DNA from: Kalmusia sp. IMI 367209
Taxonomy: Eukaryota > Ascomycota > Dothideomycetes > Pleosporales > Didymosphaeriaceae
Direction of reading: 5' to 3'
Length of the DNA: 64,000 nt
Assembly: GCA_027946365.1 (NCBI GenBank)
Contig: JAPEUQ010000005.1
Span: 1,860,001-1,924,000, forward strand
Position numbers and translations under genes: made by a program. Within the stretch, counting starts at the first letter, position 1, and every line of letters starts with the position of its first letter. Below the pieces are notes generated by a model. It searched no databases, was not told the origin of the DNA, and worked only from the letters and a program-made list of their open reading frames with translations. Of this stretch, positions 1 through 64,000 are shown piece by piece.

Positions 1-594
1 GACAGGCGTTTCGGTTTTACAGGCGAGAGAGCAGACGCCCTCGATGCAGTGGACGTCGGTCGTGTCGTAGTAGACGGTGGGCGTGTAGTGGTAACAGACG
101 GCGGGCGTGTAGCGGATGACGGGCGTGCTGGTGGTGTTGCAGTTGCTGGTTGCGAAGCCTTTCCAGCGGTGGAGAGTCTAGATGAAGCCGCAGTGCTTTT
201 AGTAGTCCCAACCGTCGAAAGTCTAGAAGATTGCGAGGTACCCCTCGAGATACCAACGCTTGAAGGCCGAGGTTTTGAGGTGGTTGTGGCCGTCTTTGGC
301 GCTGCGGCTTTAGGTGCGGCCGGGCGGGCGGCTGCCTTTGGTGCCGGCTGTGAAATGATCTGGGATATGTTCATAGGCCGTGTGAAAAAGACCATGCAGA
401 GGCTTGCATTGGAAGTAGCGCTCGCCCCTTACCGAACCATCGTTCTTGCCAGAGGGTCCTGGGAGTTCCAGGCCAATATAGTCTCCCTCCTGTCCGGTCG
501 CGGCGACTTCACCGATGTACCGGACAATGCCGCGATGTGTGGTTCTGCCCTGATCAAGCTTGGCTTCGACCGTCTGGCCGATTTTCAGATCCAT
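1..594 (-). CDS. Dynactin p150-like CAP-Gly protein, 5' part only, with a frame break
   Basis: Start at 594; the gene runs off the left edge. Residues about 5-70 form a CAP-Gly domain, including GDYIGLEL, the GKNDGS signature and RGERYFQCKPLHGLF. In the family this domain binds EB-type proteins and the tubulin C-terminus; a CAP-Gly at the very N-terminus followed by a Ser/Thr/Pro/Ala-rich basic linker is the layout of the dynactin large subunit (p150Glued/NIP100), which couples dynein to microtubules. The first frame ends at 310. From the A5 run at 385-389 (T5 on the coding strand) a second frame continues open to the window edge as TRPMNISQIISQP then basic SRLSTVG/RPPS repeats. One T fewer would join the two as HGLFTRPMN. 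So there is a +1 frameshift, either a homopolymer call error or a real lesion. No intron with good borders explains it. CLIP-170 or a tubulin cofactor is a less likely alternative. Confidence 0.8.
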
Positions 595-1315
595 TGCGGA
601 TGGACGGTTCGTGGGGTTGTGCGGAGGTTTTGAAGGAATTGAGAGCTTCCTAATTCAACACAGCTGGAAATCTAAGTGGCGAGGTTCCGCAAGCAAGTCG
701 CAGTCGAGACTGGGGTCCGTAACGGGCAGTCTCAAGGCGAAGGAGACGCTGTACTCGAGGACCTCGGTCGCAGCGCCCTCAATTAAGGCAGAGTAAAGCG
801 AGACGAAAGACCGACCAAAAGCAGTAGCGGAGCAAGGACCCGATGAAAGCAGGGCCACAACAACGTCGTAGAAGCTGGGCGGGAGCGCAGCTGCATTGGC
901 GTGGGGCCGCAGTGTGTGGAGGGAAGAATAAAGGGACGACGCCAGATGACGCTACTGGAAGAACGCGTTGTTGTCGGAGCTTGTGCCAAGTGCCGCGCTT
1001 ATCAGCCTTACCTGCGTCTAACGGCTCGGACCGTGCACATGATTGCGCGATAGCGCGTCTTCCAATATGTGCTCTATTATGCATCAGACACCGCGTGCTC
1101 ACGTACGCTGCAATGCTCATACCGTAAACACACAGGACGCAGACAATGCAGCAAGAACGGCTTTACATATATCTTCACTATAGATCTCCCAAGTATGTCA
1201 ACAACACTCACATCTTCCCTCTCACAGCACTCCTGAACAAACCCAACCGTAGATAATACACTCTTCTCGGAGCCTGCACTTCAAGATGCCCAGCGCCACG
1301 TATGCGCAAACCCTC
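595..1315. other. Intergenic region, dynactin 5' flank to ABCD 3' flank
   Basis: Open frames on both strands here (for example 843-1127) are short, mutually overlapping and show no recognisable domain. I see no convincing gene. The left part should hold the dynactin-like promoter and the right part the ABCD transporter 3' UTR. Confidence 0.5.
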
Positions 1316-3766
1316 CTACGCCCCGACTTCCAACTCCCGTATTCTCTCCTCGATATCCGGCACCGCACGAAGCTGCAGCTCAATCTCATCCTTCTCACTA
1401 CTTACTGTTAGTACCATCCAAACTCATCTCTTCTAGAAGAAAAATGCAGATAGGATCATCGAAAGGGATAGAAAGAAAGTGGGCAAGACTCACTCCTCCA
1501 ACTCTAACCTCCTCTCAGCATCCAACCCTGTGAACACAAACCCGCCCTGCCCATCAAACTGCAAAATCTTGCTGTGATACTTCCACAAGCTCCTCCTATG
1601 ACTAACGGTCATAAGCGTAATACCCAGCCTACATCATTAGCAATCTTCCTTAAGAAAAAGGAATTAGGGAAAACCTTACCTCTTCGCCTCCTCATACATC
1701 ACCCTCTCAACCTCCAACGTAACACTACTCGTACATTCGTCTAGAATCGCATACCGCGGCTTATGGTAGAAGAGTCTTGCCATAGCCACCCTCTGCTGCA
1801 ATCCCCCGCTCAACACATCCGTCCATTCCTGCTCTGCGTCCCAGCCCCCAGGCCGATCTACTATCCCCTCGATCTCCACAACTTCGAGGATAGCTAAGAG
1901 ATCCGCGTCAGTTATATTTTTATCACGCATCTCACGCAAACTGTCAGGATAAATAATCTGCTGGCGCAGCGTCCCGCGCGATAAATATGGGCGCTGCGGA
2001 ATGAAAAAGATGGCCTCAAACGGCGGCTTCCTCACGGTGCCGCCGTAGACGGGCCAAAGACCGCCCAAAATACGGAATAAAGAGGATTTGCCGCAGCCGT
2101 TAGGGCCGACGATGAGCAGATGGTCGCCGGGCTTGACGGCGAAGCTGAGTTTGCGTACGAGCACGTCGCCGTTGGGCGAGACGATGGGGACATCTTTGAA
2201 CATGATGTCCTCGCCCTCTGTGACGGTGCCGCGGCCGCGCAGCACAGCGGCGTTTTCTTCCGTGTCGGCGGAGGAGACGAGTTTCTTTTCGAAGTGACCG
2301 GCTTGGATGTCATCGATGACGTCGAGGAGGGTGGAGACGCGCGAGGTGTAGCCCGCGAGTTCGGTGATTTCTTTGTAGGAGAACATGACGCGGCCGAACG
2401 CGTCGGAGGACATGAGGAGCATGCGACGGTTGGTGACGAAGCCTAGGGTCATTGATCAGTCACTCGCTCTGGTGGAAAAATAGGAACAACTTACTCTCCG
2501 TCCGATCTCCCATACTTCCCGAACCTGCTCCAGGAACTTTGAAGAATACAGGTACACTGCATAGCAACAATCCTAACGCTCCCCAGAAATATTTAATCAC
2601 AAAGTCCTCCATCACACCATGATAGAATCTTCTCCTTAATATCCGGTTCACATGCTTAATCAGCGTGAAGTATCCCTTATCCAAGGTATCCTTCTCCGCC
2701 TCGTGCCCATGGTACAGTGCAACCTCTTCGCTATAATCGATCAACCGCGAATGCTGGAAGCGGAACTCGCCCTCAAGCCGCGCCTCGTCCGCGACATATT
2801 TTCCGAAGGGCGGAGTCAACGCGCGCATTACGTTCGCAGACAGTTGTACGAGGAGTGACATGAAGAAGAGGCCTTCCCCACCGACACTACGCGAAAGCGA
2901 GTAATTGTAGACGACCATGTCGAGCACCGGTTTCGCAAGATTCGAGTACAACTCCGCTAAACTATTTGCGAATTTGGCGACATCGACGGTGATAAGCTGG
3001 TCCGCGTTCTTGATCCGGTCGTCGAGGGCCGAGAGCGTATAGAAGGTCATATGTGACAGGTACTTGTTGTGGACGTAATTCGTAAGTCGAGTACGGTACT
3101 GTAACGACAGCTTGCACTGATGGTATGACAGCTGTCTGTGTTAGCTGATGATCTCCCAAGACTCCAACGTCCCTTAGCTAAACATACCATAGAATTCGTG
3201 AATGTCGCCGGCACCGCGACGGTCATCCACCACACCAGCCCCCACAGAAAGTCCTTCCCCTTCCCTCTCACCAGACTGCTAACCAGCCGTCCATCTAGCT
3301 CAGCCACGTATAAACTAATCATTGTCCGCAGCACCAAAAATACACTATGGCTGATCAACAGCCGAAACTCCTTACTCCGCCATCCCGGAATGCATATCCG
3401 CAACAACCGGAGTAAATTCTTGAAAAATTCGCGATTGAGCTCGACCTTCCTGCGGCCCGTCGCCTCGCCCGCAGGCTGCGACGTCGACGTCTTGCGCAGC
3501 GTTTTCGCACGGAGCGCCGCCGCTTTCTGCTCGGCGATGGCAGACCGAATGCGATTTATGAGCGCGACGAAGAGCGTGAGGTACACGGCGCGCGATATCT
3601 TGGTCCGATGTTCCAGATATATTCTCGTGAAATCGTTGACCAGCGATTTGAGCGAGGACGCCGACATGTGAGTTCGCGCGTGGGCGAACTTGGAGAGGAC
3701 GGCCATGGCTACCGTGGGATCGTCATTCGCGCCAAACGGTGTCGCGGGATATATGTACGGGGGCAA
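1316..3766 (-). CDS. Peroxisomal ABCD-type half ABC transporter (Pxa1/Pxa2 family)
   Basis: Five exons read cleanly: 3188-3766, 2495-3131, 1680-2442, 1494-1628, 1316-1397, giving 732 codons with every splice in phase (all GT...AG). The family imports long-chain acyl-CoAs into peroxisomes for beta-oxidation and works as a dimer of half-transporters. Residues 1-190 carry the N-terminal membrane region with the ABCD-typical [19 protein letters not shown]; the TM domain continues through [20 protein letters not shown], with the ABCD EAA-like stretch EEVALYHG. The nucleotide-binding domain has Walker [10 protein letters not shown], signature [13 protein letters not shown], Walker [11 protein letters not shown] and the switch His in [12 protein letters not shown]. 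The tail [20 protein letters not shown] is usual for the family. An internal Met at 3706 (MAVLSKFAH) is an alternative start. The malate synthase at the other end of the window is also peroxisomal. Confidence 0.93.
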
Positions 3767-4562
3767 TCGATCGCGGGATGAGCCCTAGATGTGGTGGTGA
3801 GGGTTGCAGTGAGGCTGTTCAGCCGTTGGGAACGTAGTGCATGGCGTTCGGCGATTGCAGTTGGCGTGATGATGTCGCTGCGGCTCGCGGCATGTGATGG
3901 AGAGCCTCGGTTTCTGGCACGGGCGGACCTTGCATCCCCACAATCGCCTAGCTGCATTGGGGCATCAGCTTAAACTCCGCATTTTGGCTTGTGATTCATG
4001 GTCAATGTCACTTTCTGCATGCCAAAACACCATCGCCTGAACTACGAATACCGTGGTAGATGGAACCTGTATTGGTATTGTGGGCGACATCTTTGCTGAA
4101 TAGTCATGTTCTACACACAAGCACTAGTCTCTCTCTTTCATAGATGGAGAGACCTTTCTTGGATAGATTTGATTTATTCATTGTATTGTCAACGTCTTTT
4201 CACTACTTATGAGCGATTTCCAAGGGAAAACAGTAACGATTCATTGTTTACATTAGAAGACGAAGCCTATTCAACCTGGGGCTTCCTTGCATCCCAACTA
4301 CGCCCTAGACTGTCAGCGATCTTAAGATCTTCCAACGAGCGTGTCCTCACAACGATATAATATACTGATGTTGAATTAAAGGTTTCAAAGGTCTTGAACA
4401 AGATTATCATACCATCTTAAGGAAGCGTATATAGCTAATACTTTTATTAGGAGTTTATATATATATTATTAAGACAAGTTGCGGGTAATGTAATATTGTA
4501 CCATTATTACCTAGACATAAGCAATATAGGAATGTCTTTTTATAGCAATTTGGCGTTCTCTC
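3767..4562. other. Intergenic region, partly AT-rich
   Basis: About 3780-4100 is the 5' flank of the ABCD gene. 4370-4530 is strongly AT-rich with TATATA stretches and may be the remains of a RIP-mutated repeat; there is no recognisable protein similarity. The 84-codon frame at 4106-4360 shows no domain and no introns, and I do not call it. Confidence 0.4.
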
Positions 4563-6580
4563 CTATTTAGGCTCGTCCTGGGGAACTTTCAGCGCTGTGA
4601 ATGCTAGGCCAGCCAGACTCCCAGAACCAGGCCACTTACCTCAACAACAGACGTTCTTGGTGGCACCTTGAGAATTCAAATCCAGGTAAAAATCCCGCCC
4701 GCGCATCGGGAAAGCGTATTTGCTAGTGAGTGAAAGATGTCTGTTATATTTTTTAGTTTCTTAACCTTTGTACAGGTCAAGACGCTTACCAACAGCGAAA
4801 GATACGCCCAAAGGAATGAATTTCTGCCACCACCGGTCTGCGTATCTCATTTTATCACAATAGCAACCATAAAGAGTGCTTCAAAGCCTAGCGCGAAGCT
4901 GGAAACCCCTTTGGATAGGCTGTTTCCAAGTACTAATTTTGCAGTGCTTATGTGGAGGAATGAAGCACGTCTTTGGAAGATTGAACCTGGGACCTTAAAG
5001 CGTGACACATAGAGCCTGTAAGTGGCGCATGACACTATAGTACCAAAATGGACCCGACAATTTGCCCGAACATCTGGGCTGTCGGCGCCCCACTAACCAG
5101 GTTTCTAATCTTGAAGTCGTAAGCAAGATCTCCTGTCTGGCTTGCGCCGGCAGCGGAGATAGCAGCAGAAATTAAGTTGACTACAATGGCATTGGGAGAA
5201 GACCGTGGCATGATAGAGGCAAAGAACAGTTGTGATACTACCAAATCAAAGCATGATCAGCTCTTGAATTGTGCAATTGGAAAGGAGAGAAAGGGTCTCA
5301 CCTAGTCCACTTTGAGGGTTATAGTCAGATTCTCCTAAGGTTCGAAATACTAATCACTGCCAGTGGCAGCGCCAGCAGGACCGACAAGAGAAAATAATAC
5401 CAGGGGATCCTTGACCGGAAAACATAGGTAGTAGCACCCATACAAATAAAATGGATACAAGGAAGCTGATTTCGAGAAAATATCTCCTTACATCGCTGGG
5501 GGCGGGTTTGCAGGCTCTTGAACGTTGAGGTTCTTGGTGCCCATCGATAGCCTCAGGATTTGAATTGATTTCGGTATACCGAGTGCTGTACCTAAAATCC
5601 TCCTTCAGCCAAGTCATCAGCTCTCGCGCATATCTACGGTGATTGAACAAGATTCCGCTCCCATGAGCACCCAAGAAGGGCTGTATGCTGATCCAGCCTA
5701 TCTTGACGAAGGCATCAGCCATGGGGATATCCCATGATATTGGGATGAAAAACATGTTGTTGGTCTGACTGAGAGCCAATGTTAGCTTGCGCATGGTTAT
5801 TCAGTACTTATAATAAGCATTGAGGGACCTGCAGATCCGAGAATGAGGCTTAGTCCCCGGTTGGAGTCTTTTGCTGAGTCTGGTCCCGTATGGTTGAGCG
5901 TACTAGAAGGTTCAAGCGCACAAATGTGCAGTGATTTGATGATGTTAGAGCTGCGGTCGCGCCAGGCCATGGCATGTCCTGTGGTATGACCAAGCGTTCC
6001 CTTAGCATAGCTGCAAGAATGATCCCAAAGAAGCATAGTCCTAGCGACCAGATGATTATATCGGCCCAATTGAGGCGCAAAGAACCACCTTCCGCTGGCT
6101 TTAGAACGTATTCGAGTGCTGTAATCAATTCGGCGAAACCTGCCGTAACAGGCATACAGCCAGTGGCGGTAGCCGTACTAACTATCAAAACATACTCGGC
6201 TTTGGAGAGAGGTTGTGATCCAAATTTCTAGAGTGACGTGAAAATAAGATAGCTAAGAATTGCAGAGACAATGGACATCTGTTGACTACTTCCAGCGATC
6301 AAAGCCCCAGTGGGTATTATACAGGTTGACAAGTATTCCGATAAGTGTGCCTGTAATGACGGCTCGAATGGAGAAATTTCGACTCATATCAGCGGTTTCG
6401 TACATTGCATGCCTGTTGTGAAGCAAAGGCTGAGATTATGAAGCGCTCATCTTAGAGGCTTCCGTCGACGAATGGAAGCTTCGCTCGTGATCTTGTCTTC
6501 TTCGAGTGCTGCAGCCACATCCTTAGCAACATGCTACAGTGACAAGTGAGTTCACTGGTTTTCTCACCGTTCCAAATACG
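4563..6580 (-). pseudogene. Oligopeptide transporter (OPT family) relic
   Basis: Pieces of an OPT protein of the YGL114W type follow each other in the right order in changing frames. From about 6500 down: a cytosolic acidic stretch, VITGTLIGILVN, the segment PVTAGFAELITALEYVL, the OPT hallmark LRERLVIPQDMPWPGATA (about 5960-6000), a central loop, DYNPQSG with a 1-nt shift near 5335, GASQTGDLAYDFK (about 5150), VYRLY/PGSIF and ALGFEALFMVAIVIK (about 4850), RWWQKFIPLGVSFAVG, and a C-terminal end LAGLAFTALKVPQDEPK stopping at 4563. There are at least four frameshifts (near 6270, 5330, 4855 and 4600) and an in-frame TAG after ILSYLIFTSL. The full length is represented but it cannot encode a transporter. 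OPT members move small peptides or metal chelates across membranes. Confidence 0.85.
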
Positions 6581-6984
6581 AAAAAGTCAGCCTTGTGAAT
6601 GCGAAAGGACTATATTGATAAGCTTTTGTCAGTGATTGATGAGGGCATACGTATGATGAAGTTCAGATGTAATGATAACAAATCGCCAGAGATAGTATAG
6701 CGCTGCCTTGCGTTCACGCCTCACGTTGTCAGTGCATGTAGCGCGTTTGCCCAGCCAACCCCGGCGGTTTACAATATGACATCACTGAGTCGGTGGCCCT
6801 TTGAATTGCACATCGCTCAGCCTATTGATTCCCGCGAAATGAACGTGATACATTTACCCCGTCCCCCTATACAGTCAGTCTTCTGCAACGAAACAGAGAT
6901 GAATGTTCCCACTTCACAAGCATTACTTTGAAACTAATTAAACCCCGCCCCTGGTAACCTAGTCAACAGCAAAAAAACACCACA
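6581..6984. other. Spacer between two divergent relics
   Basis: Contains the 5' flanks of the OPT relic (leftward) and the glutamine synthetase-like relic (rightward). It holds an A-rich leader just before the ATG at 6985. No gene seen. Confidence 0.4.
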
Positions 6985-8135
6985 ATGGAGATACTCAAAT
7001 CGTTTCTAACTGCAAATCCTTCAGTCGAGTACTTTCGCTTTCAATGGGTAGACTACTCCGGCATAGCACACGCGAAAGTGGTGCCCAAGGCCTACCGCGT
7101 CGAAATTGCCACCAATAGAAGCCAGTTATTTCTCCCACAGAATTGCCTTATTGTGACCATATCAGCGGCCCCGGAATGTTTTCCAGCTAGCCCTCAGCGA
7201 TGGGGTCTCTCCGCGGACTGGAGCTCTCTAAGAGTATGCGGGTTTAAACCAAATCATGCTACGGTCATGTGCTTTGTTACCCAGATCGTGCTTCAATCCG
7301 GGACAGCGTTTGAAAAGTGCCCGAGAACGGCGTTGAAAAGAGTGCTGGAAGGTTTCGTCAGTAGGTATGAGATCCTCGTCGGCTACGAAATCGAATTGGT
7401 TCTGCTCGACAAGAATTTGAATCTGGCTCAAAGTCTAGATCATATCACGGGATTTGCATCGATGGCGGGATTCCGGGGTGAAAGGCTGCTACTCATGGAA
7501 GAGATCTGTAATGCACTGCAGAAGTCGGGTATCCGAGTGCATGATTTCCACACTGAGGTACCGGACCAGTTTGAGATAGTGTTGTGTCCAGTGAGCCTCA
7601 CGGAAGCCATCGACTCACTTATGCTAGCACAAGAGACGACCCATACAGTTGCCATTACCTATGGCGTCAAGGCATCCATGGCACCTCGACCAGTGTTCAA
7701 GGGACCATAGAACGGGCTGCATACACATGTGTCCCTTAATCCAACCTCAGACCAGACTGATGCCTTCTTGCAAGGTGTTTTGGAGAGCTTAAAACCGCTA
7801 TGTGCGCTTGGCATGGCAAACGTCGATAGTTACGTACGGGTAACGGGTGACGGGGCTGGCTGTTTCATCGGTTGGGGTACTGAGAATCGCGATCTGCCCA
7901 TTAGAAAAATCAAAACAAACCACTGGGAGTTTCAATTTGTGGGCGCAAAGGCAATCTCTTCCTAGCTGCTCTACTTTCCGTAGGATTAGAGGGTATGCAA
8001 ACACGAGCGGAATTGCGATACAATGATTGCATGGAGTTTCAAGCAAATCTTACACCACAGAAGTTGCGAGATTATGGCATGGACGAGAAGATGCCGATGC
8101 GCTTGTGTGATACTATCGAGGCCCTAAAGCGTTGA
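6985..8135 (+). pseudogene. Glutamine synthetase-like (FluG C-terminal type) relic
   Basis: From ATG 6985 the protein begins MEILKSFLTANPSVEYFRFQ and VDYSGIAHAKVVP, the N-terminal beta-grasp of the GS-like family. The catalytic part includes VGYEIELVLL (metal-ligand Glu region), VPDQFEIVL, THTVAITYGVKASMAPRP and NGLHTHVSL with its ammonia/metal His. A TAG at 7708-7710 interrupts MAPRPVFKGP/NGLHTH; the usual codon here would be Gln (CAG), so this is a CpA-to-TpA change. A frameshift near 7945 is needed to continue as GNLFLAALLSVGLEGM and reach a natural-looking end ...CDTIEALKR at 8135. Members ligate ammonia or amines to glutamate or belong to FluG-like developmental-signal proteins. With one stop and one shift it is most likely dead. 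Confidence 0.85.
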
Positions 8136-8383
8136 CAGAAGATACGAAGTTGGCTAGGAGAGTCACTGCTAACACAGTACATAAAAGTAAAGGAGACGGA
8201 ACTAGAGAGGTGGGAGCATGTTGATGACGAGGAAAAAAGGCAAAAGACTCTGTTTTTCTTCTAGCACAGGCCCCGTATGTTATACCAGACTAAGCTCCAA
8301 GACATTACACCCACGAACCCCATATGCTGTCGTGAAATTTGCCTACAACAAAACAACTTACTTCACTGTCATCTTCCAGAGCA

Positions 8384-9665
8384 TCAAGCCAAAGACCCCA
8401 TTGGATACCAATGTTCGAGTACATCCCGAATAGAAGCGCTAACAACCGACAGATCAATCACAGCTTTGTAGACGAATTCATCCACCCAAGCGTCACTCAT
8501 GACGAGATAGTCTTTATCTTCTGATTCATCTCGCCAAGAGTTCTCCACCCTCCATCTCACCGGCTTTTCATCGAGGATATGGACACCTTTGAGCAACATA
8601 GCATGCGTCATTTGCTTCCACCTGTCTGCAGTACTTCAGCTTTCTTCATGTTCAACTTTATATTAAAGCTGAGCTCATATTCGGACAGGTCCGTGTCCAT
8701 AATTCCCTTATAATGATCCGAATATTGCCCGACGTCTGAGCCAAAGAAGGCGGGAAATCCTGTTTTCAACATTTCAATACAGCTCTTTTCATTGTGCCTA
8801 GGCTGACGTTGATGTATGTAATTGGGCACCCATTATAGATGTGGCCTAGTAGCTTAACACTAAGAAGTCGATTGTACGCATTGCGGAGGTCGTGAACGAG
8901 GGAGAAGAGAGCGTGGACATCGGTTCCGCCAAGCGCTCGGATGATTTGGCTGTCCGATAGCTCTGCGGCAAAAGCGATTGGGTCGATACGTATAGTGCGG
9001 AACTTTTTATCGCGATCATAGAATTCCCACGTGAAAACTGTATCTGGTGCCGGCGGGGGCCCAAGCATAAGCGTAGTGATGAGATGAACCTCTCGTAGCA
9101 TTTTTTCCTTCTCGGCAGCGACAGTGGACTTTTTGACCTTTGGTGAAGCAGCACTGGATATGATGCATCGTAGACGGAGGGCATCTTCCCGGAGCTTTGT
9201 AGTCATGAAAAGATCCATTACCTCTGAGTTTGCGGCGTTATAGGCGTCCGAGTATAGCGCATGGAGGAACCAGACGATACTTTTGTACAAGATTGACGAA
9301 CATGTCCCACTGTCCGCCATCTTGAACGGAACCAGAAAGCAAAGCTTGCAAAAGACGGCTGTCAATAGACTCGGACGCTGTATCTAGTATACTCTCTAGG
9401 AAGTAATTTGCTTTTTCGATTTTCTCCCAGTAGAACAGGTAGGACTGAGAGAATTGAAAGGAGGTCAGGCGACATTTCTTCATGAGGGCGATGCGGAAGA
9501 CGTTAGTGGAAGCAAAAAGCTAGCACAGGCCTGGTTCAAACTGGTTGGTAATCGGGAAAGAGGAAATTTGATGTTGAAGTTTTGCGTATCTACGACGGCT
9601 CTGGATCGTGGAGAGAGGACAGCATTGGCGGCACTAGTTCTGTCTGGAGAATCGACTTGCGCGCC
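8384..9665 (-). pseudogene. Bleomycin hydrolase-type cysteine peptidase (C1B) relic
   Basis: Reading leftward from about 9660: RSRAVVDTQNFNIKFP, then the active-site region Cys-stop-LFASTNVFRIALMKK, SFQFSQSYLFYWEKIEKANYFLE, GGQWDMFVNLVQKY, the helical middle, GKCPFFGSDVG-like GFPAFFGSDVGQYS, and the catalytic His/Asn block MTHAMLLKGVHI...WRVENSW, ending MGSLA at 8384. In the family the Cys-His-Asn triad makes a cytosolic hexameric aminopeptidase. The Trp that follows the catalytic Cys is TAG here (complement of 9520-9522), again a CpA-to-TpA type change on the other strand. Frames change at least three times (near 9360, 8800, 8610). The extreme N-terminus is missing because the sequence runs into the SMP-30 relic near 9635. 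Confidence 0.85.
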
Positions 9666-10294
9666 TACCATGGTCCCTTTCTAGATGTCGGGTGTTCTGC
9701 ATGTCCTCAACCAGCGAAGGACAAACTAGTCACCCACATACCGTCCGGAATCTTGTTCAATGGCCTTACTCGGCTCAGTCTCAATGATACGTCCAATCTC
9801 TTAGTTGCAGATTCGGTGTCGGGTGCATTGGGAAGATCAATACCAAGACAAGGGAATACACAATCGACATAGGACCTCCTATATCCTCTATCCAGTGGCT
9901 TGGGTCTTGGTATTAACGGTCTATATATCTACGGCAATAATCTGTATTTCACAAACTTTGACCGTCAGATGTCGGCAAGGTGCCAACTTCACCATTGACC
10001 GGCTTCGCTACCGGCCCCCTTGAAACTATTATCAGTCATGTTAGAAGAGACCATTGTACTCTATCTTTGAACGGGTCAAAAGCTTAGGTTGTAGCTAACG
10101 GTCTTAATGCACTGATTGAGGTAAACATTAGCGGCAAGACGTCACGAATTGTAGCAAACTCCACTATGTTAACCAGATCTTCGGCCGTCGCATTAGGTCG
10201 CACTAGTCTCGATAATGGGTCTTTATATGTCACGTGTTCCAAACTCTTAGATGGCCATTCAGTTGGCAATCTTGTTAGGACGGATTCAGAGTAA
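9633..10294 (+). pseudogene. SMP-30/gluconolactonase-like beta-propeller relic, 5'-truncated
   Basis: Successive frames give SVWRIDLRAYHGPFLD, HIPSGILFNGLTRL, NLLVADSVSGALG, then after a shift KINTKTREYTIDIGPPISS, after another LGINGLYIYGNNLYFTNFDR, then VPTSPLTGFATGPLETII and finally VANGLNALIEVN, SSAVALGRTSLDNGSLYVT and a stop at 10294. This is the order of blades in fungal SMP-30-like secreted proteins (NGLT...LLVADS, GINGL...LYFTN, AVALGRT...LYVT). The N-terminal third is absent: the homology starts abruptly next to the inverted bleomycin-hydrolase relic. At least three frameshifts make it a pseudogene. Substrate unknown. Confidence 0.75.
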
Positions 10295-10580
10295 CTACTC
10301 ATCGTCATTGTTATGACTTTACTAGTCGTAGCATTATTACAACTAAGGTTACATGGTGAGCACATTAGAAGAGATCAGACGAAAAGCAACAGATAGTACA
10401 TGCGCTGAGAGACCTTGGAAAGCCAAAATCGCAACGCTACAGTTCTAGCGTATATTGGTATCTTCTCAACTGCAAGGCATTTGCCATGACATCAGTGTGT
10501 AGGTGAAAGACCAAGGTCCACACGGTCAGTAATTCTATGACTGTGCGGTAGATATCCAATTCCATACTGAGACACGCGTA

Positions 10581-11416
10581 TCAGTGAAGTACCGGTAATA
10601 TACCATGCCGTGCTGGGAGACGTGCGAGCTTGCCAGGGTCATGTAGCAAGAACGGCTCAACACCAGTAAAGACCGGGACTAGATCCCGAGAGATGTATTC
10701 AAGGGCCGAGATTATTCCGGTGAACCATCCTTCAGCGAATTTTGGGCATTCGCACCTTTGATACACACGGTTCCATCACATGCTCCTGTCCAAGCTTGCA
10801 ATGCGGATGAATATCGGCATTTTGCTACATGCCTGGTCTGATCGCGTTTCATATTTACTGCCCGCCAATTACTTGCCGTCGACACCTCGATGGGCTTCGA
10901 CGAAGTTTTGTTGATGCGGCGGAGCTTGATAATGCTCGAATGATGGAATGACATGTAGTTATTTGTTTCGATGCTTTGGCCCTCTGTTGGCACTCTTCGA
11001 GCCATGCGTTACATGTCGGCGCGAGCCATCGGTTTGTTCAATCTTTCCCAGACAAGACGCTGAAGTCGACTACACACATGCTGGTAATGTAATGCTGCAC
11101 ATGACATAGCGCCCGGCATCTTCGGCCCGGGATTTGAAGTGCCGCGGGCCGGGGCAAGAGTCTCGGAAGAACCGCGCCTGGACTCACCGAGGAAATACTC
11201 GTGAATGCCGTTTAACCTTCCACTAGAAATCCGGATGGTATCGTCGGGTTGATGTATGACACAGTGCGTGTATGGCAGTGTGAAAAGGTCGTCTTTCGTC
11301 GCTTCAACATTCGAGGAAGTTTCCCTGCAGGGCATATTTGCAACAGCTCTCGTAAAAGCCGTAGAGTGCCAAGACTTCCGATATCTCCTACCATTCTTTG
11401 CTTGTCCAATATACAA
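10581..11416 (-). pseudogene. Unidentified coding relic
   Basis: Two long leftward frames, 11009-11416 (135 codons) and 10712-11005, followed by 10581-10766, read as protein-like text in series: LPYTHCVIHQPDDTIRISSG, PKMPGAMSCAALHYQ, RLQRLVWERLNKP, PKFAEGWFTGIISALEY and FLLHDPGKLARLPARHG. The frames abut or overlap as in a gene broken by frameshifts. I do not recognise the family, and a chance open frame cannot be excluded. It lies between clear relics and the intact CYP505 gene, which fits decay. Confidence 0.35.
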
Positions 11417-11487
11417 AGGCTCTACAATAGCTTTCGTCCTTCATTTAGGGATATTTGATCCCTCAACTTGTCCTGTGCCTCATCGCT

Positions 11488-14400
11488 ATGAAGGCAATGT
11501 CTTGGAACTCCGAAAACATCAAAATACGCAACAACCAGGAAGCAGAAAATGGAATCGTTGAGATACCGGAGCCTCAAGGGCTGCCGTTGCTTGGTCATAT
11601 CACATCAATAGACCCAGACTTTCCTCTTGGCTCAATGAAAGCACTGGCTGATAAGTATGGTAAGCTGCAGCATCTATGCGCACTGCATGAGCAATCACTG
11701 AGTATGAGTTAGGTGAAATCTATCGATTGCGTTTCCCTGGAAGAACTATAGTCATTGTGTCCACCCAAGCTTTGGTCAACGAGACGTGTAACGAGAAGCG
11801 CTTCAAAAAATCCATCAACGCAGCCCTGTCGGAAATAAGAGAAGGTGTTCACGATGGCCTGTTTACAGCACGGATGGGTGAAGAAAATTGGGGCATCGCC
11901 CATCGCATTCTGATGCCCGCTTTCGGTCCTCTCTCCATCCAGCGAATGTTCAATGACATGTACGACATTGCTTCGCAGTTGACGTTGAAGTGGGCACGCC
12001 AGGGGTCGAAATTTTCAATTCCAGTAACCGACGAGTTCACACGATTGACACTGGACACACTAGCTCTATGCTCTATGGGCTATCGTTTCAACAGCTATTA
12101 TTCAGCGGAGTTACATCCATTCATTGAGGCAATGGGTGATTTCTTGACTGAGGCAGGGGAGAAGCCCCGCCGTCTACCTTTGCCATCGATGTTCTATCGT
12201 GCCAAAGACGAGCAATACAAGACCAATATCCAGGTTATGAGAAGCACAGCTAGGGAGGTCTTGGTAGCACGAAAAGAGGGTGGAGTTAACAGACACGATC
12301 TTCTCTCGGCCATGTTGGAAGGTGTTGACCCTAAAACAGGCAAAAAGATGACTGACGAAAGTATAATGGACAATCTAATAACCTTCTTGATTGCTGGGCA
12401 TGAAACAACGTCTGGCCTCCTCTCGTTCGCCTTCTATCAGCTTTTGAAGGACCCTAAAGTGTACCAGAAAGCGCAGAAAGAAGTGGATGATATAATCGGC
12501 CATGATGCGATTAACAGTGAGCATTTGGCAAAATTGCCCTACATCAGTGCCATTCTCCGGGAAACCTTGCGCCTCAATGCTACCATTCCGCTCTTTACTG
12601 TCGAATCTTTCGAGGACACATTACTCGCCGAAAAGTACCCTGTCAAAAAAGGCGAAATCATTGTGAACTTGCTTGCTAGGTCGCAGGTGGACCCGCAAGT
12701 TTTTGGAGCGGATGCGGGCGAGTTTAAACCAGAGCGTATGCTTGACGAGTCTTTTGAGCAGATTACCAAGGAGTTCCCCAATTGCTGGAAACCCTTCGGA
12801 AATGGTATGCGTGCATGTATTGGACGACCGTTTGCGTGGCAAGAGTCCTTGCTGGTTATGGCCATGCTGCTACAAAACTTCTTTTTCGTTTTGGAACCAA
12901 AATACACACTGGAATTTAAGCAGACGTTAACGATCAAACCAAAGGACATGCACATGCGTGCGATTCTACGGCACGGTCTCACCCCTACGACTTTGCAGCA
13001 CAGGCTCGCCGGACAGCCTGTAATTAAAAATGATGAAACAACAAAATCCGCGAATGCCACTCACCAGACAAATGAAGTCCCCTTGACGATTCTTTACGGC
13101 TCAAATTGCGGAACATGCGAGTCTCTGGCACAACTCGTCGCGGCAAATGCTAATGCTCACGGCTTCAAAGCAACGAAAATTGATTGCCTAGACAGCGTCA
13201 AAGACAACTTGCCAACAGACCAACCTGTGTTGATCATCACGGCTTCATATGAAGGACAACCACCAGACAATGCCGGGCATTTCGTCAAGTGGCTTGAGAA
13301 TCTGGAGAAAAATGGTCGTCCACTACAAAACGTGGCGTATGCCGTTTTCGGCTGTGGCAACCGAGAATGGGCCCAAACATTCCATCGTATTCCTAAACTC
13401 GTGAACGACAGACTGGCGGAAGTGGGAGCAGCACAAATAGCGGACCTTGGCCTTGCTGATGTTTCTAACGGCCAAGTCGCTACGGATTTTGAGGATTGGG
13501 GGGAAAGCGTTTTTTGGCCTGCATTAATGTCACGATATGATGCCACCCCGAAAATCCAGCACGAATCAATCGGTCTCAATATAACTACATCGACACCCAG
13601 AGTGTCTACCCTCCGCCACGAGGTCATTGCGGGTATTGTCACCCAATCGAGGATCCTCGTAAGAGACGCCGAAGGCAGGCTACTGAAGAAGCATCTCGAG
13701 ATCCGTCTACCGGAAGGCACTTCCTACCGCACAGGCGACTATCTTGCGATACTACCCATCAATCCAAGCGAGACAGTCCACCGTGTGATGCGACGCTTCT
13801 GTTTGCCTCGAGATTCACAACTTATGATTCATGCTACTAGGCTGACAACCTTACCCACGAACACCACAGTCGCTGCATATGACATCCTGAGTTCGTACGT
13901 GGAACTCTCACGTCCAGCGACCAAAGGGGTGAGATTAGTAGAAAATTCATGGGTAGTCCGTTATCCTGCTAATTGGTCACAAGAATTTACTCGTCCTCGC
14001 TGCTTCAACAATGGATAACGAAACAAAGGTTCGCTTGGCAAGTCTCGCGGACGAAGATTTTCCCAACAAAATCAGTAAGAAACGTGTATCGATACTTGAC
14101 TTGCTAGAGCGTTATTCGGCCATTGACCTACCATTTGAGACCTTCATAGCAATGCTACCTCCGATACAACTCCGGCAGTAGTGAGTGTCAACAGACCATA
14201 TTCTAGCTGTTACTAAACCAACAAGTTCTATTTCGTCTTCTTCGCTATGGCACACGAGCTGCGCCACTATTACCTATTCTATCCTCCAGCAGCCATCTCT
14301 TTCCGGCCAGGGGCAGCATTTGGGCGTCGCCTCGTCGTACCTTTCCTCTTTATCAGAGGGTGACGTTGTGCAGATCGCTGTTCGCCCAACACACGCTGCC

Positions 14401-14901
14401 TTCAGGCTACCATCCGATCCCCAGGCAACACCAATCATCTGCATCGCTGCAGGCACGGGTATTGCACCTTTTCGAGGATTTATACAAGAACGTGTAGCGA
14501 TGCTTATCGCAGGGCGCCGTCTTGCACCTGCGGTTCTCTTTTTCGGATGCCGATCGCCAGACTTGGATGATTTATATCGTGAGGAGTTGGAAAAGTGGCA
14601 ATTCCGAGGGGCTGTTGAAGTAAGGCGATCATACAGCCGTGCTCCAGAACAGAGCGAAGGGTGCCGGTACGTACAGGATCGAATGCTGCAAGACAGCCAA
14701 ATGATTGCACAGTTGTGGCAAAAAGGAGCTAGAATTTACGTTTGTGGATCCAGAGGTCTCGCTGTATCGGTGGAAGAAGCTATGTTGAGGATCAAATTGG
14801 ATATGGAGAAAGCACGCGGTGGAGAGATGGATATGGAAAGCATAAGAGAGTGGTTTGACTCTCAGCGCAATATAAGCTACGCTGTAGACGTGTTCGATTG
14901 A
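11488..14901 (+). CDS. CYP505-type self-sufficient P450:reductase fusion (fatty-acid hydroxylase)
   Basis: Exons 11488-11659, 11713-13928, 13984-14180, 14226-14901; all phases agree and give 1087 codons, the usual size for P450foxy/CYP505. The heme domain shows the I-helix AGHETTSG, the ExxR motif ETLR, and the Cys ligand in FGNGMRACIGRPFAW. The FMN domain follows with ILYGSNCGTCESLA and ASYEGQPPDNAGHF and VFGCGNREW. The reductase shows the FAD motif RQYSISSS (created across the 14181-14225 intron), the second FAD motif HLGVASSYLS, the NADPH-binding GTGIAPFRGF and YVCGSR, and ends at the Trp-containing WFDSQRNISYAVDVFD. Family members hydroxylate fatty acids at sub-terminal positions with electrons carried within one chain. 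Oddity: FMN phosphate loop SNCGTCE has Cys where SNTGTCE is usual. A Zn2Cys6 regulator lies downstream on the other strand, tail to tail. Confidence 0.95.
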
Positions 14902-16124
14902 AATTTGGGTAAAAGTGTCCAGGGTTTGACATATCAGCTTTAATTTGGCATGGATTACAGTGCCTAAAGTATCTGATTGTAGAATATGGAATCGTAGCTT
15001 CTCCTTGGTTACTGTAGAAGCATCCCATCATAATACGCAAGATGGAAGCATTAGACTCCGCCGCAGCGACATCCAATCACACCGAATTCCAGTCATGTTC
15101 TCGTAAAAGAAAAAAAAGGAAGCAGGCTTACAGCGCTCATGCCTGCGCTCTGTCCGGATGTGCATATGGACTTCGGTGTTTATCGATTGCCAAATACACG
15201 ACAAAGCAGAATGTCCTACTTTGTGGTAAGAAGTATAGAGTACAAGCATAAAGAATAATTTCAAGCACGGTTCAAAGAAAACGACAATTGTGTTTCGTTG
15301 GACAGCCTGGTAGAACCCCTCTACAAGGAGTGTTTGGGAGAATTACTCATTCCTATCATGTCCGTTTGCCTACCCCAAAATTTGCCATGCTCTGTCTGCA
15401 GTACATGTCTCTTCCTTCAATTCAACTGCTGAATGTGATTGCTGGAGCAAAGATATTGACAATGATATGGCTAATGTTTAATCATAACGTCAATATCGCT
15501 AGGATGAACACAACTTCCGCCAAGCTAGATCATGGCAAGATCCTTGTACTTAGCGGGTACAAGAATTCCATTCGAGGTCAGATTCTTAGCCAGGCAAGAT
15601 GTAATTGTCAATCCGCAACGGTTCAACAGCAACATTCACCAATTCATCAACCATCGCTTTTGCGCTCGTGTTCTCATGGACAGGAGCAGTGGTCATACTA
15701 ATGATGAAAAGCCATTAGTAGTCCACAAATAGAGATAAGAAAATCTTGACAGGCCTGGAGAATTAGACACTGTGACGTAGAATTAGACAAGGAAGTTTCT
15801 CGTGCAAGATTCCTTCAGATAGTTGATTTTCCTGAGCCTTTCCTAATCATTTGATCTCAACTTTACTCCCGAAAGTCTTTCGTCATGCAAGGATGGTTGC
15901 AAGCAGTATTACCTGACCGCATTCTGCAAACAAACTATTTAAAGTACAGTGTTGTTATCTAATAGGAGATGACACACGTGTTTGAGCAGCAGGCGATCTA
16001 GTCCAACAGTAAGTTTGACTGGAAAGTAGAATTCTACGACAAGAGTCTATGAGAATTAGTCATTTTGGCACGTATATATAACAGGACGACCGAAAAAACA
16101 GAAGACAAACTAACAAGGATAAAC
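14902..16124. other. Intergenic region between convergent genes
   Basis: Lies between the 3' ends of CYP505 and the Zn2Cys6 regulator. A 137-codon frame at 15288-15701 has no recognisable domain. Short AT-rich stretches occur around 15900-16080. I see no supported gene. Confidence 0.4.
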
Positions 16125-18555
16125 TTACTCGGTGTTGTCAAAGAACTCATAGGGTATCATTGGGGTGAATGAATTCCACATCGCCGATAACGCATCCAAT
16201 TCTCTCTGATTACTCTGGTATGTATCCTGCGATATCTCTGTCATGAGGTCATCTGCGATAGTACTTGACGATGTTGACCCATCGTTTCTGCGAGTGACTG
16301 GCGCCGCTGAAATGGGAGTGAGCCTACGTTCGCGTATCTTCTTCTGCGCCTTGGTGAAAATCCTATATAGTATCTCGGCTCCGAAAAAGGTCTTTTTGAG
16401 CTCCTCAATCACAATCATGCATAACTCGAGGTGTTGGTGCCCCATGCGCTGTACTATGCTTTTCTGTGACGTGGAGTCGAGAAGATGAATTTGTAATGCT
16501 GGGACTAGAGCTATGCAGCTACAAATTGTTGAGTTCCTTCATGCAATCATTCCATAGGGATACACATACATCATTGATTGGCAGACGTTGATCATGTCAG
16601 AGCTGATCATGTTGCTGAGGATTCGGTTCGTAGTTGTGGCTGCGGATCTTGTCTTCTGTTCTACGATTGATCCCCATTCGTTCGAATGCAATTCTGTCGA
16701 GTCCGCAAAAAGGAATGGCCGATAAAGAATGAGAGAAACCGACCTTGCAGTGGGCTATCAGCATATGGAAAACTCTTATTCAGGTTGAGCATCCTTTTCA
16801 ACTTACTCCACATAGAGCTCAAGATGGTAGGCATACAGAGATACAATCTGGTTTTCGTTACGTACCCTGTTATCGTCATATTGGCGATAGCAGGCTCGAA
16901 TGTGGCTCTCTGTGTGCTCTATCTCAGTTCTACTGGGCAACAGTCGCGCTGCTCGTTGTTGCTGCAATAGAATGTTTGATAAAGTGACCGTAAGGTTCAG
17001 CAGTTGAGTCCACAGTTTGGTCAGTTCACCAAGACTGTTGGGAAGATACTTTTCTCGCAAACTAACAGCTAAGCCTGCTAGCTGCTCCTCAGTTTCGATT
17101 GCATCTGGCATCGGGGTATTGCAGTCGGCGAGGCGGGTGCGCATAGGCCTGCCCATGCCAGCAGAGAACCAGGTCTCGCGATAGAAGCAGCTCCACCAAA
17201 GCTGACGCCACAGCCTCCTGTCATTTATTGATATGGATTTCACGTGGCTTGAGCTGCTTTTTGGATCACGGTGTAGTCCAATTGTCTGACACAGACCGAT
17301 AGCGACACCGTTCCAGTGCCAAGGCCCCGTTCTGTCTTCAGTATCAGCATACCAAAAGCCCATCAAAAGCACTGCCTGAATCAAGCTGATCTTGTTCCTC
17401 TCATACTCTGCATCATAGAGAGCCTGTACTAGGCGAATTAGCGCATTTACGTGCTCTATTATTGCCTTGCAACTGGATTGTTCTCACCTTTGCTCTAGTG
17501 TACATGAAACGCTTCATCTCTTTCCGAGATGAGACATTGGCCGCTCTAAGCGTGACGTCATCCGCAAACTTGATTGTGTTATTATTTATTTCTGACGAGC
17601 ACATAGGGAGCACGCATACATTTGCAGCCGCTAGGAACATGCTCCATAATAGGTGGATGCTCAGTTCGTCACGGAGTGAGCTTTCAAATGTTTCGATGAA
17701 AGACCTGGCTTCCACGATGGGGAAGAAAGGATGCACATGGTGAAAATAGGCCCGTATCAGCATCTCGCAGACCTCTGAAGTCGGCATTTTAAAACAACCC
17801 TTCAGCCGCAAGTAATCAATGGTATCTGGGTCCACATGTGGCGGGGGTATTTGTGGCACTAGAAAATGGCCGCTTTTATTACTCCGCTCAGGCTCACAAA
17901 TATCTGCTACTAGAGCAACGCCCCGAGGGTCACCTGATTGCTAGAAGTCAGCGACGACTCCAAAATGCGCAGACAGGATATCTGGCTTACCGTAGATGGG
18001 AGAAAAACGGATTTCTGGGCCATCCCCATGAATGCCATTTTCGCCTTGCCCGCCACCATGATGGCTGAAATGCTCCGTCACTATACGATACGGTGTCTCA
18101 TTGCCATCGCTATCAGTGTCAACCGAAGCCACTACGGCGCTATGTTTATCCTGGCCATGTGTTGGGTTCTCTGAGGCTGTTGATGTCCCGAGATTCAGCG
18201 GAGAGCCGCGGCTCACCATAGAAAGTCCCGGTGTCGCGTGAAACTCATTGATGGACGAAGATGCTACACTTGGACGATGAGTTGGAGATCCATGTAGTTC
18301 CGTTCTGCAGCCGGCAGGTCAGTATCAGCATGGCTGCTTAGAGAAGATCTTGTCCCCGTTTTCAGCTCACCTCTGTCTCTTCGTCGCCCGTGGCTCACAA
18401 ACAAGGTGATCTAGCGAGCAATTCGCGCATGGAATGCCGGTCTGTGAAAGGCTACACCTGACTTTGCGTACATGACACAACTGGCAAGCCCTGGCAGCGC
18501 GTTTCCTCGGTCCCGCGACGGAATGACTTACGTTCTCAACCGAGGGGCTCAGCAT
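16125..18555 (-). CDS. Zn2Cys6 transcription factor with fungal-specific middle domain, 709 aa
   Basis: Six exons: 18371-18555, 17991-18304, 17488-17933, 16807-17423, 16570-16743, 16125-16518; 710 codons with every junction in phase. The start MLSPSVENV was chosen because the binuclear cluster follows at once: residues about 24-54, RACQLCHVRKVRCS..GIPCANCSLDHLVC. A Ser/His/Gly-rich linker comes next, then the regulatory middle domain: PPPHVDPDTIDYLRLKG, AYFHHVHPFFPIVEA, LIQAVLLMGFWYADTEDR, ...LCQTIGLHRDP, RLWRQLWWSCFYRETWFSAGMGRPMR. This resembles the cutinase/lipid-catabolism regulator type. The protein ends at 16125 with ...MIPYEFFDNTE; a GTAAGT just at the stop could be a further donor, so a different tail is possible. 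It is a candidate regulator of CYP505 and of the divergent GST kappa gene. Confidence 0.92.
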
Positions 18556-18986
18556 CCTCAAGTCCAATAAAAAAACTGACAGTCCTAGAGAGATGAGAGT
18601 TAACGCGGTCTGTCGGGGTTGGGTAAACGCGTGCTGAGGATAAAAATCCCGCGGTTCTCGGGCCTCAAAATTGGGCGCTAGTAGCTGATCGGACGCTACC
18701 AGTAGTTGCCTCGGTACTCGGCTTTCCACAATACTTCGCATGCTAGTCTTATACGTGTACATGCGAACGCTCACTTTCATGCCATTGGTCTGGCAGGGTA
18801 ACGTAGACCCGGGCCAAGCACGAAAGAGGTTTAGGCTCAGCGGCCTCGGTAAAGAATGAGTCGATTCTAAACGAGCCGCGGGCAGAAGTCGAACGCGAAT
18901 TAGAGCAGATAGTCCTTGTTCTTTGCTTCCACCACGATCGCACATTCCCGCTCTAAGCTAGTTTGACATTACTGGAACTCTTTGTC

Positions 18987-19898
18987 ATGGCCACGAAGAA
19001 GATTGAAGCGTACATTGACTGCGGCACGCTTCCAAACGCCTAAGTCATGCCGGATGCACTACTGACCACTCCACAGTTTCACCTTACAGCTTTTACGCAT
19101 TTACCTACCTCCGCCGCAACAGGCACACGCTGGATGCGCTGGGAGTTCAATTAGAGTCAGTCGATTAGAAGGATGCTTGGTCGACAATCTTTATGCTAAA
19201 TATCAAACTTTTATACAGATTCATTCCAGTCTTTCTCGGTGGCATTAATGTCGGCAGCGGTAAGTCAGCCATCAATTAAGACGAGAAATTCTGCTTTGTC
19301 TGATGTCCTAAGAGGTAATAAGCCACCATGGACACTCCCAGCCAAGGCGGCTTATTCTAGATATGACGGACAACGAGCTCAGACATACTTCGGGATAAAG
19401 TTTGATATTCCATCGTTTTTTCCAATCGTCTCGCTCCTGGTAAGTAATGTTGCGCAGAGTCTTGAATGACTGAGCTCACGTAGCCTCTCTCGGATGTCAC
19501 TTCAGCCCCAACGCTGTCTCGCCTACGTCAAGAAAGCGCATCCAGTAGAATACGAGGCCTTTTTTGAATCAATTTTCGAGACGATGTGGCTTGAGCAAAA
19601 GGATATTTCAAACCCTGACAATCTGAGAGTCGCTGTCCTAAAGACATTCGACAAGCAGCAAACCGAGGAGATACTCAAAGCTGCGGATTTGCTTGAAGTC
19701 AAACAGGCTCTTACTGACAACACGACGCACGCCTTCAAGGATCTCGGCGCTTTTGGCTGTCCGTGGTTCTGGGTTTACGATGGGAAGGGAAATGCGGAAC
19801 CTTTCTTTGGGAGCGACAGGTTCCATTTCATGTGGCAGTATCTGGAGCTACCGCATCAAGATCTAGAGCTCAAGCGACCATCTTTAGGAAAACTTTGA
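18987..19898 (+). CDS. GST kappa / DsbA-like thiol oxidoreductase
   Basis: Exons 18987-19023, 19077-19155, 19219-19259, 19315-19439, 19506-19898; 225 codons, all in phase. Features of the kappa class/HCCA-isomerase family: KKIEAYIDCVSPYSFYAF with the active-site Ser-Pro-Tyr, FIPVFLGGINVGSG, the hallmark NKPPWTLPAKA, YFGIKFDIPSFFP, PQRCLAYVK and the C-terminal thioredoxin piece FGCPWFWV...FFGSDRFHFMWQYL. Family members conjugate glutathione, often in peroxisomes or mitochondria. Odd point: the first intron must start with GC (19024-19025) and ends with AG at 19076; the nearest GT would leave an in-frame TAA. It is transcribed divergently from the Zn2Cys6 regulator with about 430 bp between, so they may share a promoter. 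Confidence 0.9.
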
Positions 19899-21210
19899 GT
19901 AGCGCGGGAACGTCAGCATTTAGCAGTCAATCTGGGAGGACATCCTTGCTTGTTCTGCGTAGTAGGCGACCACCAGAATTTCTAATGACAGCTCCAGACT
20001 GAACCAGTGTCCCATACATAGGTGCAGCAATAGTTAATTTGCCCCATCCACACAATTCGTGTTACGTTCAATGCATGGTTTATGAATGTAAAAACATCAT
20101 GCTTGTTGTCCAAATGTCAGTTGCCAAGAACCTAAATTGCAATGGAGACCCATCAGACTGTCCAGACATGTCTAGCGATAACCGCATCACGCTTAAAAAA
20201 GCCAGAGTCAAGTAAGCTCCCAATACACTTCTTATATAATCATAGCTTAAGGTGACTAGACAAATAGCAACCGCACGTAGTGCAGCTCACCGTGCATCCA
20301 AAAACCTTGGATACATAATCTTGTCTTGCTCCGCTCACATAGCTTAACACAAAGACAATCTCTTGTGGAGCGGATTAATTCGGCAGAGTGTTCTTCGATG
20401 TCGGACACTGCTAAGCCGCCGAGATCCTCGGCCCCTAAACCCGATTCGGCCTTTAGTCTTTACTATAGCATTGTTTAAGCATGTTGCGGACACAAAGCGT
20501 GCAATTCGTCTGAGCAGCAAGCTTGACGTGCGTTCTGGTGCTGAAAGTAGAGCATAGAGCGCTTCAAAGCAAGATCACGCATAAGAAAGTAGAGGGCTCC
20601 TCTGTAAAAATAAGATTACGGACAGTGATTAGGATGGAGGAACGGAAACTGAATGATACTGCGCTCGTAGCGTGCTGCAATAATGAAGTTGACGGGGGGT
20701 AGATAGATAATGGATGATGATCTCTGGTTGGTGGCTGATCGTGAGCGGTTGTCTTGTGTGGAGTACTCATCATCTTCCAATCAAACAGGTAGAGTCATAA
20801 AGTTGATATGTACCCTACTGGGGAAATAATAACATTTAGAAGTCTTTGGGTGTATCTCCTCAAGCTTGTTGTAATAAAACAATCCAGGACGATGGGTACG
20901 GCGTTCTCCGTTCCTTCGGTGCTACCTTGAAAGGTAGATGGTAACATGCCTTAGGGTGGGCCAAATTCTGGTCGAGGGTAAATTTTCTTCGAGCGGACCA
21001 TCCGCATGGACCTCGGGAAAAAAAGACAAAGGAGAAAAGCGGGGGTCCCTGGCCAAGCTCGCCTAATTCACTCATCTTAGTAGTCGCCGGACAATGATAG
21101 CGTGCTATCGGCGCTATGTTGCATACTAGGAATTAAGTCGAATATTTACGACATAAATCAGGTAAGGTTGCTCTAGAAAAAGAAATACACGACCAGCATT
21201 GTCGCTGAGA
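19899..21210. other. Intergenic region without recognisable genes
   Basis: Frames here (for example 20363-20557 and 20860-21075) are short, lack domains and conflict with each other. The right end should contain the promoter of the thioesterase-like gene. Confidence 0.45.
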
Positions 21211-22075
21211 ATGGACTCCTGGAAATGGATAGTCGCTATATTCATAGCGATCAATTTAAAAAATTTGCCTCTCTCGTGGCATGTGAGTTGCGTCTCAATC
21301 GCCCTCCGAGAGCGAGATTCTAACGGGACTACAGATTCGCTTTTTCCATGCGCTTGGCGCTGGCCTACTGCTGAGTCGCAAGCTGAGCTGTGTACTGAAG
21401 CCTCACCACATCTTCGTCCCGATTGTCAGCAGTTTCCGATCGCCTCTTATGGAATTGGACTTCAATTTTCACAAGTCGAATTCTACCTACTTTACCGACC
21501 TCGACATCTCGCGCGCCTATCTTAGCGGAGCATTGTTTGCACCTCTGTTCCTAAGGAAAGCAGCCAACGAGCGCTGTAACATGATTGTCGGGGCCGTCTC
21601 CTGCTCATTTAGGCGAGAGCTCAAGCCTTACCAGGCCTACGAAGCTTGGACAAAGGTGGTGAGCTGGGATGATAAGTGGCTGTACATGGTGACTCATTTT
21701 GTTGAGAAGAAAAAAGCTGCGTCGCCCCGGAGCGTACTAGAATTTGATGGCTCTCACTCTTCGGTGTCGGCTATGAAGCTCGAGGTGAACGCGAACAGCG
21801 AACGTTGGAGGAACACTGTCATCGCTTCAGCAGTGACACAATTTGTTATTAAGAAAGGTCGAATGACGGTGCCGCCAGCGATTGCCCTGAGAGAGTGTGG
21901 GCTCCTTCCTGATACAGCCACTCATTCTAACGCAAGCTTGGGACCCAGTGATTCGGCAATCATGGAGAGCATCGAGTCATTCCGGTCGGCTAACCTGCCC
22001 ATCACGAAGCTCTATCAGGGTTGGGAGCCAGTCCATCGACTCTTCACAGAGGAATATTGCTTAGGAAAGCATTGA
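21211..22075 (+). CDS. Thioesterase-like (hot-dog, Them6-type) protein
   Basis: Two exons, 21211-21282 and 21335-22075, 271 codons. The N-terminus MDSWKWIVAIFIAINLKNLP is hydrophobic and may be a membrane anchor. The body has the conserved series seen in fungal Them6-like thioesterases: HHIFVPIV, MELDFNFHKSNSTYFTDLDI with the substrate-facing Asn-Ser and Asp, VGAVSCSFRRELKPYQAYE and WDDKWLYMVTHFV. The fold hydrolyses acyl-CoA or related thioesters; the substrate cannot be deduced. Residues after about 200 are less conserved. The start ATG was chosen because it gives an in-phase first exon with a GTGAGT donor. Confidence 0.85.
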
Positions 22076-22398
22076 AGCATGTATTTATAGACAATAGATA
22101 AACTGCAATCCAAAAAGTAGCCGAACCGCGGAATTAGGCTCTGTTTCGAGACATCAAAGGACAGCAACGACAAGACGAATATAGACAGTAAAGATGCGAA
22201 ATGCTTTCCTATCCGTTGACGTCCATTGATAAGTACTATTTCTCCTTTACAAGATCAATATCTGGACAACCTTGCTTGCTATCCTCAGCTACTTGCCGCA
22301 GGTCATTGAACCTCCTTATAAGAGAGTGTGGGCAGTCATGACCGTAAGTCGACAATCCAGTCGTAAGAAAAGTACTTGATGCCAGCCCCACTTCACGA
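22076..22398. other. Spacer between convergent thioesterase-like and SDR genes
   Basis: 323 bp holding the two 3' flanks; nothing else seen. Confidence 0.5.
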
Positions 22399-23187
22399 TC
22401 ATAGCTTAGTGAACAGTGGCTCTCTCATGGGCCGGACATCCAGTTCTTGTGTCCACGTACTCCTTGGCTGGTTGTGTAGGAACCAATACGTGTGGGCTAA
22501 GTCTGTAGGCTGTGTGATCCACGTATCTACAGTTTGCAAATTGCTTTCATTGCCCTCCCGTGCCCACTTCCTCCGGACAACACCACCAATGAGCTTCCCA
22601 TCGACCGGACCGTCGACAATAACGTTGACGGCGTGAATGCCCTGACTCTGATATTCGCGTGCGATGATCTGACACAGCGACCGTAATCCGAATTTACCCG
22701 GGGAGAAACTCGATAGGCCAGGCATTCCGCGAAGTGCACCAGTAGCATTCGTGAAGAGTATGGTGCCCCTGCCCGCCGCGAGCATATCAGGAAGGACGCA
22801 TTTGCATGACCAAAATGCACCAAAAAGATTGGTTTTCGTGAATGTCTCGAATTCTTCGCTTGTGGTATCGATGATGGCTCGACCGTTGACACGCCGTGCG
22901 CCAGCATTGTAAACCAGGACTTCGGGTGATCCCATTTCCGAGCGAATACTTGCGAAACTAGCTTTGACAGATGCCTCCGAGCCAAGGTCAGTGATGTAAT
23001 AGCGAGCAATTTCGGAATTGGAAGAAGCATTGAGATCAGCAGCCATTGCCTTCAGTGTGTCCTCGGTGCGGGCCAAAAGGGCGACAGCAAAGCCTTCTGT
23101 AGCAAAGCGACGCGCTACAGCTTCACCAATCCCTGGTCCGGCGCCCACCACAGCGATTAGCGGCCTGCTGGAGGATTTGAGTGACAT
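22399..23187 (-). CDS. Short-chain dehydrogenase/reductase with atypical active site
   Basis: Single exon of 263 codons from MSLKSSSRPL; the frame stays open further upstream to 23340 but the extension runs through a minisatellite, so the Met at 23187 just before the Rossmann fold is preferred. NAD(P) motif GAGPGIGEAVARRF, then VLVYNAGARR (NAG), and the block TNATGALRGMPGLSSFSPGKFGLR. In classical SDRs the catalytic motif is YxxxK; here it is FxxxK, and the catalytic Ser is not obvious either. This divergent FxxxK type is known among fungal and bacterial SDR paralogues, so it need not be dead. C-terminal PTDLAHTYWFLHNQPRSTWTQELDVRP is typical. Substrate unknown. Confidence 0.88.
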   Translation of the reverse strand: MSLKSSSRPLIAVVGAGPGIGEAVARRFATEGFAVALLARTEDTLKAMAADLNASSNSEIARYYITDLGSEASVKASFASIRSEMGSPEVLVYNAGARRVNGRAIIDTTSEEFETFTKTNLFGAFWSCKCVLPDMLAAGRGTILFTNATGALRGMPGLSSFSPGKFGLRSLCQIIAREYQSQGIHAVNVIVDGPVDGKLIGGVVRRKWAREGNESNLQTVDTWITQPTDLAHTYWFLHNQPRSTWTQELDVRPMREPLFTKL

Positions 23188-23324
23188 TGGCAACAGAAAA
23201 AAATTTCTAGACCTAGTATGCGTGGAGTGTGTTATTCCCAAGATATTTATCCAATTCGGTTTTTTAGATGAACCCGGTGGTGTTGGCGTGCCTGGGTGCT
23301 GCCCGTACCTGTGTGCTACCCGTG

Positions 23325-23375
23325 CCTCGGCGCTATCCATTCCTCGGCGCTACCCATTCCTCGGCGCTACCGGTA
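23325..23375. repeat. 17-bp minisatellite, three clear units
   Basis: Units start at 23325, 23342 and 23359: CCTCGGCGCTATCCATT, CCTCGGCGCTACCCATT, CCTCGGCGCTACCGGTA. More degenerate copies (GTGCTGCCCGTACCT, GTGTGCTACCCGTGCCT) precede them from about 23297. The last unit overlaps the final codons of the RTA1 gene. Confidence 0.85.
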
Positions 23376-24290
23376 CCCATGACCATCGACGCGGTCTTGT
23401 AGTTGCATGGATACTTCTTCCGCATCTCGATTGCTATGCTTCCTGGGTACCACGCCCCCAAGGAACCTCCATGTGAACGCAGCGACTACTCCAAACATCA
23501 GAACTGCATCGAAAACGTACAACGTCCACTCATTCCTCAGAGGATACCCATCGCTGCCCATGATATACTCCACAACGCGGAAGATTGACCGCACCATGAT
23601 GAGGGCGCTGACCATGTAAAGCATGACCATAGTGCTCCTCCAGGTAGATGATCTGTCGAGTGACGCTTGTGTGGGTTGGCGTTTCAGTCGTGCATGGAAC
23701 ATGGCTGCGATGACGACGAAGAGTCCAAATATGATGATTTGGACGAACAAGCCTCCAAGAATGATGCGTTCCCCTGTCTTCATACTGTTTCCGGTGACCA
23801 TGACTCCTCCACCGGTGCCTTGAACCACGAAGGAAATGATGTCTCCGCATACAAAGATTTTGGTGAGCCATCTGACGGAAACGACGGAGTAAGATTCGGC
23901 GCGTAGGGACCGGATGAGGCGCCCAAGGACCATGTACACGGACGCGGCAAAGAGGGCCGGTGCGACGAGGATAAATATGTTCTGGATAACGTATGGCATG
24001 AGCTTGTCGGTCTTCTCTCTGGCTGCGGCTCGAGCGCAATACCCAACAAGCTCGACTGGAAGCCAAGTATCAGCGACAGCTCATTTTCGTTCAAATTAAG
24101 ATACTTGGAAAGACTTACACAGCCCTCCTAGGGCGAAAACTATACAGAAATGAGCGCGAGTCTTGATGATGCGCCAAATTATGTACCCAGTGCTCAATGC
24201 GAAAAGCACTGCGAAGAGGGCAGCAGCCGGGGTAGATGGAACATATTTCCAGAGGTAGTAAGAGCCTCTGTAGGGCTTCAACTCGGCCAT
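23367..24290 (-). CDS. RTA1-family membrane protein (first copy)
   Basis: Exons 24119-24290 and 23367-24055; 287 codons, in phase. Seven hydrophobic segments and the RTA1 signatures ELVGYCARA, LMPYVIQNIFILVAPALFAASVYM, RWLTKIFVCGDIISFVVQGTGGG and ALIMVRSIFRVVEYIMGSDG are present. The family (yeast RTA1, RSB1) sits in the plasma membrane or ER and is linked to sphingoid-base movement and resistance to 7-aminocholesterol and other lipid stresses. The C-terminus is overrun by a minisatellite. It is transcribed divergently from a Zn2Cys6 regulator across a 346-bp region that contains a CGTATA palindrome. A paralogue lies at 36299-37283. Confidence 0.93.
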
Positions 24291-24387
24291 GGGTGAGACA
24301 AAAACAATGACCAAACTGAAAACGAACGGGATGCTGCATTTGCATAATCAAGTCGACATGGGAAGCGACTTTTAAACCCAGCTACGG

Positions 24388-24497
24388 TACGCGTATAAGA
24401 AGAGCTCGTATTCGATGAGGTATACTTAGGTCCTTTGAGATTAGCGCGGAGGATGCACGGAATGATCATTGACGTACGCACGCTATACGCGTATAGC
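24388..24497. promoter_or_regulatory. CGTATA palindrome and half-site in divergent RTA1/regulator promoter
   Basis: 24482-24497 reads GCTATACGCGTATAGC, a perfect 16-nt palindrome made of two inverted CGTATA half-sites. A partial copy, TACGCGTATA, lies at 24388-24397. The same core occurs twice upstream of the second RTA1 gene. CGTATA is the core of the yeast Upc2/Ecm22 sterol response element (TCGTATA). Binding by the adjacent regulator is inference. Confidence 0.6.
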
Positions 24498-24636
24498 TTC
24501 GGGACAAAGCCACTAGCAGCCCCAAAGCGCATCTGCCGCAGATTCTGCTTCTACGAAATACACGTATCCGCTCTTCGGCTTGCATCTTACACGCTTTGCC
24601 GAAGCCTTTGGCTGCCTCTTGATTGTCTTTCTAAGG

Positions 24637-25815
24637 ATGAAGCCCGAAGCCCGCCCTGGTACGTCGAGACGTCGCCGTGCCCACCAGAAGTCCAAAAATG
24701 GTTGCAGCGTATGCAAGACACGACACATTAAGTGTGACGAACGTCGTCCGAGATGCACCAATTGCACCACGACTCATCGTGCCTGTTCATTCCCAGAGTC
24801 CATCACAGCCCGAGAAACTCCAACCGCCCCGGCTACCCTAGCAAGCCCGGCAAGCATCGTGAAGCCCACCGCGTCTAACGATTCCGACACGCGCGGGCAG
24901 GCCGGAGCTCTTTTCACCTACAGCCACCTCGCTTGCTTGCATCACGCTGAGACACATATGCACGAGTACCTAGCGCTGCGCGGGACCGCGCAGCCGATTG
25001 TTGATCGCGCTATAGGCTCCACCACCACAGCGCCGTTTCTTCTCAACCAAGTGCTTGCTCTGTCCGCGCTTCACCTTGCCGCGGAGGCACAAGATGTTGC
25101 CGAGGACGCAGGGTATCGCCAGCAAGCTACTGAGTTGCAGACACGCGCTCTCCAGCTATTCAATAGAGCTAGAGAAGAAAGCTGCGACGCGAACTCCATC
25201 CCTGCGTTCCTCTTCGCGTCCCTTCTCGGCATCCACGTTCTCCAAGAGACCCTAGCCAGCCATCGAGACGACCTCTCAGCGTTCATCGATGCTTTCGCTC
25301 ACTATGTTCGCCTGCATCAGGGGGTCCGTACCGTTATCGCCAATGGTTCATGGCCTGCGATCCTTCAATCTGATCTCAAGCCGCTGCTCTACTTTTCAGA
25401 GCTGAGTGACGATAGGGCTGGGCAGACGCCAGGAGAAGACACTCTCAAATTGAGTGAATTCTTGAGAGAATATAACGCAGGCCCTGAGTCCACTCATGCC
25501 TGCCAAACCGCGCTTGAACGAATTCAGTGGATGCTAGATCTGTCCAAGCAAGATGCGTCTCGAGACGACGTGGGGATACACGCAACCATGGCGTGGCCAG
25601 TCTTGGTGCCGCCGGCTTACATCGAAGTCTTGCACCAGCACCGACCAGAGGCTCTTGCCGTCCTAGCATTCTACGCAGCGGCTCTGCATCGATATCGCCA
25701 TTTCTGGGTGTTTGGAGGATCGGGATTGCCATTACTATCTGCCATCCTGCGTAGCATTGGTTCATTCTGGCAAGACAATCTAGGCATGTCGGTTGAAACG
25801 ATGTTGGTTGCTTAG
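24637..25815 (+). CDS. Zn2Cys6 regulator, Upc2-like layout, 392 aa
   Basis: Single exon, ATG 24637 to TAG 25815. After a basic start SRRRRAHQKSK, the six-cysteine cluster is NGCSVCKTRHIKCDERRPRCTNC...ACSF at about residues 23-50, the class seen in Upc2/sterol regulators. The remainder matches the C-terminal regulatory domain of that class: HLACLHHAETHMHEYLAL, LLNQVLALSALHLAA, FLFASLLGIHVLQETL, and the block AWPVLVPPAYIEVLHQHRPEALAVLAFYAAALHRYR near the end. Yeast Upc2 senses ergosterol with its C-terminal domain; ligand sensing here is inferred only. Its promoter is shared with the RTA1 gene at 23367-24290 and holds the palindrome at 24482, so autoregulation is plausible. A finger-less paralogue sits at 27216-28212. 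Confidence 0.92.
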   Translation: MKPEARPGTSRRRRAHQKSKNGCSVCKTRHIKCDERRPRCTNCTTTHRACSFPESITARETPTAPATLASPASIVKPTASNDSDTRGQAGALFTYSHLACLHHAETHMHEYLALRGTAQPIVDRAIGSTTTAPFLLNQVLALSALHLAAEAQDVAEDAGYRQQATELQTRALQLFNRAREESCDANSIPAFLFASLLGIHVLQETLASHRDDLSAFIDAFAHYVRLHQGVRTVIANGSWPAILQSDLKPLLYFSELSDDRAGQTPGEDTLKLSEFLREYNAGPESTHACQTALERIQWMLDLSKQDASRDDVGIHATMAWPVLVPPAYIEVLHQHRPEALAVLAFYAAALHRYRHFWVFGGSGLPLLSAILRSIGSFWQDNLGMSVETMLVA

Positions 25816-26273
25816 ATCTTTTGTCGTAACTAGTACTCCCAGGCATGAGTTTGTGGGCTCTCTCCTCACTTTCAATATTTGCGACACGATGCCTCCAAAT
25901 TCTGGAAATTTCACATGCCTAAACAAATCCTATCGCAAGGTCGTACATTCGTACTCAGACTCATTCGACAGAGTGGCACTGTGAAGCATCGCCACGCACG
26001 GGCATCTGCCGCTTTACCAATGCTAGATCAGAGTCAGGCTTATACGACGATACGACAGAATCGCCGCAGGTAACTCTGGCCAGGCAAAACTTCAAGACAT
26101 CAGGCACCAAGAAAGGATTTAATGAATATGAACAGTTCCAACCCCTTCAACACAACACATTTTACCATAAACCGATCCTTAAACGCAGAAGCGAGTGCCG
26201 CTTGAGCGAAGCACAACAAATGACATCAAACAGCCGCTGACGAAGGCTCTGCACACGGTAATCAGGGGAGAGC
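25816..26273. other. Intergenic region
   Basis: 3' flank of the regulator and 5' flank of the unknown two-exon gene. Small frames (25793-26073) show nothing recognisable. Confidence 0.4.
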
Positions 26274-27005
26274 ATGCGGTATCGCTTTGTCAAGCCAACC
26301 AAGTATGGCGACACCAACCGCCTACGGACTGCGCTCGTTGCCCAACTACAGCTCGTCGGAGAGTGCGGCAGCCTGTACGAGACGATAGATTTTCTGTTTG
26401 TTGGGTTCCTCACAGCAAGGTTTGCAACAAAGCTTCAGCGCTTTTCCGAACGGTTGGGATGCCCTCTAGACTTCGTCGTCAAAACAGGTTTCGTGACTGG
26501 GATGGCGTCGCGCTCATGTACGGCAACAGAATCTCCGTCGATTGTGGCAGCCATTATCCAGGACAAGCATGCAAAGGGCGCACCGAGTCAGAGCAGATTG
26601 TCAGTCTGGCCTCAAGGGATTGTCATCACGGTATCACCCATTGGATCGAGTGGCTACGAAATCTCCAAGACGGCGCAGAAGATCGCTCGGTGGGAATCTC
26701 GAAGCACTGCGGTGAGTGCGTGCTAGACAGCTACAACAAATCGATCTGACGATTGACAGACTGGAATTGTCTTCGAGCTTAAGCTACCTAAACCGACTAG
26801 CGTCGTTGCTCTATTGGACAGAGTTGGGCTTCGTTTGGTGGATGATGAGCGGAGCAGCGACATAAGGCTCTGTTGGCAGGACGGGCGTTATGAAAACAAG
26901 GGTGACGCAGGCCAGCAGCAATATGGAGATAGCTGGAGGTACATGGTCCTCGTCACAGGAATTTGGGTTGCCTACAAAGAAGGCTGGCTTTCTGGTAAAT
27001 CGTGA
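26274..27005 (+). CDS. Hypothetical two-exon protein, 227 aa
   Basis: Exon 1 26274-26711 and exon 2 26760-27005 join in phase across a 48-bp intron with GTGAGT donor and TTGACAG acceptor (228 codons). Exon 1 starts MRYRFVKPTKYGDTNRLRTA and ends SGYEISKTAQKIARWESRSTA; exon 2 continues TGIVFELKLPKPTSVVALLD, SSDIRLCWQDGRYENKGDAG, DSWRYMVLVTGIWVAYKEGW. I do not recognise a family. No signal peptide or membrane segment is evident. The in-phase splice and protein-like composition support it; an overlapping frame (26195-26749) is the competing shadow. It sits between the Upc2-like regulator and its finger-less paralogue. Confidence 0.5.
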
Positions 27006-27215
27006 TCGAATGCTATTATTGTTGAGAGATAAGTCATGAAGCCTACCATTGTCCCGCGTCCTGTTTCATCCTCCCTTTTTCTTCCTATTCTGTTCGTTCC
27101 TTTCCGGCAAGTGGCTTCCAAAGACTGCCAAATCTGCGTCAGGAAAGCCGAATGATGGACTTAGGAACTAGACCGCAAAAAAATCTTCTGGAAACTCTCC
27201 GTTAGATGGCCATGG

Positions 27216-28212
27216 CTAGAGCATGGCATTAAGCGTGACAATCTCTCGTGGCCATCGCAGCCACGGACTCCAAGCGGCGCCCAGTCGAGCACTCACGCAC
27301 CTTACCAAGCTTTGGCCAACGTTGCCGACGAACCAGACGTTGCTATGTCGGTGGAGCAGTCTACCGTAGAAAGACAAAATAACCAGTGCCTCAGGCGTCC
27401 GAGCCCTGAGCAAATCGATGAAGTCTGACGATAGCAATGACGGCCAAGCGAAGACAGCGCATGTTTCGTCCATACCTTGCGAAGCTGCGGGCTCGAGATG
27501 AAAGCACCACTGTAGGGAGGTAACGGCCTCACAACATGCCCGCATCGACTCCTTGCTCAGACGCGCAGTGTCCATCATAGCAAGAAGCGGGCTACATTCG
27601 TCAAATTGGCGGTCGTAAGCGGCTGGTTGGTTCTGGGCTTCTTGGAGGACTGGCCACAGCGGAGACTGGCGTAGTTTGGTCCCTGATTCATGCACTATCA
27701 GACGAGCGCCTCGCTGTATGTCCATGAACGATAATATTCGCTCAAAAAATGCATCACAATCCACAGGCTCCTTTCCATTGCTACTTGATGCGTCGAAAAG
27801 TCTGTGCGCTGCAAGGAGGCCTGAGAAAAGAAGCAGAGCAGGTGCAGCTGCGTCGTCCAGCTTGATGGCAACGGACGAATAGCTCGCTAGAGACGCAACT
27901 CGTAGAGCGTGCGCCTGGGTTGAGAAAATTGTCTGTCTTGAAGGCGCCGAGATGCGATGCTGACACTGCTAGCAATTGCAACCGAAGGTATGGTGCGCGG
28001 TCGGCGAGATCCAAAATGGTTTCGGGAGACACGCTCCGGGAGAAGCTGAAATTAGGAAAGGTCTGACTGAAATAGTGCTCTAGTAAGGCGGTCTCGTCGA
28101 GATCGCTTTGCAATCCAGTGGGATAGGAGGTTCCCGCTGGAACGCTGGGCTGCTGTCTCGGATAACCTCCGCACAGAAGATTGAAGAGTTGATTGGCATT
28201 TGGAAGAGACAT
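27216..28212 (-). CDS. Upc2-like regulator paralogue without a zinc cluster (one frame break)
   Basis: From ATG 28212, MSLPNANQLFNLLCGGYP leads into the regulatory domain of the Upc2-like class: DETALLEHYFSQTF, LADRAPYLRLQLLAVSASHLGAFKTDNF. At the T4 run (A4 on the plus strand, 27925-27928) the frame shifts; the other frame continues TQAHALRVASLASYSSVA to the end VTLNAML at 27216. Removing one T gives exactly 332 codons. The C-terminal part is paralogous to the neighbour at 24637-25815: AWPSLLSSDFIDLLRARTPEALVILSFYGRLLHRHSNVW aligns with that protein's AWPVL...LHRYRHFW. No Cys cluster lies upstream on this strand, and a TATA box (28281-28288) close to the ATG argues that none was lost by mis-annotation. 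Function unknown; a modulator that dimerises without binding DNA is possible. It may also be a fresh pseudogene. Confidence 0.7.
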
Positions 28213-28280
28213 AATAAGAAGTATTTATTTCACGACGAGGTGGCTAATGTTTCCACAGATGGAGACAAGAGACGCTTCGA

Positions 28281-28288
28281 TTTATATA
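28281..28288 (-). promoter_or_regulatory. TATA box of finger-less regulator
   Basis: TATATAAA on the minus strand about 70 bp upstream of the ATG at 28212, well placed for a core promoter. Two CGTATT direct repeats lie further upstream near 28515-28525. Confidence 0.4.
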
Positions 28289-28299
28289 ATGTGTGTGAA

Positions 28300-29500
28300 A
28301 GAAATCCTGGGTGTTCACGAGAGTACCACGGGAGCTGAATTGAGAGGTGCCCGACGTATTCGACGTACGTTCGTGGTTACGTACCGCCTACACAACAACA
28401 GTCGCTTTAATCGTCGCCACGCTCGCAAAAATCAGAGTACAGCACGAAGCTTCAGCGAATGCTCGCCAAAGTCCGAAGGCAATACGTGTATCGTGAGCAC
28501 CACGCTTATAAACTCGTATTACGTATTGGGTGCACGCGATTCCCACATATGCTAATGAATTCTAGGCTGCAAGGCCCTACCGTTGCGGCAAGGACCGTAA
28601 CGATCGCCATCGCCACTGCGTTCTTAGGTACGATTGCCAATAAACCCCCCCGATATTGCTTTAGCGTGCCTTTGGTAATGATATTGAGTTTCCTGCTTTC
28701 TAGCTTCCCAGTGCACAGCTTGAGGTGTTCTCATTAGATACAATGCGCTAATCCATGAGAGACTTCGCTCTTGACCCGCCATGCGATATTGCGTACAGCA
28801 CGCGGCATGGAGCACCATTGTAGCATGAAGACTTCTCTATGCTCTCGCCCCAGTGGTTTTTTTTCATGACACTAGAAGGCATCAGCTACTGGCGGGTTAG
28901 TAAACCGAGTCTTTGTGAGGTGAATGCAACTGCCAATGGAGGGCGTCGAGCTGATGTTCGATTATTCCCGGGAGCGGAAAGACCATTTTCTAGCTACCTT
29001 GACTTCCACTAATCCGATCTACTTGATTCGTAAATAGGTTATATTGCCATGTTTTTGCTGTTGTGTTCGCAGCAATCTGCCGGGCCTCTCCAGGGGTCCC
29101 AGCGGGGCAAGTGATACAACCCTGAAGAGCTGTCAGCCAAACGAAGGCAAGAAGGCTACCGCCGCCCAGGTCCCAGACCATCGAAGGTATCTGCGCAGGG
29201 ATGCCTGCTCATAGTACAATATTCAAGGCTGCTTGGGTGGCGTAGCACGTCGCAGGCTCAGTTGACATTCCGACGATTAGATCAGTCTCCCACCTGATGA
29301 CATTACCGTAGGCTCCAAGAAATGTCAAGACAAAAGATGTGTGAAGATAAAAACTGCAAGAGATCAAATGCGAATTTTCCAATTTTTTTTTCTTTCTTTG
29401 TTCTTGAAGTAGAACTGATACATGGGCCAGAAGCGCGATACGAGTTAGACCCAGTTCCACGTATACGTTGCGCGCACGGACAAAATAGGCAACAACGTAA
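28300..29500. other. Gene-poor spacer, possible coding debris
   Basis: Leftward frames at 29209-29460 and 28990-29181 contain protein-like, partly hydrophobic text (SMVWDLGGGSLLAFVWLTAL) separated by stops. This may be a relic of a gene I cannot identify. No intact gene seen. Confidence 0.3.
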
Positions 29501-29651
29501 CGACTGACGGGGGATTCTCATTGGGTTACTCCATCAGGCGCATGGCATTCCGCGTATCTCGCCGAGGAGGTACCGACTGACGGGGGATTCTCATTGGGTT
29601 ACTCCATCAGGCGCATGGCATTCCGCGTATCTCGCCGAGGAGGTACCGACT
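29501..29651. repeat. Perfect 73-bp tandem duplication
   Basis: 29501-29573 and 29574-29646 are identical, both beginning CGACTGACGGGGGATTCTCA and ending GCCGAGGAGGTAC; the first five bases recur at 29647-29651. The lack of any mismatch points to a very recent duplication. It lies about 200 bp upstream of the glycosyltransferase start. Confidence 0.95.
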
Positions 29652-29848
29652 TCCGCACCGAATACGTCGTATAGTAGAGACGCTAAAACTACTATGGCTC
29701 CAACAGTCAGGTCCAGGGTCGCGACTTGCGCGTTCAGCATGGTTTTAAACATTTTCTTCGCCGCTTGGTGCAGCCAGAGTGACCTAACTCAGTTCCAGCT
29801 TCTCCGCTTGTATACTCCATGGGACATCCAGAGTGCCAGGACGCGAGC

Positions 29849-32497
29849 ATGCCGCCGTCCCCATACCTGAGTGATAGCGCTGAGCGTGACGCCCCCCCGC
29901 AGTACATGCTGGAGGATCCGCTCTCTTCGATGCCTAGCCTAGGCGATACCGGTGTCACCAGTAGGTTCTGAGCTGCAGAGAATTGCAGTTGTCTGTTGCT
30001 GAAACCCTCGCAGACGACGGACGTATAGACATTGATCTCGATTCGCACCTCACGAAGGCAATTGTCAAATGGGCAACCAAAGGAAATTCCGAAATACCAG
30101 ACCGCCGGCCCAGTCGCCGACTGACCGTCTATCGATCTTGGGCTGTTCGGCTCAATGTAGTCATCCAAGTTGTTGGCAGTCGCGGCGATGTGCAACCCTT
30201 CATTGCGCTTGGCAAAGAGCTGCAGAGGTACGGACACCGCGTGCGATTGGCAACCCATAACGTTTTCGACACTTTCGTTCGCGAGTCGGGCCTCGAATTC
30301 TATCCCATCGGGGGCGATCCGAAGGAGCTCATGGCGTATATGGTGAAGAATCCCGGGCTCATCCCGAGCATGAAGAGTCTGCGCGAGGGTGATATCCAGC
30401 GAAAACGAACCATGATTATGGAGCTACTCCAGGGATGCTGGAGGGCTTGCATCGAGCAAGATGTACACACCGAGCAGCCCTTCGTGGCCGATGCCATCAT
30501 TGCCAACCCGCCGAGCTTCGCTCACGTCCACTGTGCGCAAGCACTGGGCGTTCCGCTGCATCTCATGTTCACCATGCCGTGGAGCAGCACCAGAGCCTTC
30601 CCACACCCGTTGGCGAACTTCAAAGCTGGCGAGATATCCCCAGCAATAATTAATTTTGCGAGCTATGGCATCGTCGAGTGGTTGACCTGGCAAGGGTGAG
30701 TGTTCGACTACCGCGTTTGTTTGACGTGCTGCCTGACTTCCGTTGTGAACAGACTAGGTGACATTATCAACAAGTGGAGACAGACTCTAGATCTGGAGCC
30801 GATACCTGCTACAGTCGGACCCGTACTTGCGGAGCTTCTCAAAGTGCCTTTTACCTACTGCTGGTCTCCTGCGTTGGTTCCAAAACCCCCGGATTGGGGC
30901 GAACACATTGGTCCGTGATTGCACTCAGCCTTGTTTATCGTTCTTCTGACCCCTCGGCAGACGTTTGCGGCTTCTTCTTCCGCGATCCACCGTCCTATGA
31001 TCCGCCCGCAATTATCGATAAATTCCTTAGAGCTGGCGAACGACCCGTCTATATTGGCTTCGGCAGCATCGTAATTGACGATCCCGCGAGAATGACTTCG
31101 ACCATCCTGGAAGCTGTACGATCGTGCGGCGCTCGCGCGATTATCTCTCGAGGATGGAGCAACCTTGGCGAGGGGCTTTCCTCTCATAGTGATGCCGTCT
31201 TGTTCATTGACGATTGCCCGCACGAGTGGCTGTTCCAGCACGTTGCAGCCGTTGTCCATCATGGGGGAGCTGGTACAGCAGCGTGTGGCCTCCGCAATGC
31301 ATGCCCCACGGTGGTCGTTCCTTTCTTTGGCGAGTACGGCTTTTCTTGAAACATCTTCTGACCAGTGTCATTGACTCCAATTTTTAGCCAGCCTTTTTGG
31401 GGCGATATGGTCGCAGCTGCAGGAGCAGGGCCGCCTCCCATCCCGCACACTAGTCTCGACAGTAAAAATCTTGCCCAAGCTATATCATTCTGCTTGACGC
31501 CCGAAGCCATGACCTCGGCACACGATATTTCGTTACGGATGTCTTCTGAGAACGGTGTGCAAGCCGCTGTTCAGTCTTTCCACGCGAACCTGCCACTAGA
31601 GACGATCCAGTGTGACGTCCTGCCGCACCTGCCCGCAGCTTGGGAGTATAAGAAAACACGAATAAAGCTCTCGAAGCTCGCTGCTCAAGTGCTAATGGAA
31701 AATTCCGTCTTCGACCAATCCGAGATCAGATTGTACGCACACGCATCGTATCTTGTTAACGAAAGACCTTCTAAAACCTACACAGATATGAAACCCAGCC
31801 AACATTCATCAACAACCCTCGTTGGGACCCTGTGACGAGCACATCATCTGCCTACATCTCCTGGGTCCACGATATCGTATCCTCCTCTACTGGCATCATA
31901 CGTTCGCCGATATCCGAGCTCCGACGCTCAAACGCAGAGGGTGCGTCTAGCGGACAGACAGCGGGCCGCATGGCCGCTGCATCGGCTAAGAAGTTTGGCT
32001 ATTTCAACATGGCCATCTTCAAGGGTCTAGGGGTTGATATTCCCTATGCGTGCGCAGAGGGTCTACGCGCAGTTCCCAAGCTCTATGGCGAAGAGGTCAA
32101 GGACCACGGGGACGTCAAAGACTGGAGTAGCGGCTTCGAAGTGGCTGGCAAGAATTTTGCGCACGGCATGATGGATGGCGTGACGGGTCTGTGGACTAGA
32201 CCCATTGAGGAAGGCAAGTCGGATGGCGCATTAGGCGTCGCCAGAGGTGTTGGGAAGGGCGTGCTGGGCTTCGGGAGCAAGGTTGCATCAGCAGGCCTGG
32301 GGCTGGTGGCCTACCCGGGCCAGGGCATCTGCAAGAGCATTCGTCATGTGGCGAAGTCGCATACTCGGAGGAATATCAAGACGCACAAATTAAAAGAGGG
32401 CGAGCATCTGGTTAGGTGTCTAGATGAGGCAGATGTTTTGGCTGTGCTGAATAGGTTTCAGCTGCTGCGAGACGAGAGGTCTCGACGACAGACATAA
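29849..32497 (+). CDS. UDP-glycosyltransferase (GT1/GT28, sterol-glucosyltransferase-like) with two frame breaks
   Basis: The protein opens [20 protein letters not shown], then [20 protein letters not shown], and the GT28 N-terminal fold [53 protein letters not shown]. Introns at 30698-30752, 30912-30960 and 31333-31387 (approximate) join in phase. The donor-binding half has [34 protein letters not shown] and [11 protein letters not shown]-terminal extension of about 220 aa ([46 protein letters not shown]) is usual for this fungal subfamily. Related enzymes glucosylate sterols (Atg26 type). Frame breaks: about 29963-29966 (one base short before VLSCRELQ) and 31791-31796 (AAACCC, one base short before [14 protein letters not shown]). 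Either two consensus errors or a young pseudogene. Confidence 0.85.
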
Positions 32498-32799
32498 CGT
32501 GGAGATTGCTGTAGGTTTCTTCAGAGGAATCGATCCAAAAAGAAATCGTTCGTTCCATTGTTATGGTCGTCCAGCTAGTGCATGAGTATGAGGATTGATA
32601 GTTGGTGGTAATCATATTGTGTAAAAGATTTTACGTGTGGCTTATATCATGCGGTCTGCATAGCTGCTACTCTACTTGTCACACATTGGATCAGCCATTG
32701 TAGCTGACAGAGATGTGCTATGATTTATCCACATGACATCCCATTTTCATTCAGCACTCAGCTATTGGTGGGTGAAGCATCTTTCATGCAGTAGGTGTG

Positions 32800-33080
32800 A
32801 TACACCGTCTTGAAAACTGTGACGGTATCTCAAATCTACGACCATCACAGTGTTTCAAAGTGATTCATAGTGAAACACTATCACGGGGATTAGGTTTATG
32901 ATAGTTCTTATAGTGATTTACAGCAAGACACTATTACATGAACTTATATAATTTATAGTAAATTACTCTAAAAGGAGCTTATACTTAACTAGGTAGTAGG
33001 GGGATCCTATATATTATATGGTCACCTTAGCACCTAGTATATAGAGAGCTCTTCTAAGATAGTTTCATAGTGAACCAAAT
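32800..33080. repeat. AT-rich degenerate repeats with hairpin
   Basis: Variants of CATAGTGAAACACTATCAC recur (near 32865, 32910, 32950, 33065). AGTGTTTCA at 32849-32857 pairs with TGAAACACT at 32871-32879 across a 13-nt loop. The region looks like the remains of an AT-converted repeat. The rest of 32498-33209 holds the two convergent 3' flanks and no gene that I can see. Confidence 0.5.
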
Positions 33081-33209
33081 TCTCAACTCCTCTTTTCGGT
33101 TCCGTCACAAACTAAAACTGGAGCTACGACTGGAGCTACGGACAAACACACTAGTACCTACACTTGCTATTCATAGAGCTCGTACGATAGGGAATTGCGT
33201 GAGATATTC

Positions 33210-35083
33210 CTAGAATCTTCGACAGAGCTTCCCACTATCCAGATCGTAGTGCCATGCATGACTACCAACGCCCGCCTGCACGTACAAGCTGGCGGTAGGG
33301 TCGTATTTTTCCTTGATAGCAGCCAGGCGATCGTAGTATCCGCCATAGAAGTCCTTTTTGAAGTTGCTGTTGAACGGGTTCGCTTCGTTGATGTAGGAGC
33401 CTGAGTCGGGAGCCCACCTGCGCCAGACCGCTTCTTTGTGTTCTTCCGTCCATGCAGCTGCATCTGCGAGAGCGTCGCTGGGTTTGGACCCGGTGGTGTT
33501 GACATTGGCTCCGGTGCTGATGAGGTGGACGTAGGCCGTCCGCCAGGCCGGGGTCAGAGCGCCGCGCATCCCCGCTTCGACACTCCTAGGACCCGGACCG
33601 CCTTGGAGGCCGTAGACCAGCCTGGACTGGCGACCACTGACTTGCGCCTTCATGATGCTCTGAAGGTGGGCTCGCAGTTCATCTGCTGGTAAGTCGGTGA
33701 GCTCGCGGCGACCCAGCAATCGGCTGGAGGTCAGACTGATATCGCCACAGCTGCTGGGGCCAGGATTCAGAGCGTCGAAAAGGGCGGAGTACGATGACAG
33801 AACTTCAGGTTCCGAAAGCACGACGGAGAGTGCCCGGTCATCTCCTATTGCAGCCATACGACTCCTCACGGGTTCAAGAAGGGATTTGTACGCCGCTACC
33901 GTAGTGTTGAAGCCAAAAAACGTCAAAGCCAGCTCGACTCCTTTACGAGGAGATGTCCCGTCCGAGGCAACGTCCTTCGTCACAGCGTATCCGTTTCCCG
34001 TTAGGCCTGCGTCCATGAGGTCTGGGAGAGATCGAGACAACAACGTCAACGCGGTCCAAGATGCATCTGTGACGTCGCGTGTACTATTGGCGACCATCGA
34101 CATCGAGAGCGTGCCGATGACAACGTTTTCAGGTAACGGGAGCGTGCGCAGCACGTACTCGACGACAATGCCATACAGACCGGGCCCACCCCCACGGATA
34201 GCCCACAACAAGTCCGTGTGTTGGGCGTCGTTGGTTATCAGAATCTGGCCTTCAGTCGTAACGATCGTCGCCTGAAGGACCTGGTCTGCTGCAAGTCCAT
34301 AGTGGCTCGACAGTGGGCCATGCCCGCCGCCTCCGATGAACCCACCAAGGCCAACTGTCGGATCCTGTCCGCTAACCACGGTCCTCCCGACCGCTGCAGC
34401 GGATCGCAACGCAGTGCCCCAATTGTTCCCACTTCCGACCACAACCACGTTTTCTGTCTTGTTCTCAAGAGGATGCGGCCAACTCGCATCAAACCTAATG
34501 CTTTGGAGGTGGCGAGTCCAGATGGACAAGGAGTGTGCTCCGCTAGACCTAGTGAGTCCGTTAGTTGATCGCAGTCGATATAGACTACTGGGCTAGTAGA
34601 AAATGCTGACCTGCCATTCAAATCGTGCCCCGTGCCCTTGATTACGAGTCGCACGTTGCGCGAACTTGCCCATCTGGCTGCGATGGCAATCTGCTCAGCA
34701 TTTGTTGCGTTGAGGATATAGCTGGGAAGGCCACCAAGCTTGCAACGCTGGCCTGGCACATAAGCATAGTCGTTGGGGGGCACACACGAGTTGTTGGCCC
34801 AGTAGGGATAGCCGATCGATTCTGGTTGCTTCGCATGAAACTCAGAATGGAACCAATCTTCTTGTACTGCATCACAGCCAACAGAAGATGACCAGGAGCT
34901 GTCATTATAGCAGGACGCTGCGACTGGGCTAGCTCTGATCAATGCTCCATTGGTAGACCGGTTCAAGGCGCTCCAATCGTCGATATCCGGCCAACCGAAG
35001 TCGAGCGGATGGCTCTTGCAGATGGTGTTTGCCTTAGCTGGGCAAAGGAGCGAGGAGGCCAATAAGGCCTTTTTGATCCACAT
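33210..35083 (-). CDS. Secreted FAD-linked oxidase, berberine-bridge-enzyme-like, 603 aa
   Basis: Exons 34611-35083 and 33210-34548, 604 codons, in phase. MWIKKALLASSLLCPAKA is a signal peptide. The FAD_binding_4 domain runs from NATNAEQIAIAARWASSRNV through VIKGTGHDLNGRSSGAHSLS (conserved His) and GGFIGGGGHGPLSSHYGLAADQV. The BBE tail is SYINEANPFNSNFKKDFYGG..YDRLAAIKEKYDP. Such flavoenzymes oxidise alcohols, sugars or alkaloid-like intermediates and are common in fungal secondary metabolism; the substrate is not predictable. The start at 35083 was preferred to an upstream in-frame one because it begins the signal peptide. There are several potential N-glycosylation sites (NRS, NDS, NNS, NTT). 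Confidence 0.93.
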
Positions 35084-36298
35084 GACGGTGGCCTGTCCCG
35101 ACGAGTGTGAGCGGGGAAAGATAGATACTAAAAAGAACGCAGGGTCGAGAGTACATGCAGACAAGATTCTGCACGGAACACTTCATATGTAGCAATGTGA
35201 TATGTCCGCATAGCCTCAACTTTGCGCTAGATGTGAGCCGTGCTAGCTCGGTCGTGTGTCCGCATGTCAAGTAATCATGCTTCACATTTCCTGCTACCCT
35301 TCTTCAATACGCCGTATATTGGTTCCGGAGATTAGGCGCACACTGATATGGATACTACGACATTGCGTACCCGAGGTAAACATTGGCGCCTCTGGCTTCG
35401 GACTCTTTTCCTAGAGCGATTGCACTGGCGCCGTCTGAGAGAGCATATCCACTTGGCCCATTCCGACAGACAAAGGCTGCTAGGCCCGAGCCCGTGGTCT
35501 GGGTAAACTCGGCACTGCGTAACCGCCAGTAGCAAGACCGACCTTCTCGGGGACGCTCAGAGGCTGTGTTGACGATCAACAAGCACTACTGTTTGAGGGC
35601 TGCCTGTTTTCTCACCTTCAGGAGACCTGGGTAACATTGCGTCATGCGCCCTTTCAGTATTCGAAGCTTCGCATCGATCGTTACGCTCATTCACCCTGCG
35701 ATGCATGACATGGTGGGTGGATGATGTTACACCCGATCAATACCGGAGCAAAAACATGATGCCTTTGCGAGATTTTTTTTTTGGAATGATTTTGCCCTGG
35801 AAAGAATGATGAAAGGGTATTAGGATGCACCTACCACATGTCGTCACCAACTCAACAGCCTTTTGAAAACATAGCCACCAGAATTCGATTTCCGGATGTC
35901 CCTGCCGCGCGTTATGATGGTAAAGAGACGCCATTGAAAAAGCTGGGTTCCACACGAAGTTGTCTTGACCGCGGATTAGGAGCAGATCTGTGCTGACCAC
36001 CTGCGTATGTCGCATCTAGCCGCGCTAATTGCACCAGCGCTATACGCGTATAGAGCATGCGTCACATGCGGCCGCGCGAACTACAAGACCCCACCAGCGC
36101 CATACGCGTATAGACCATCCGCCTTGGCCTTTTGTATACCCCTTTTATCTATTGTTCGTTTCAGGGTCCCTTGAGTGATTTTGATAGTCTAGATAACATG
36201 TGTTGGAACCCTCCTTCGTGTACGAATTTTCACCGTAGCATTATTATTACCATCTATCTTTCCAGGCTGAACTCTTTGACTCTCAACCCTTGATCGCC
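35084..36298. other. Divergent intergenic region, BBE-like oxidase and RTA1 copy 2
   Basis: 1.2 kb without a recognised gene; frames at 35355-35582 and 35737-36015 lack domains. The right end carries two CGTATA palindromes listed separately. 35350-35560 reads partly like coding debris in the minus frames, but nothing identifiable. Confidence 0.4.
36032..36113. promoter_or_regulatory. Duplicated CGTATA palindrome upstream of RTA1 copy 2
   Basis: CACCAGCGCTATACGCGTATAG (22 nt; 36032-36053) recurs with one mismatch at 36092-36113, exactly 60 bp apart and about 190-260 bp before the RTA1 ATG. The core TATACGCGTATA equals the palindrome in the promoter of the first RTA1 gene. A shared regulator is inferred. 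Confidence 0.65.
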
Positions 36299-37283
36299 AT
36301 GTCTACAGATGGCGGATTCAAATTTTATCATTACGATCCGTCTTTCGGCGCGGCTGTCACCTTTGTCGTTTTCTTCGGAATCGTCTCGATCCGTCACGTT
36401 CAGCTTCTCTTCAAGAACAGGACGTGGTGTTTTATCTCCTTTCTGATCGGCTGCTTTTGTACGTCTGACCTCCGTCGTCACACTGCTTCCACTACTGACG
36501 TAATGTGCGCTGCCAGTCGAAGCCATCGGATATGTTGCGCGAGCCATCTCTGCTCGACAGAGCCCTGATTGGACTTTGAAACCATACATCATGCAAAGCT
36601 TGTTGACGTTGCTCGGACCTACACTCTACGCTGCTTCTATTTACATGGTGTTCGGGCGACTCGTTGGATTACTTGAGGCCGGGTCTTACTCTCTGATCAA
36701 GCCGAGGTGGCTTACCAAGTTCTTCCTTCTGGGAGATATACTGTCTTTCCTTGGACAAAGTGGAGGTGTGTCCGCTGTGCGCTGAGAGAGACTATGCTGC
36801 ACGATGGTGGTCCAATGCAGAGGCTGACTCAGCGTTCTAGGTGGTGGCATTCTCGCAACAGCCAAATCGGAATCTTCTCAGAGCCTGGGAAATAAGGTCA
36901 TTCTGCTTGGGCTCGGGATCCAGGTTGTCTTCTTTGCCTTCTTCATGGTCGTCACCGTCGTTTTCCATCTCCGAATCATACGAAACCCGACCACGAAATC
37001 CCTTACCGTGCCTGTGCCATGGGCCAGATTCCTATGGATACTGTATCTCGCCAGTTTGCTCATCATGGTACGCTCCGTGTTCCGCATGACCGAGTATGCA
37101 CAGGGAAACGACGGCGCCTTGATGCAAAAGGAAGTCTACGTTTACCTCCTGGATGCCACGCTTATGTTTATTGTCGCTGCTGTGTTTGCTGTGTATCATC
37201 CTGGTGACATTCTCCAGCGATATGGCGTGTTGAAGGAGGACTTCGGGAATGTGACCGGGTCTGATAGCTTGCCCATGGTGTAG
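36299..37283 (+). CDS. RTA1-family membrane protein (second copy)
   Basis: Exons 36299-36458, 36517-36765 and 36841-37283; 284 codons, in phase. Family marks: EAIGYVARAISARQSPDWTL, YIMQSLLTLLGPTLYAASIYM, RWLTKFFLLGDILSFLGQSGGG, LASLLIMVRSVFRMTEYAQG, and EVYVYLLDATLMF. Seven hydrophobic segments. It is paralogous to, but clearly diverged from, the copy at 23367-24290, so it is not a recent duplicate. The role would be lipid export or flipping, or resistance, in the plasma membrane (family knowledge). Its promoter carries two copies of the CGTATA palindrome. Confidence 0.93.
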
Positions 37284-38011
37284 TGTGGTATATCCAGGGG
37301 TATCATGTGGAGTTATGAGATTTCGGAGTGACGTATACGTGCGGGTGTGAGCAGAGGATGAGAGGTGGAAAACGTAGCAATGCAAGAACCTAACGTTGGG
37401 TAAAGACGCGGTGTTAGGTTTGAGCTGTGATTATAGTATTCCAATATAGTTATGCTTACTTATATATTTACTATGGTAAGGTTTCTTAGCGGATTCATGG
37501 ATTCGTTCTACGAAACCCACGAGTGTATCATGTGATGAAGTCACAATGCTCACATTACGGTCCGCAGATTCTCCAGAGATCCGGTGCGCGTATTCGCGTT
37601 TCCAAATTTCCTCCTCGTTCTGCTCCAAACCGCTCGCTGGTGACTCAAAACCTTCGTTTCCCGGCGTTGTTGTGACCGATAAGGTAATGATGTGTACTGT
37701 GGATTGCGATTGCTTGCTTGAAATAATCTAGTCCAAACTCGGAAATGCGGATACGGTCCGATATGAGAGTTACGCCTGCAAGCCTCCTGGGATACGTACT
37801 CCCCAGCCGCGAGGGTGCTGATGGATGGAGCCTCAATCCATCCCTAACTCCCCCTTCAACCCTCGGCCTCAGTAGGAGAATGTCCTTATATTCCACTTCT
37901 CCTTCTCCTCCGGCCTCGGCGCCACCGGCCCATCCAGAAAGTCCTTATAAAGATACCACGCCAGATCCTTCCCCTCCTTCTCATTTACACTAGACCCATT
38001 CCCCAACCACC
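37284..38011. other. Spacer between convergent RTA1 and monooxygenase genes
   Basis: No gene recognised. The right part (37850-38011) is pyrimidine-rich on the plus strand (CTCCTTCTCCTCC), close to the 3' end of the monooxygenase gene. Confidence 0.45.
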
Positions 38012-40134
38012 TCAGGCGATTCGCCCTCTTCGCCCTCCCCTTCCTCCCTTCACGCCAACCCTCGCATCCACAACAGCCATGCTATCAATCCTCAACCTCT
38101 TCCTCGCCCCATCTTCGCGCTCCCCATCCACAACTCCCTCGCTCCCACTTTCGTCCTCCTGCCCATCTTGTGTGCCCAGCTCATCGCGATATATATACTC
38201 AAAGTCCTCCCACCTTGGGCTTCTCATCGCCTCAATACAATGCAGCGCACTCCCCGGCCACAGCCCCACGACAGCCCCATCAGTCTTACTCTTATACCAA
38301 CTATTGCACTCCTCGCTGAACACCGTCCCCTTGAAGTATGCATCCACGTACTCCGAGAAATCCTCCTCCCTCTCCCGCTTCGCCACCATGCATGCGATAT
38401 CCTCCTTCTGCAACTTGCGGATCGCCTTGATCACGTAGTCGCCCACGTTTTCGATCATGGTGGTCAAGCTGCCGGAGCCGATGGCGGAGTTAGCGCCCAG
38501 CATGCAGAACATGTTCGGGAAGCCTGCAATGCTATGGCTGAGGTAGTTTACAGGGCGGCTAGCCCATTTCTCGCGCAGCGTGAGGCCGTTGCTACCGGTG
38601 ACGGGGAAGGGCGGGAACGTGTTTGCGTGGAAGCCGGTTGCGCAGACAAGGGCATCGATTTCGTGGGTTGCGCCGTCGGCGGTGTGGATTGCGTTGTCTG
38701 AGATTTTGGTAATTCTGGAGGTGACGAATGCGACGTTGGGCTGCGTGAGTGCTTCGAGGTATCCTGGGCCAGGGGTGAGTCTCCTGCATCCTGGCGAGAA
38801 AGAGGGAAGGAGGGTGTCGAAAATGTGCGGCGCCTTTTCTAAGCGCGTTTTCATATGTTCTTCGAACATTTGCTTTGCGCCTAGTTGTAACGGTGTGCCT
38901 CTGATTGTGACGGCGTGTATGCCGTTGCCGTCTTCTTCTACCGCGAGCCGGAATTTCGCATAGTATTCGGGATCATCTACGAAACGCTTGCGAAGCTCTG
39001 GTGGGATGGAGAAGCCTTCGAAGCCGTACTTGTCCCAGAGTTGTTGTCCGAAGGAAGGCGAGATCCAAGTCTTACTTCGGACGAATGTAGTGACGTGTGT
39101 ACCAGAAATGCGTTGGAGCGAGGGAACTATCTGTATCGAGGAGGAGCCGGCGCCAATGACACCGATGCGCTTATTCGTGAAGTCATATCTAGTACAAGTC
39201 AGTTGGTAATCAACGTAGAACACTGTCATGATGGTGCCGTACTCTTCGTTCCATTTCGCAGAATGCATTACTTCTCCCTTGAACGTATTTAAGCCTTCAA
39301 TGTCTGGCCATGAAGGGTTGTTCAAGTTCCCTCGCGCACTAATCAATACGTCCGATTGATCATGTATCAACTCGCCCGTAGTCAAGCTCTTCACGGTGAC
39401 GTTCCATTTCGCCACTGCGTCATCCCACCGACACTCAACGACCTCGTGTGAAAGTTTTATGAAGCGATCGGCAGAATATTTCTTCGCGACTCGTTCGAGG
39501 TAGGCTTGAATCTCGCGCGCAGGAGCGTACAGCGACGACCAGTCGTGGTTTGGTTCGAACTGGATGTTGTGTCAAATAGATATTCTCTGTGGGGTAGGGA
39601 GACATACGGTATACTGGTACGAATGCGCTGAAGAACATGTTAGGTAGAAATTCTATATGCGAACACGGAAACACACATACACGGAACATCGCATGCACAG
39701 CCCAAATATCTAGACAAGGGCCAGTCTGTCAGTCACGCCCGTCCACTATTCCGCTGATGCAGCCACATCCTAATGAGGTCTTACCTATTCTCATACCATG
39801 TCCCACCCACTCCAGTATTCTTCTCATATATTACTAGGTCTACATTGCGTAATCGTTCAGGTATCCGGATCCCATGATATATGCCTAAGATTTTCAAGAT
39901 TAGATCTAAAAGGACATAGGATGTGACAGAAACGCGAATTCCCTATCAACGTGGAACGGGCCATTTTATACCTGAGTACCCAGCACCGATGACGATGACC
40001 TTCAAAGGGCGTAGATTTTCAATGAACTCGTCGTGGAGTTTGAAAGGTGCAGCCGTGCCATTAGTAGTGCCATTAGTGATCCCGTCGTTAGCGATCAAAG
40101 GCGTATTTTCAGGAAGAGCGGGGACGGCAGACAT
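38012..40134 (-). CDS. Flavin-binding monooxygenase, Baeyer-Villiger type, 601 aa
   Basis: Six exons: 39972-40134, 39785-39884, 39681-39709, 39608-39627, 39243-39559, 38012-39188; 602 codons, all junctions in phase, including two tiny exons of 29 and 20 bp. FAD motif VIVIGAGYSGIYHG, then EKNTGVGGTWYENR, GCACDVPSHSYQYTFEPN, the BVMO fingerprint FKGEVMHSAKWN and the NADPH Rossmann motif IGVIGAGSSSIQ. CATGFHANTFPPFPV and GSGSLTTMIENVGDYV are typical of the fungal family that includes StcW-like enzymes. They oxidise ketones to esters or lactones, or hydroxylate. Leu replaces the usual Pro in YPGCACD. The C-terminal tail is basic and Gly/Arg-rich. The 54-bp intron at 39189-39242 is open in frame, so intron retention would insert 18 residues. 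Confidence 0.93.
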
Positions 40135-40706
40135 GCTCAACCAAACAAAGACTCAAATGCACAACAGTAGGGGATGACGTCGAAGCGAAGATGACCCTTG
40201 AGGGCGCGATATTTACAATAGATGTACAATTGATAAATAGTAGGACGCCGATCGGAAGGGTACAAGAGACGAGGCGGGGTCCAGAAGCCGGTTATACTTC
40301 CCGTACGATGCGGATACGGCCTCTTCCTCCCCAGTCGAAATGCCGAAGCGATTTTTATGGGGTAGTAGAGGTAGCGTAATCCACCTGCCGGTTGGCGGGG
40401 GTAGAGATAGTTGATCTGCACACTAGCCTATCAGAGACCAGGTTCCCCATCTCCCCACATGCTTCGAGCTCGACAACCCCAGACGCCACCATCGCGCCCC
40501 GCGGCTAGCCACACGTGATTTCCCAGCGGAATGATCCCGAGGGAGATATAGGCAGCGGCGCAGGCGGTCGGCGAAATTCCGTTCGGGTAGATTGAGATAC
40601 CCAAGCTAAGTTCCACTCGTGGTTGGATGGATTCAAGGGCGAATCATTCGGACGCACCGTTAGATCACTTCCCGCAAGGCTTGTTTTCAATATTCTCGAT
40701 CGAATA
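40135..40706. other. Intergenic region
   Basis: 5' flank of the monooxygenase and 3' flank of the WD40 gene. Minus-strand frames at 40431-40690 show nothing recognisable. Confidence 0.45.
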
Positions 40707-42650
40707 TTACCTGGCTACTGGAATGATCGCAATCTAGAACAGTCAGCCCTGGATCACGCAAATTGCCAACGCACTCACCTGGTTACCGAGAGCCACGGAT
40801 AACCTTGATCCATCCGGGTCCCATCCTAAACTGAACTCTCCGTCCACGCCAGGATTCCACTTCTCGCGGCTCGATTCTTGAGCGCGCCAACTTGCAATAG
40901 GAACCTCTCTCTTTTCCACATCCCATACTGTCACAGCATCAGGTCCTGCCGCGGCTAACAAGGAGCCATCGGGAGAGAAAGCGACCTTAAAGGCTTGGCT
41001 GTCTTCGGTTGTCGGAAGTGTTTTGAGGCTTTCAAAGGGTGCATTAGCATCCCACATACGCACTACTCCCGACATTGAACAAGTTGTTAGCAACACTGGT
41101 GGCGCAGAGGATGCACCCGTTGACGAATTGCCAAAGAGGCTGGTGTCAGTGTTTTTGCGGAAGTCCAAATCTGTGGGATATTGATCTGGGTATTGGCGCG
41201 TCTGTAGGTTTTGCGTATCGGTCGGATGAATTATCCCCAACAAACTGGAACCTTCATCGATCCCGAGTGCGGCAATGATACCAGATGAAGGCTCATTTTT
41301 CAATGTTTCCCAAGTAATTTTGGTGTCGAAATTTCGTTGAGTTCTTAAAGTGTCGTCTACTATCTCGTACACCCTAAACAATTCTATGCCGCATACTACG
41401 AAGGTGGAGTCATTAATCCAGAGAGCGTCGAATATCACAGTGTCGGTAAACTCAGCCCATGCTGGTATGGAGTCGTTGTGGTTCTTCCAGATTTTAATTG
41501 ATCCACGCTCTCCATCCGTCGAAATAGACAGAAGCAGCTCTTTTTCTTTGTTCCACCTCAGTGTATTTACGAGTCCAGCTGTCGACGAGATGACTTGGTA
41601 ATCCCCTCCTCCATCTATAATCTTAACGAGCTTGTCAATCATCATCTTCTCTCCCGTCTCGTTTGCGATTTCCTCGCGAGCGGATACCGTGATTTCGGTG
41701 CTTGAGAGCCAGCATAATGCGGTGATGGAGTACTTGTTCATGGGAAGCTTCAAACCAACCGCGCTCACGGCGGATGCAGCGTCTTTTTTCAACATCCTTG
41801 GAGATAACTTGGATATTGAGGAGTGATTTGCCGGCAGTGAGAAGTACCGGTGCTTCCGGCGGACCCCACGAGGTGTGCTCGACAACCTTTTCTGGATCCT
41901 TGAGGCCTGGTATGAAAGTAGTATTTGGTACGAGATTTGCGATTACTTCAGTCTGCATATCCGTGCTCTGGCCAATGCTGAGGGTCGAAATAGGGAGATC
42001 AGCCACGGTTGGCGATTCGGCTTCGGAAGCCATGGCTTCGGATTCTGCGCGTACGCTGTTGACGCTGGTGGCGACATGATTGGCGACGTGGTTGGCACCG
42101 TTGGGCTCGATGTCCATGGCATCACCGTTGACCTGTTCGCTAGGGCGCGGCTCGACGACACCATTGGGCTTCTTCTTCCTCTTCACGCCTTTTTTGGGGG
42201 GCGGCTCCTGCACAGCGCCATTTGCCTGCTCGGCGAGCTCGTGGGCCGGAATGCCTTGGTCCAGGGTCAAGAAGGCGCCGTTGCGCACAGAATACGGGCG
42301 GCCATGGTCGCGACCAAAGTGGTAGCGCTGCTCGACCTGCTGCTGTCAGCATCGTATAGTCTGGGGCTGGCGGTATTCGTACATTGGCAGCCTCGGCTTG
42401 CAATTTATCGAACCACAGGCCATCCTGTAGAAGATTGACGAGCGTATGCGGCTGGACGTCGCGCGCAAAAGGCAGCGTTTGGGGGGTCGCGCATCCAGCA
42501 GCGCGAAAGATGCAGGGCTGCATTACCGTAGCCTGCTTCCTGCAAATATCTGTACTTGGGTCAGCCGTTGGGCGTGCTGTGGGATGATGCAGTAGAGTAC
42601 CTCCAGACTAGGTAGTTCACCACATTGGATGAGAGCGCCTCGACCGTCAT
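40707..42650 (-). CDS. LisH/WD40 co-repressor subunit (TBL1/SIF2 type), with two homopolymer frame breaks
   Basis: Exons 42601-42650, 42383-42549, 40779-42339 and 40707-40733. N-terminal LisH: SSNVVNYLVWRYLQEAGYGN. Then HTLVNLLQDGLWFDKLQAEA, a KKKPNG basic linker (possible NLS), and WD repeats: PVLLTAGKSLLNIQ, TALCWLSSTEITVSAREE, LVNTLRWNKEKELLLSIST, VVRMWDANAPFESLKTLP, AFKVAFSPDGSLLAAAGPD, FSLGWDPDGSRLSVALGNQ. The family scaffolds Set3/SMRT-like histone deacetylase complexes in the nucleus. Two breaks: six G at 42481-42486 (MRDP / QTLPFARD) and six T at 41784-41789 (SKDVEK / DAASAVSAVGLK). One base fewer in each gives exactly 601 codons, so consensus errors are likely. Start chosen at 42650 as the only Met before LisH. 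Divergent from the TMEM115-like gene. Confidence 0.88.
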
Positions 42651-43047
42651 TGCGCATCGCGGCGCCGAAGGCAGCGCGGAGGAGGCAGGATTGGCACGTC
42701 AGGAAGCGTGAGAAGCGCGAGACTGGCAGAATGGACTGTGGGCGGCGGGCGTAGCGGGCGTGCGGCGGGTGTAGCAGTTGCTGGTGTCTTCGTGGGAGGA
42801 CGGCGGATGCGGTTGCGGATCGTGCAGCAAGGGTTGGTTACCTTAGTGGGCGTACCGCGTGCACGCCCGCAAAAGCCCCGGCCGAATCACACGCCTTGGC
42901 CAGCTTGGCCTGGTCAACGCCCGGATGCACCGCCGTTGTCGTCGCTGGCGCCCGTCATTCTTATTTACAGCTTGAGGCACCCTTCAACTGCCTGCACCGA
43001 GCGCGCTCCCGCAGCGCATCTTGCCGCGACCCCCGCCCCGCATCCCC

Positions 43048-44170
43048 ATGGCCCGCATCAACCTCCCGCCGCTGACCCGCGGCCTGCTCGCCGCTCTCGT
43101 GCTGTTCACCCTGCTCAACTTCGCCCTCCGCCCCGTCGAAAGCTGGACCGAACGCGCTGCGAAACCGCTGACTTCCGTGGGCAATGGCGTGCCCTACCTC
43201 TCCATCGTACCGGGCGTGTCGGTTGTATACCCGTGGGTCTTCCTGCTGGCGACCGTCGTAGAGCAGAATGTGCTGGGCCTGGTGACGACCGGTCTCACCA
43301 TCTTCTACGGGGGCCGCTACTTGGAACGCGCGTGGGGCTCGACCGAGTTTACCAAGTTCATTCTCTTTGTGGCTATGATCCCGAACCTGCTGAGCTTCCT
43401 GCTCTACGTCTTTGGCTACATCCTCTCTAAGAACGACAGGACGCTGTGAGTAAGCCCCCCGGGAGCGCCTGTCTGCCTACTAATTTCTGTGTAGCACGAC
43501 CACTATCTCCGGTGGTATCGCCATCCAGGCAGGCTTCCTCGTCTCCTTCAAGCAGCTCGTCCCTGAACACACCGTCGCAATCGCAAAGGGTGTCATCCGT
43601 ATGCGAGTCAAACATTTCCCTGCCATATTCCTCCTTGCGAACACTATATCCGGCATTGCCCTCGGCACCGAGACGGCCATGTTCCTGGCCTGGTTCGGCT
43701 TCTTCACCGCGTGGGTCTACCTTCGCTTCTACCGCATCAGCCCCTCATTATCCTCCGCTGCTACCGGCGACGGCTCCGTGATCAAAGGCGACGCGTCCGA
43801 CACTTTTGCCTTCGCCCACTTCTTCCCCGAACCCATACAGACCCCAGTCGGCACTGTTGCGGACCAGATCTACAACACCATGGTGTCGCTGAATGTATGC
43901 ACGCCATTCTCCGCCGAAGACATCGATGCCGGGAACGAGCAGGCAAGCGCACGAGTCGAAGGGGGCCTGCCCAGCATCATGAACCCCAACAGCCGCGGTG
44001 GGAGGGGTGGCACAACGCGTGCTGAAGCAGAGCGGAGACGAGCACTGGCATTGAAGGCATTAGACCAGAGGTTACATGCAGCAGCTGCTCGACCTGCGCC
44101 AGCGCCGCCTGTACCAGCCGCACCAGTATTAAGCACGTCCGGAGACCCGAGCCCTGAGCCGGCGACGTAG
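43048..44170 (+). CDS. TMEM115/DUF1751 rhomboid-like Golgi membrane protein, 357 aa
   Basis: Exons 43048-43445 and 43495-44170, 358 codons in phase. The N-terminal membrane domain has VVYPWVFLLATVVEQNVLGLVT, FYGGRYLERAWGSTEFTKF and LTTISGGIAIQAGFLVSFKQLVPEHTVA, which are the DUF1751 hallmarks (yeast YOL107W, human TMEM115, a Golgi protein tied to retrograde transport and glycosylation). It has six or so membrane segments and a cytosolic tail with FFPEPIQTPVGTVADQIYN, another conserved block, then an Ala/Pro/Arg-rich low-complexity end. No catalytic rhomboid Ser-His pair is expected or seen. It shares a 400-bp divergent promoter region with the WD40 gene. Confidence 0.92.
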
Positions 44171-45080
44171 CACGATTCGAGATCTCACGAAAGGAGGAGT
44201 TCCATTGGTCTTTGGACATCCATTAGCGCACGGCGTTTACCCGTGTTGTTGCTTGCTTTTTTGGGCTTAGGAAAGCGAAGATACCATTTTAGAGATGTGT
44301 TGTACGTTGTGATGTACTTGCACTGCTTCAATAGACGCCGATTCCCGTAAGGGGGGTTTCTTTATTGGCCTCTTCACATCTTGGCTAACTCTCCGTGTGA
44401 AGCGTCTGCGTAACACTCAACAAACTGGCATCGCGCTTGTCACCTCACTGTAACGAGCGTATTGTTGCGCCACGGAAATACTAACAGCCGCGTGACACAT
44501 GTCGACGGCCAGACTCGAGTGTATTCCACCCCTCAGTCTCCCGAAACCCTTCAGATGCTATGAATCTACAGCACAAGCCTACAGCTATGAAAGTAGAACA
44601 CGTGCGTCTAATTTCTCCACGTCAAAATCCCCATGCACTCAATCCCAATGCAGATCAACGAACGCGCACAGCATAGTCGCGTCCTCCACCGCGCGCCCCG
44701 CAACCCATGTACCCGTTAGCGCCTAGCGCCAACCAACAACGCCCCAGCCGATAATCCGCCCAAGCAATCAACACCACACAGCGTGCAGGATTGCCCCTGA
44801 TCTGACCGACGTGTAATCTGGCGGTACCACGTCCGCCCCGCGCGCTGGCCAGCACATTCTTATATAGAAGAGGCAAGGGAAGGGTGAGAAGCATTCTGCG
44901 CCAACCACCTCAGATCTCCCCGTTACCTCGACATATGTCGATACTTAATACTTAATACGTGTGTTTATAATATCTTGCGTCGCTCCTTGTCCGTTCGCTC
45001 TGCTTTTCCTTTGCTACGGTCGCGATATCGATATACTCATTTTTTTGTTCTCGGAAGTATTTTAAGTTAAGACGACAAAC
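44171..45080. other. Intergenic region with promoter of small secreted gene
   Basis: No gene recognised. 44930-45060 contains repeated ACTTAATACTTAATACGTG and AT-rich patches, a plausible promoter for the secreted protein that follows. Confidence 0.4.
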
Positions 45081-45647
45081 ATGTATCTCCCAGCGTTTTC
45101 GCTCCTAAGCATTCTCGCCGGCACCACGCTCGCAGTCCCCACGACAAGCGCCCGCGAAGTCTCGCAACGAAATGCGCATCTCATGCGCCGTGAGGCAACT
45201 AGTGTGCGTCCACCCATCCCCCCCTCTTCCCATATTCCCCGCAAATCTCGTCGTGGAATCGTGCGCTGATGTTGTATGCATCAACAGGTCTACATCTGCG
45301 AAGACGTAAACTGGGGCGGAAAATGCTCCAACGTAACCTACACGCTCGGTTCGGGGGACTGCGTCACGCTCGACGGCACGGCCTCTTCTATCTCGCCTTC
45401 TACCGGGTTCTCGTGTACGTTTTACAAGTACGTATATCCTCAGACCATCTTCCTCTTTCCCATTCCGCATTGGCAGACGAGAGAAATTTGTTTTTTACTA
45501 AAAGGCACATATAGGAATTCGATATGCCGCGATTTCGACAGCACAGGTGTGCTGAGGTTGACGCAGCCGGGCAGCGCGGATCTGACGAAGGAGTCTGGGG
45601 GGTGGAACGATGCTGTGAGAGGGTTCCAGTGCTTTAAGGCGACGTGA
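45081..45647 (+). CDS. Small secreted cysteine-containing protein, 131 aa (effector candidate)
   Basis: Exons 45081-45203, 45288-45427 and 45515-45647; 132 codons, all junctions in phase. MYLPAFSLLSILAGTTLAVP is a signal peptide; HLMRREATS contains a dibasic site that could be a Kex2 cleavage. The mature part starts VYICEDVNWGGKCSNVTYTL and has six Cys (YICED, GGKCS, GDCVT, FSCTF, SICRD, FQCFK). The motif CEDxNWGGxC with a later repeat resembles secreted crystallin-like small proteins of Dothideomycetes, as far as I can judge by eye. Function unknown; secretion and cysteine pattern suggest an apoplastic or cell-surface role. Confidence 0.8.
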
Positions 45648-46262
45648 TGAGTACGTAGAATAAAAGAGAGGCGATAGAGTGAAAAGGTTTAGATAGATGG
45701 GTCGACTGATCAAGCATTTGTGGGACGTTCGTCTGATGGAGGAGTCAGGAGCTGCGTCTGTGGTGATTGAATACGAGGCTAGACAGGGAAATACGTAATG
45801 TTAATGCACTTGAAAGTTTGGAAGGGTGTCTGCGGCGGTGGAGATGGGTGTTGCAGGATTGATGGTTTCGAGATAAGATTATGTGGGCAAGATTTGTAGC
45901 GATACAGGTCCTGATATTCTTCATAATACGGGTTTGCCGTTAGAGTTTGATAGATGGTGGGCGACGGAACGGAGAACATCTTATGGGCACTAGGAACTCT
46001 AGAATATGACTTGGATATTTAATTCATAAAGGGTCGTTAGGTAATCTATATGTTTTTGCTTCCTGGATATGGATTTACTTTTAGTAGTCCCGATTTCTTC
46101 CTCGTGCTATCCACAGGAGATAAGTGAAAAAGCCAGACACCGCCCATATACCAATATCTATATACGAGGCGTGTGAAATAGGACACACGACATACCGGTA
46201 GTTCGTTTCCAATCTGTATCTTCGAAATCAACCATCCAACCGTCCACCAATTTACGACCTGC
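45648..46262. other. Spacer between convergent genes
   Basis: Holds the 3' flanks of the secreted gene and the ankyrin gene. No gene recognised; a minus-strand frame at 45779-45979 has no domain. Confidence 0.45.
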
Positions 46263-49200
46263 TCAATCTACAGTCCCCCATTCAAGTGCCTTCCGATCCT
46301 GCCTCAGCCCAGCATGCAACTTCGCACTCTCATCAACCCTATCTTGAATCTGCATCTGCATCTTCACATTCCTTCCCATATGCTCTTCCTTCTCTTTGAG
46401 CGCTCTCCTCTCCACGCCTGCACGATGTTCTACCTCGCCCTTCCGTGCCTCAATCAACATCTTCTCCGCCGCAAACGCCGCACCCGCCTTGCGCTCCTCA
46501 ATCTGCGCCCGCTGCGCCGCGGTCTCGTGCTCTTGCTGCGTGAGCAAGGTGTGCCAGGCTACTTTTTCCGCGCGCTTCATGCGTTCTGCTTCGCGCACGC
46601 GCTGCATGTCAAACTCGTGCTGTCGCTGCGAAAGAGACTGCGTATGTGCGGCTGAGGTAGACGCCGCGGCCATCTCAGCATCTTGCTGTTCCTTTTTGCG
46701 ACGGAGTAGGTCTATATGTTCTGTCTCCTCGAGCATGCGCGCGTGCTCCGAGGCTTCTTTCGCGAGTTTCAGCGTAAGCTGGTGCTCCTTCTGACGGTCG
46801 GCGAGGCGCGCGATGGCGGTAGGCAGGCCAATTGCGCCCGGTGGTTGATCCTCAGTTTCGGAGTAGTATTTGGGTTCGCAACCTTTGTCGCGGAGGAGGT
46901 CGAGGAGGTGCTGTTTTTGGGGGGCACGAGCCGGGGAGGGGATGATTTCGATGTACGAGAGGGGTGAGTACCAGAGTCCTTGGGTGTCGCGGAACATGTG
47001 TTTTTCGTCGTTGAGCTGCTCCCATACTTCAGTTTCTAGGAGTGCTTCTGCGATCCTCAATGGGTCGAAGGCATTGTCGAGTGCGAGGAGGACGGCAGAC
47101 CTTTCGTTGCGGGCTTTGAATCTAGGATTGGCTCCATTATCGAGGAAGAGCCGAAGGAGTTGGCGGGCTCTTGAGCGTTGACTGCTATTCTTCAATTCGG
47201 CGTTTAAGCAGAGTTCACCGAGGCCGTTCCGGCCAGCGTGAAGTCGGGACGGGAAATTGGGATCGTGACCATGCTTAATGAGTGTTGCAGCAGACTCGAG
47301 CTGCAAACACCTGGCGGCTTCATGGAGACTGCCGTCGTTTTTTAGCGCATATGGTGCGAGTTGCTCCACGACGGAAGTCACAGAAGATGAACTTGCGTAG
47401 AAGAGAGAGCAGATCGGTCCCATTTGTCGCGGATGGATGCGTCGGCTCCATGGTCCAACAAAGCTTTCACGATGTCTGAGCGGCCTTCTCGTGCAGCAAG
47501 AGCTATTGGTGCGATCTCCGACAAAGGGGTTATGCGGGTGGACGACGCTCCGGCCTTTAGCAATGCGATTATAACAGAGCTGGATACCAGTTTCTGTGGT
47601 TGCGCTAGAGCCCACATTATGGCTGTGATGGCCTCTTCGCCTACAGCGGGATCGACTACGCCAGATACAGAAGAGTCGGGATTACAACCATGGGTGAGTA
47701 GTATCTCGATGAGGGAATCGCTTCTAGGATATTTCTGGATTGCTAAGATCAATGACGGTGGATGGCTTAGATCTAGGTTTTCAGAGCTACAGCCATGGCT
47801 GAAAGCAGATTCCATCAATTGTAATAGGAACTGCTCATCTAAACCTGAGCCGAGCAAGGAAGGCAATATCGTAGTAAAATTTGGCTGGTAAGCCAGAAGT
47901 TTTTCGAAGAGTGGCTTGTTGTGGCGCTTCGCAACGAAGACAAAACATATGCCACTAGCGGCGTTGACATCTGCGTTATGGTGTAAGAGCAGACTCACTA
48001 TTTGTTCAACCTCACTGATACCATTTGCAGGGTCAAGAAAAGTTCGAAGTGCTACATCAACTGCGCTTTGATCAACTCCACGGGAGAGGAGTTCTTGCGC
48101 GATGGCAGCATAGTCACTACTCAGTTTGTCTGCATTCCGTCGAATGCTAGCAATGTCGAAAAGTGATCGGAAAGCGGCCGTGGTAGTGATCTGGGAAGGG
48201 CTATCCTTCCCACTGAGCAAAAGCTTTACTAGAGAGCTGTCTCCAAACGCTACGGCGAGTGCAAATGCTTCACCGCCATTGTGATTAATGGAGGCTCCAT
48301 GTTCCAATAACAACTCAATGATCTTTACCTCGTGCGTGTTTACGAACTGACGGGTCTCAGAAACAAGGGCTTGGCCAAGAGCATCATGAGAGAAATACCC
48401 TTGCCAAGTAAGAACTTGAGGATGTGTCCTTTCTGTGATACATTGTTGAGTGCGACAGCATATTGAAATGCATGCCCAAGTAGTCTCGCATTGGCAGCAA
48501 TCAGCCGTTCGATTATACCGAGGTTGTCGGAACCACCTCTGACAGCAATTTGGAGAGTCTGTGTAGCTGGTCCATCTTCAACACCGCCTACTAGGAGAAG
48601 CTCTAGCATTGCAGAGGTTGTTGATCGCTTGTCTCCATTTGTGTCAAAAATGAGGGGCATAGCTGCGGATTTGGTTTGCGTAGATGGGTTCGCGCTGCAA
48701 AGCAAGCGCAGGGTTGACACGTCGGCCTGTGAGACCACACTCTTGAGCGCTTTACCGCTGTCATGATCCACACGCGCACCGTGACGAACAAGTTCTGTGA
48801 TCAAGCTGACGTCTCTTGAGCTAGAAGTGTCTGCCACTGCATCAACCAGAGCTTGGTCTACCTCTGGTCCACGAGCGCCGTGTTCAAGCAGTAAGCGTAC
48901 AGTCATAAGTCGTTCAGGTGCGGTATATCCAGACCGAATCAGGGGAAACACTTGTGCAAGCGACTGGGAGGACGGTCGAGAAGTTAGCAGTGTCCTTAGG
49001 CTACGAATGTCTTTCCTTGCGACCGCAGCCTGGATCGCTCTGTTGTTCCCGTGATCAAGTGGCGCGCCAGCGTTTAAGAGTAGATCCATCAGGGTTGAAT
49101 CACCGTCTTCTACCGCACGAACGAGCCACTTTTCAAGCGGCCGTCCATTAGCACCTTTTGACACTAAAGTGCTAATAACATGTAGTCTATCTGCTTTCGG

Positions 49201-50540
49201 CGCCTCAGCTGGTACAGCATCTAGCGCAAGCGATGCATGGGCGGGCTGGATCGAGGTGCTCAATATTGCGTTTGCTAGCTGCCAACTAGATTTTGATACA
49301 GCACTTCTCAAGCACTCTGATTCATTGAGATCTGTGGGCACGCCATGGCTGATAAACATCTCTGCCATTGGGACGTCGTTCCGTTGACTCGCAGCTACAA
49401 GCAACGCACCCAATCTAGGGCTCATTGGTGACAGACCGCAACAGAAGAGAAGTTGCAGAAATTGATACAAGTCTTGGGCAGCCGATATTCTCATAGCAGT
49501 TTCAAATGCAGTTTGGAGCGATGTTGGACTCAGGGGGATTGATCCAGCTACAAGTGCGACAGCTAACCGATACTCGCGCTGCGAGATAGCCATCGTGAGA
49601 GCATCAGCATCGTTGAAATTCGGATCAGCGCCATGGCCAATCAGCAGCGAAATAATGGGTTCGGAGGTTTGCTGAAGAGCTGCTGGAAGACACGAAGAGA
49701 TAATATCAGGCCGAAGAGCCTTTGGGGCCCTCAGTAGGAGGCGTATGAAGTTCTGGTCGTTCGCTCTGACGGCGTCTGCCAATGCGTTCGGGCATTTGTT
49801 CAGGTCTGCACCATGACGCAATAGCTCTTGCACACAGGGGTGGTTGTTGGCTGCGAGGGCTGCCTTGAGCCCTTCATCCAAGGTGGTCTGGTCGGCACCA
49901 GAGGCTGCCAACAGGCTGACTGAGTCGGCTCGTCGTACAGTTGCCGCTCTCTGAAGCACGGTGCTTCGTCTCCTGTCAGCAACAATAGGCTTCTTGTTCG
50001 CCTTGTTCTTTTTATCCGTAGTCTCAACGAAGTTGACTTTAGCTCCTAGATTAAGAAAAGCTTGGACGAGACCAGGGTTTGTGGCAGGTTTGTCGATAAC
50101 GGCTGACAGCGCTCGGTCGAGCTCATCTTGCGAGAAGTCCCATTGATTCGTGTCCTGCAGCTTTTCCTTCTCCTTGGAGCTCCTGAAAATGCGCTTTAGC
50201 TGTTTTCCGGGATCTCGGTAGTCTGGGCCGTTCACCCTCTGTTCGACTAGAAGTTGGCGAGCTAACGTGTGATCCTCCTCGCTGGCGATGATTGCAGGCT
50301 GGGTTGGGGCGGGCAGGCAAGGCTGGCGATCAGGGATGGGATGGACACCGGCATCTCGGACGAGATCTTGGAGGTTCTGCCTGGCCTTCATGGTGCCTTG
50401 AGGGGAGCGGAGAGCAGACTGAGAGTGGCATTGTCGCCGGACGACAGCGCGGCCTCGACAACGTCACAGTTGCTTGGTGAAAGGTCCATGAGCACGCGGT
50501 CATTGAGGCTGAGCTTGTTCTTTGTGGCCAACCAATGGTC
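46263..50540 (-). CDS. Giant ankyrin-repeat/coiled-coil protein, broken into three frames
   Basis: Three consecutive frames form one protein: 48340-50391, about 47380-48350 and 46263-47400. Throughout are ankyrin-like units such as LRHGADLNKCPNALADAVRAN, LIGHGADPNFNDADALTMAI, LLEHGASINHNGGEAFALAV and LLDHGADASIRDKWDRSAL. The C-terminal 200 residues are a long Glu/Arg/Lys/Gln-rich coiled coil (KEASEHARMLEETEHIDLLR onward) ending EWGTVD. The upstream frame LSLNDRVLMDLSPSNCDVVE (about 50420-50530) probably belongs to the N-terminus, joined by a further break or an intron near 50391. Breaks: at 48385 (CTCTCATG, one base short before HDALGQALVSETRQF) and at 47395 (CTCTCTCTT, two bases long before LFYASSSSVTSVVEQ). 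Both are in CT-rich simple sequence. Function unknown; a scaffold is likely. Confidence 0.75.
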
Positions 50541-51792
50541 GCGTCTCGTATTCGCGGCTTAGTCATGTCCGCCGCTTCCGTCCAGCCACCTGCCGGACCT
50601 CCAACTCCCAACATTGCACTACATTCCATCCTTTCACGTCGGTAGAGCTTGCTGCCCATCTACATGAGTACCGTCCATCTGAGACGTTTGCGATCTCACC
50701 AAGACGCAGGACTGCTTCCCCTTTATCTCTAGGAGACGAAATGCGCAGCCTGCACTAGTCGGATGTGTCGGGTAAACGCAGTGGCACCTCGCAGCACACG
50801 GACTGCAAACATGGCCCCAGATGGCCGGGATGTCGCGACCTGCCCTCGCCGTTTCACGATGGACCGAACTGCCTGCAAAGTAATCTTTACGAGCGGCGCA
50901 ACGTGTGCCAGACGCACGGCACGGATTCTGTGCCGTTGACCTGCGGCTGGCAAGCAGTTGCTTTTCGACGTCGTGACAACAGACGCGAGGAACTTGCCGA
51001 ACAGATCGAAGGATCGCTTTGGACGCTTCAAGCATTTTGGCGTGAATTGCGGCTGTTTCGCGAATGGTGAGGCAATCCTGTGCCTTCTGCCCGGCTGCTC
51101 ATTGGCCAGGGAGCCGTGTTTGATCCTCCTACGCGAAATCTGCAGGTACCGTTTCACCTCCCCACCACCATTTTCGCTTCGCATATCACGACATGCTGTG
51201 GGAGTGTAGTTCGCGCACGACTCGCGACGAGCACGCCCGTTATCGACGGCCCACGGGGCGTCGATGACACCCGTGCCACCTCCACATCTGGCTAGAAGTC
51301 TCAGGTCGCGAACCTTACCAAGGTGTTGGATGCTGTGTTTCAATGAAAGATCCAGGCATTTTCCTTTTCAGCCCTACTAGAAGGCGGGACGTTCGCCTAC
51401 TCTCCCACTGCGTGCGAATACTAGCTTGCGTCTCCTGTCAGCACATGGGAAGCACAACAGAATAGCATCCGTGCGTCCAACATCGTACGCTATCGATATG
51501 CAAGGTGCTGTGAATCGTTTGAGATGTGCATCCCCCGGGTATGTTCTCGGCCATGAGTATCTACCGACCGTCTGCTTTGGGACAGTAGAAGGCTTCAGGT
51601 AGCAATCTATATATTGGGCCGATAGTGCCGCTGCATTTCTAGCCCACGCCTCATCACAAAAGCTTCCAGCACTACTATCTTTTCCTCCTTCCTTTTTTGT
51701 CTCATTCGCTTCTTCGGGCTCTGGTAGCTCTCTTCTTTCGCTGCACATAATCTCTTCACGAATCTAGAATTCAACCCCGCCAATCATTCAAC
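50541..51792. other. Intergenic region with spurious long frames
   Basis: Frames of 100-200 codons exist on both strands (minus 50729-51343, plus 50765-51209) but overlap each other, are rich in Arg/Cys/Thr and have no domain. The right end, 51640-51790, is CT-rich and carries the promoter and 5' UTR of the DUF3455 gene. Confidence 0.45.
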
Positions 51793-52452
51793 ATGCACTC
51801 CTCACTCCTTGTCGCGGCTCTTGCCCTTCCTCTCGCTTTGGCTGCGCCTGCGCCGTACCGTCTTCCCAACGGCATCTTCCGTCGTCAAACAAACGACACG
51901 TGCGGCCTCGCTGAAGTTCAGCAGCCCGCCAATACCCTCACTCCGCCTCAGGCGCATAACCAACTGGTGCTCATCGCCCTGGGCCAGGGCACACAAAACT
52001 ACACCTGTGCCAACGAGACAGCGACGCCTGCATCCATCGGCGCCGTAGCCAATCTCTTCAACGCGTCCTGCGCCGTCGCCCAAAGCGAATCCCTCGGATC
52101 CGTAGCCGAAGACGCAAACGCCATCGGCCAGCACTTCTTCGTCGACGCGACCACGCCCGAATTCGACATCATTGGGCTCGGCAACGCCAAGCTCGCCAAG
52201 GTCGAGGCCGTCGCTGCACCCCAGCCCACCGACGTCCCGTGGCTGAAGCTCGACGCCAAAGACACCAACACGGCCGTCAGGAACATCTACCGACTCAACA
52301 CCAAGGGCGGCGTAGCACCTACCACTTGCCAGGGCCAGGCTGCCGGTAGCGTCGTTCAGGTCCAGTATGAGGCCCAGTACTGGGTGTATGCGTGCCCGGA
52401 TGCGATGGCTGCGCGCAGGAGGAAGAGGAGCTTGGGGCTGCCGCTTAACTAA
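51793..52452 (+). CDS. Secreted DUF3455 protein, 219 aa
   Basis: Single exon. Signal peptide MHSSLLVAALALPLALAAPA, then a Kex2-like site IFRRQ. The DUF3455 marks are QLVLIALGQGTQNYTC, ATPASIGAVANLFNASCAVA, and PTDVPWLKLDAKD..NTAVRNIYRLNTKGGVAPTTC, ending VQYEAQYWVYACPD and a basic tail RRRKRSLGL. DUF3455 proteins are abundant extracellular proteins of filamentous ascomycetes with no established biochemical role. Four Cys after the signal peptide pair up plausibly. The promoter region is pyrimidine-rich, as in highly expressed fungal genes. Confidence 0.93.
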   Translation: MHSSLLVAALALPLALAAPAPYRLPNGIFRRQTNDTCGLAEVQQPANTLTPPQAHNQLVLIALGQGTQNYTCANETATPASIGAVANLFNASCAVAQSESLGSVAEDANAIGQHFFVDATTPEFDIIGLGNAKLAKVEAVAAPQPTDVPWLKLDAKDTNTAVRNIYRLNTKGGVAPTTCQGQAAGSVVQVQYEAQYWVYACPDAMAARRRKRSLGLPLN

Positions 52453-53269
52453 ATACGTCATGGCGGACTAGTCGGAGCTGATGGCGACTCTGAAAAGGGT
52501 CTGCATTGACAGCAGGAATAGGAGGATTAGGGATTTTGTTTCTTGGGTGTGAGTTACGATTGTGAATGAGTGTTCATGTCAGCTTGAGGTGTTTAGTTGT
52601 TCTTGTACATGTAGGCCTAGAGGATATGTAACAAGATATCAAAGTATGCTTCACTATTTCATTGTTCTCTTTGACATGGTGAATTGATTCGCGTTCAGTG
52701 TAGTATCAGAGTGGAATTAGGGTGAATTGCACACCGAGCTAATTTAAGATAATTAACTTGAATGCCTACCTTTTTTCCGGGTATAGTAAAAATGCGGTTA
52801 TGGCACCATCGTTTGCCGGTTCTTGTATGCACTGTGATCTTATCGCACACTTCGCACGATAGGAGACTACCACATTCCTGTTCGTGCTTTGTAGGGATGA
52901 TGATACTATGTATGTTATCCACATCTATGATACATACCATTGTGTTCACTTTCTTGCAAAGGTGTAAGTAATCTAAAGAACAACAGAAGGAAGATATATT
53001 GGTGGCTTCTATTATGCTTTGTCTTACTTGGAAGGCGTGTAACGGCGGATACTCTTACATATCAAGATACTGGGGTACGTGCAACGCTACCTCTCCCTCG
53101 TTGATTTGTGCAGCAATAGGCGAATATTCTAGATATACTACACAGTCCATCAAAAGTAAACATCGTATCTTTGCTTTCTAATATGTGTGCGTCCTAGGGT
53201 CGCCAAACAGAGGCCTTGTCGTCAAAGTCGTGGAGCATAATAGAAAGGTTGAAGTAGAAATATATTAAT
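52453..53269. other. Spacer between convergent DUF3455 and NLR genes
   Basis: No gene recognised. AT-richer than its neighbours; frames at 52695-52971 are short and antiparallel. Confidence 0.45.
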
Positions 53270-56200
53270 TTACTGGATTCTACGTCTCTTGTGTTTTGAA
53301 TCAGACAGCACTGTTATATCAAAGCTTTCCGGAGAAGCAGTAGACGATGTCTCGTTTGACATATCTGCTAGCTCTGCGCGGTATCCAGCAAGATATGCAA
53401 GCGCCGATAGCCGATTAGGATGGTCGTGTCGAAGGACTTGATCTTGAACCGCGACGACATGCTCTAGTAGCTTTACTGCCTTTTTTACTTGTCCATCTGT
53501 ATGGTATGCTACTGCGAGCCAATGTTGTGACACTAGGTGATTAGGATGGTCGTGTCGAAGGACTTGACCTTGAACCGCGACGACATGCTCTAGTAGCTTT
53601 ACTGCCTTTTTTACTTGTCCATCTGTATGGTATGCTACTGCGAGCCAATATTGTGACGCTAGCCGATCAGGATGGTCGTGTCGAAGGACCTGAGCTCGAA
53701 CCGCGACGACATGCTCTAGTAGCTCTACTGCCTTCTTTACTTGTCCGTCTGATTGGTATGCACTTGCGAGCACATGCTGTGATGCTAGCCGGTTAGGGTG
53801 CTCTGCTAGTAGCATTTCTTCTACTTTGACTACATGCTCTAGAAGCCCTATAGCCTTCTGTATCTGTCCGTCTGATTGGTATGCACTTGCGAGCACATGC
53901 TGTGATGCTAGCCGGTTAGGGTGCTCTGCTAGTAGCATTTCTTGTACTTTGACTACATGCTCTGAAAGCCCTATAGCTTTCTGTATCTGTCCGTCTGATT
54001 TATATGCAATTGCGAGTACATGCTGTGATACTAGCCGGTCAGGGTGCTCTGCTGGTAGCATTTCTCGTACTTTGACTACATGCTCTAGAAGCACTATAGC
54101 CTTCTGTATCTGTCCGTCTGATATGTATGCCATTGCGAGTACGTGCTGTGATGCTAGCCGGTTAGGGTGCTCTGCTGGTAGCATTTCTTGTACTTTGACT
54201 ACATGCTCTAGAAGCCCTATAGCCTTCTGTATCTGTCCATCTGATCCGTATGCAAGTGCGAGCTCATGCTGTGATGCTAGCCGATCCGAATCGTCCTCAT
54301 CTAGCGCGTCTCTCCTTCGACACGACTCTTCTAGCCATGCTACTGCTTCTTTCATCCTGCCATCATGATACATACACTTTCCTACCAATAGACACAGCTG
54401 TGCCTTTTTTGTGACATCATAGTCAACTGAGTCTCCTAGTAGTTGCAGCGCGTGTGGCAGATATGCTCTCCATACATTTTGGTTCTCATATCGGGGATTC
54501 AGTGGGAAGACCTTCGTAACTTGTCGCATTGCCATCTTTGCTGTTTTGACTGTGTCGTCGAGCTGCCTGACCCATATTTGAGTTGCTAAATGTACCAGTC
54601 GATGCATATCGTACCAGTCTTGATAACCTCGTCTTGTCAGAAATGAGTACCCGCAGAGTGTTCCAATAGCGTCTTCCATTCGCACTTCTGACTGCTCACT
54701 CGGCAAAATCGAGCGCGGGATAGCTTTCCATTCGATGCACGATATAAACAACAGAAGGTCTGCCGCTACCGCATCGCGTGCGCGGATCTCGCTAAACGAC
54801 ACTACCCACGTTGTGGCTATTGCGTTCGCTGAGCCCTCGTATCGCGTGTCGTCGCGGAACTCTTTACTCAAAAGGCTGACTAGGGAATGCTCTGTACCTC
54901 GAAGGAGTTGCAAGTATCTGGCAATGGACATCTCGTTGATGTTCAGGTAAGCGGTGGCCTGCACAATGGCCAGAGGCAGATATGCTAGCTCGTCGAGCAG
55001 TTCGATCGTGGTTGCCTTGTCGCGCGGCACACCCTCGGTGAGTGACGTCTCTAGGAAGTTGACTGCGTCTTGCTGTTCCATTGGCCCAAGCTTTAGCATG
55101 TTAGCTCCACTTAGTGACACGGCTACATCCCGCGTTCGAGTGGTGAACAAGATCACGCCCTCCTCGCTCTGTGGCAGGTAGTCGACAATACCCTTCGACT
55201 GCCCGTGACCGATGACAACGCTCCTATCGTCGGCGTTATCCACCACCACCAACCATTTTCCCGCTCGCGCTGAGCCCAAGTATTGCTTTACCAATTCTTT
55301 TGCATCTTCGTCTTTGCCCACCCCTTGGGGTGTCCCCAATAGTCCCATGATCTCAACGCATGCCTGCTCGAAACTCTCCATGCTCAGCGCAGGCATCCAG
55401 AAAATGGAGAATTCGGGCCACATTTTCTTGACTAGGTACACGAGCTGTAGCGCGACCTGTGTCTTGCCCGTTCCGCCGAGTCCCACGATTGATAACTTCC
55501 GGCAGGTCCGATCTACCATCAGCTTTTCCTTTAGCACGTCGAGCTCAGCTTCTCTTCCCACAAAGGCCAAGTTTTTGAGGAAAGGAATGGAGTATATTGC
55601 ACGCCCTACCGCAGAGTCAACGCCTACCACGCTATACACATATATAGGACGGAACTATACTAACTACTTGCGCTCTGCATTGCTTCGTCTGCCGTGCGAG
55701 TCTTAGATACATCTGTCGCCGGAATCACCGATAGCAGCTCCTTTGCATATGCTGCCGCTACGCCTGCCGCATAGGGCTGCCATCTCTTGTTCTTATGCGA
55801 GTCGGCGTAGTCGCAGATGCCGCGGACGACGAGGCAGGGAAAACTATTCATCAGACCCGCCGCCTCCATTTCGAAGCAGAGCACCTGGCCAAGCTCCCGA
55901 CTGAGCATATCTCTTTCTAATGCATTCTTGACCACCTGGTTCCCCGACGCGATGGTTCCGTAGTGGACCACAATCCCCTCATTGCCGTCACGAGCTTCCC
56001 TGATTTCTTGTCTATCCATGCTACAATTATCGCACGTCTGGCCTCCTTTGTGGTCGTACGCCGCATCGAAGAGCACATCAGGGCCCGTCTTGCTGCGTTG
56101 AAACTTAGGGATGCGATCAAGCTTAGCAAAATGCTCGGCAGTCCTGCTTCTATCGCGTAGCTCTTTTGCCTGCACTGTAGCTATGGCAGAGAGCAAGATC

Positions 56201-56640
56201 TGAGGGGGAGAATTCAGCGACCCCTTCCGCTCAAATCCGTCGAGCGTCGCCTTGCCAAAGTCGTATTGCACCACCCCACCAAAGGTCTTGTCTGGCTTGC
56301 TAACTACTACGTCTCCAAGTCGGACGTCGGCTTCAGCGCTGGGGACACCTCCTCCGATGCCCACCATCAGTCCAAATCGGATTCCCCGGAAGGTCGCCCG
56401 CATCTGAGTTGCTATAGCTGCTGCTGGGTTGTTGCCGATCCGGCCAGCAGGCAAGCATACGATCACAACGTTGTGTCCATTTATTGAACCTAAGGTATAC
56501 AGGTTTTCGTCGTTATCATTGGGGTCGCGCTCGAGCTCGGGGTGCTCCTCGTCGAGCATCTCCTGCGCCGCCGCTAGCTCGACGGGTAGGGCGCAAACCC
56601 ATCCCACCGTGTAATCGTCACGACGCAGCGGGCGCGCCAT
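53270..56640 (-). CDS. PNP/NB-ARC/TPR NLR-type receptor, 1108 aa
   Basis: Exons 55668-56640 and 53270-55623 join in phase across a 44-bp intron (1109 codons). Residues 1-320: purine nucleoside phosphorylase-like domain (YTVGWVCALPVELAAAQEML, GLMVGIGGGVPS, DVRLGDVVVSKP, CFEMEAAGLMNSFPCLVVRG, ICDYADSHKN). Residues about 340-620: NB-ARC with P-loop GLGGTGKTQ, Walker B KWLVVVDNADD, sensor VILFTTRTRD, GLPL-like LAYLPLAIV and an MHD-like MHRLVH. The C-terminus has seven TPR units plus one partial, then a basic tail KHKRRRIQ. Fungal NLRs of this build are thought to control non-self recognition and regulated cell death; the PNP domain is the likely effector, processing nucleosides. The near-identical repeats suggest the recognition surface is evolving fast. 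Confidence 0.94.
53400..54290. repeat. Tandem TPR-coding repeats, units of 123 and 126 bp
   Basis: Seven full units in the NLR gene. Units 1-4 are 41 codons of the type SDGQIQKAIGLLEHVVKV; units 5-7 are 42 codons ending RHDHP with TDGQVKKAVKLLEHVVAV. Unit 5 begins like the first type and ends like the second. Long stretches are identical at DNA level, for example the ATGCTCTAGTAGC and TTGTCCATCTGTATGGTATG blocks. Confidence 0.9.
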
Positions 56641-57065
56641 TCGCGGCTATCATACAAAACAAAAGGTGTAAAAGTTGCGGGATAGGACTCTTTGAAGAGA
56701 GGTAGAGTATCTTTGAAGATGCCAACTGACAGTCTGGTAGCAGAAAGGCTGCTGCTCAGCCTGATGACATGCACAGCACCCCGCTGCCCGCTTTCAGCTG
56801 GGGGCCGGCAGGCTGAGGTGTAGATATCTAGAGAGCACCGGTGAAGGGTGGGCGGCACGAAAGACTCTCCTATTGGCCAGCCTTGCATAGTGAGGCGTCG
56901 TCCTCAGTGTCCTCGCCTAAAAACTCATCTACGCAACAACCAATGCGGGGTCCTCTTCAAAAAATACTGACAATGTACGCCCTGACTGTTCTAGAGCTCT
57001 GTAAGCTGATTCTGAGCATGCTTGTAGCCTACCCCTGAGCATATGCAGCTTCGAAGGGTTGGACG
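56641..57065. other. Divergent promoter region of NLR and CorA-like gene
   Basis: 425 bp between head-to-head genes; no other gene seen. Confidence 0.5.
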
Positions 57066-60000
57066 ATGGAGAGGAAGCAACTAGATCGGTGTCTCAATGT
57101 ACCGTGGCTGTCCTTCTATTTTGATACACTCCAGCCTGATTACTACGACAGGAGCGTCAGTCTTCCAAGCTGCAATACCTGTATTATTACTCTCCAGCAG
57201 GCTTACTTTATACACTGATTACTTTGCAGATTAATGCAAGAAGACATCTTCTCAACCGGCAAGCAGCTTGCGCCAGAGTTACTGCAACATTTCCAGATAC
57301 CCCAGCATCTACTCTCGAAGGTTTACAGACGATCGAACAGTTTCTTTACCTTTGAAGAATCCTATGACAGAGATGGAAATCTTCAAGTTTACCGTAATCT
57401 GAGAGTACTTCCTAAGCTGAAGTATGACTGACCTCCGCGTTAGACACATGTTTTCGCACCTTGGTCAAGGTTGTCTCTTGCGGCATATCCGGCTATACAT
57501 GGCATGAGATGACCTTTTTTACACGCTGGGATCCTGAAGGATGCGCTATCCTCTGCATAGGTGTGGATCTCGCATTCCAGCACCTTCTCCAACGGATTTT
57601 GTCCAATATGTGGTCAAGGCTCCCATCCTCGGAGCCATACTCTCTGCATGTACCACTCATAGAGGCAATCATTGAGTTACATGACTCCTCTATCTGGTCT
57701 GTGCGCGACATCGTTCGGAGTATTGAGCAGGTAAGTGTGACTAAGACGCTGCAGGTGTCTACGAGTTAATAAGTGATGCATAGAATCGCTCTCGAGCAGC
57801 TCACGGTCTCCAAGACTTCTTACTCTTGCACGAGACTGCAAGACATGCTATCCACTCTTTCGAGACTATCAGCGTGTCGGTGGAGACTTTCGAAGCAATG
57901 CAGCATCAGGCTGCCAGCCTTTTGTCCAAGACCAAGCAGGGAGGAGGGGGCCTTGTGGAAGCTTCGTCCCGAATTTGCGGGCACATTGACTCGCAGACTC
58001 GTATGCTTCGGAACTTATCTTTACGTTCTCGGTCGAACAAAGAACGATTACAGAACGAGATTGCTCTTGTAAGCATAAAAATTCCTAACGTATAAAGCAG
58101 TGTTGCAAAAAATAGTAATTGAATATTACTTAGTATTACTTAGTATTACTATATAGTATTAGTAAGATCTTACTATATTACTATTACTATATTACTATTT
58201 TATATATTACTATTTACTATTACTATTTACTATTAAGAAAAATAGTAATATTACTATCTTACTATCTTACTATTTCTAGTAATTGAGACTAAGAATTTTA
58301 AAATAATTAAGATTTTCTTTATAATTCTTATAGTATAGTATTATCTTTATCTACTATAAAGTTTATAGCTTATAATTATTTAAGTCTAGCTTTAAATAAT
58401 TAAAAAAGCTTTATAAAAGTTTATTTATATATGTATTACTAAGCATCGAAAGATTGTACGTAGTTTTAAAAGATAGCAAACTAAAAAAGATAGCAGCGGT
58501 TTTCTCCTACTTATTAACATAAAAGGCGTGTTAAAGGTGGTAATAATAAAGGTGTTACGCTCCTACTAAGCTAATTAGATCATTGAGTAAGGCTTAGTAC
58601 ACGCTCTAATTAAAAGTTATTCAACTTAAATAAAGAGAAAGGATATAGTATACATACTATCCGTTAAGGACAGGCCCATTATAGTAATAGCTATATTAAG
58701 TTACAGTCCTCCCTTCGTCAACAAATTATTATAAATAGTAATCTCTCCACCTTACTAAAATATTCTCCTTCTTCTCTACCAGGTTAGGTATACCGCGTAA
58801 GCTATATAATCTTATATTAACGACTACTACTTATACATTGTCTAGCTTCTACTTTATCTATAAAAAATATATATATTGAAATTAACCTTACCACCTAACT
58901 ATCTACTACTACCAGTCCTGCTGTCTTTCCTACGAACGATGACGTATACGTTAGAGCCCTTATAGATTTCACATAATACGTATATAGAGTCTGGTTAGAG
59001 ATAGCTATATTATATAAAGACTATAGGATTGTCCGTCTAGTCTATAAAATGATCGAAAGGCAGTATAAGGGAGGGTAGTAGGAGACCCTATGCTTAAATA
59101 TAGAGTAGGCGCTCGAGGTGTATAAGCTAGGGTGGATAGTGATAGTAAACCTGAAGAACGTAGACATAGTTACCCCTAATAGATATGTAGTACCACTATA
59201 GGGATAGGAGCTTTAGGGTATTATACGCTAGGTGAGTGCTGAAGGTGCCGTTCTAGTAATAGAAAGTAATAACTAAGAGTTTATCTATAAGTTATTAGGT
59301 AATGAGAGCGTCGCCTAGATATATAAGATCCTCCTTAGTGTAGCGAGGTTGGACTAGGCGCGCTACTTAAATAGTGATGGCGATAAGGCGGTGGATATCT
59401 AGGTTACTATATATAAAATAAATGAACTTTTTTTTAGATATGGAACTTATAGTAGTTTTGTATGTTTTCGGGTTGCGAAGGTGCTTAAGTAAGCGAAGCT
59501 TAAGCTATTATAAGGTTAGATAGCTATATAGACTAGATTTAGTCGCTAGGTTAAAGCGACTATTAATAAAGTCTACGCTAATATTAAATATAAAAAGGAT
59601 TTAGAAGATTTTAAAAGGTAACTAACACTGTTCCAAGGAACTAGTGCGGCAAAAAAAGTTTATTTATTATTTTTATCTATTTACTAGAACTATATCTTAT
59701 AATTAACTTAATACTTATTATTATTATTATTATTATTATATAAGGTAGGAATATTATCTAAAATAGAGTAAGAATATAGATATCTATTATAAAGTCTTAA
59801 AAGACTAAGATTTTTAACGAAAAGTATAGTCTATAAATAGTAGCTATAATAATATATAATATCTAAAATATATAGACTATAAAGTACTTTTATATTATAT
59901 TAATTATATTAAGATTATAGTAGTTACTTAGTTAGATAATAAGTAATATTAATTTTAAAACTACTACTTTTATAAATAACTCTAAAGGGACGTAGAGTAC

Positions 60001-61406
60001 TTTTATAAAAGTATATACTAAAACTAGTATTATAGATAAAATAATAATTCTATTTTATATATCTAAAATAATACTCTAAATTAAACTATAATCTATTAAA
60101 ATTAGTATAATAATATAACTAGTTAGCTAGAAACTTATTATAGTTAAAATAATTACCTTAAGTAAATATCTTCTAAAGGGTACTTTAAGATACTTTCTAA
60201 AATTTATCGAAAACTACTACCTAAAAGCAGTAATTTAATTACTAAAAATACGCTAGTAGATAAAAAGTAATAAATATCTTAGCGCGACTTATATTATATA
60301 AGAATTATAATAAGTACTCAATTAGGTAAGCTATAATTAATTTTTTTAAAAAGTAGAATTTTTACTATATGTTACAATCTAGGAATCGTTAACTTTAAAA
60401 TATAAAAATAAACTTAAGATAATTTCTAAACTATATACTATAGTTACTATTATTACTAATACTACTATAACTAGTAATACTAGTAGTAGTTCTAAAGTAT
60501 TTATATTAGACTTTATAAATAGTATTTTCGATTTTTAGTATTAGTATTACTTATAACTAGTTAAAAAAACCTATTTTATATAGTAATTATAATAGTTTAT
60601 ATAGTAATTTTCACTAGTTCTATAAACTTAAAGTTTAAAAAAACTATAGTATATAGATATAAGAGTATAAATAACTTTATCTATAAAGTAAAACTTTATA
60701 TAATAAATTATTACTAGTAAATTTATATCTTTTATCTATATTTCTACTATTATTAACTATAACCTTTATAGTATATAAAGATAATACTATAAGATAAAAA
60801 CCTTAAGAAATTATATAACTATTTTAAATTTTGGATTTTAATTACTAAAAATAGTAAGGTAGTAAGATAGTAATATTACTATATATATAACTATTTACTA
60901 TTTACTATTACTATTTAAAAAAATCTTAATTACTATTTACTATTACTATTTACTATTAGGTAAAATAGTAAGATTTATAGTAATATTACTCAATTATATA
61001 GTAATTACTATTTTTTTGCAACACTGGTATAAAGTATCAATACTAACTCAGGCTCAGGCGTATAACTTGATCGCTCAGCGAGACAGCCAGATAATGACAA
61101 GCTTAGGAGAAGCGGCGAGGCTTGACAGTGGAGCTATGAAGACGATTGCAGTTGTGACTATGGCCTTCTTGCCGCCAACATTTCTCTCAGTTCGGCTCCC
61201 CTCGCTGCTAACACGCTGCAGCTCGTACTGACAGAGAGCAGGCTATCTTTAGTATGAGTTTCTTCAGCTACACTCCTAAACACGGCGGCGAAAAAGCCGA
61301 ATGGTCGGTATCTGATATGTTCTGGGTGTATTGGGCGTGTGCAATACCATTGACGTGCCTGACGTTGGCCATCTGGTATTGGCGACAAAAGCGGTCGAGG
61401 GCCTGA
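57066..61406 (+). CDS. CorA-like divalent-cation transporter-type protein, intron expanded by a transposon
   Basis: The 3' half is clear: SGYTWHEMTFFTRWDPEG, HDSSIWSVRDIVRSIEQ, (intron 57730-57783) NRSRAAHGLQDFLLLHETAR, SNKERLQNEIAL, then across 58069-61051 AQAYNLIAQRDSQIM, AMKTIAVVTMAFLPPTFLS, (intron 61190-61241) AIFSMSFFSYTP, WSVSDMFWVYWACAIPLTCLTL and a stop at 61406. The two last hydrophobic stretches and the FLPxTFxSAIFSMSFF motif are typical of the fungal CorA-like family in which the GxN loop is degenerate. The 5' exons from ATG 57066 are less certain: a splice from YRNLR (donor about 57405) to VVSCGISGYTW is possible. The intron at 58069 contains a hAT element; without it the intron would be 46 bp with a good ACTAAC branch site. 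Confidence 0.8.
58090..58097. repeat. hAT target-site duplication, left copy
   Basis: GTATAAAG, identical to 61027-61034, directly outside the left terminal CAGTGTTGC. Confidence 0.93.
58098..61026. mobile_element. hAT-type DNA transposon, 2.93 kb, heavily AT-converted
   Basis: Left end CAGTGTTGCAAAAAATAG and right end, read from the other strand, CAGTGTTGCAAAAAAATAG form terminal inverted repeats that continue to about 24 bp with one A inserted. An 8-bp target-site duplication, GTATAAAG, flanks it (58090-58097 and 61027-61034). TIR starting CAGTG and 8-bp TSD are hAT hallmarks. Both ends contain many subterminal TTACTATTTACTATT / TAGTAATA motifs. No open transposase remains: the interior is mostly A/T, with a somewhat GC-richer core at 58900-59640 that may be the transposase remnant. 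The base bias fits RIP (CpA to TpA). Confidence 0.92.
61027..61034. repeat. hAT target-site duplication, right copy
   Basis: GTATAAAG directly outside the right terminal GCAACACTG. The perfect match means the insertion flanks have not been hit by mutation, unlike the element. Confidence 0.93.
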
Positions 61407-62159
61407 AGACCCTGTTATCAAAATGATTCAGAAGGATCAAGCCATTGTATGGGTCATGGAGATGCGACCAATAGCAAGACGAAGCGCAGGTTTAAGGGTC
61501 ATACAATTTACCGAAGCACGTGACTACGGTATTTTCTAGGGCTGACGGAAGTGCATCTGTATTGGGTGGGCTTTTGCAGCCATCATGATCACTTATCCTT
61601 ACAGACCCACCCTAAGATGAAGTTCCCTTGAATTGCCGGACGGAAAAGATGTGGCACCAACACGGCTATGCGTTCAATGCTATGGAAAAGTGGATTTGGC
61701 AACCATCCAGGCGTCGGAAGGGAGTGTGGTGGTCATAGCTCCATCGCAGGTTCCGTCAGTTCCCGCCACCAGCCGGCAACAGCCAACAGCACATCAAACA
61801 CTGCGATAATAGCTCGCCACTTGCACTGCAATCTGCACGCATTTGGAGAGAAATCGCAGGGAATTTGTGGGTTGGTGGTGCTAGGTTGAGATGATGGCCT
61901 CGGTGCCACCCCGCATTCGGAGACGGCTTGGCGGGCAGCGATCACAAGCTCGCCGCTGGGCCGCGACCTTCTTCCACTCACAGCGCGCGATTCAGCATGC
62001 TAGAGCTCCCAGGACAAAGGGACCCTCGGTCCATCTCACAATGCGTGACGTCGTTCCTCCGAAGATATATGTGCCCGGGCTCTCCCGCCCTCGTCTCCGC
62101 ACGCATACATCATTGCTTTCCGCACCCTGAGCAATTCACGTCGACATCACTGAGACACA
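61407..62159. other. Promoter region of malate synthase
   Basis: No gene recognised. Frames at 61668-62130 overlap on both strands and have no domain. The last 200 bp are CT-rich with short CA runs, the likely core promoter and leader. Confidence 0.45.
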
Positions 62160-63937
62160 ATGGCTAGCCCAGAATCATTGTTGCGCGAGGTCAACATCCT
62201 CGGCGCATTGAACGATCAGAACCGACACATCCTTAGCAAAGATGCTGCTGTCTTCCTTGCTCTACTCCACCGCACATTCAACGAGCGTCGGAAAGCGCTC
62301 CTCCAGCGACGAGTGATCCGTCAAGCCGAGCTTGATAAGGGCCAGCTTCTTGACTTTCTCCCAGAGACCAGACATATTCGCGAGAATGACACATGGAAGG
62401 GTGCACCTCCCGCACCTGGCCTGGTAGACAGGCGAATAGAGATCACAGGCCCGACGGATCGCAAGATGGTCGTCAATGCCTTGAATTCAGACGTGTGGAC
62501 ATACATGGCCGATTTTGAGGGTCAGTAACGACAAATTCTACCTCCAGATTGCCAATTGACATATCGCAGACTCTAGCGCGCCGACATGGGACAACATGAT
62601 CAACGGCCAGCTCAACCTCTACGATGCCATCCGCAGGCAGGTCGACTTCAAGCAGGGCGAGAAGGAGTACAAGCTCCGCACCGACCGCACCCTTCCCACA
62701 CTGATCGCTCGCGCTCGAGGATGGCATCTGGAGGAGAAGCACTTCACAGTTGACGGCGAGCCCATCTCCGGCAGCTTGTTCGACTTTGGTCTCTACTTCT
62801 TCCACAACGCACACGAGCTTGTGAAGCGAGGCTCCGGCCCATACTTCTATCTCCCGAAGATGGAGTCACATCTTGAAGCGAGGTTATGGAATGATGTTTT
62901 CAACATGGCACAGGATTACATTGGCATGCAACGAGGTACCATCCGAGGCACCGTGCTGATTGAGACCATCACTGCCGCCTTCGAGATGGACGAGGTAGGT
63001 CTATGTGTTCCATTCCTTGAAACAGCTTATTGATGTAATTCTAGATCATCTATGAACTCCGCGACCATTCCTCCGGCCTCAACTGCGGCCGCTGGGACTA
63101 TATCTTCAACACCATCAAGCGCTTCCGCCAGAACCCCAACTTCATCCTCCCCGACCGTGACGCTGTAACCATGACTGTCCCCTTCATGGACGCCTACGTC
63201 AAGCTCCTCATCAAAACCTGCCACAAACGCGGCGTCCATGCCATGGGCGGCATGGCGGCCCAAATCCCCATCAAGAATGATCCGGCTGCCAACGATGCCG
63301 CCATGGAGAAAGTCCGCGCCGACAAGCTTCGCGAGGTGCGCGCCGGCCACGACGGCACATGGGTCGCCCACCCGGCCCTCGCCTCCATCGCCGCCGAGGT
63401 CTTTAATAAGCACATGCCCACGCCCAACCAGATGCACATCCGCCGCGAAGACGTAAACATCACCGCCAATGACTTGCTCAACATGAACGTCCCAGGCAAG
63501 GTCACCGAAGCAGGTATCCGCAAGAACCTCGACATCGGCCTCTCCTACATGGAAGCCTGGCTGCGCGGTCTCGGCTGCGTGCCCATTAACTACCTCATGG
63601 AGGATGCGGCTACAGCCGAGGTGTCACGCAGCCAGCTGTGGCAGTGGAGCAGGCACCAGGTTACCACTGCCGAGGGCAAGAAGGTGAACAAAGACTACGC
63701 GCTCAAGCTGCTGCGCGAGCAGGCGCAGAAGCTAGGCGAGAAGGCGCCCAAGGGAAACAAGTTCGCTCTGGCATCGAAGTATTTTGAGAGCCAGGTGACG
63801 GGAGAGCAATACGACGAGTTCCTGACTTCGTAAGCACCCTCCCCTTTAAACATCTAATACGCCCGCTAATCACGTCCAGGTTGCTCTACAATGAGATCAC
63901 GAATGTAGGTCCTCCCAAGGGCGCATCCAAGCTCTAA
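62160..63937 (+). CDS. acuE: Malate synthase, peroxisomal/glyoxysomal
   Basis: Exons 62160-62520, 62570-62994, 63045-63829 and 63880-63937; 543 codons, all in phase, the usual length for form-A malate synthase. It condenses glyoxylate and acetyl-CoA to malate in the glyoxylate cycle, needed for growth on acetate and fatty acids. Marks: [38 protein letters not shown]-like [86 protein letters not shown], and [14 protein letters not shown]. The last exon ends GASKL: a canonical PTS1 (SKL) for peroxisome import. Together with the ABCD transporter it fits fatty-acid use, though the two lie 58 kb apart. Confidence 0.97.
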
Positions 63938-64000
63938 TCCCTCTTCTCTCTTTCCTTCACTTTTCCTATCCTGTCGTAACACTACCCTAAAATGTTTCCG

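Follow-up and report, generated by a model that had tools for sequence, protein, structure and literature searches.

The window analysed here, a 64-kb stretch of the genome of Kalmusia sp. IMI 367209, carries two RTA1 genes preceded by the same palindrome and, beside the first of them, the gene of an Upc2-like regulator. The question raised by this locus is whether the palindrome is the site through which this regulator controls its neighbours. We consider that it probably is: with a probability of roughly 0.7, and as judged from the sequence, the palindrome would be the operator of the local Upc2-type regulator, acting on the regulator gene itself, on both RTA1 genes and perhaps on a FAD-linked oxidase gene.

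The regulator, its presumed targets and the palindromic sites

The regulator gene (24637..25815, plus strand) is a single exon encoding a protein of 392 aa, which possesses an N-terminal Zn2Cys6 cluster (residues 22-56; PF00172, 29.9 bits, cut-off 21) and the fold of the ligand-binding domain by which Upc2 binds sterols; its Fungal_trans_2 (PF11951) score, 19.1 bits, is below the Pfam cut-off of 21. The first-pass annotation, which had called this protein Upc2-like, was thus correct as regards the fold. Neither an NCBIfam name for the regulator nor a relative in viral contigs was found. RTA1-1 (23367..24290, minus strand; exons 24290-24119 and 24055-23367, 286 aa) is divergent from the regulator gene, and RTA1-2 (36299..37283, plus strand; exons 36299-36458, 36517-36765 and 36841-37283, 283 aa) lies about 12 kb from it. 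Both belong to PF04479 (cut-off 24), RTA1-1 with 209.3 bits and RTA1-2 with two partial matches scoring 129.5 and 87.8 bits. Divergent from RTA1-2 is a gene of a FAD-linked oxidase of the berberine-bridge type (33210..35083, minus strand), with matches to PF01565 (44.9 bits) and PF08031 (33.1 bits), both over the cut-off, in 33213-34592.

Between RTA1-1 and the regulator gene stands a perfect 16-bp palindrome, GCTATACGCGTATAGC (site B, 24482..24497), exactly as had been claimed. Before RTA1-2, where two perfect copies in a duplicated 22-mer had been reported 60 bp apart, the 14-bp palindrome CTATACGCGTATAG (site C, 36040..36053, about 250 bp 5' of the ATG) is indeed exact, but its companion CCATACGCGTATAG (site D, 36100..36113, about 190 bp 5' of the ATG) deviates from the palindrome by one mismatch; the spacing of 60 bp stands, whereas the direct repeat enclosing sites C and D is longer than described, being 30 bp long (starts at 36032 and 36092, 27 of 30 bases equal). 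A fourth site, missing from the earlier annotation, is the half palindrome TACGCGTA (GGTACGCGTATAAG; site A, 24388..24395), about 100 bp 5' of the ATG of RTA1-1 and 245 bp 5' of that of the regulator. All four copies of TACGCGTA in the window fall inside the two intergenic regions, and each of sites A-D is centred on ACGCGT. Matches to TATACGCGTATA with at most one mismatch number three in the window against a mean of 0.10 in shuffled sequences, and none of 100 shuffles reached three.

Location of the motif in the genome and its recurrence beside related regulators

In the complete sequence searched (42,784,582 bases), CTATACGCGTATAG occurs exactly in two places, both of them in the window and about 200-250 bp 5' of an RTA1 gene. 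Looser forms of the motif are not in excess: the 14-mer with up to two mismatches was found 105 times against 164 in the control, and the 10-mer ATACGCGTAT in 47 places against 39, which rules out genome-wide enrichment as a proof. Exact TATACGCGTATA occurs in three places, two of them in the window (control, two); the third, on contig C10, was rejected as a target, its surrounding 3 kb having a GC content of 23% and no ORF that reaches 70 aa. Pairs of TACGCGTA with 40-100 bases between them are present in two places, both in the window, but since the reversed-letter control gives three places, only their location is remarkable. Of the 47 copies of ATACGCGTAT, 41 lie outside the two regulator-RTA1 modules (the second one is described below), one of them in an AT-rich stretch. 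The first-pass annotation had proposed that a motif common and unbiased throughout the genome would speak against a regulon; the count bears this out by half, the total being near chance, while close pairs, at the spacings searched (TACGCGTA at 40-100 and ACGCGTAT at 101-131 bases), are confined to these two modules. The unusual feature of the motif is its location, not its genome-wide number.

The second module, on contig C7, was discovered via protein similarity and not by a motif search. It contains the closest full-length paralogue of the regulator (31% identity, with a nearly identical zinc cluster), which diverges from an RTA1 gene belonging to a distant branch. Pairs of ACGCGTAT at 101-131 bases gave four rows genome-wide, all in this module, and none in the control; three are situated between the regulator and RTA1 genes and one before a FAD oxidase gene about 4 kb away (PF01565, 55.4 bits, on a partial piece, where PF08031 was not seen). 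As the RTA1 gene of C7 is of a distant branch and yet has paired sites, the site follows the regulator and not the RTA1 branch. In general, 7 of the 11 Upc2-like paralogues in this genome, defined by similarity extending beyond the cluster (with the two C8 rows merged and cluster-only rows dropped), have an RTA1 gene no more than 4 kb away.

The genome harbors about 23 RTA1 loci, of which 21 entered a comparison of promoters (the weak RTA1 matches C3c and C12d were excluded), 8 being counted as linked to an Upc2-like gene and 13 as unlinked. RTA1-2 was counted as linked though its regulator is 12 kb off, as was C3b, though its neighbour is similar in the zinc cluster only; 5 of the 13 unlinked starts (C5a, C12a, C23b, C2, C12c) are estimates not placed on an ATG. 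Outside the window, CTATACG is present in four copies in three of the six linked promoters, against an expectation of 0.23 (P 9e-5 when copies are counted, 1e-3 when promoters are). Overall, 5 of the 8 linked promoters contain it, as does 1 of the 13 unlinked ones; without those of the window the difference (3/6 versus 1/13) reaches only p 0.07. The shorter CGTATA occurs in both window RTA1 promoters and in four of the six further linked ones, including C23a, which has one CGTATA and no CTATACG; none was found in C25a and C3b. In unlinked promoters CGTATA is also somewhat frequent, with 7 copies in 5 of 13 promoters against expected values of 2.5 and 2.2 (p 0.016 by copies, 0.053 by promoters). 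An arrangement of CGG triplets was rejected as the operator, none being common to all three promoters compared, two from the window and one from C7.

The earlier interpretation, which tied the motif to the regulator and both RTA1 genes, was borne out in part: the motif marks both RTA1 promoters, one of which is shared with the regulator, and similar regulators are again linked with RTA1 genes elsewhere in the genome and in further fungal species. Among the matches listed, homologues of the regulator and of both RTA1 proteins share at least seven contigs in six other species, and the regulator and one RTA1 homologue share at least eight further contigs, although a common contig need not mean neighbouring genes. 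Contigs on which regulator and RTA1 homologues meet include those of Lojkania enalia (217,584 bp), Boeremia exigua (2,526,334 bp), Aaosphaeria arxii (475,924 bp), Thelonectria olida (85,535 bp) and Cylindrodendrum hubeiense (206,020 bp). This comparison covered the best 120 of 171, 1320 and 416 matches (in the third set, 117 of the 120); contigs were equated by identical size in bp, and species were checked by eye. Closeness of the genes is indicated by consecutive or near tags in Cylindrodendrum hubeiense (g2779, g2780, g2781), Stachybotrys chartarum (00617, 00618, 00621) and Fusarium euwallaceae (003952, 003954).

Proposed mode of action and alternative explanations

We suppose that the Zn2Cys6 protein encoded at 24637 binds the palindrome (TATACG-CGTATA, extended to CTATACGCGTATAG), probably as a dimer in which each zinc cluster contacts one CGTATA half-site. 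The Upc2-type domain would sense a hydrophobic ligand, and the regulator would then activate the divergent RTA1-1 and, 12 kb away, RTA1-2, as well as the gene that encodes it. The FAD oxidase gene divergent from RTA1-2 may be a further target; its control by sites C and D is uncertain, because about 1 kb separates them from the probable start of this gene.

The sites might instead serve a different regulator that responds generally to lipid or drug stress, with the Upc2-like gene as just one of its targets. The mildly raised frequency of CGTATA in unlinked RTA1 promoters and the 41 copies of the 10-mer located elsewhere are in line with this, but we regard it as unlikely, for paired sites have been found so far only in the two regulator-RTA1 modules, the C7 gene carries the same sites in spite of its distant branch, and CTATACG is commoner in linked than in unlinked promoters. 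The central ACGCGT has the sequence of the MluI cell-cycle box, to which MBF binds, and its presence in all four window sites would suit genes under cell-cycle regulation. Nevertheless, the longest shared words (ATACGCGTAT) extend past the hexamer, and the hexamer is absent from two CTATACG sites of C7b and one of C8, which makes MBF an improbable binder.

That the sharing is due to chance, or is a remnant of a duplicated promoter, could be argued from the chance-level number of the 10-mer and from the fact that the finding was chosen after being seen. Against this, the C7 module was found afterwards and independently of the motif. A recent duplication was rejected as the source of the shared sites, since the two RTA1 proteins are 42% identical, their introns differ and their promoters are alike solely at the palindrome; we hold either origin to be very improbable. 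An inverted repeat near gene starts could also function at the RNA level by forming a leader hairpin, but it has no spacer for a loop, the three window copies fold no better than shuffled sequences (z 0.62, 0.14 and -1.52), and site B sits between two divergent genes, so that this role is extremely improbable.

Relation to known regulators and possible function

According to published work (PMC3334620 among the sources), yeast Upc2 and Ecm22 recognise the sterol response element TCGTATA, in agreement with the earlier statement that CGTATA is its core; how Upc2-type factors read CGTATA, most Zn2Cys6 factors reading CGG triplets, is named there as an open question (PMC3334620). In contrast to the yeast factors, which use a single TCGTATA, the sites considered here are palindromes (CTATACG-CGTATAG), the regulator has 392 aa, and its apparent targets are the adjoining RTA1 genes. 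As for ergosterol genes, none of the 47 copies of the full 10-mer ATACGCGTAT is on the contigs of ERG2 (C23) and of the ERG4/24 loci over the Pfam cut-off (C6 and C16), and the nearest copy to a weak ERG4/24 match below the cut-off (C26:255418) is more than 1.1 Mb away. A sterol regulon, like a role in sterol stress, is therefore unproven.

Outside yeasts, general sterol control is attributed in PMC9605146 to SREBP or SR-type factors, with FgSR recognising a 16-bp element in 119 promoters, 20 ergosterol genes among them; the SR-type regulators of Sordariomycetes and Leotiomycetes are likewise Zn2Cys6 proteins, and they are linked to sterol control. Like cluster-specific Zn2Cys6 regulators of fungi, the regulator gene adjoins its presumed targets and the site is common to several promoters; unlike them, it encodes a ligand domain of the Upc2 type, and the set that is conserved consists of membrane proteins. 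A possibly comparable neighbourhood is seen in the PKS2 cluster table for Fusarium graminearum (PMC4022177), where the RTA1 genes FGSG_04705 and FGSG_04706 lie beside the C6 factor FGSG_12584. In Candida glabrata, fluconazole induction of RTA1 is reported to be higher, not lower, without Upc2A. In Aspergillus fumigatus exposed to azoles, RTA1 genes are reported among the strongest responders, by papers that call the family little known. No regulator-RTA1 pair with this site was found in the portions of the open-access literature covered, which is no proof of its absence.

The three-gene set points to a small self-contained switch responding to lipids or toxins. If so, RTA1 genes would gain a named regulator whose DNA site is known precisely and whose targets are defined, and the reading of CGTATA may be common to Upc2-type factors outside yeasts. 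More tentatively, at somewhat less than even odds, the set may represent an old cassette of filamentous ascomycetes, in which an Upc2-type receptor has kept the yeast CGTATA specificity in the form of a palindrome and is directed at a pair of RTA1 genes and a FAD oxidase gene, not at ergosterol synthesis. Such a cassette would form a self-contained switch, inducible by a ligand, for the export or modification of membrane-active lipids or sterol-like toxins, existing in several copies in one genome, each with operator spacing and flanks of its own.

One more feature of the window, situated between RTA1-1 and RTA1-2, is a further Upc2-like reading frame (27216..28212, minus strand, in two frames), in which no zinc cluster was seen and which is 26% identical to the regulator over 230 positions.

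Palindromic sites in the window and the genome

Two of the palindromes described in the first-pass annotation are real and confirmed by the sequence: GCTATACGCGTATAGC at 24482-24497, between RTA1-1 (23367..24290, minus strand) and the divergent Upc2-like regulator gene (24637..25815), and CTATACGCGTATAG at 36040-36053, before RTA1-2 (36299..37283). A third copy, at 36100-36113, is present as had been claimed but is not perfect, differing from CTATACGCGTATAG by one mismatch; an additional TACGCGTA is located at 24388. All four copies of TACGCGTA in the 64-kb window fall in the RTA1-1/regulator and RTA1-2 upstream intergenic regions, and three palindrome matches were observed vs a mean of 0.10 in the shuffled window. 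As to the 42.8-Mb genome, in which the window belongs to contig C26, exact CTATACGCGTATAG has two copies, both of which are in the window. The 10-mer ATACGCGTAT occurs 47 times vs 39 for its control, so the motif as such is not enriched. Pairs of TACGCGTA with 40-100 bases between them number two, both in the window (reversed-letter control, three). The third exact 12-mer of the genome lies within a 3-kb stretch of 23% GC that contains no ORFs of 70 aa.

In the public annotation of Kalmusia sp. IMI 367209, the regulator's protein model (P0001, N0V90_005951) is shortened to 346 aa and skips the zinc cluster, and for this reason the annotated protein would resemble a non-DNA-binding one. Between the RTA1 genes, a second Upc2-like coding region (27216-28212) runs in two different frames with no recognisable zinc cluster; this could represent a paralogue in decay or an intron-containing gene. 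The window also contains a 17-bp unit in five copies (23287-23371) upstream of a short-chain dehydrogenase gene, and a 73-bp unit repeated 2.1 times with 98% identity (29497-29651) upstream of a reading frame for a GT28-type glycosyltransferase.

Paralogous module and linked RTA1 promoters

Contig C7 carries the regulator's nearest full-length paralogue (31% identity), which is likewise divergent from an RTA1 gene; as judged from partial sequences, that RTA1 gene falls in a distant family branch. With exon ends picked by eye, the zinc clusters of the pair compare as RRSHKKSRAGCSQCKRRHVKCDEQRPVC against RRAHQKSKNGCSVCKTRHIKCDERRPRC. The 580-bp intergenic region of this C7 pair (L038 and L050, three sites) carries two copies of AATACGCGTATT and one CTATACGCG half-site. 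A genome-wide search for ACGCGTAT pairs at spacings of 101-131 bases yielded four rows, every one of them within the C7 module (control, 0). Three fall between the regulator and the RTA1 gene, two of these being a single pair of palindromes seen from either strand; the fourth is 4 kb away (L071, L072; two sites), 0.2-0.35 kb upstream of a probable gene start (L071:987), whose next exon encodes a PF01565 FAD oxidase (55.4 bits). An alpha/beta hydrolase frame lies between this oxidase and the C7 regulator. ATACGCGTAT is the longest word (7 to 10 bases tried) common to the two window regions, the region between the C7 pair and the promoter of the C7 oxidase; counted together, the two modules hold 6 of its 47 genomic copies. 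In the window, a PF01565/PF08031 oxidase (33210-35083) is divergent from RTA1-2, and the sites at 36040-36053 and 36100-36113 lie between the two genes, yet about 1 kb from the oxidase start. The FAD oxidase is perhaps a further member of the regulator-RTA1-RTA1 module.

Among the 11 Upc2-like paralogues whose match reaches past the zinc cluster, seven have an RTA1 gene within 4 kb (chance about 0.4% each). Outside the window there are six linked RTA1 promoters; three of these contain the half-site CTATACG, in four copies altogether, where the genome count predicts 0.23 (P 9e-5 by count, 1e-3 by promoter). The 13 unlinked promoters have one copy, and the direct comparison, 3/6 vs 1/13, gives only p 0.07. 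The core CGTATA occurs six times in four of the six linked promoters (p 0.004 and 0.011), being absent from C25a and C3b, and seven times in five of the 13 unlinked ones (p 0.016 and 0.053). One unlinked promoter (C5c, L043) has a tight run of CGTAT/ATACG pentamers, nine within 500 bp and six at -185 to -144.

Conservation and the proposed switch

The genus Kalmusia belongs to the Pleosporales (Dothideomycetes; taxonomy record). Homologue searches with the regulator, RTA1-1 and RTA1-2, comparing 120 listed matches per query by contig, placed all three on one contig at least seven times in six other species among the matches listed (Lojkania enalia, Boeremia exigua, Dactylonectria macrodidyma, Thelonectria olida (twice), Emericellopsis atlantica and Stachybotrys chartarum). 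Among the same matches, at least eight more contigs have the regulator with one RTA1 homologue, and at least eight further ones both RTA1 homologues and no listed regulator. In Cylindrodendrum hubeiense, S. chartarum and Fusarium euwallaceae the locus tags follow one another directly or closely. Since Lojkania belongs to the Dothideomycetes and Thelonectria to the Sordariomycetes (taxonomy records), the gene set has stayed together across two classes.

Most likely, the palindrome is the operator, as predicted from sequence, of this conserved regulator-RTA1-RTA1 module. The simplest account would be a local, self-regulating switch, in which a regulator dimer would sit on the palindrome with one zinc cluster for each CGTATA, and the Upc2-type domain would sense a hydrophobic ligand, permitting activation and thereby joint induction of RTA1-1, RTA1-2 and the regulator. 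Upc2 and Ecm22 recognise TCGTATA, unlike most Zn2Cys6 proteins, which recognise CGG triplets (excerpt of PMC3334620); this fits the proposed binding to CGTATA. The regulon reading initially suggested is partly right, in that the palindrome is a probable operator of the regulator-RTA1-RTA1 module, whereas a sterol regulon is no more than a possibility. A sterol as the ligand is a guess: none of the 47 10-mer copies is on contigs C6, C16 and C23, which hold ERG4/24 and ERG2, and fluconazole induction of Candida glabrata RTA1 was higher without Upc2A (excerpt of PMC8509923).
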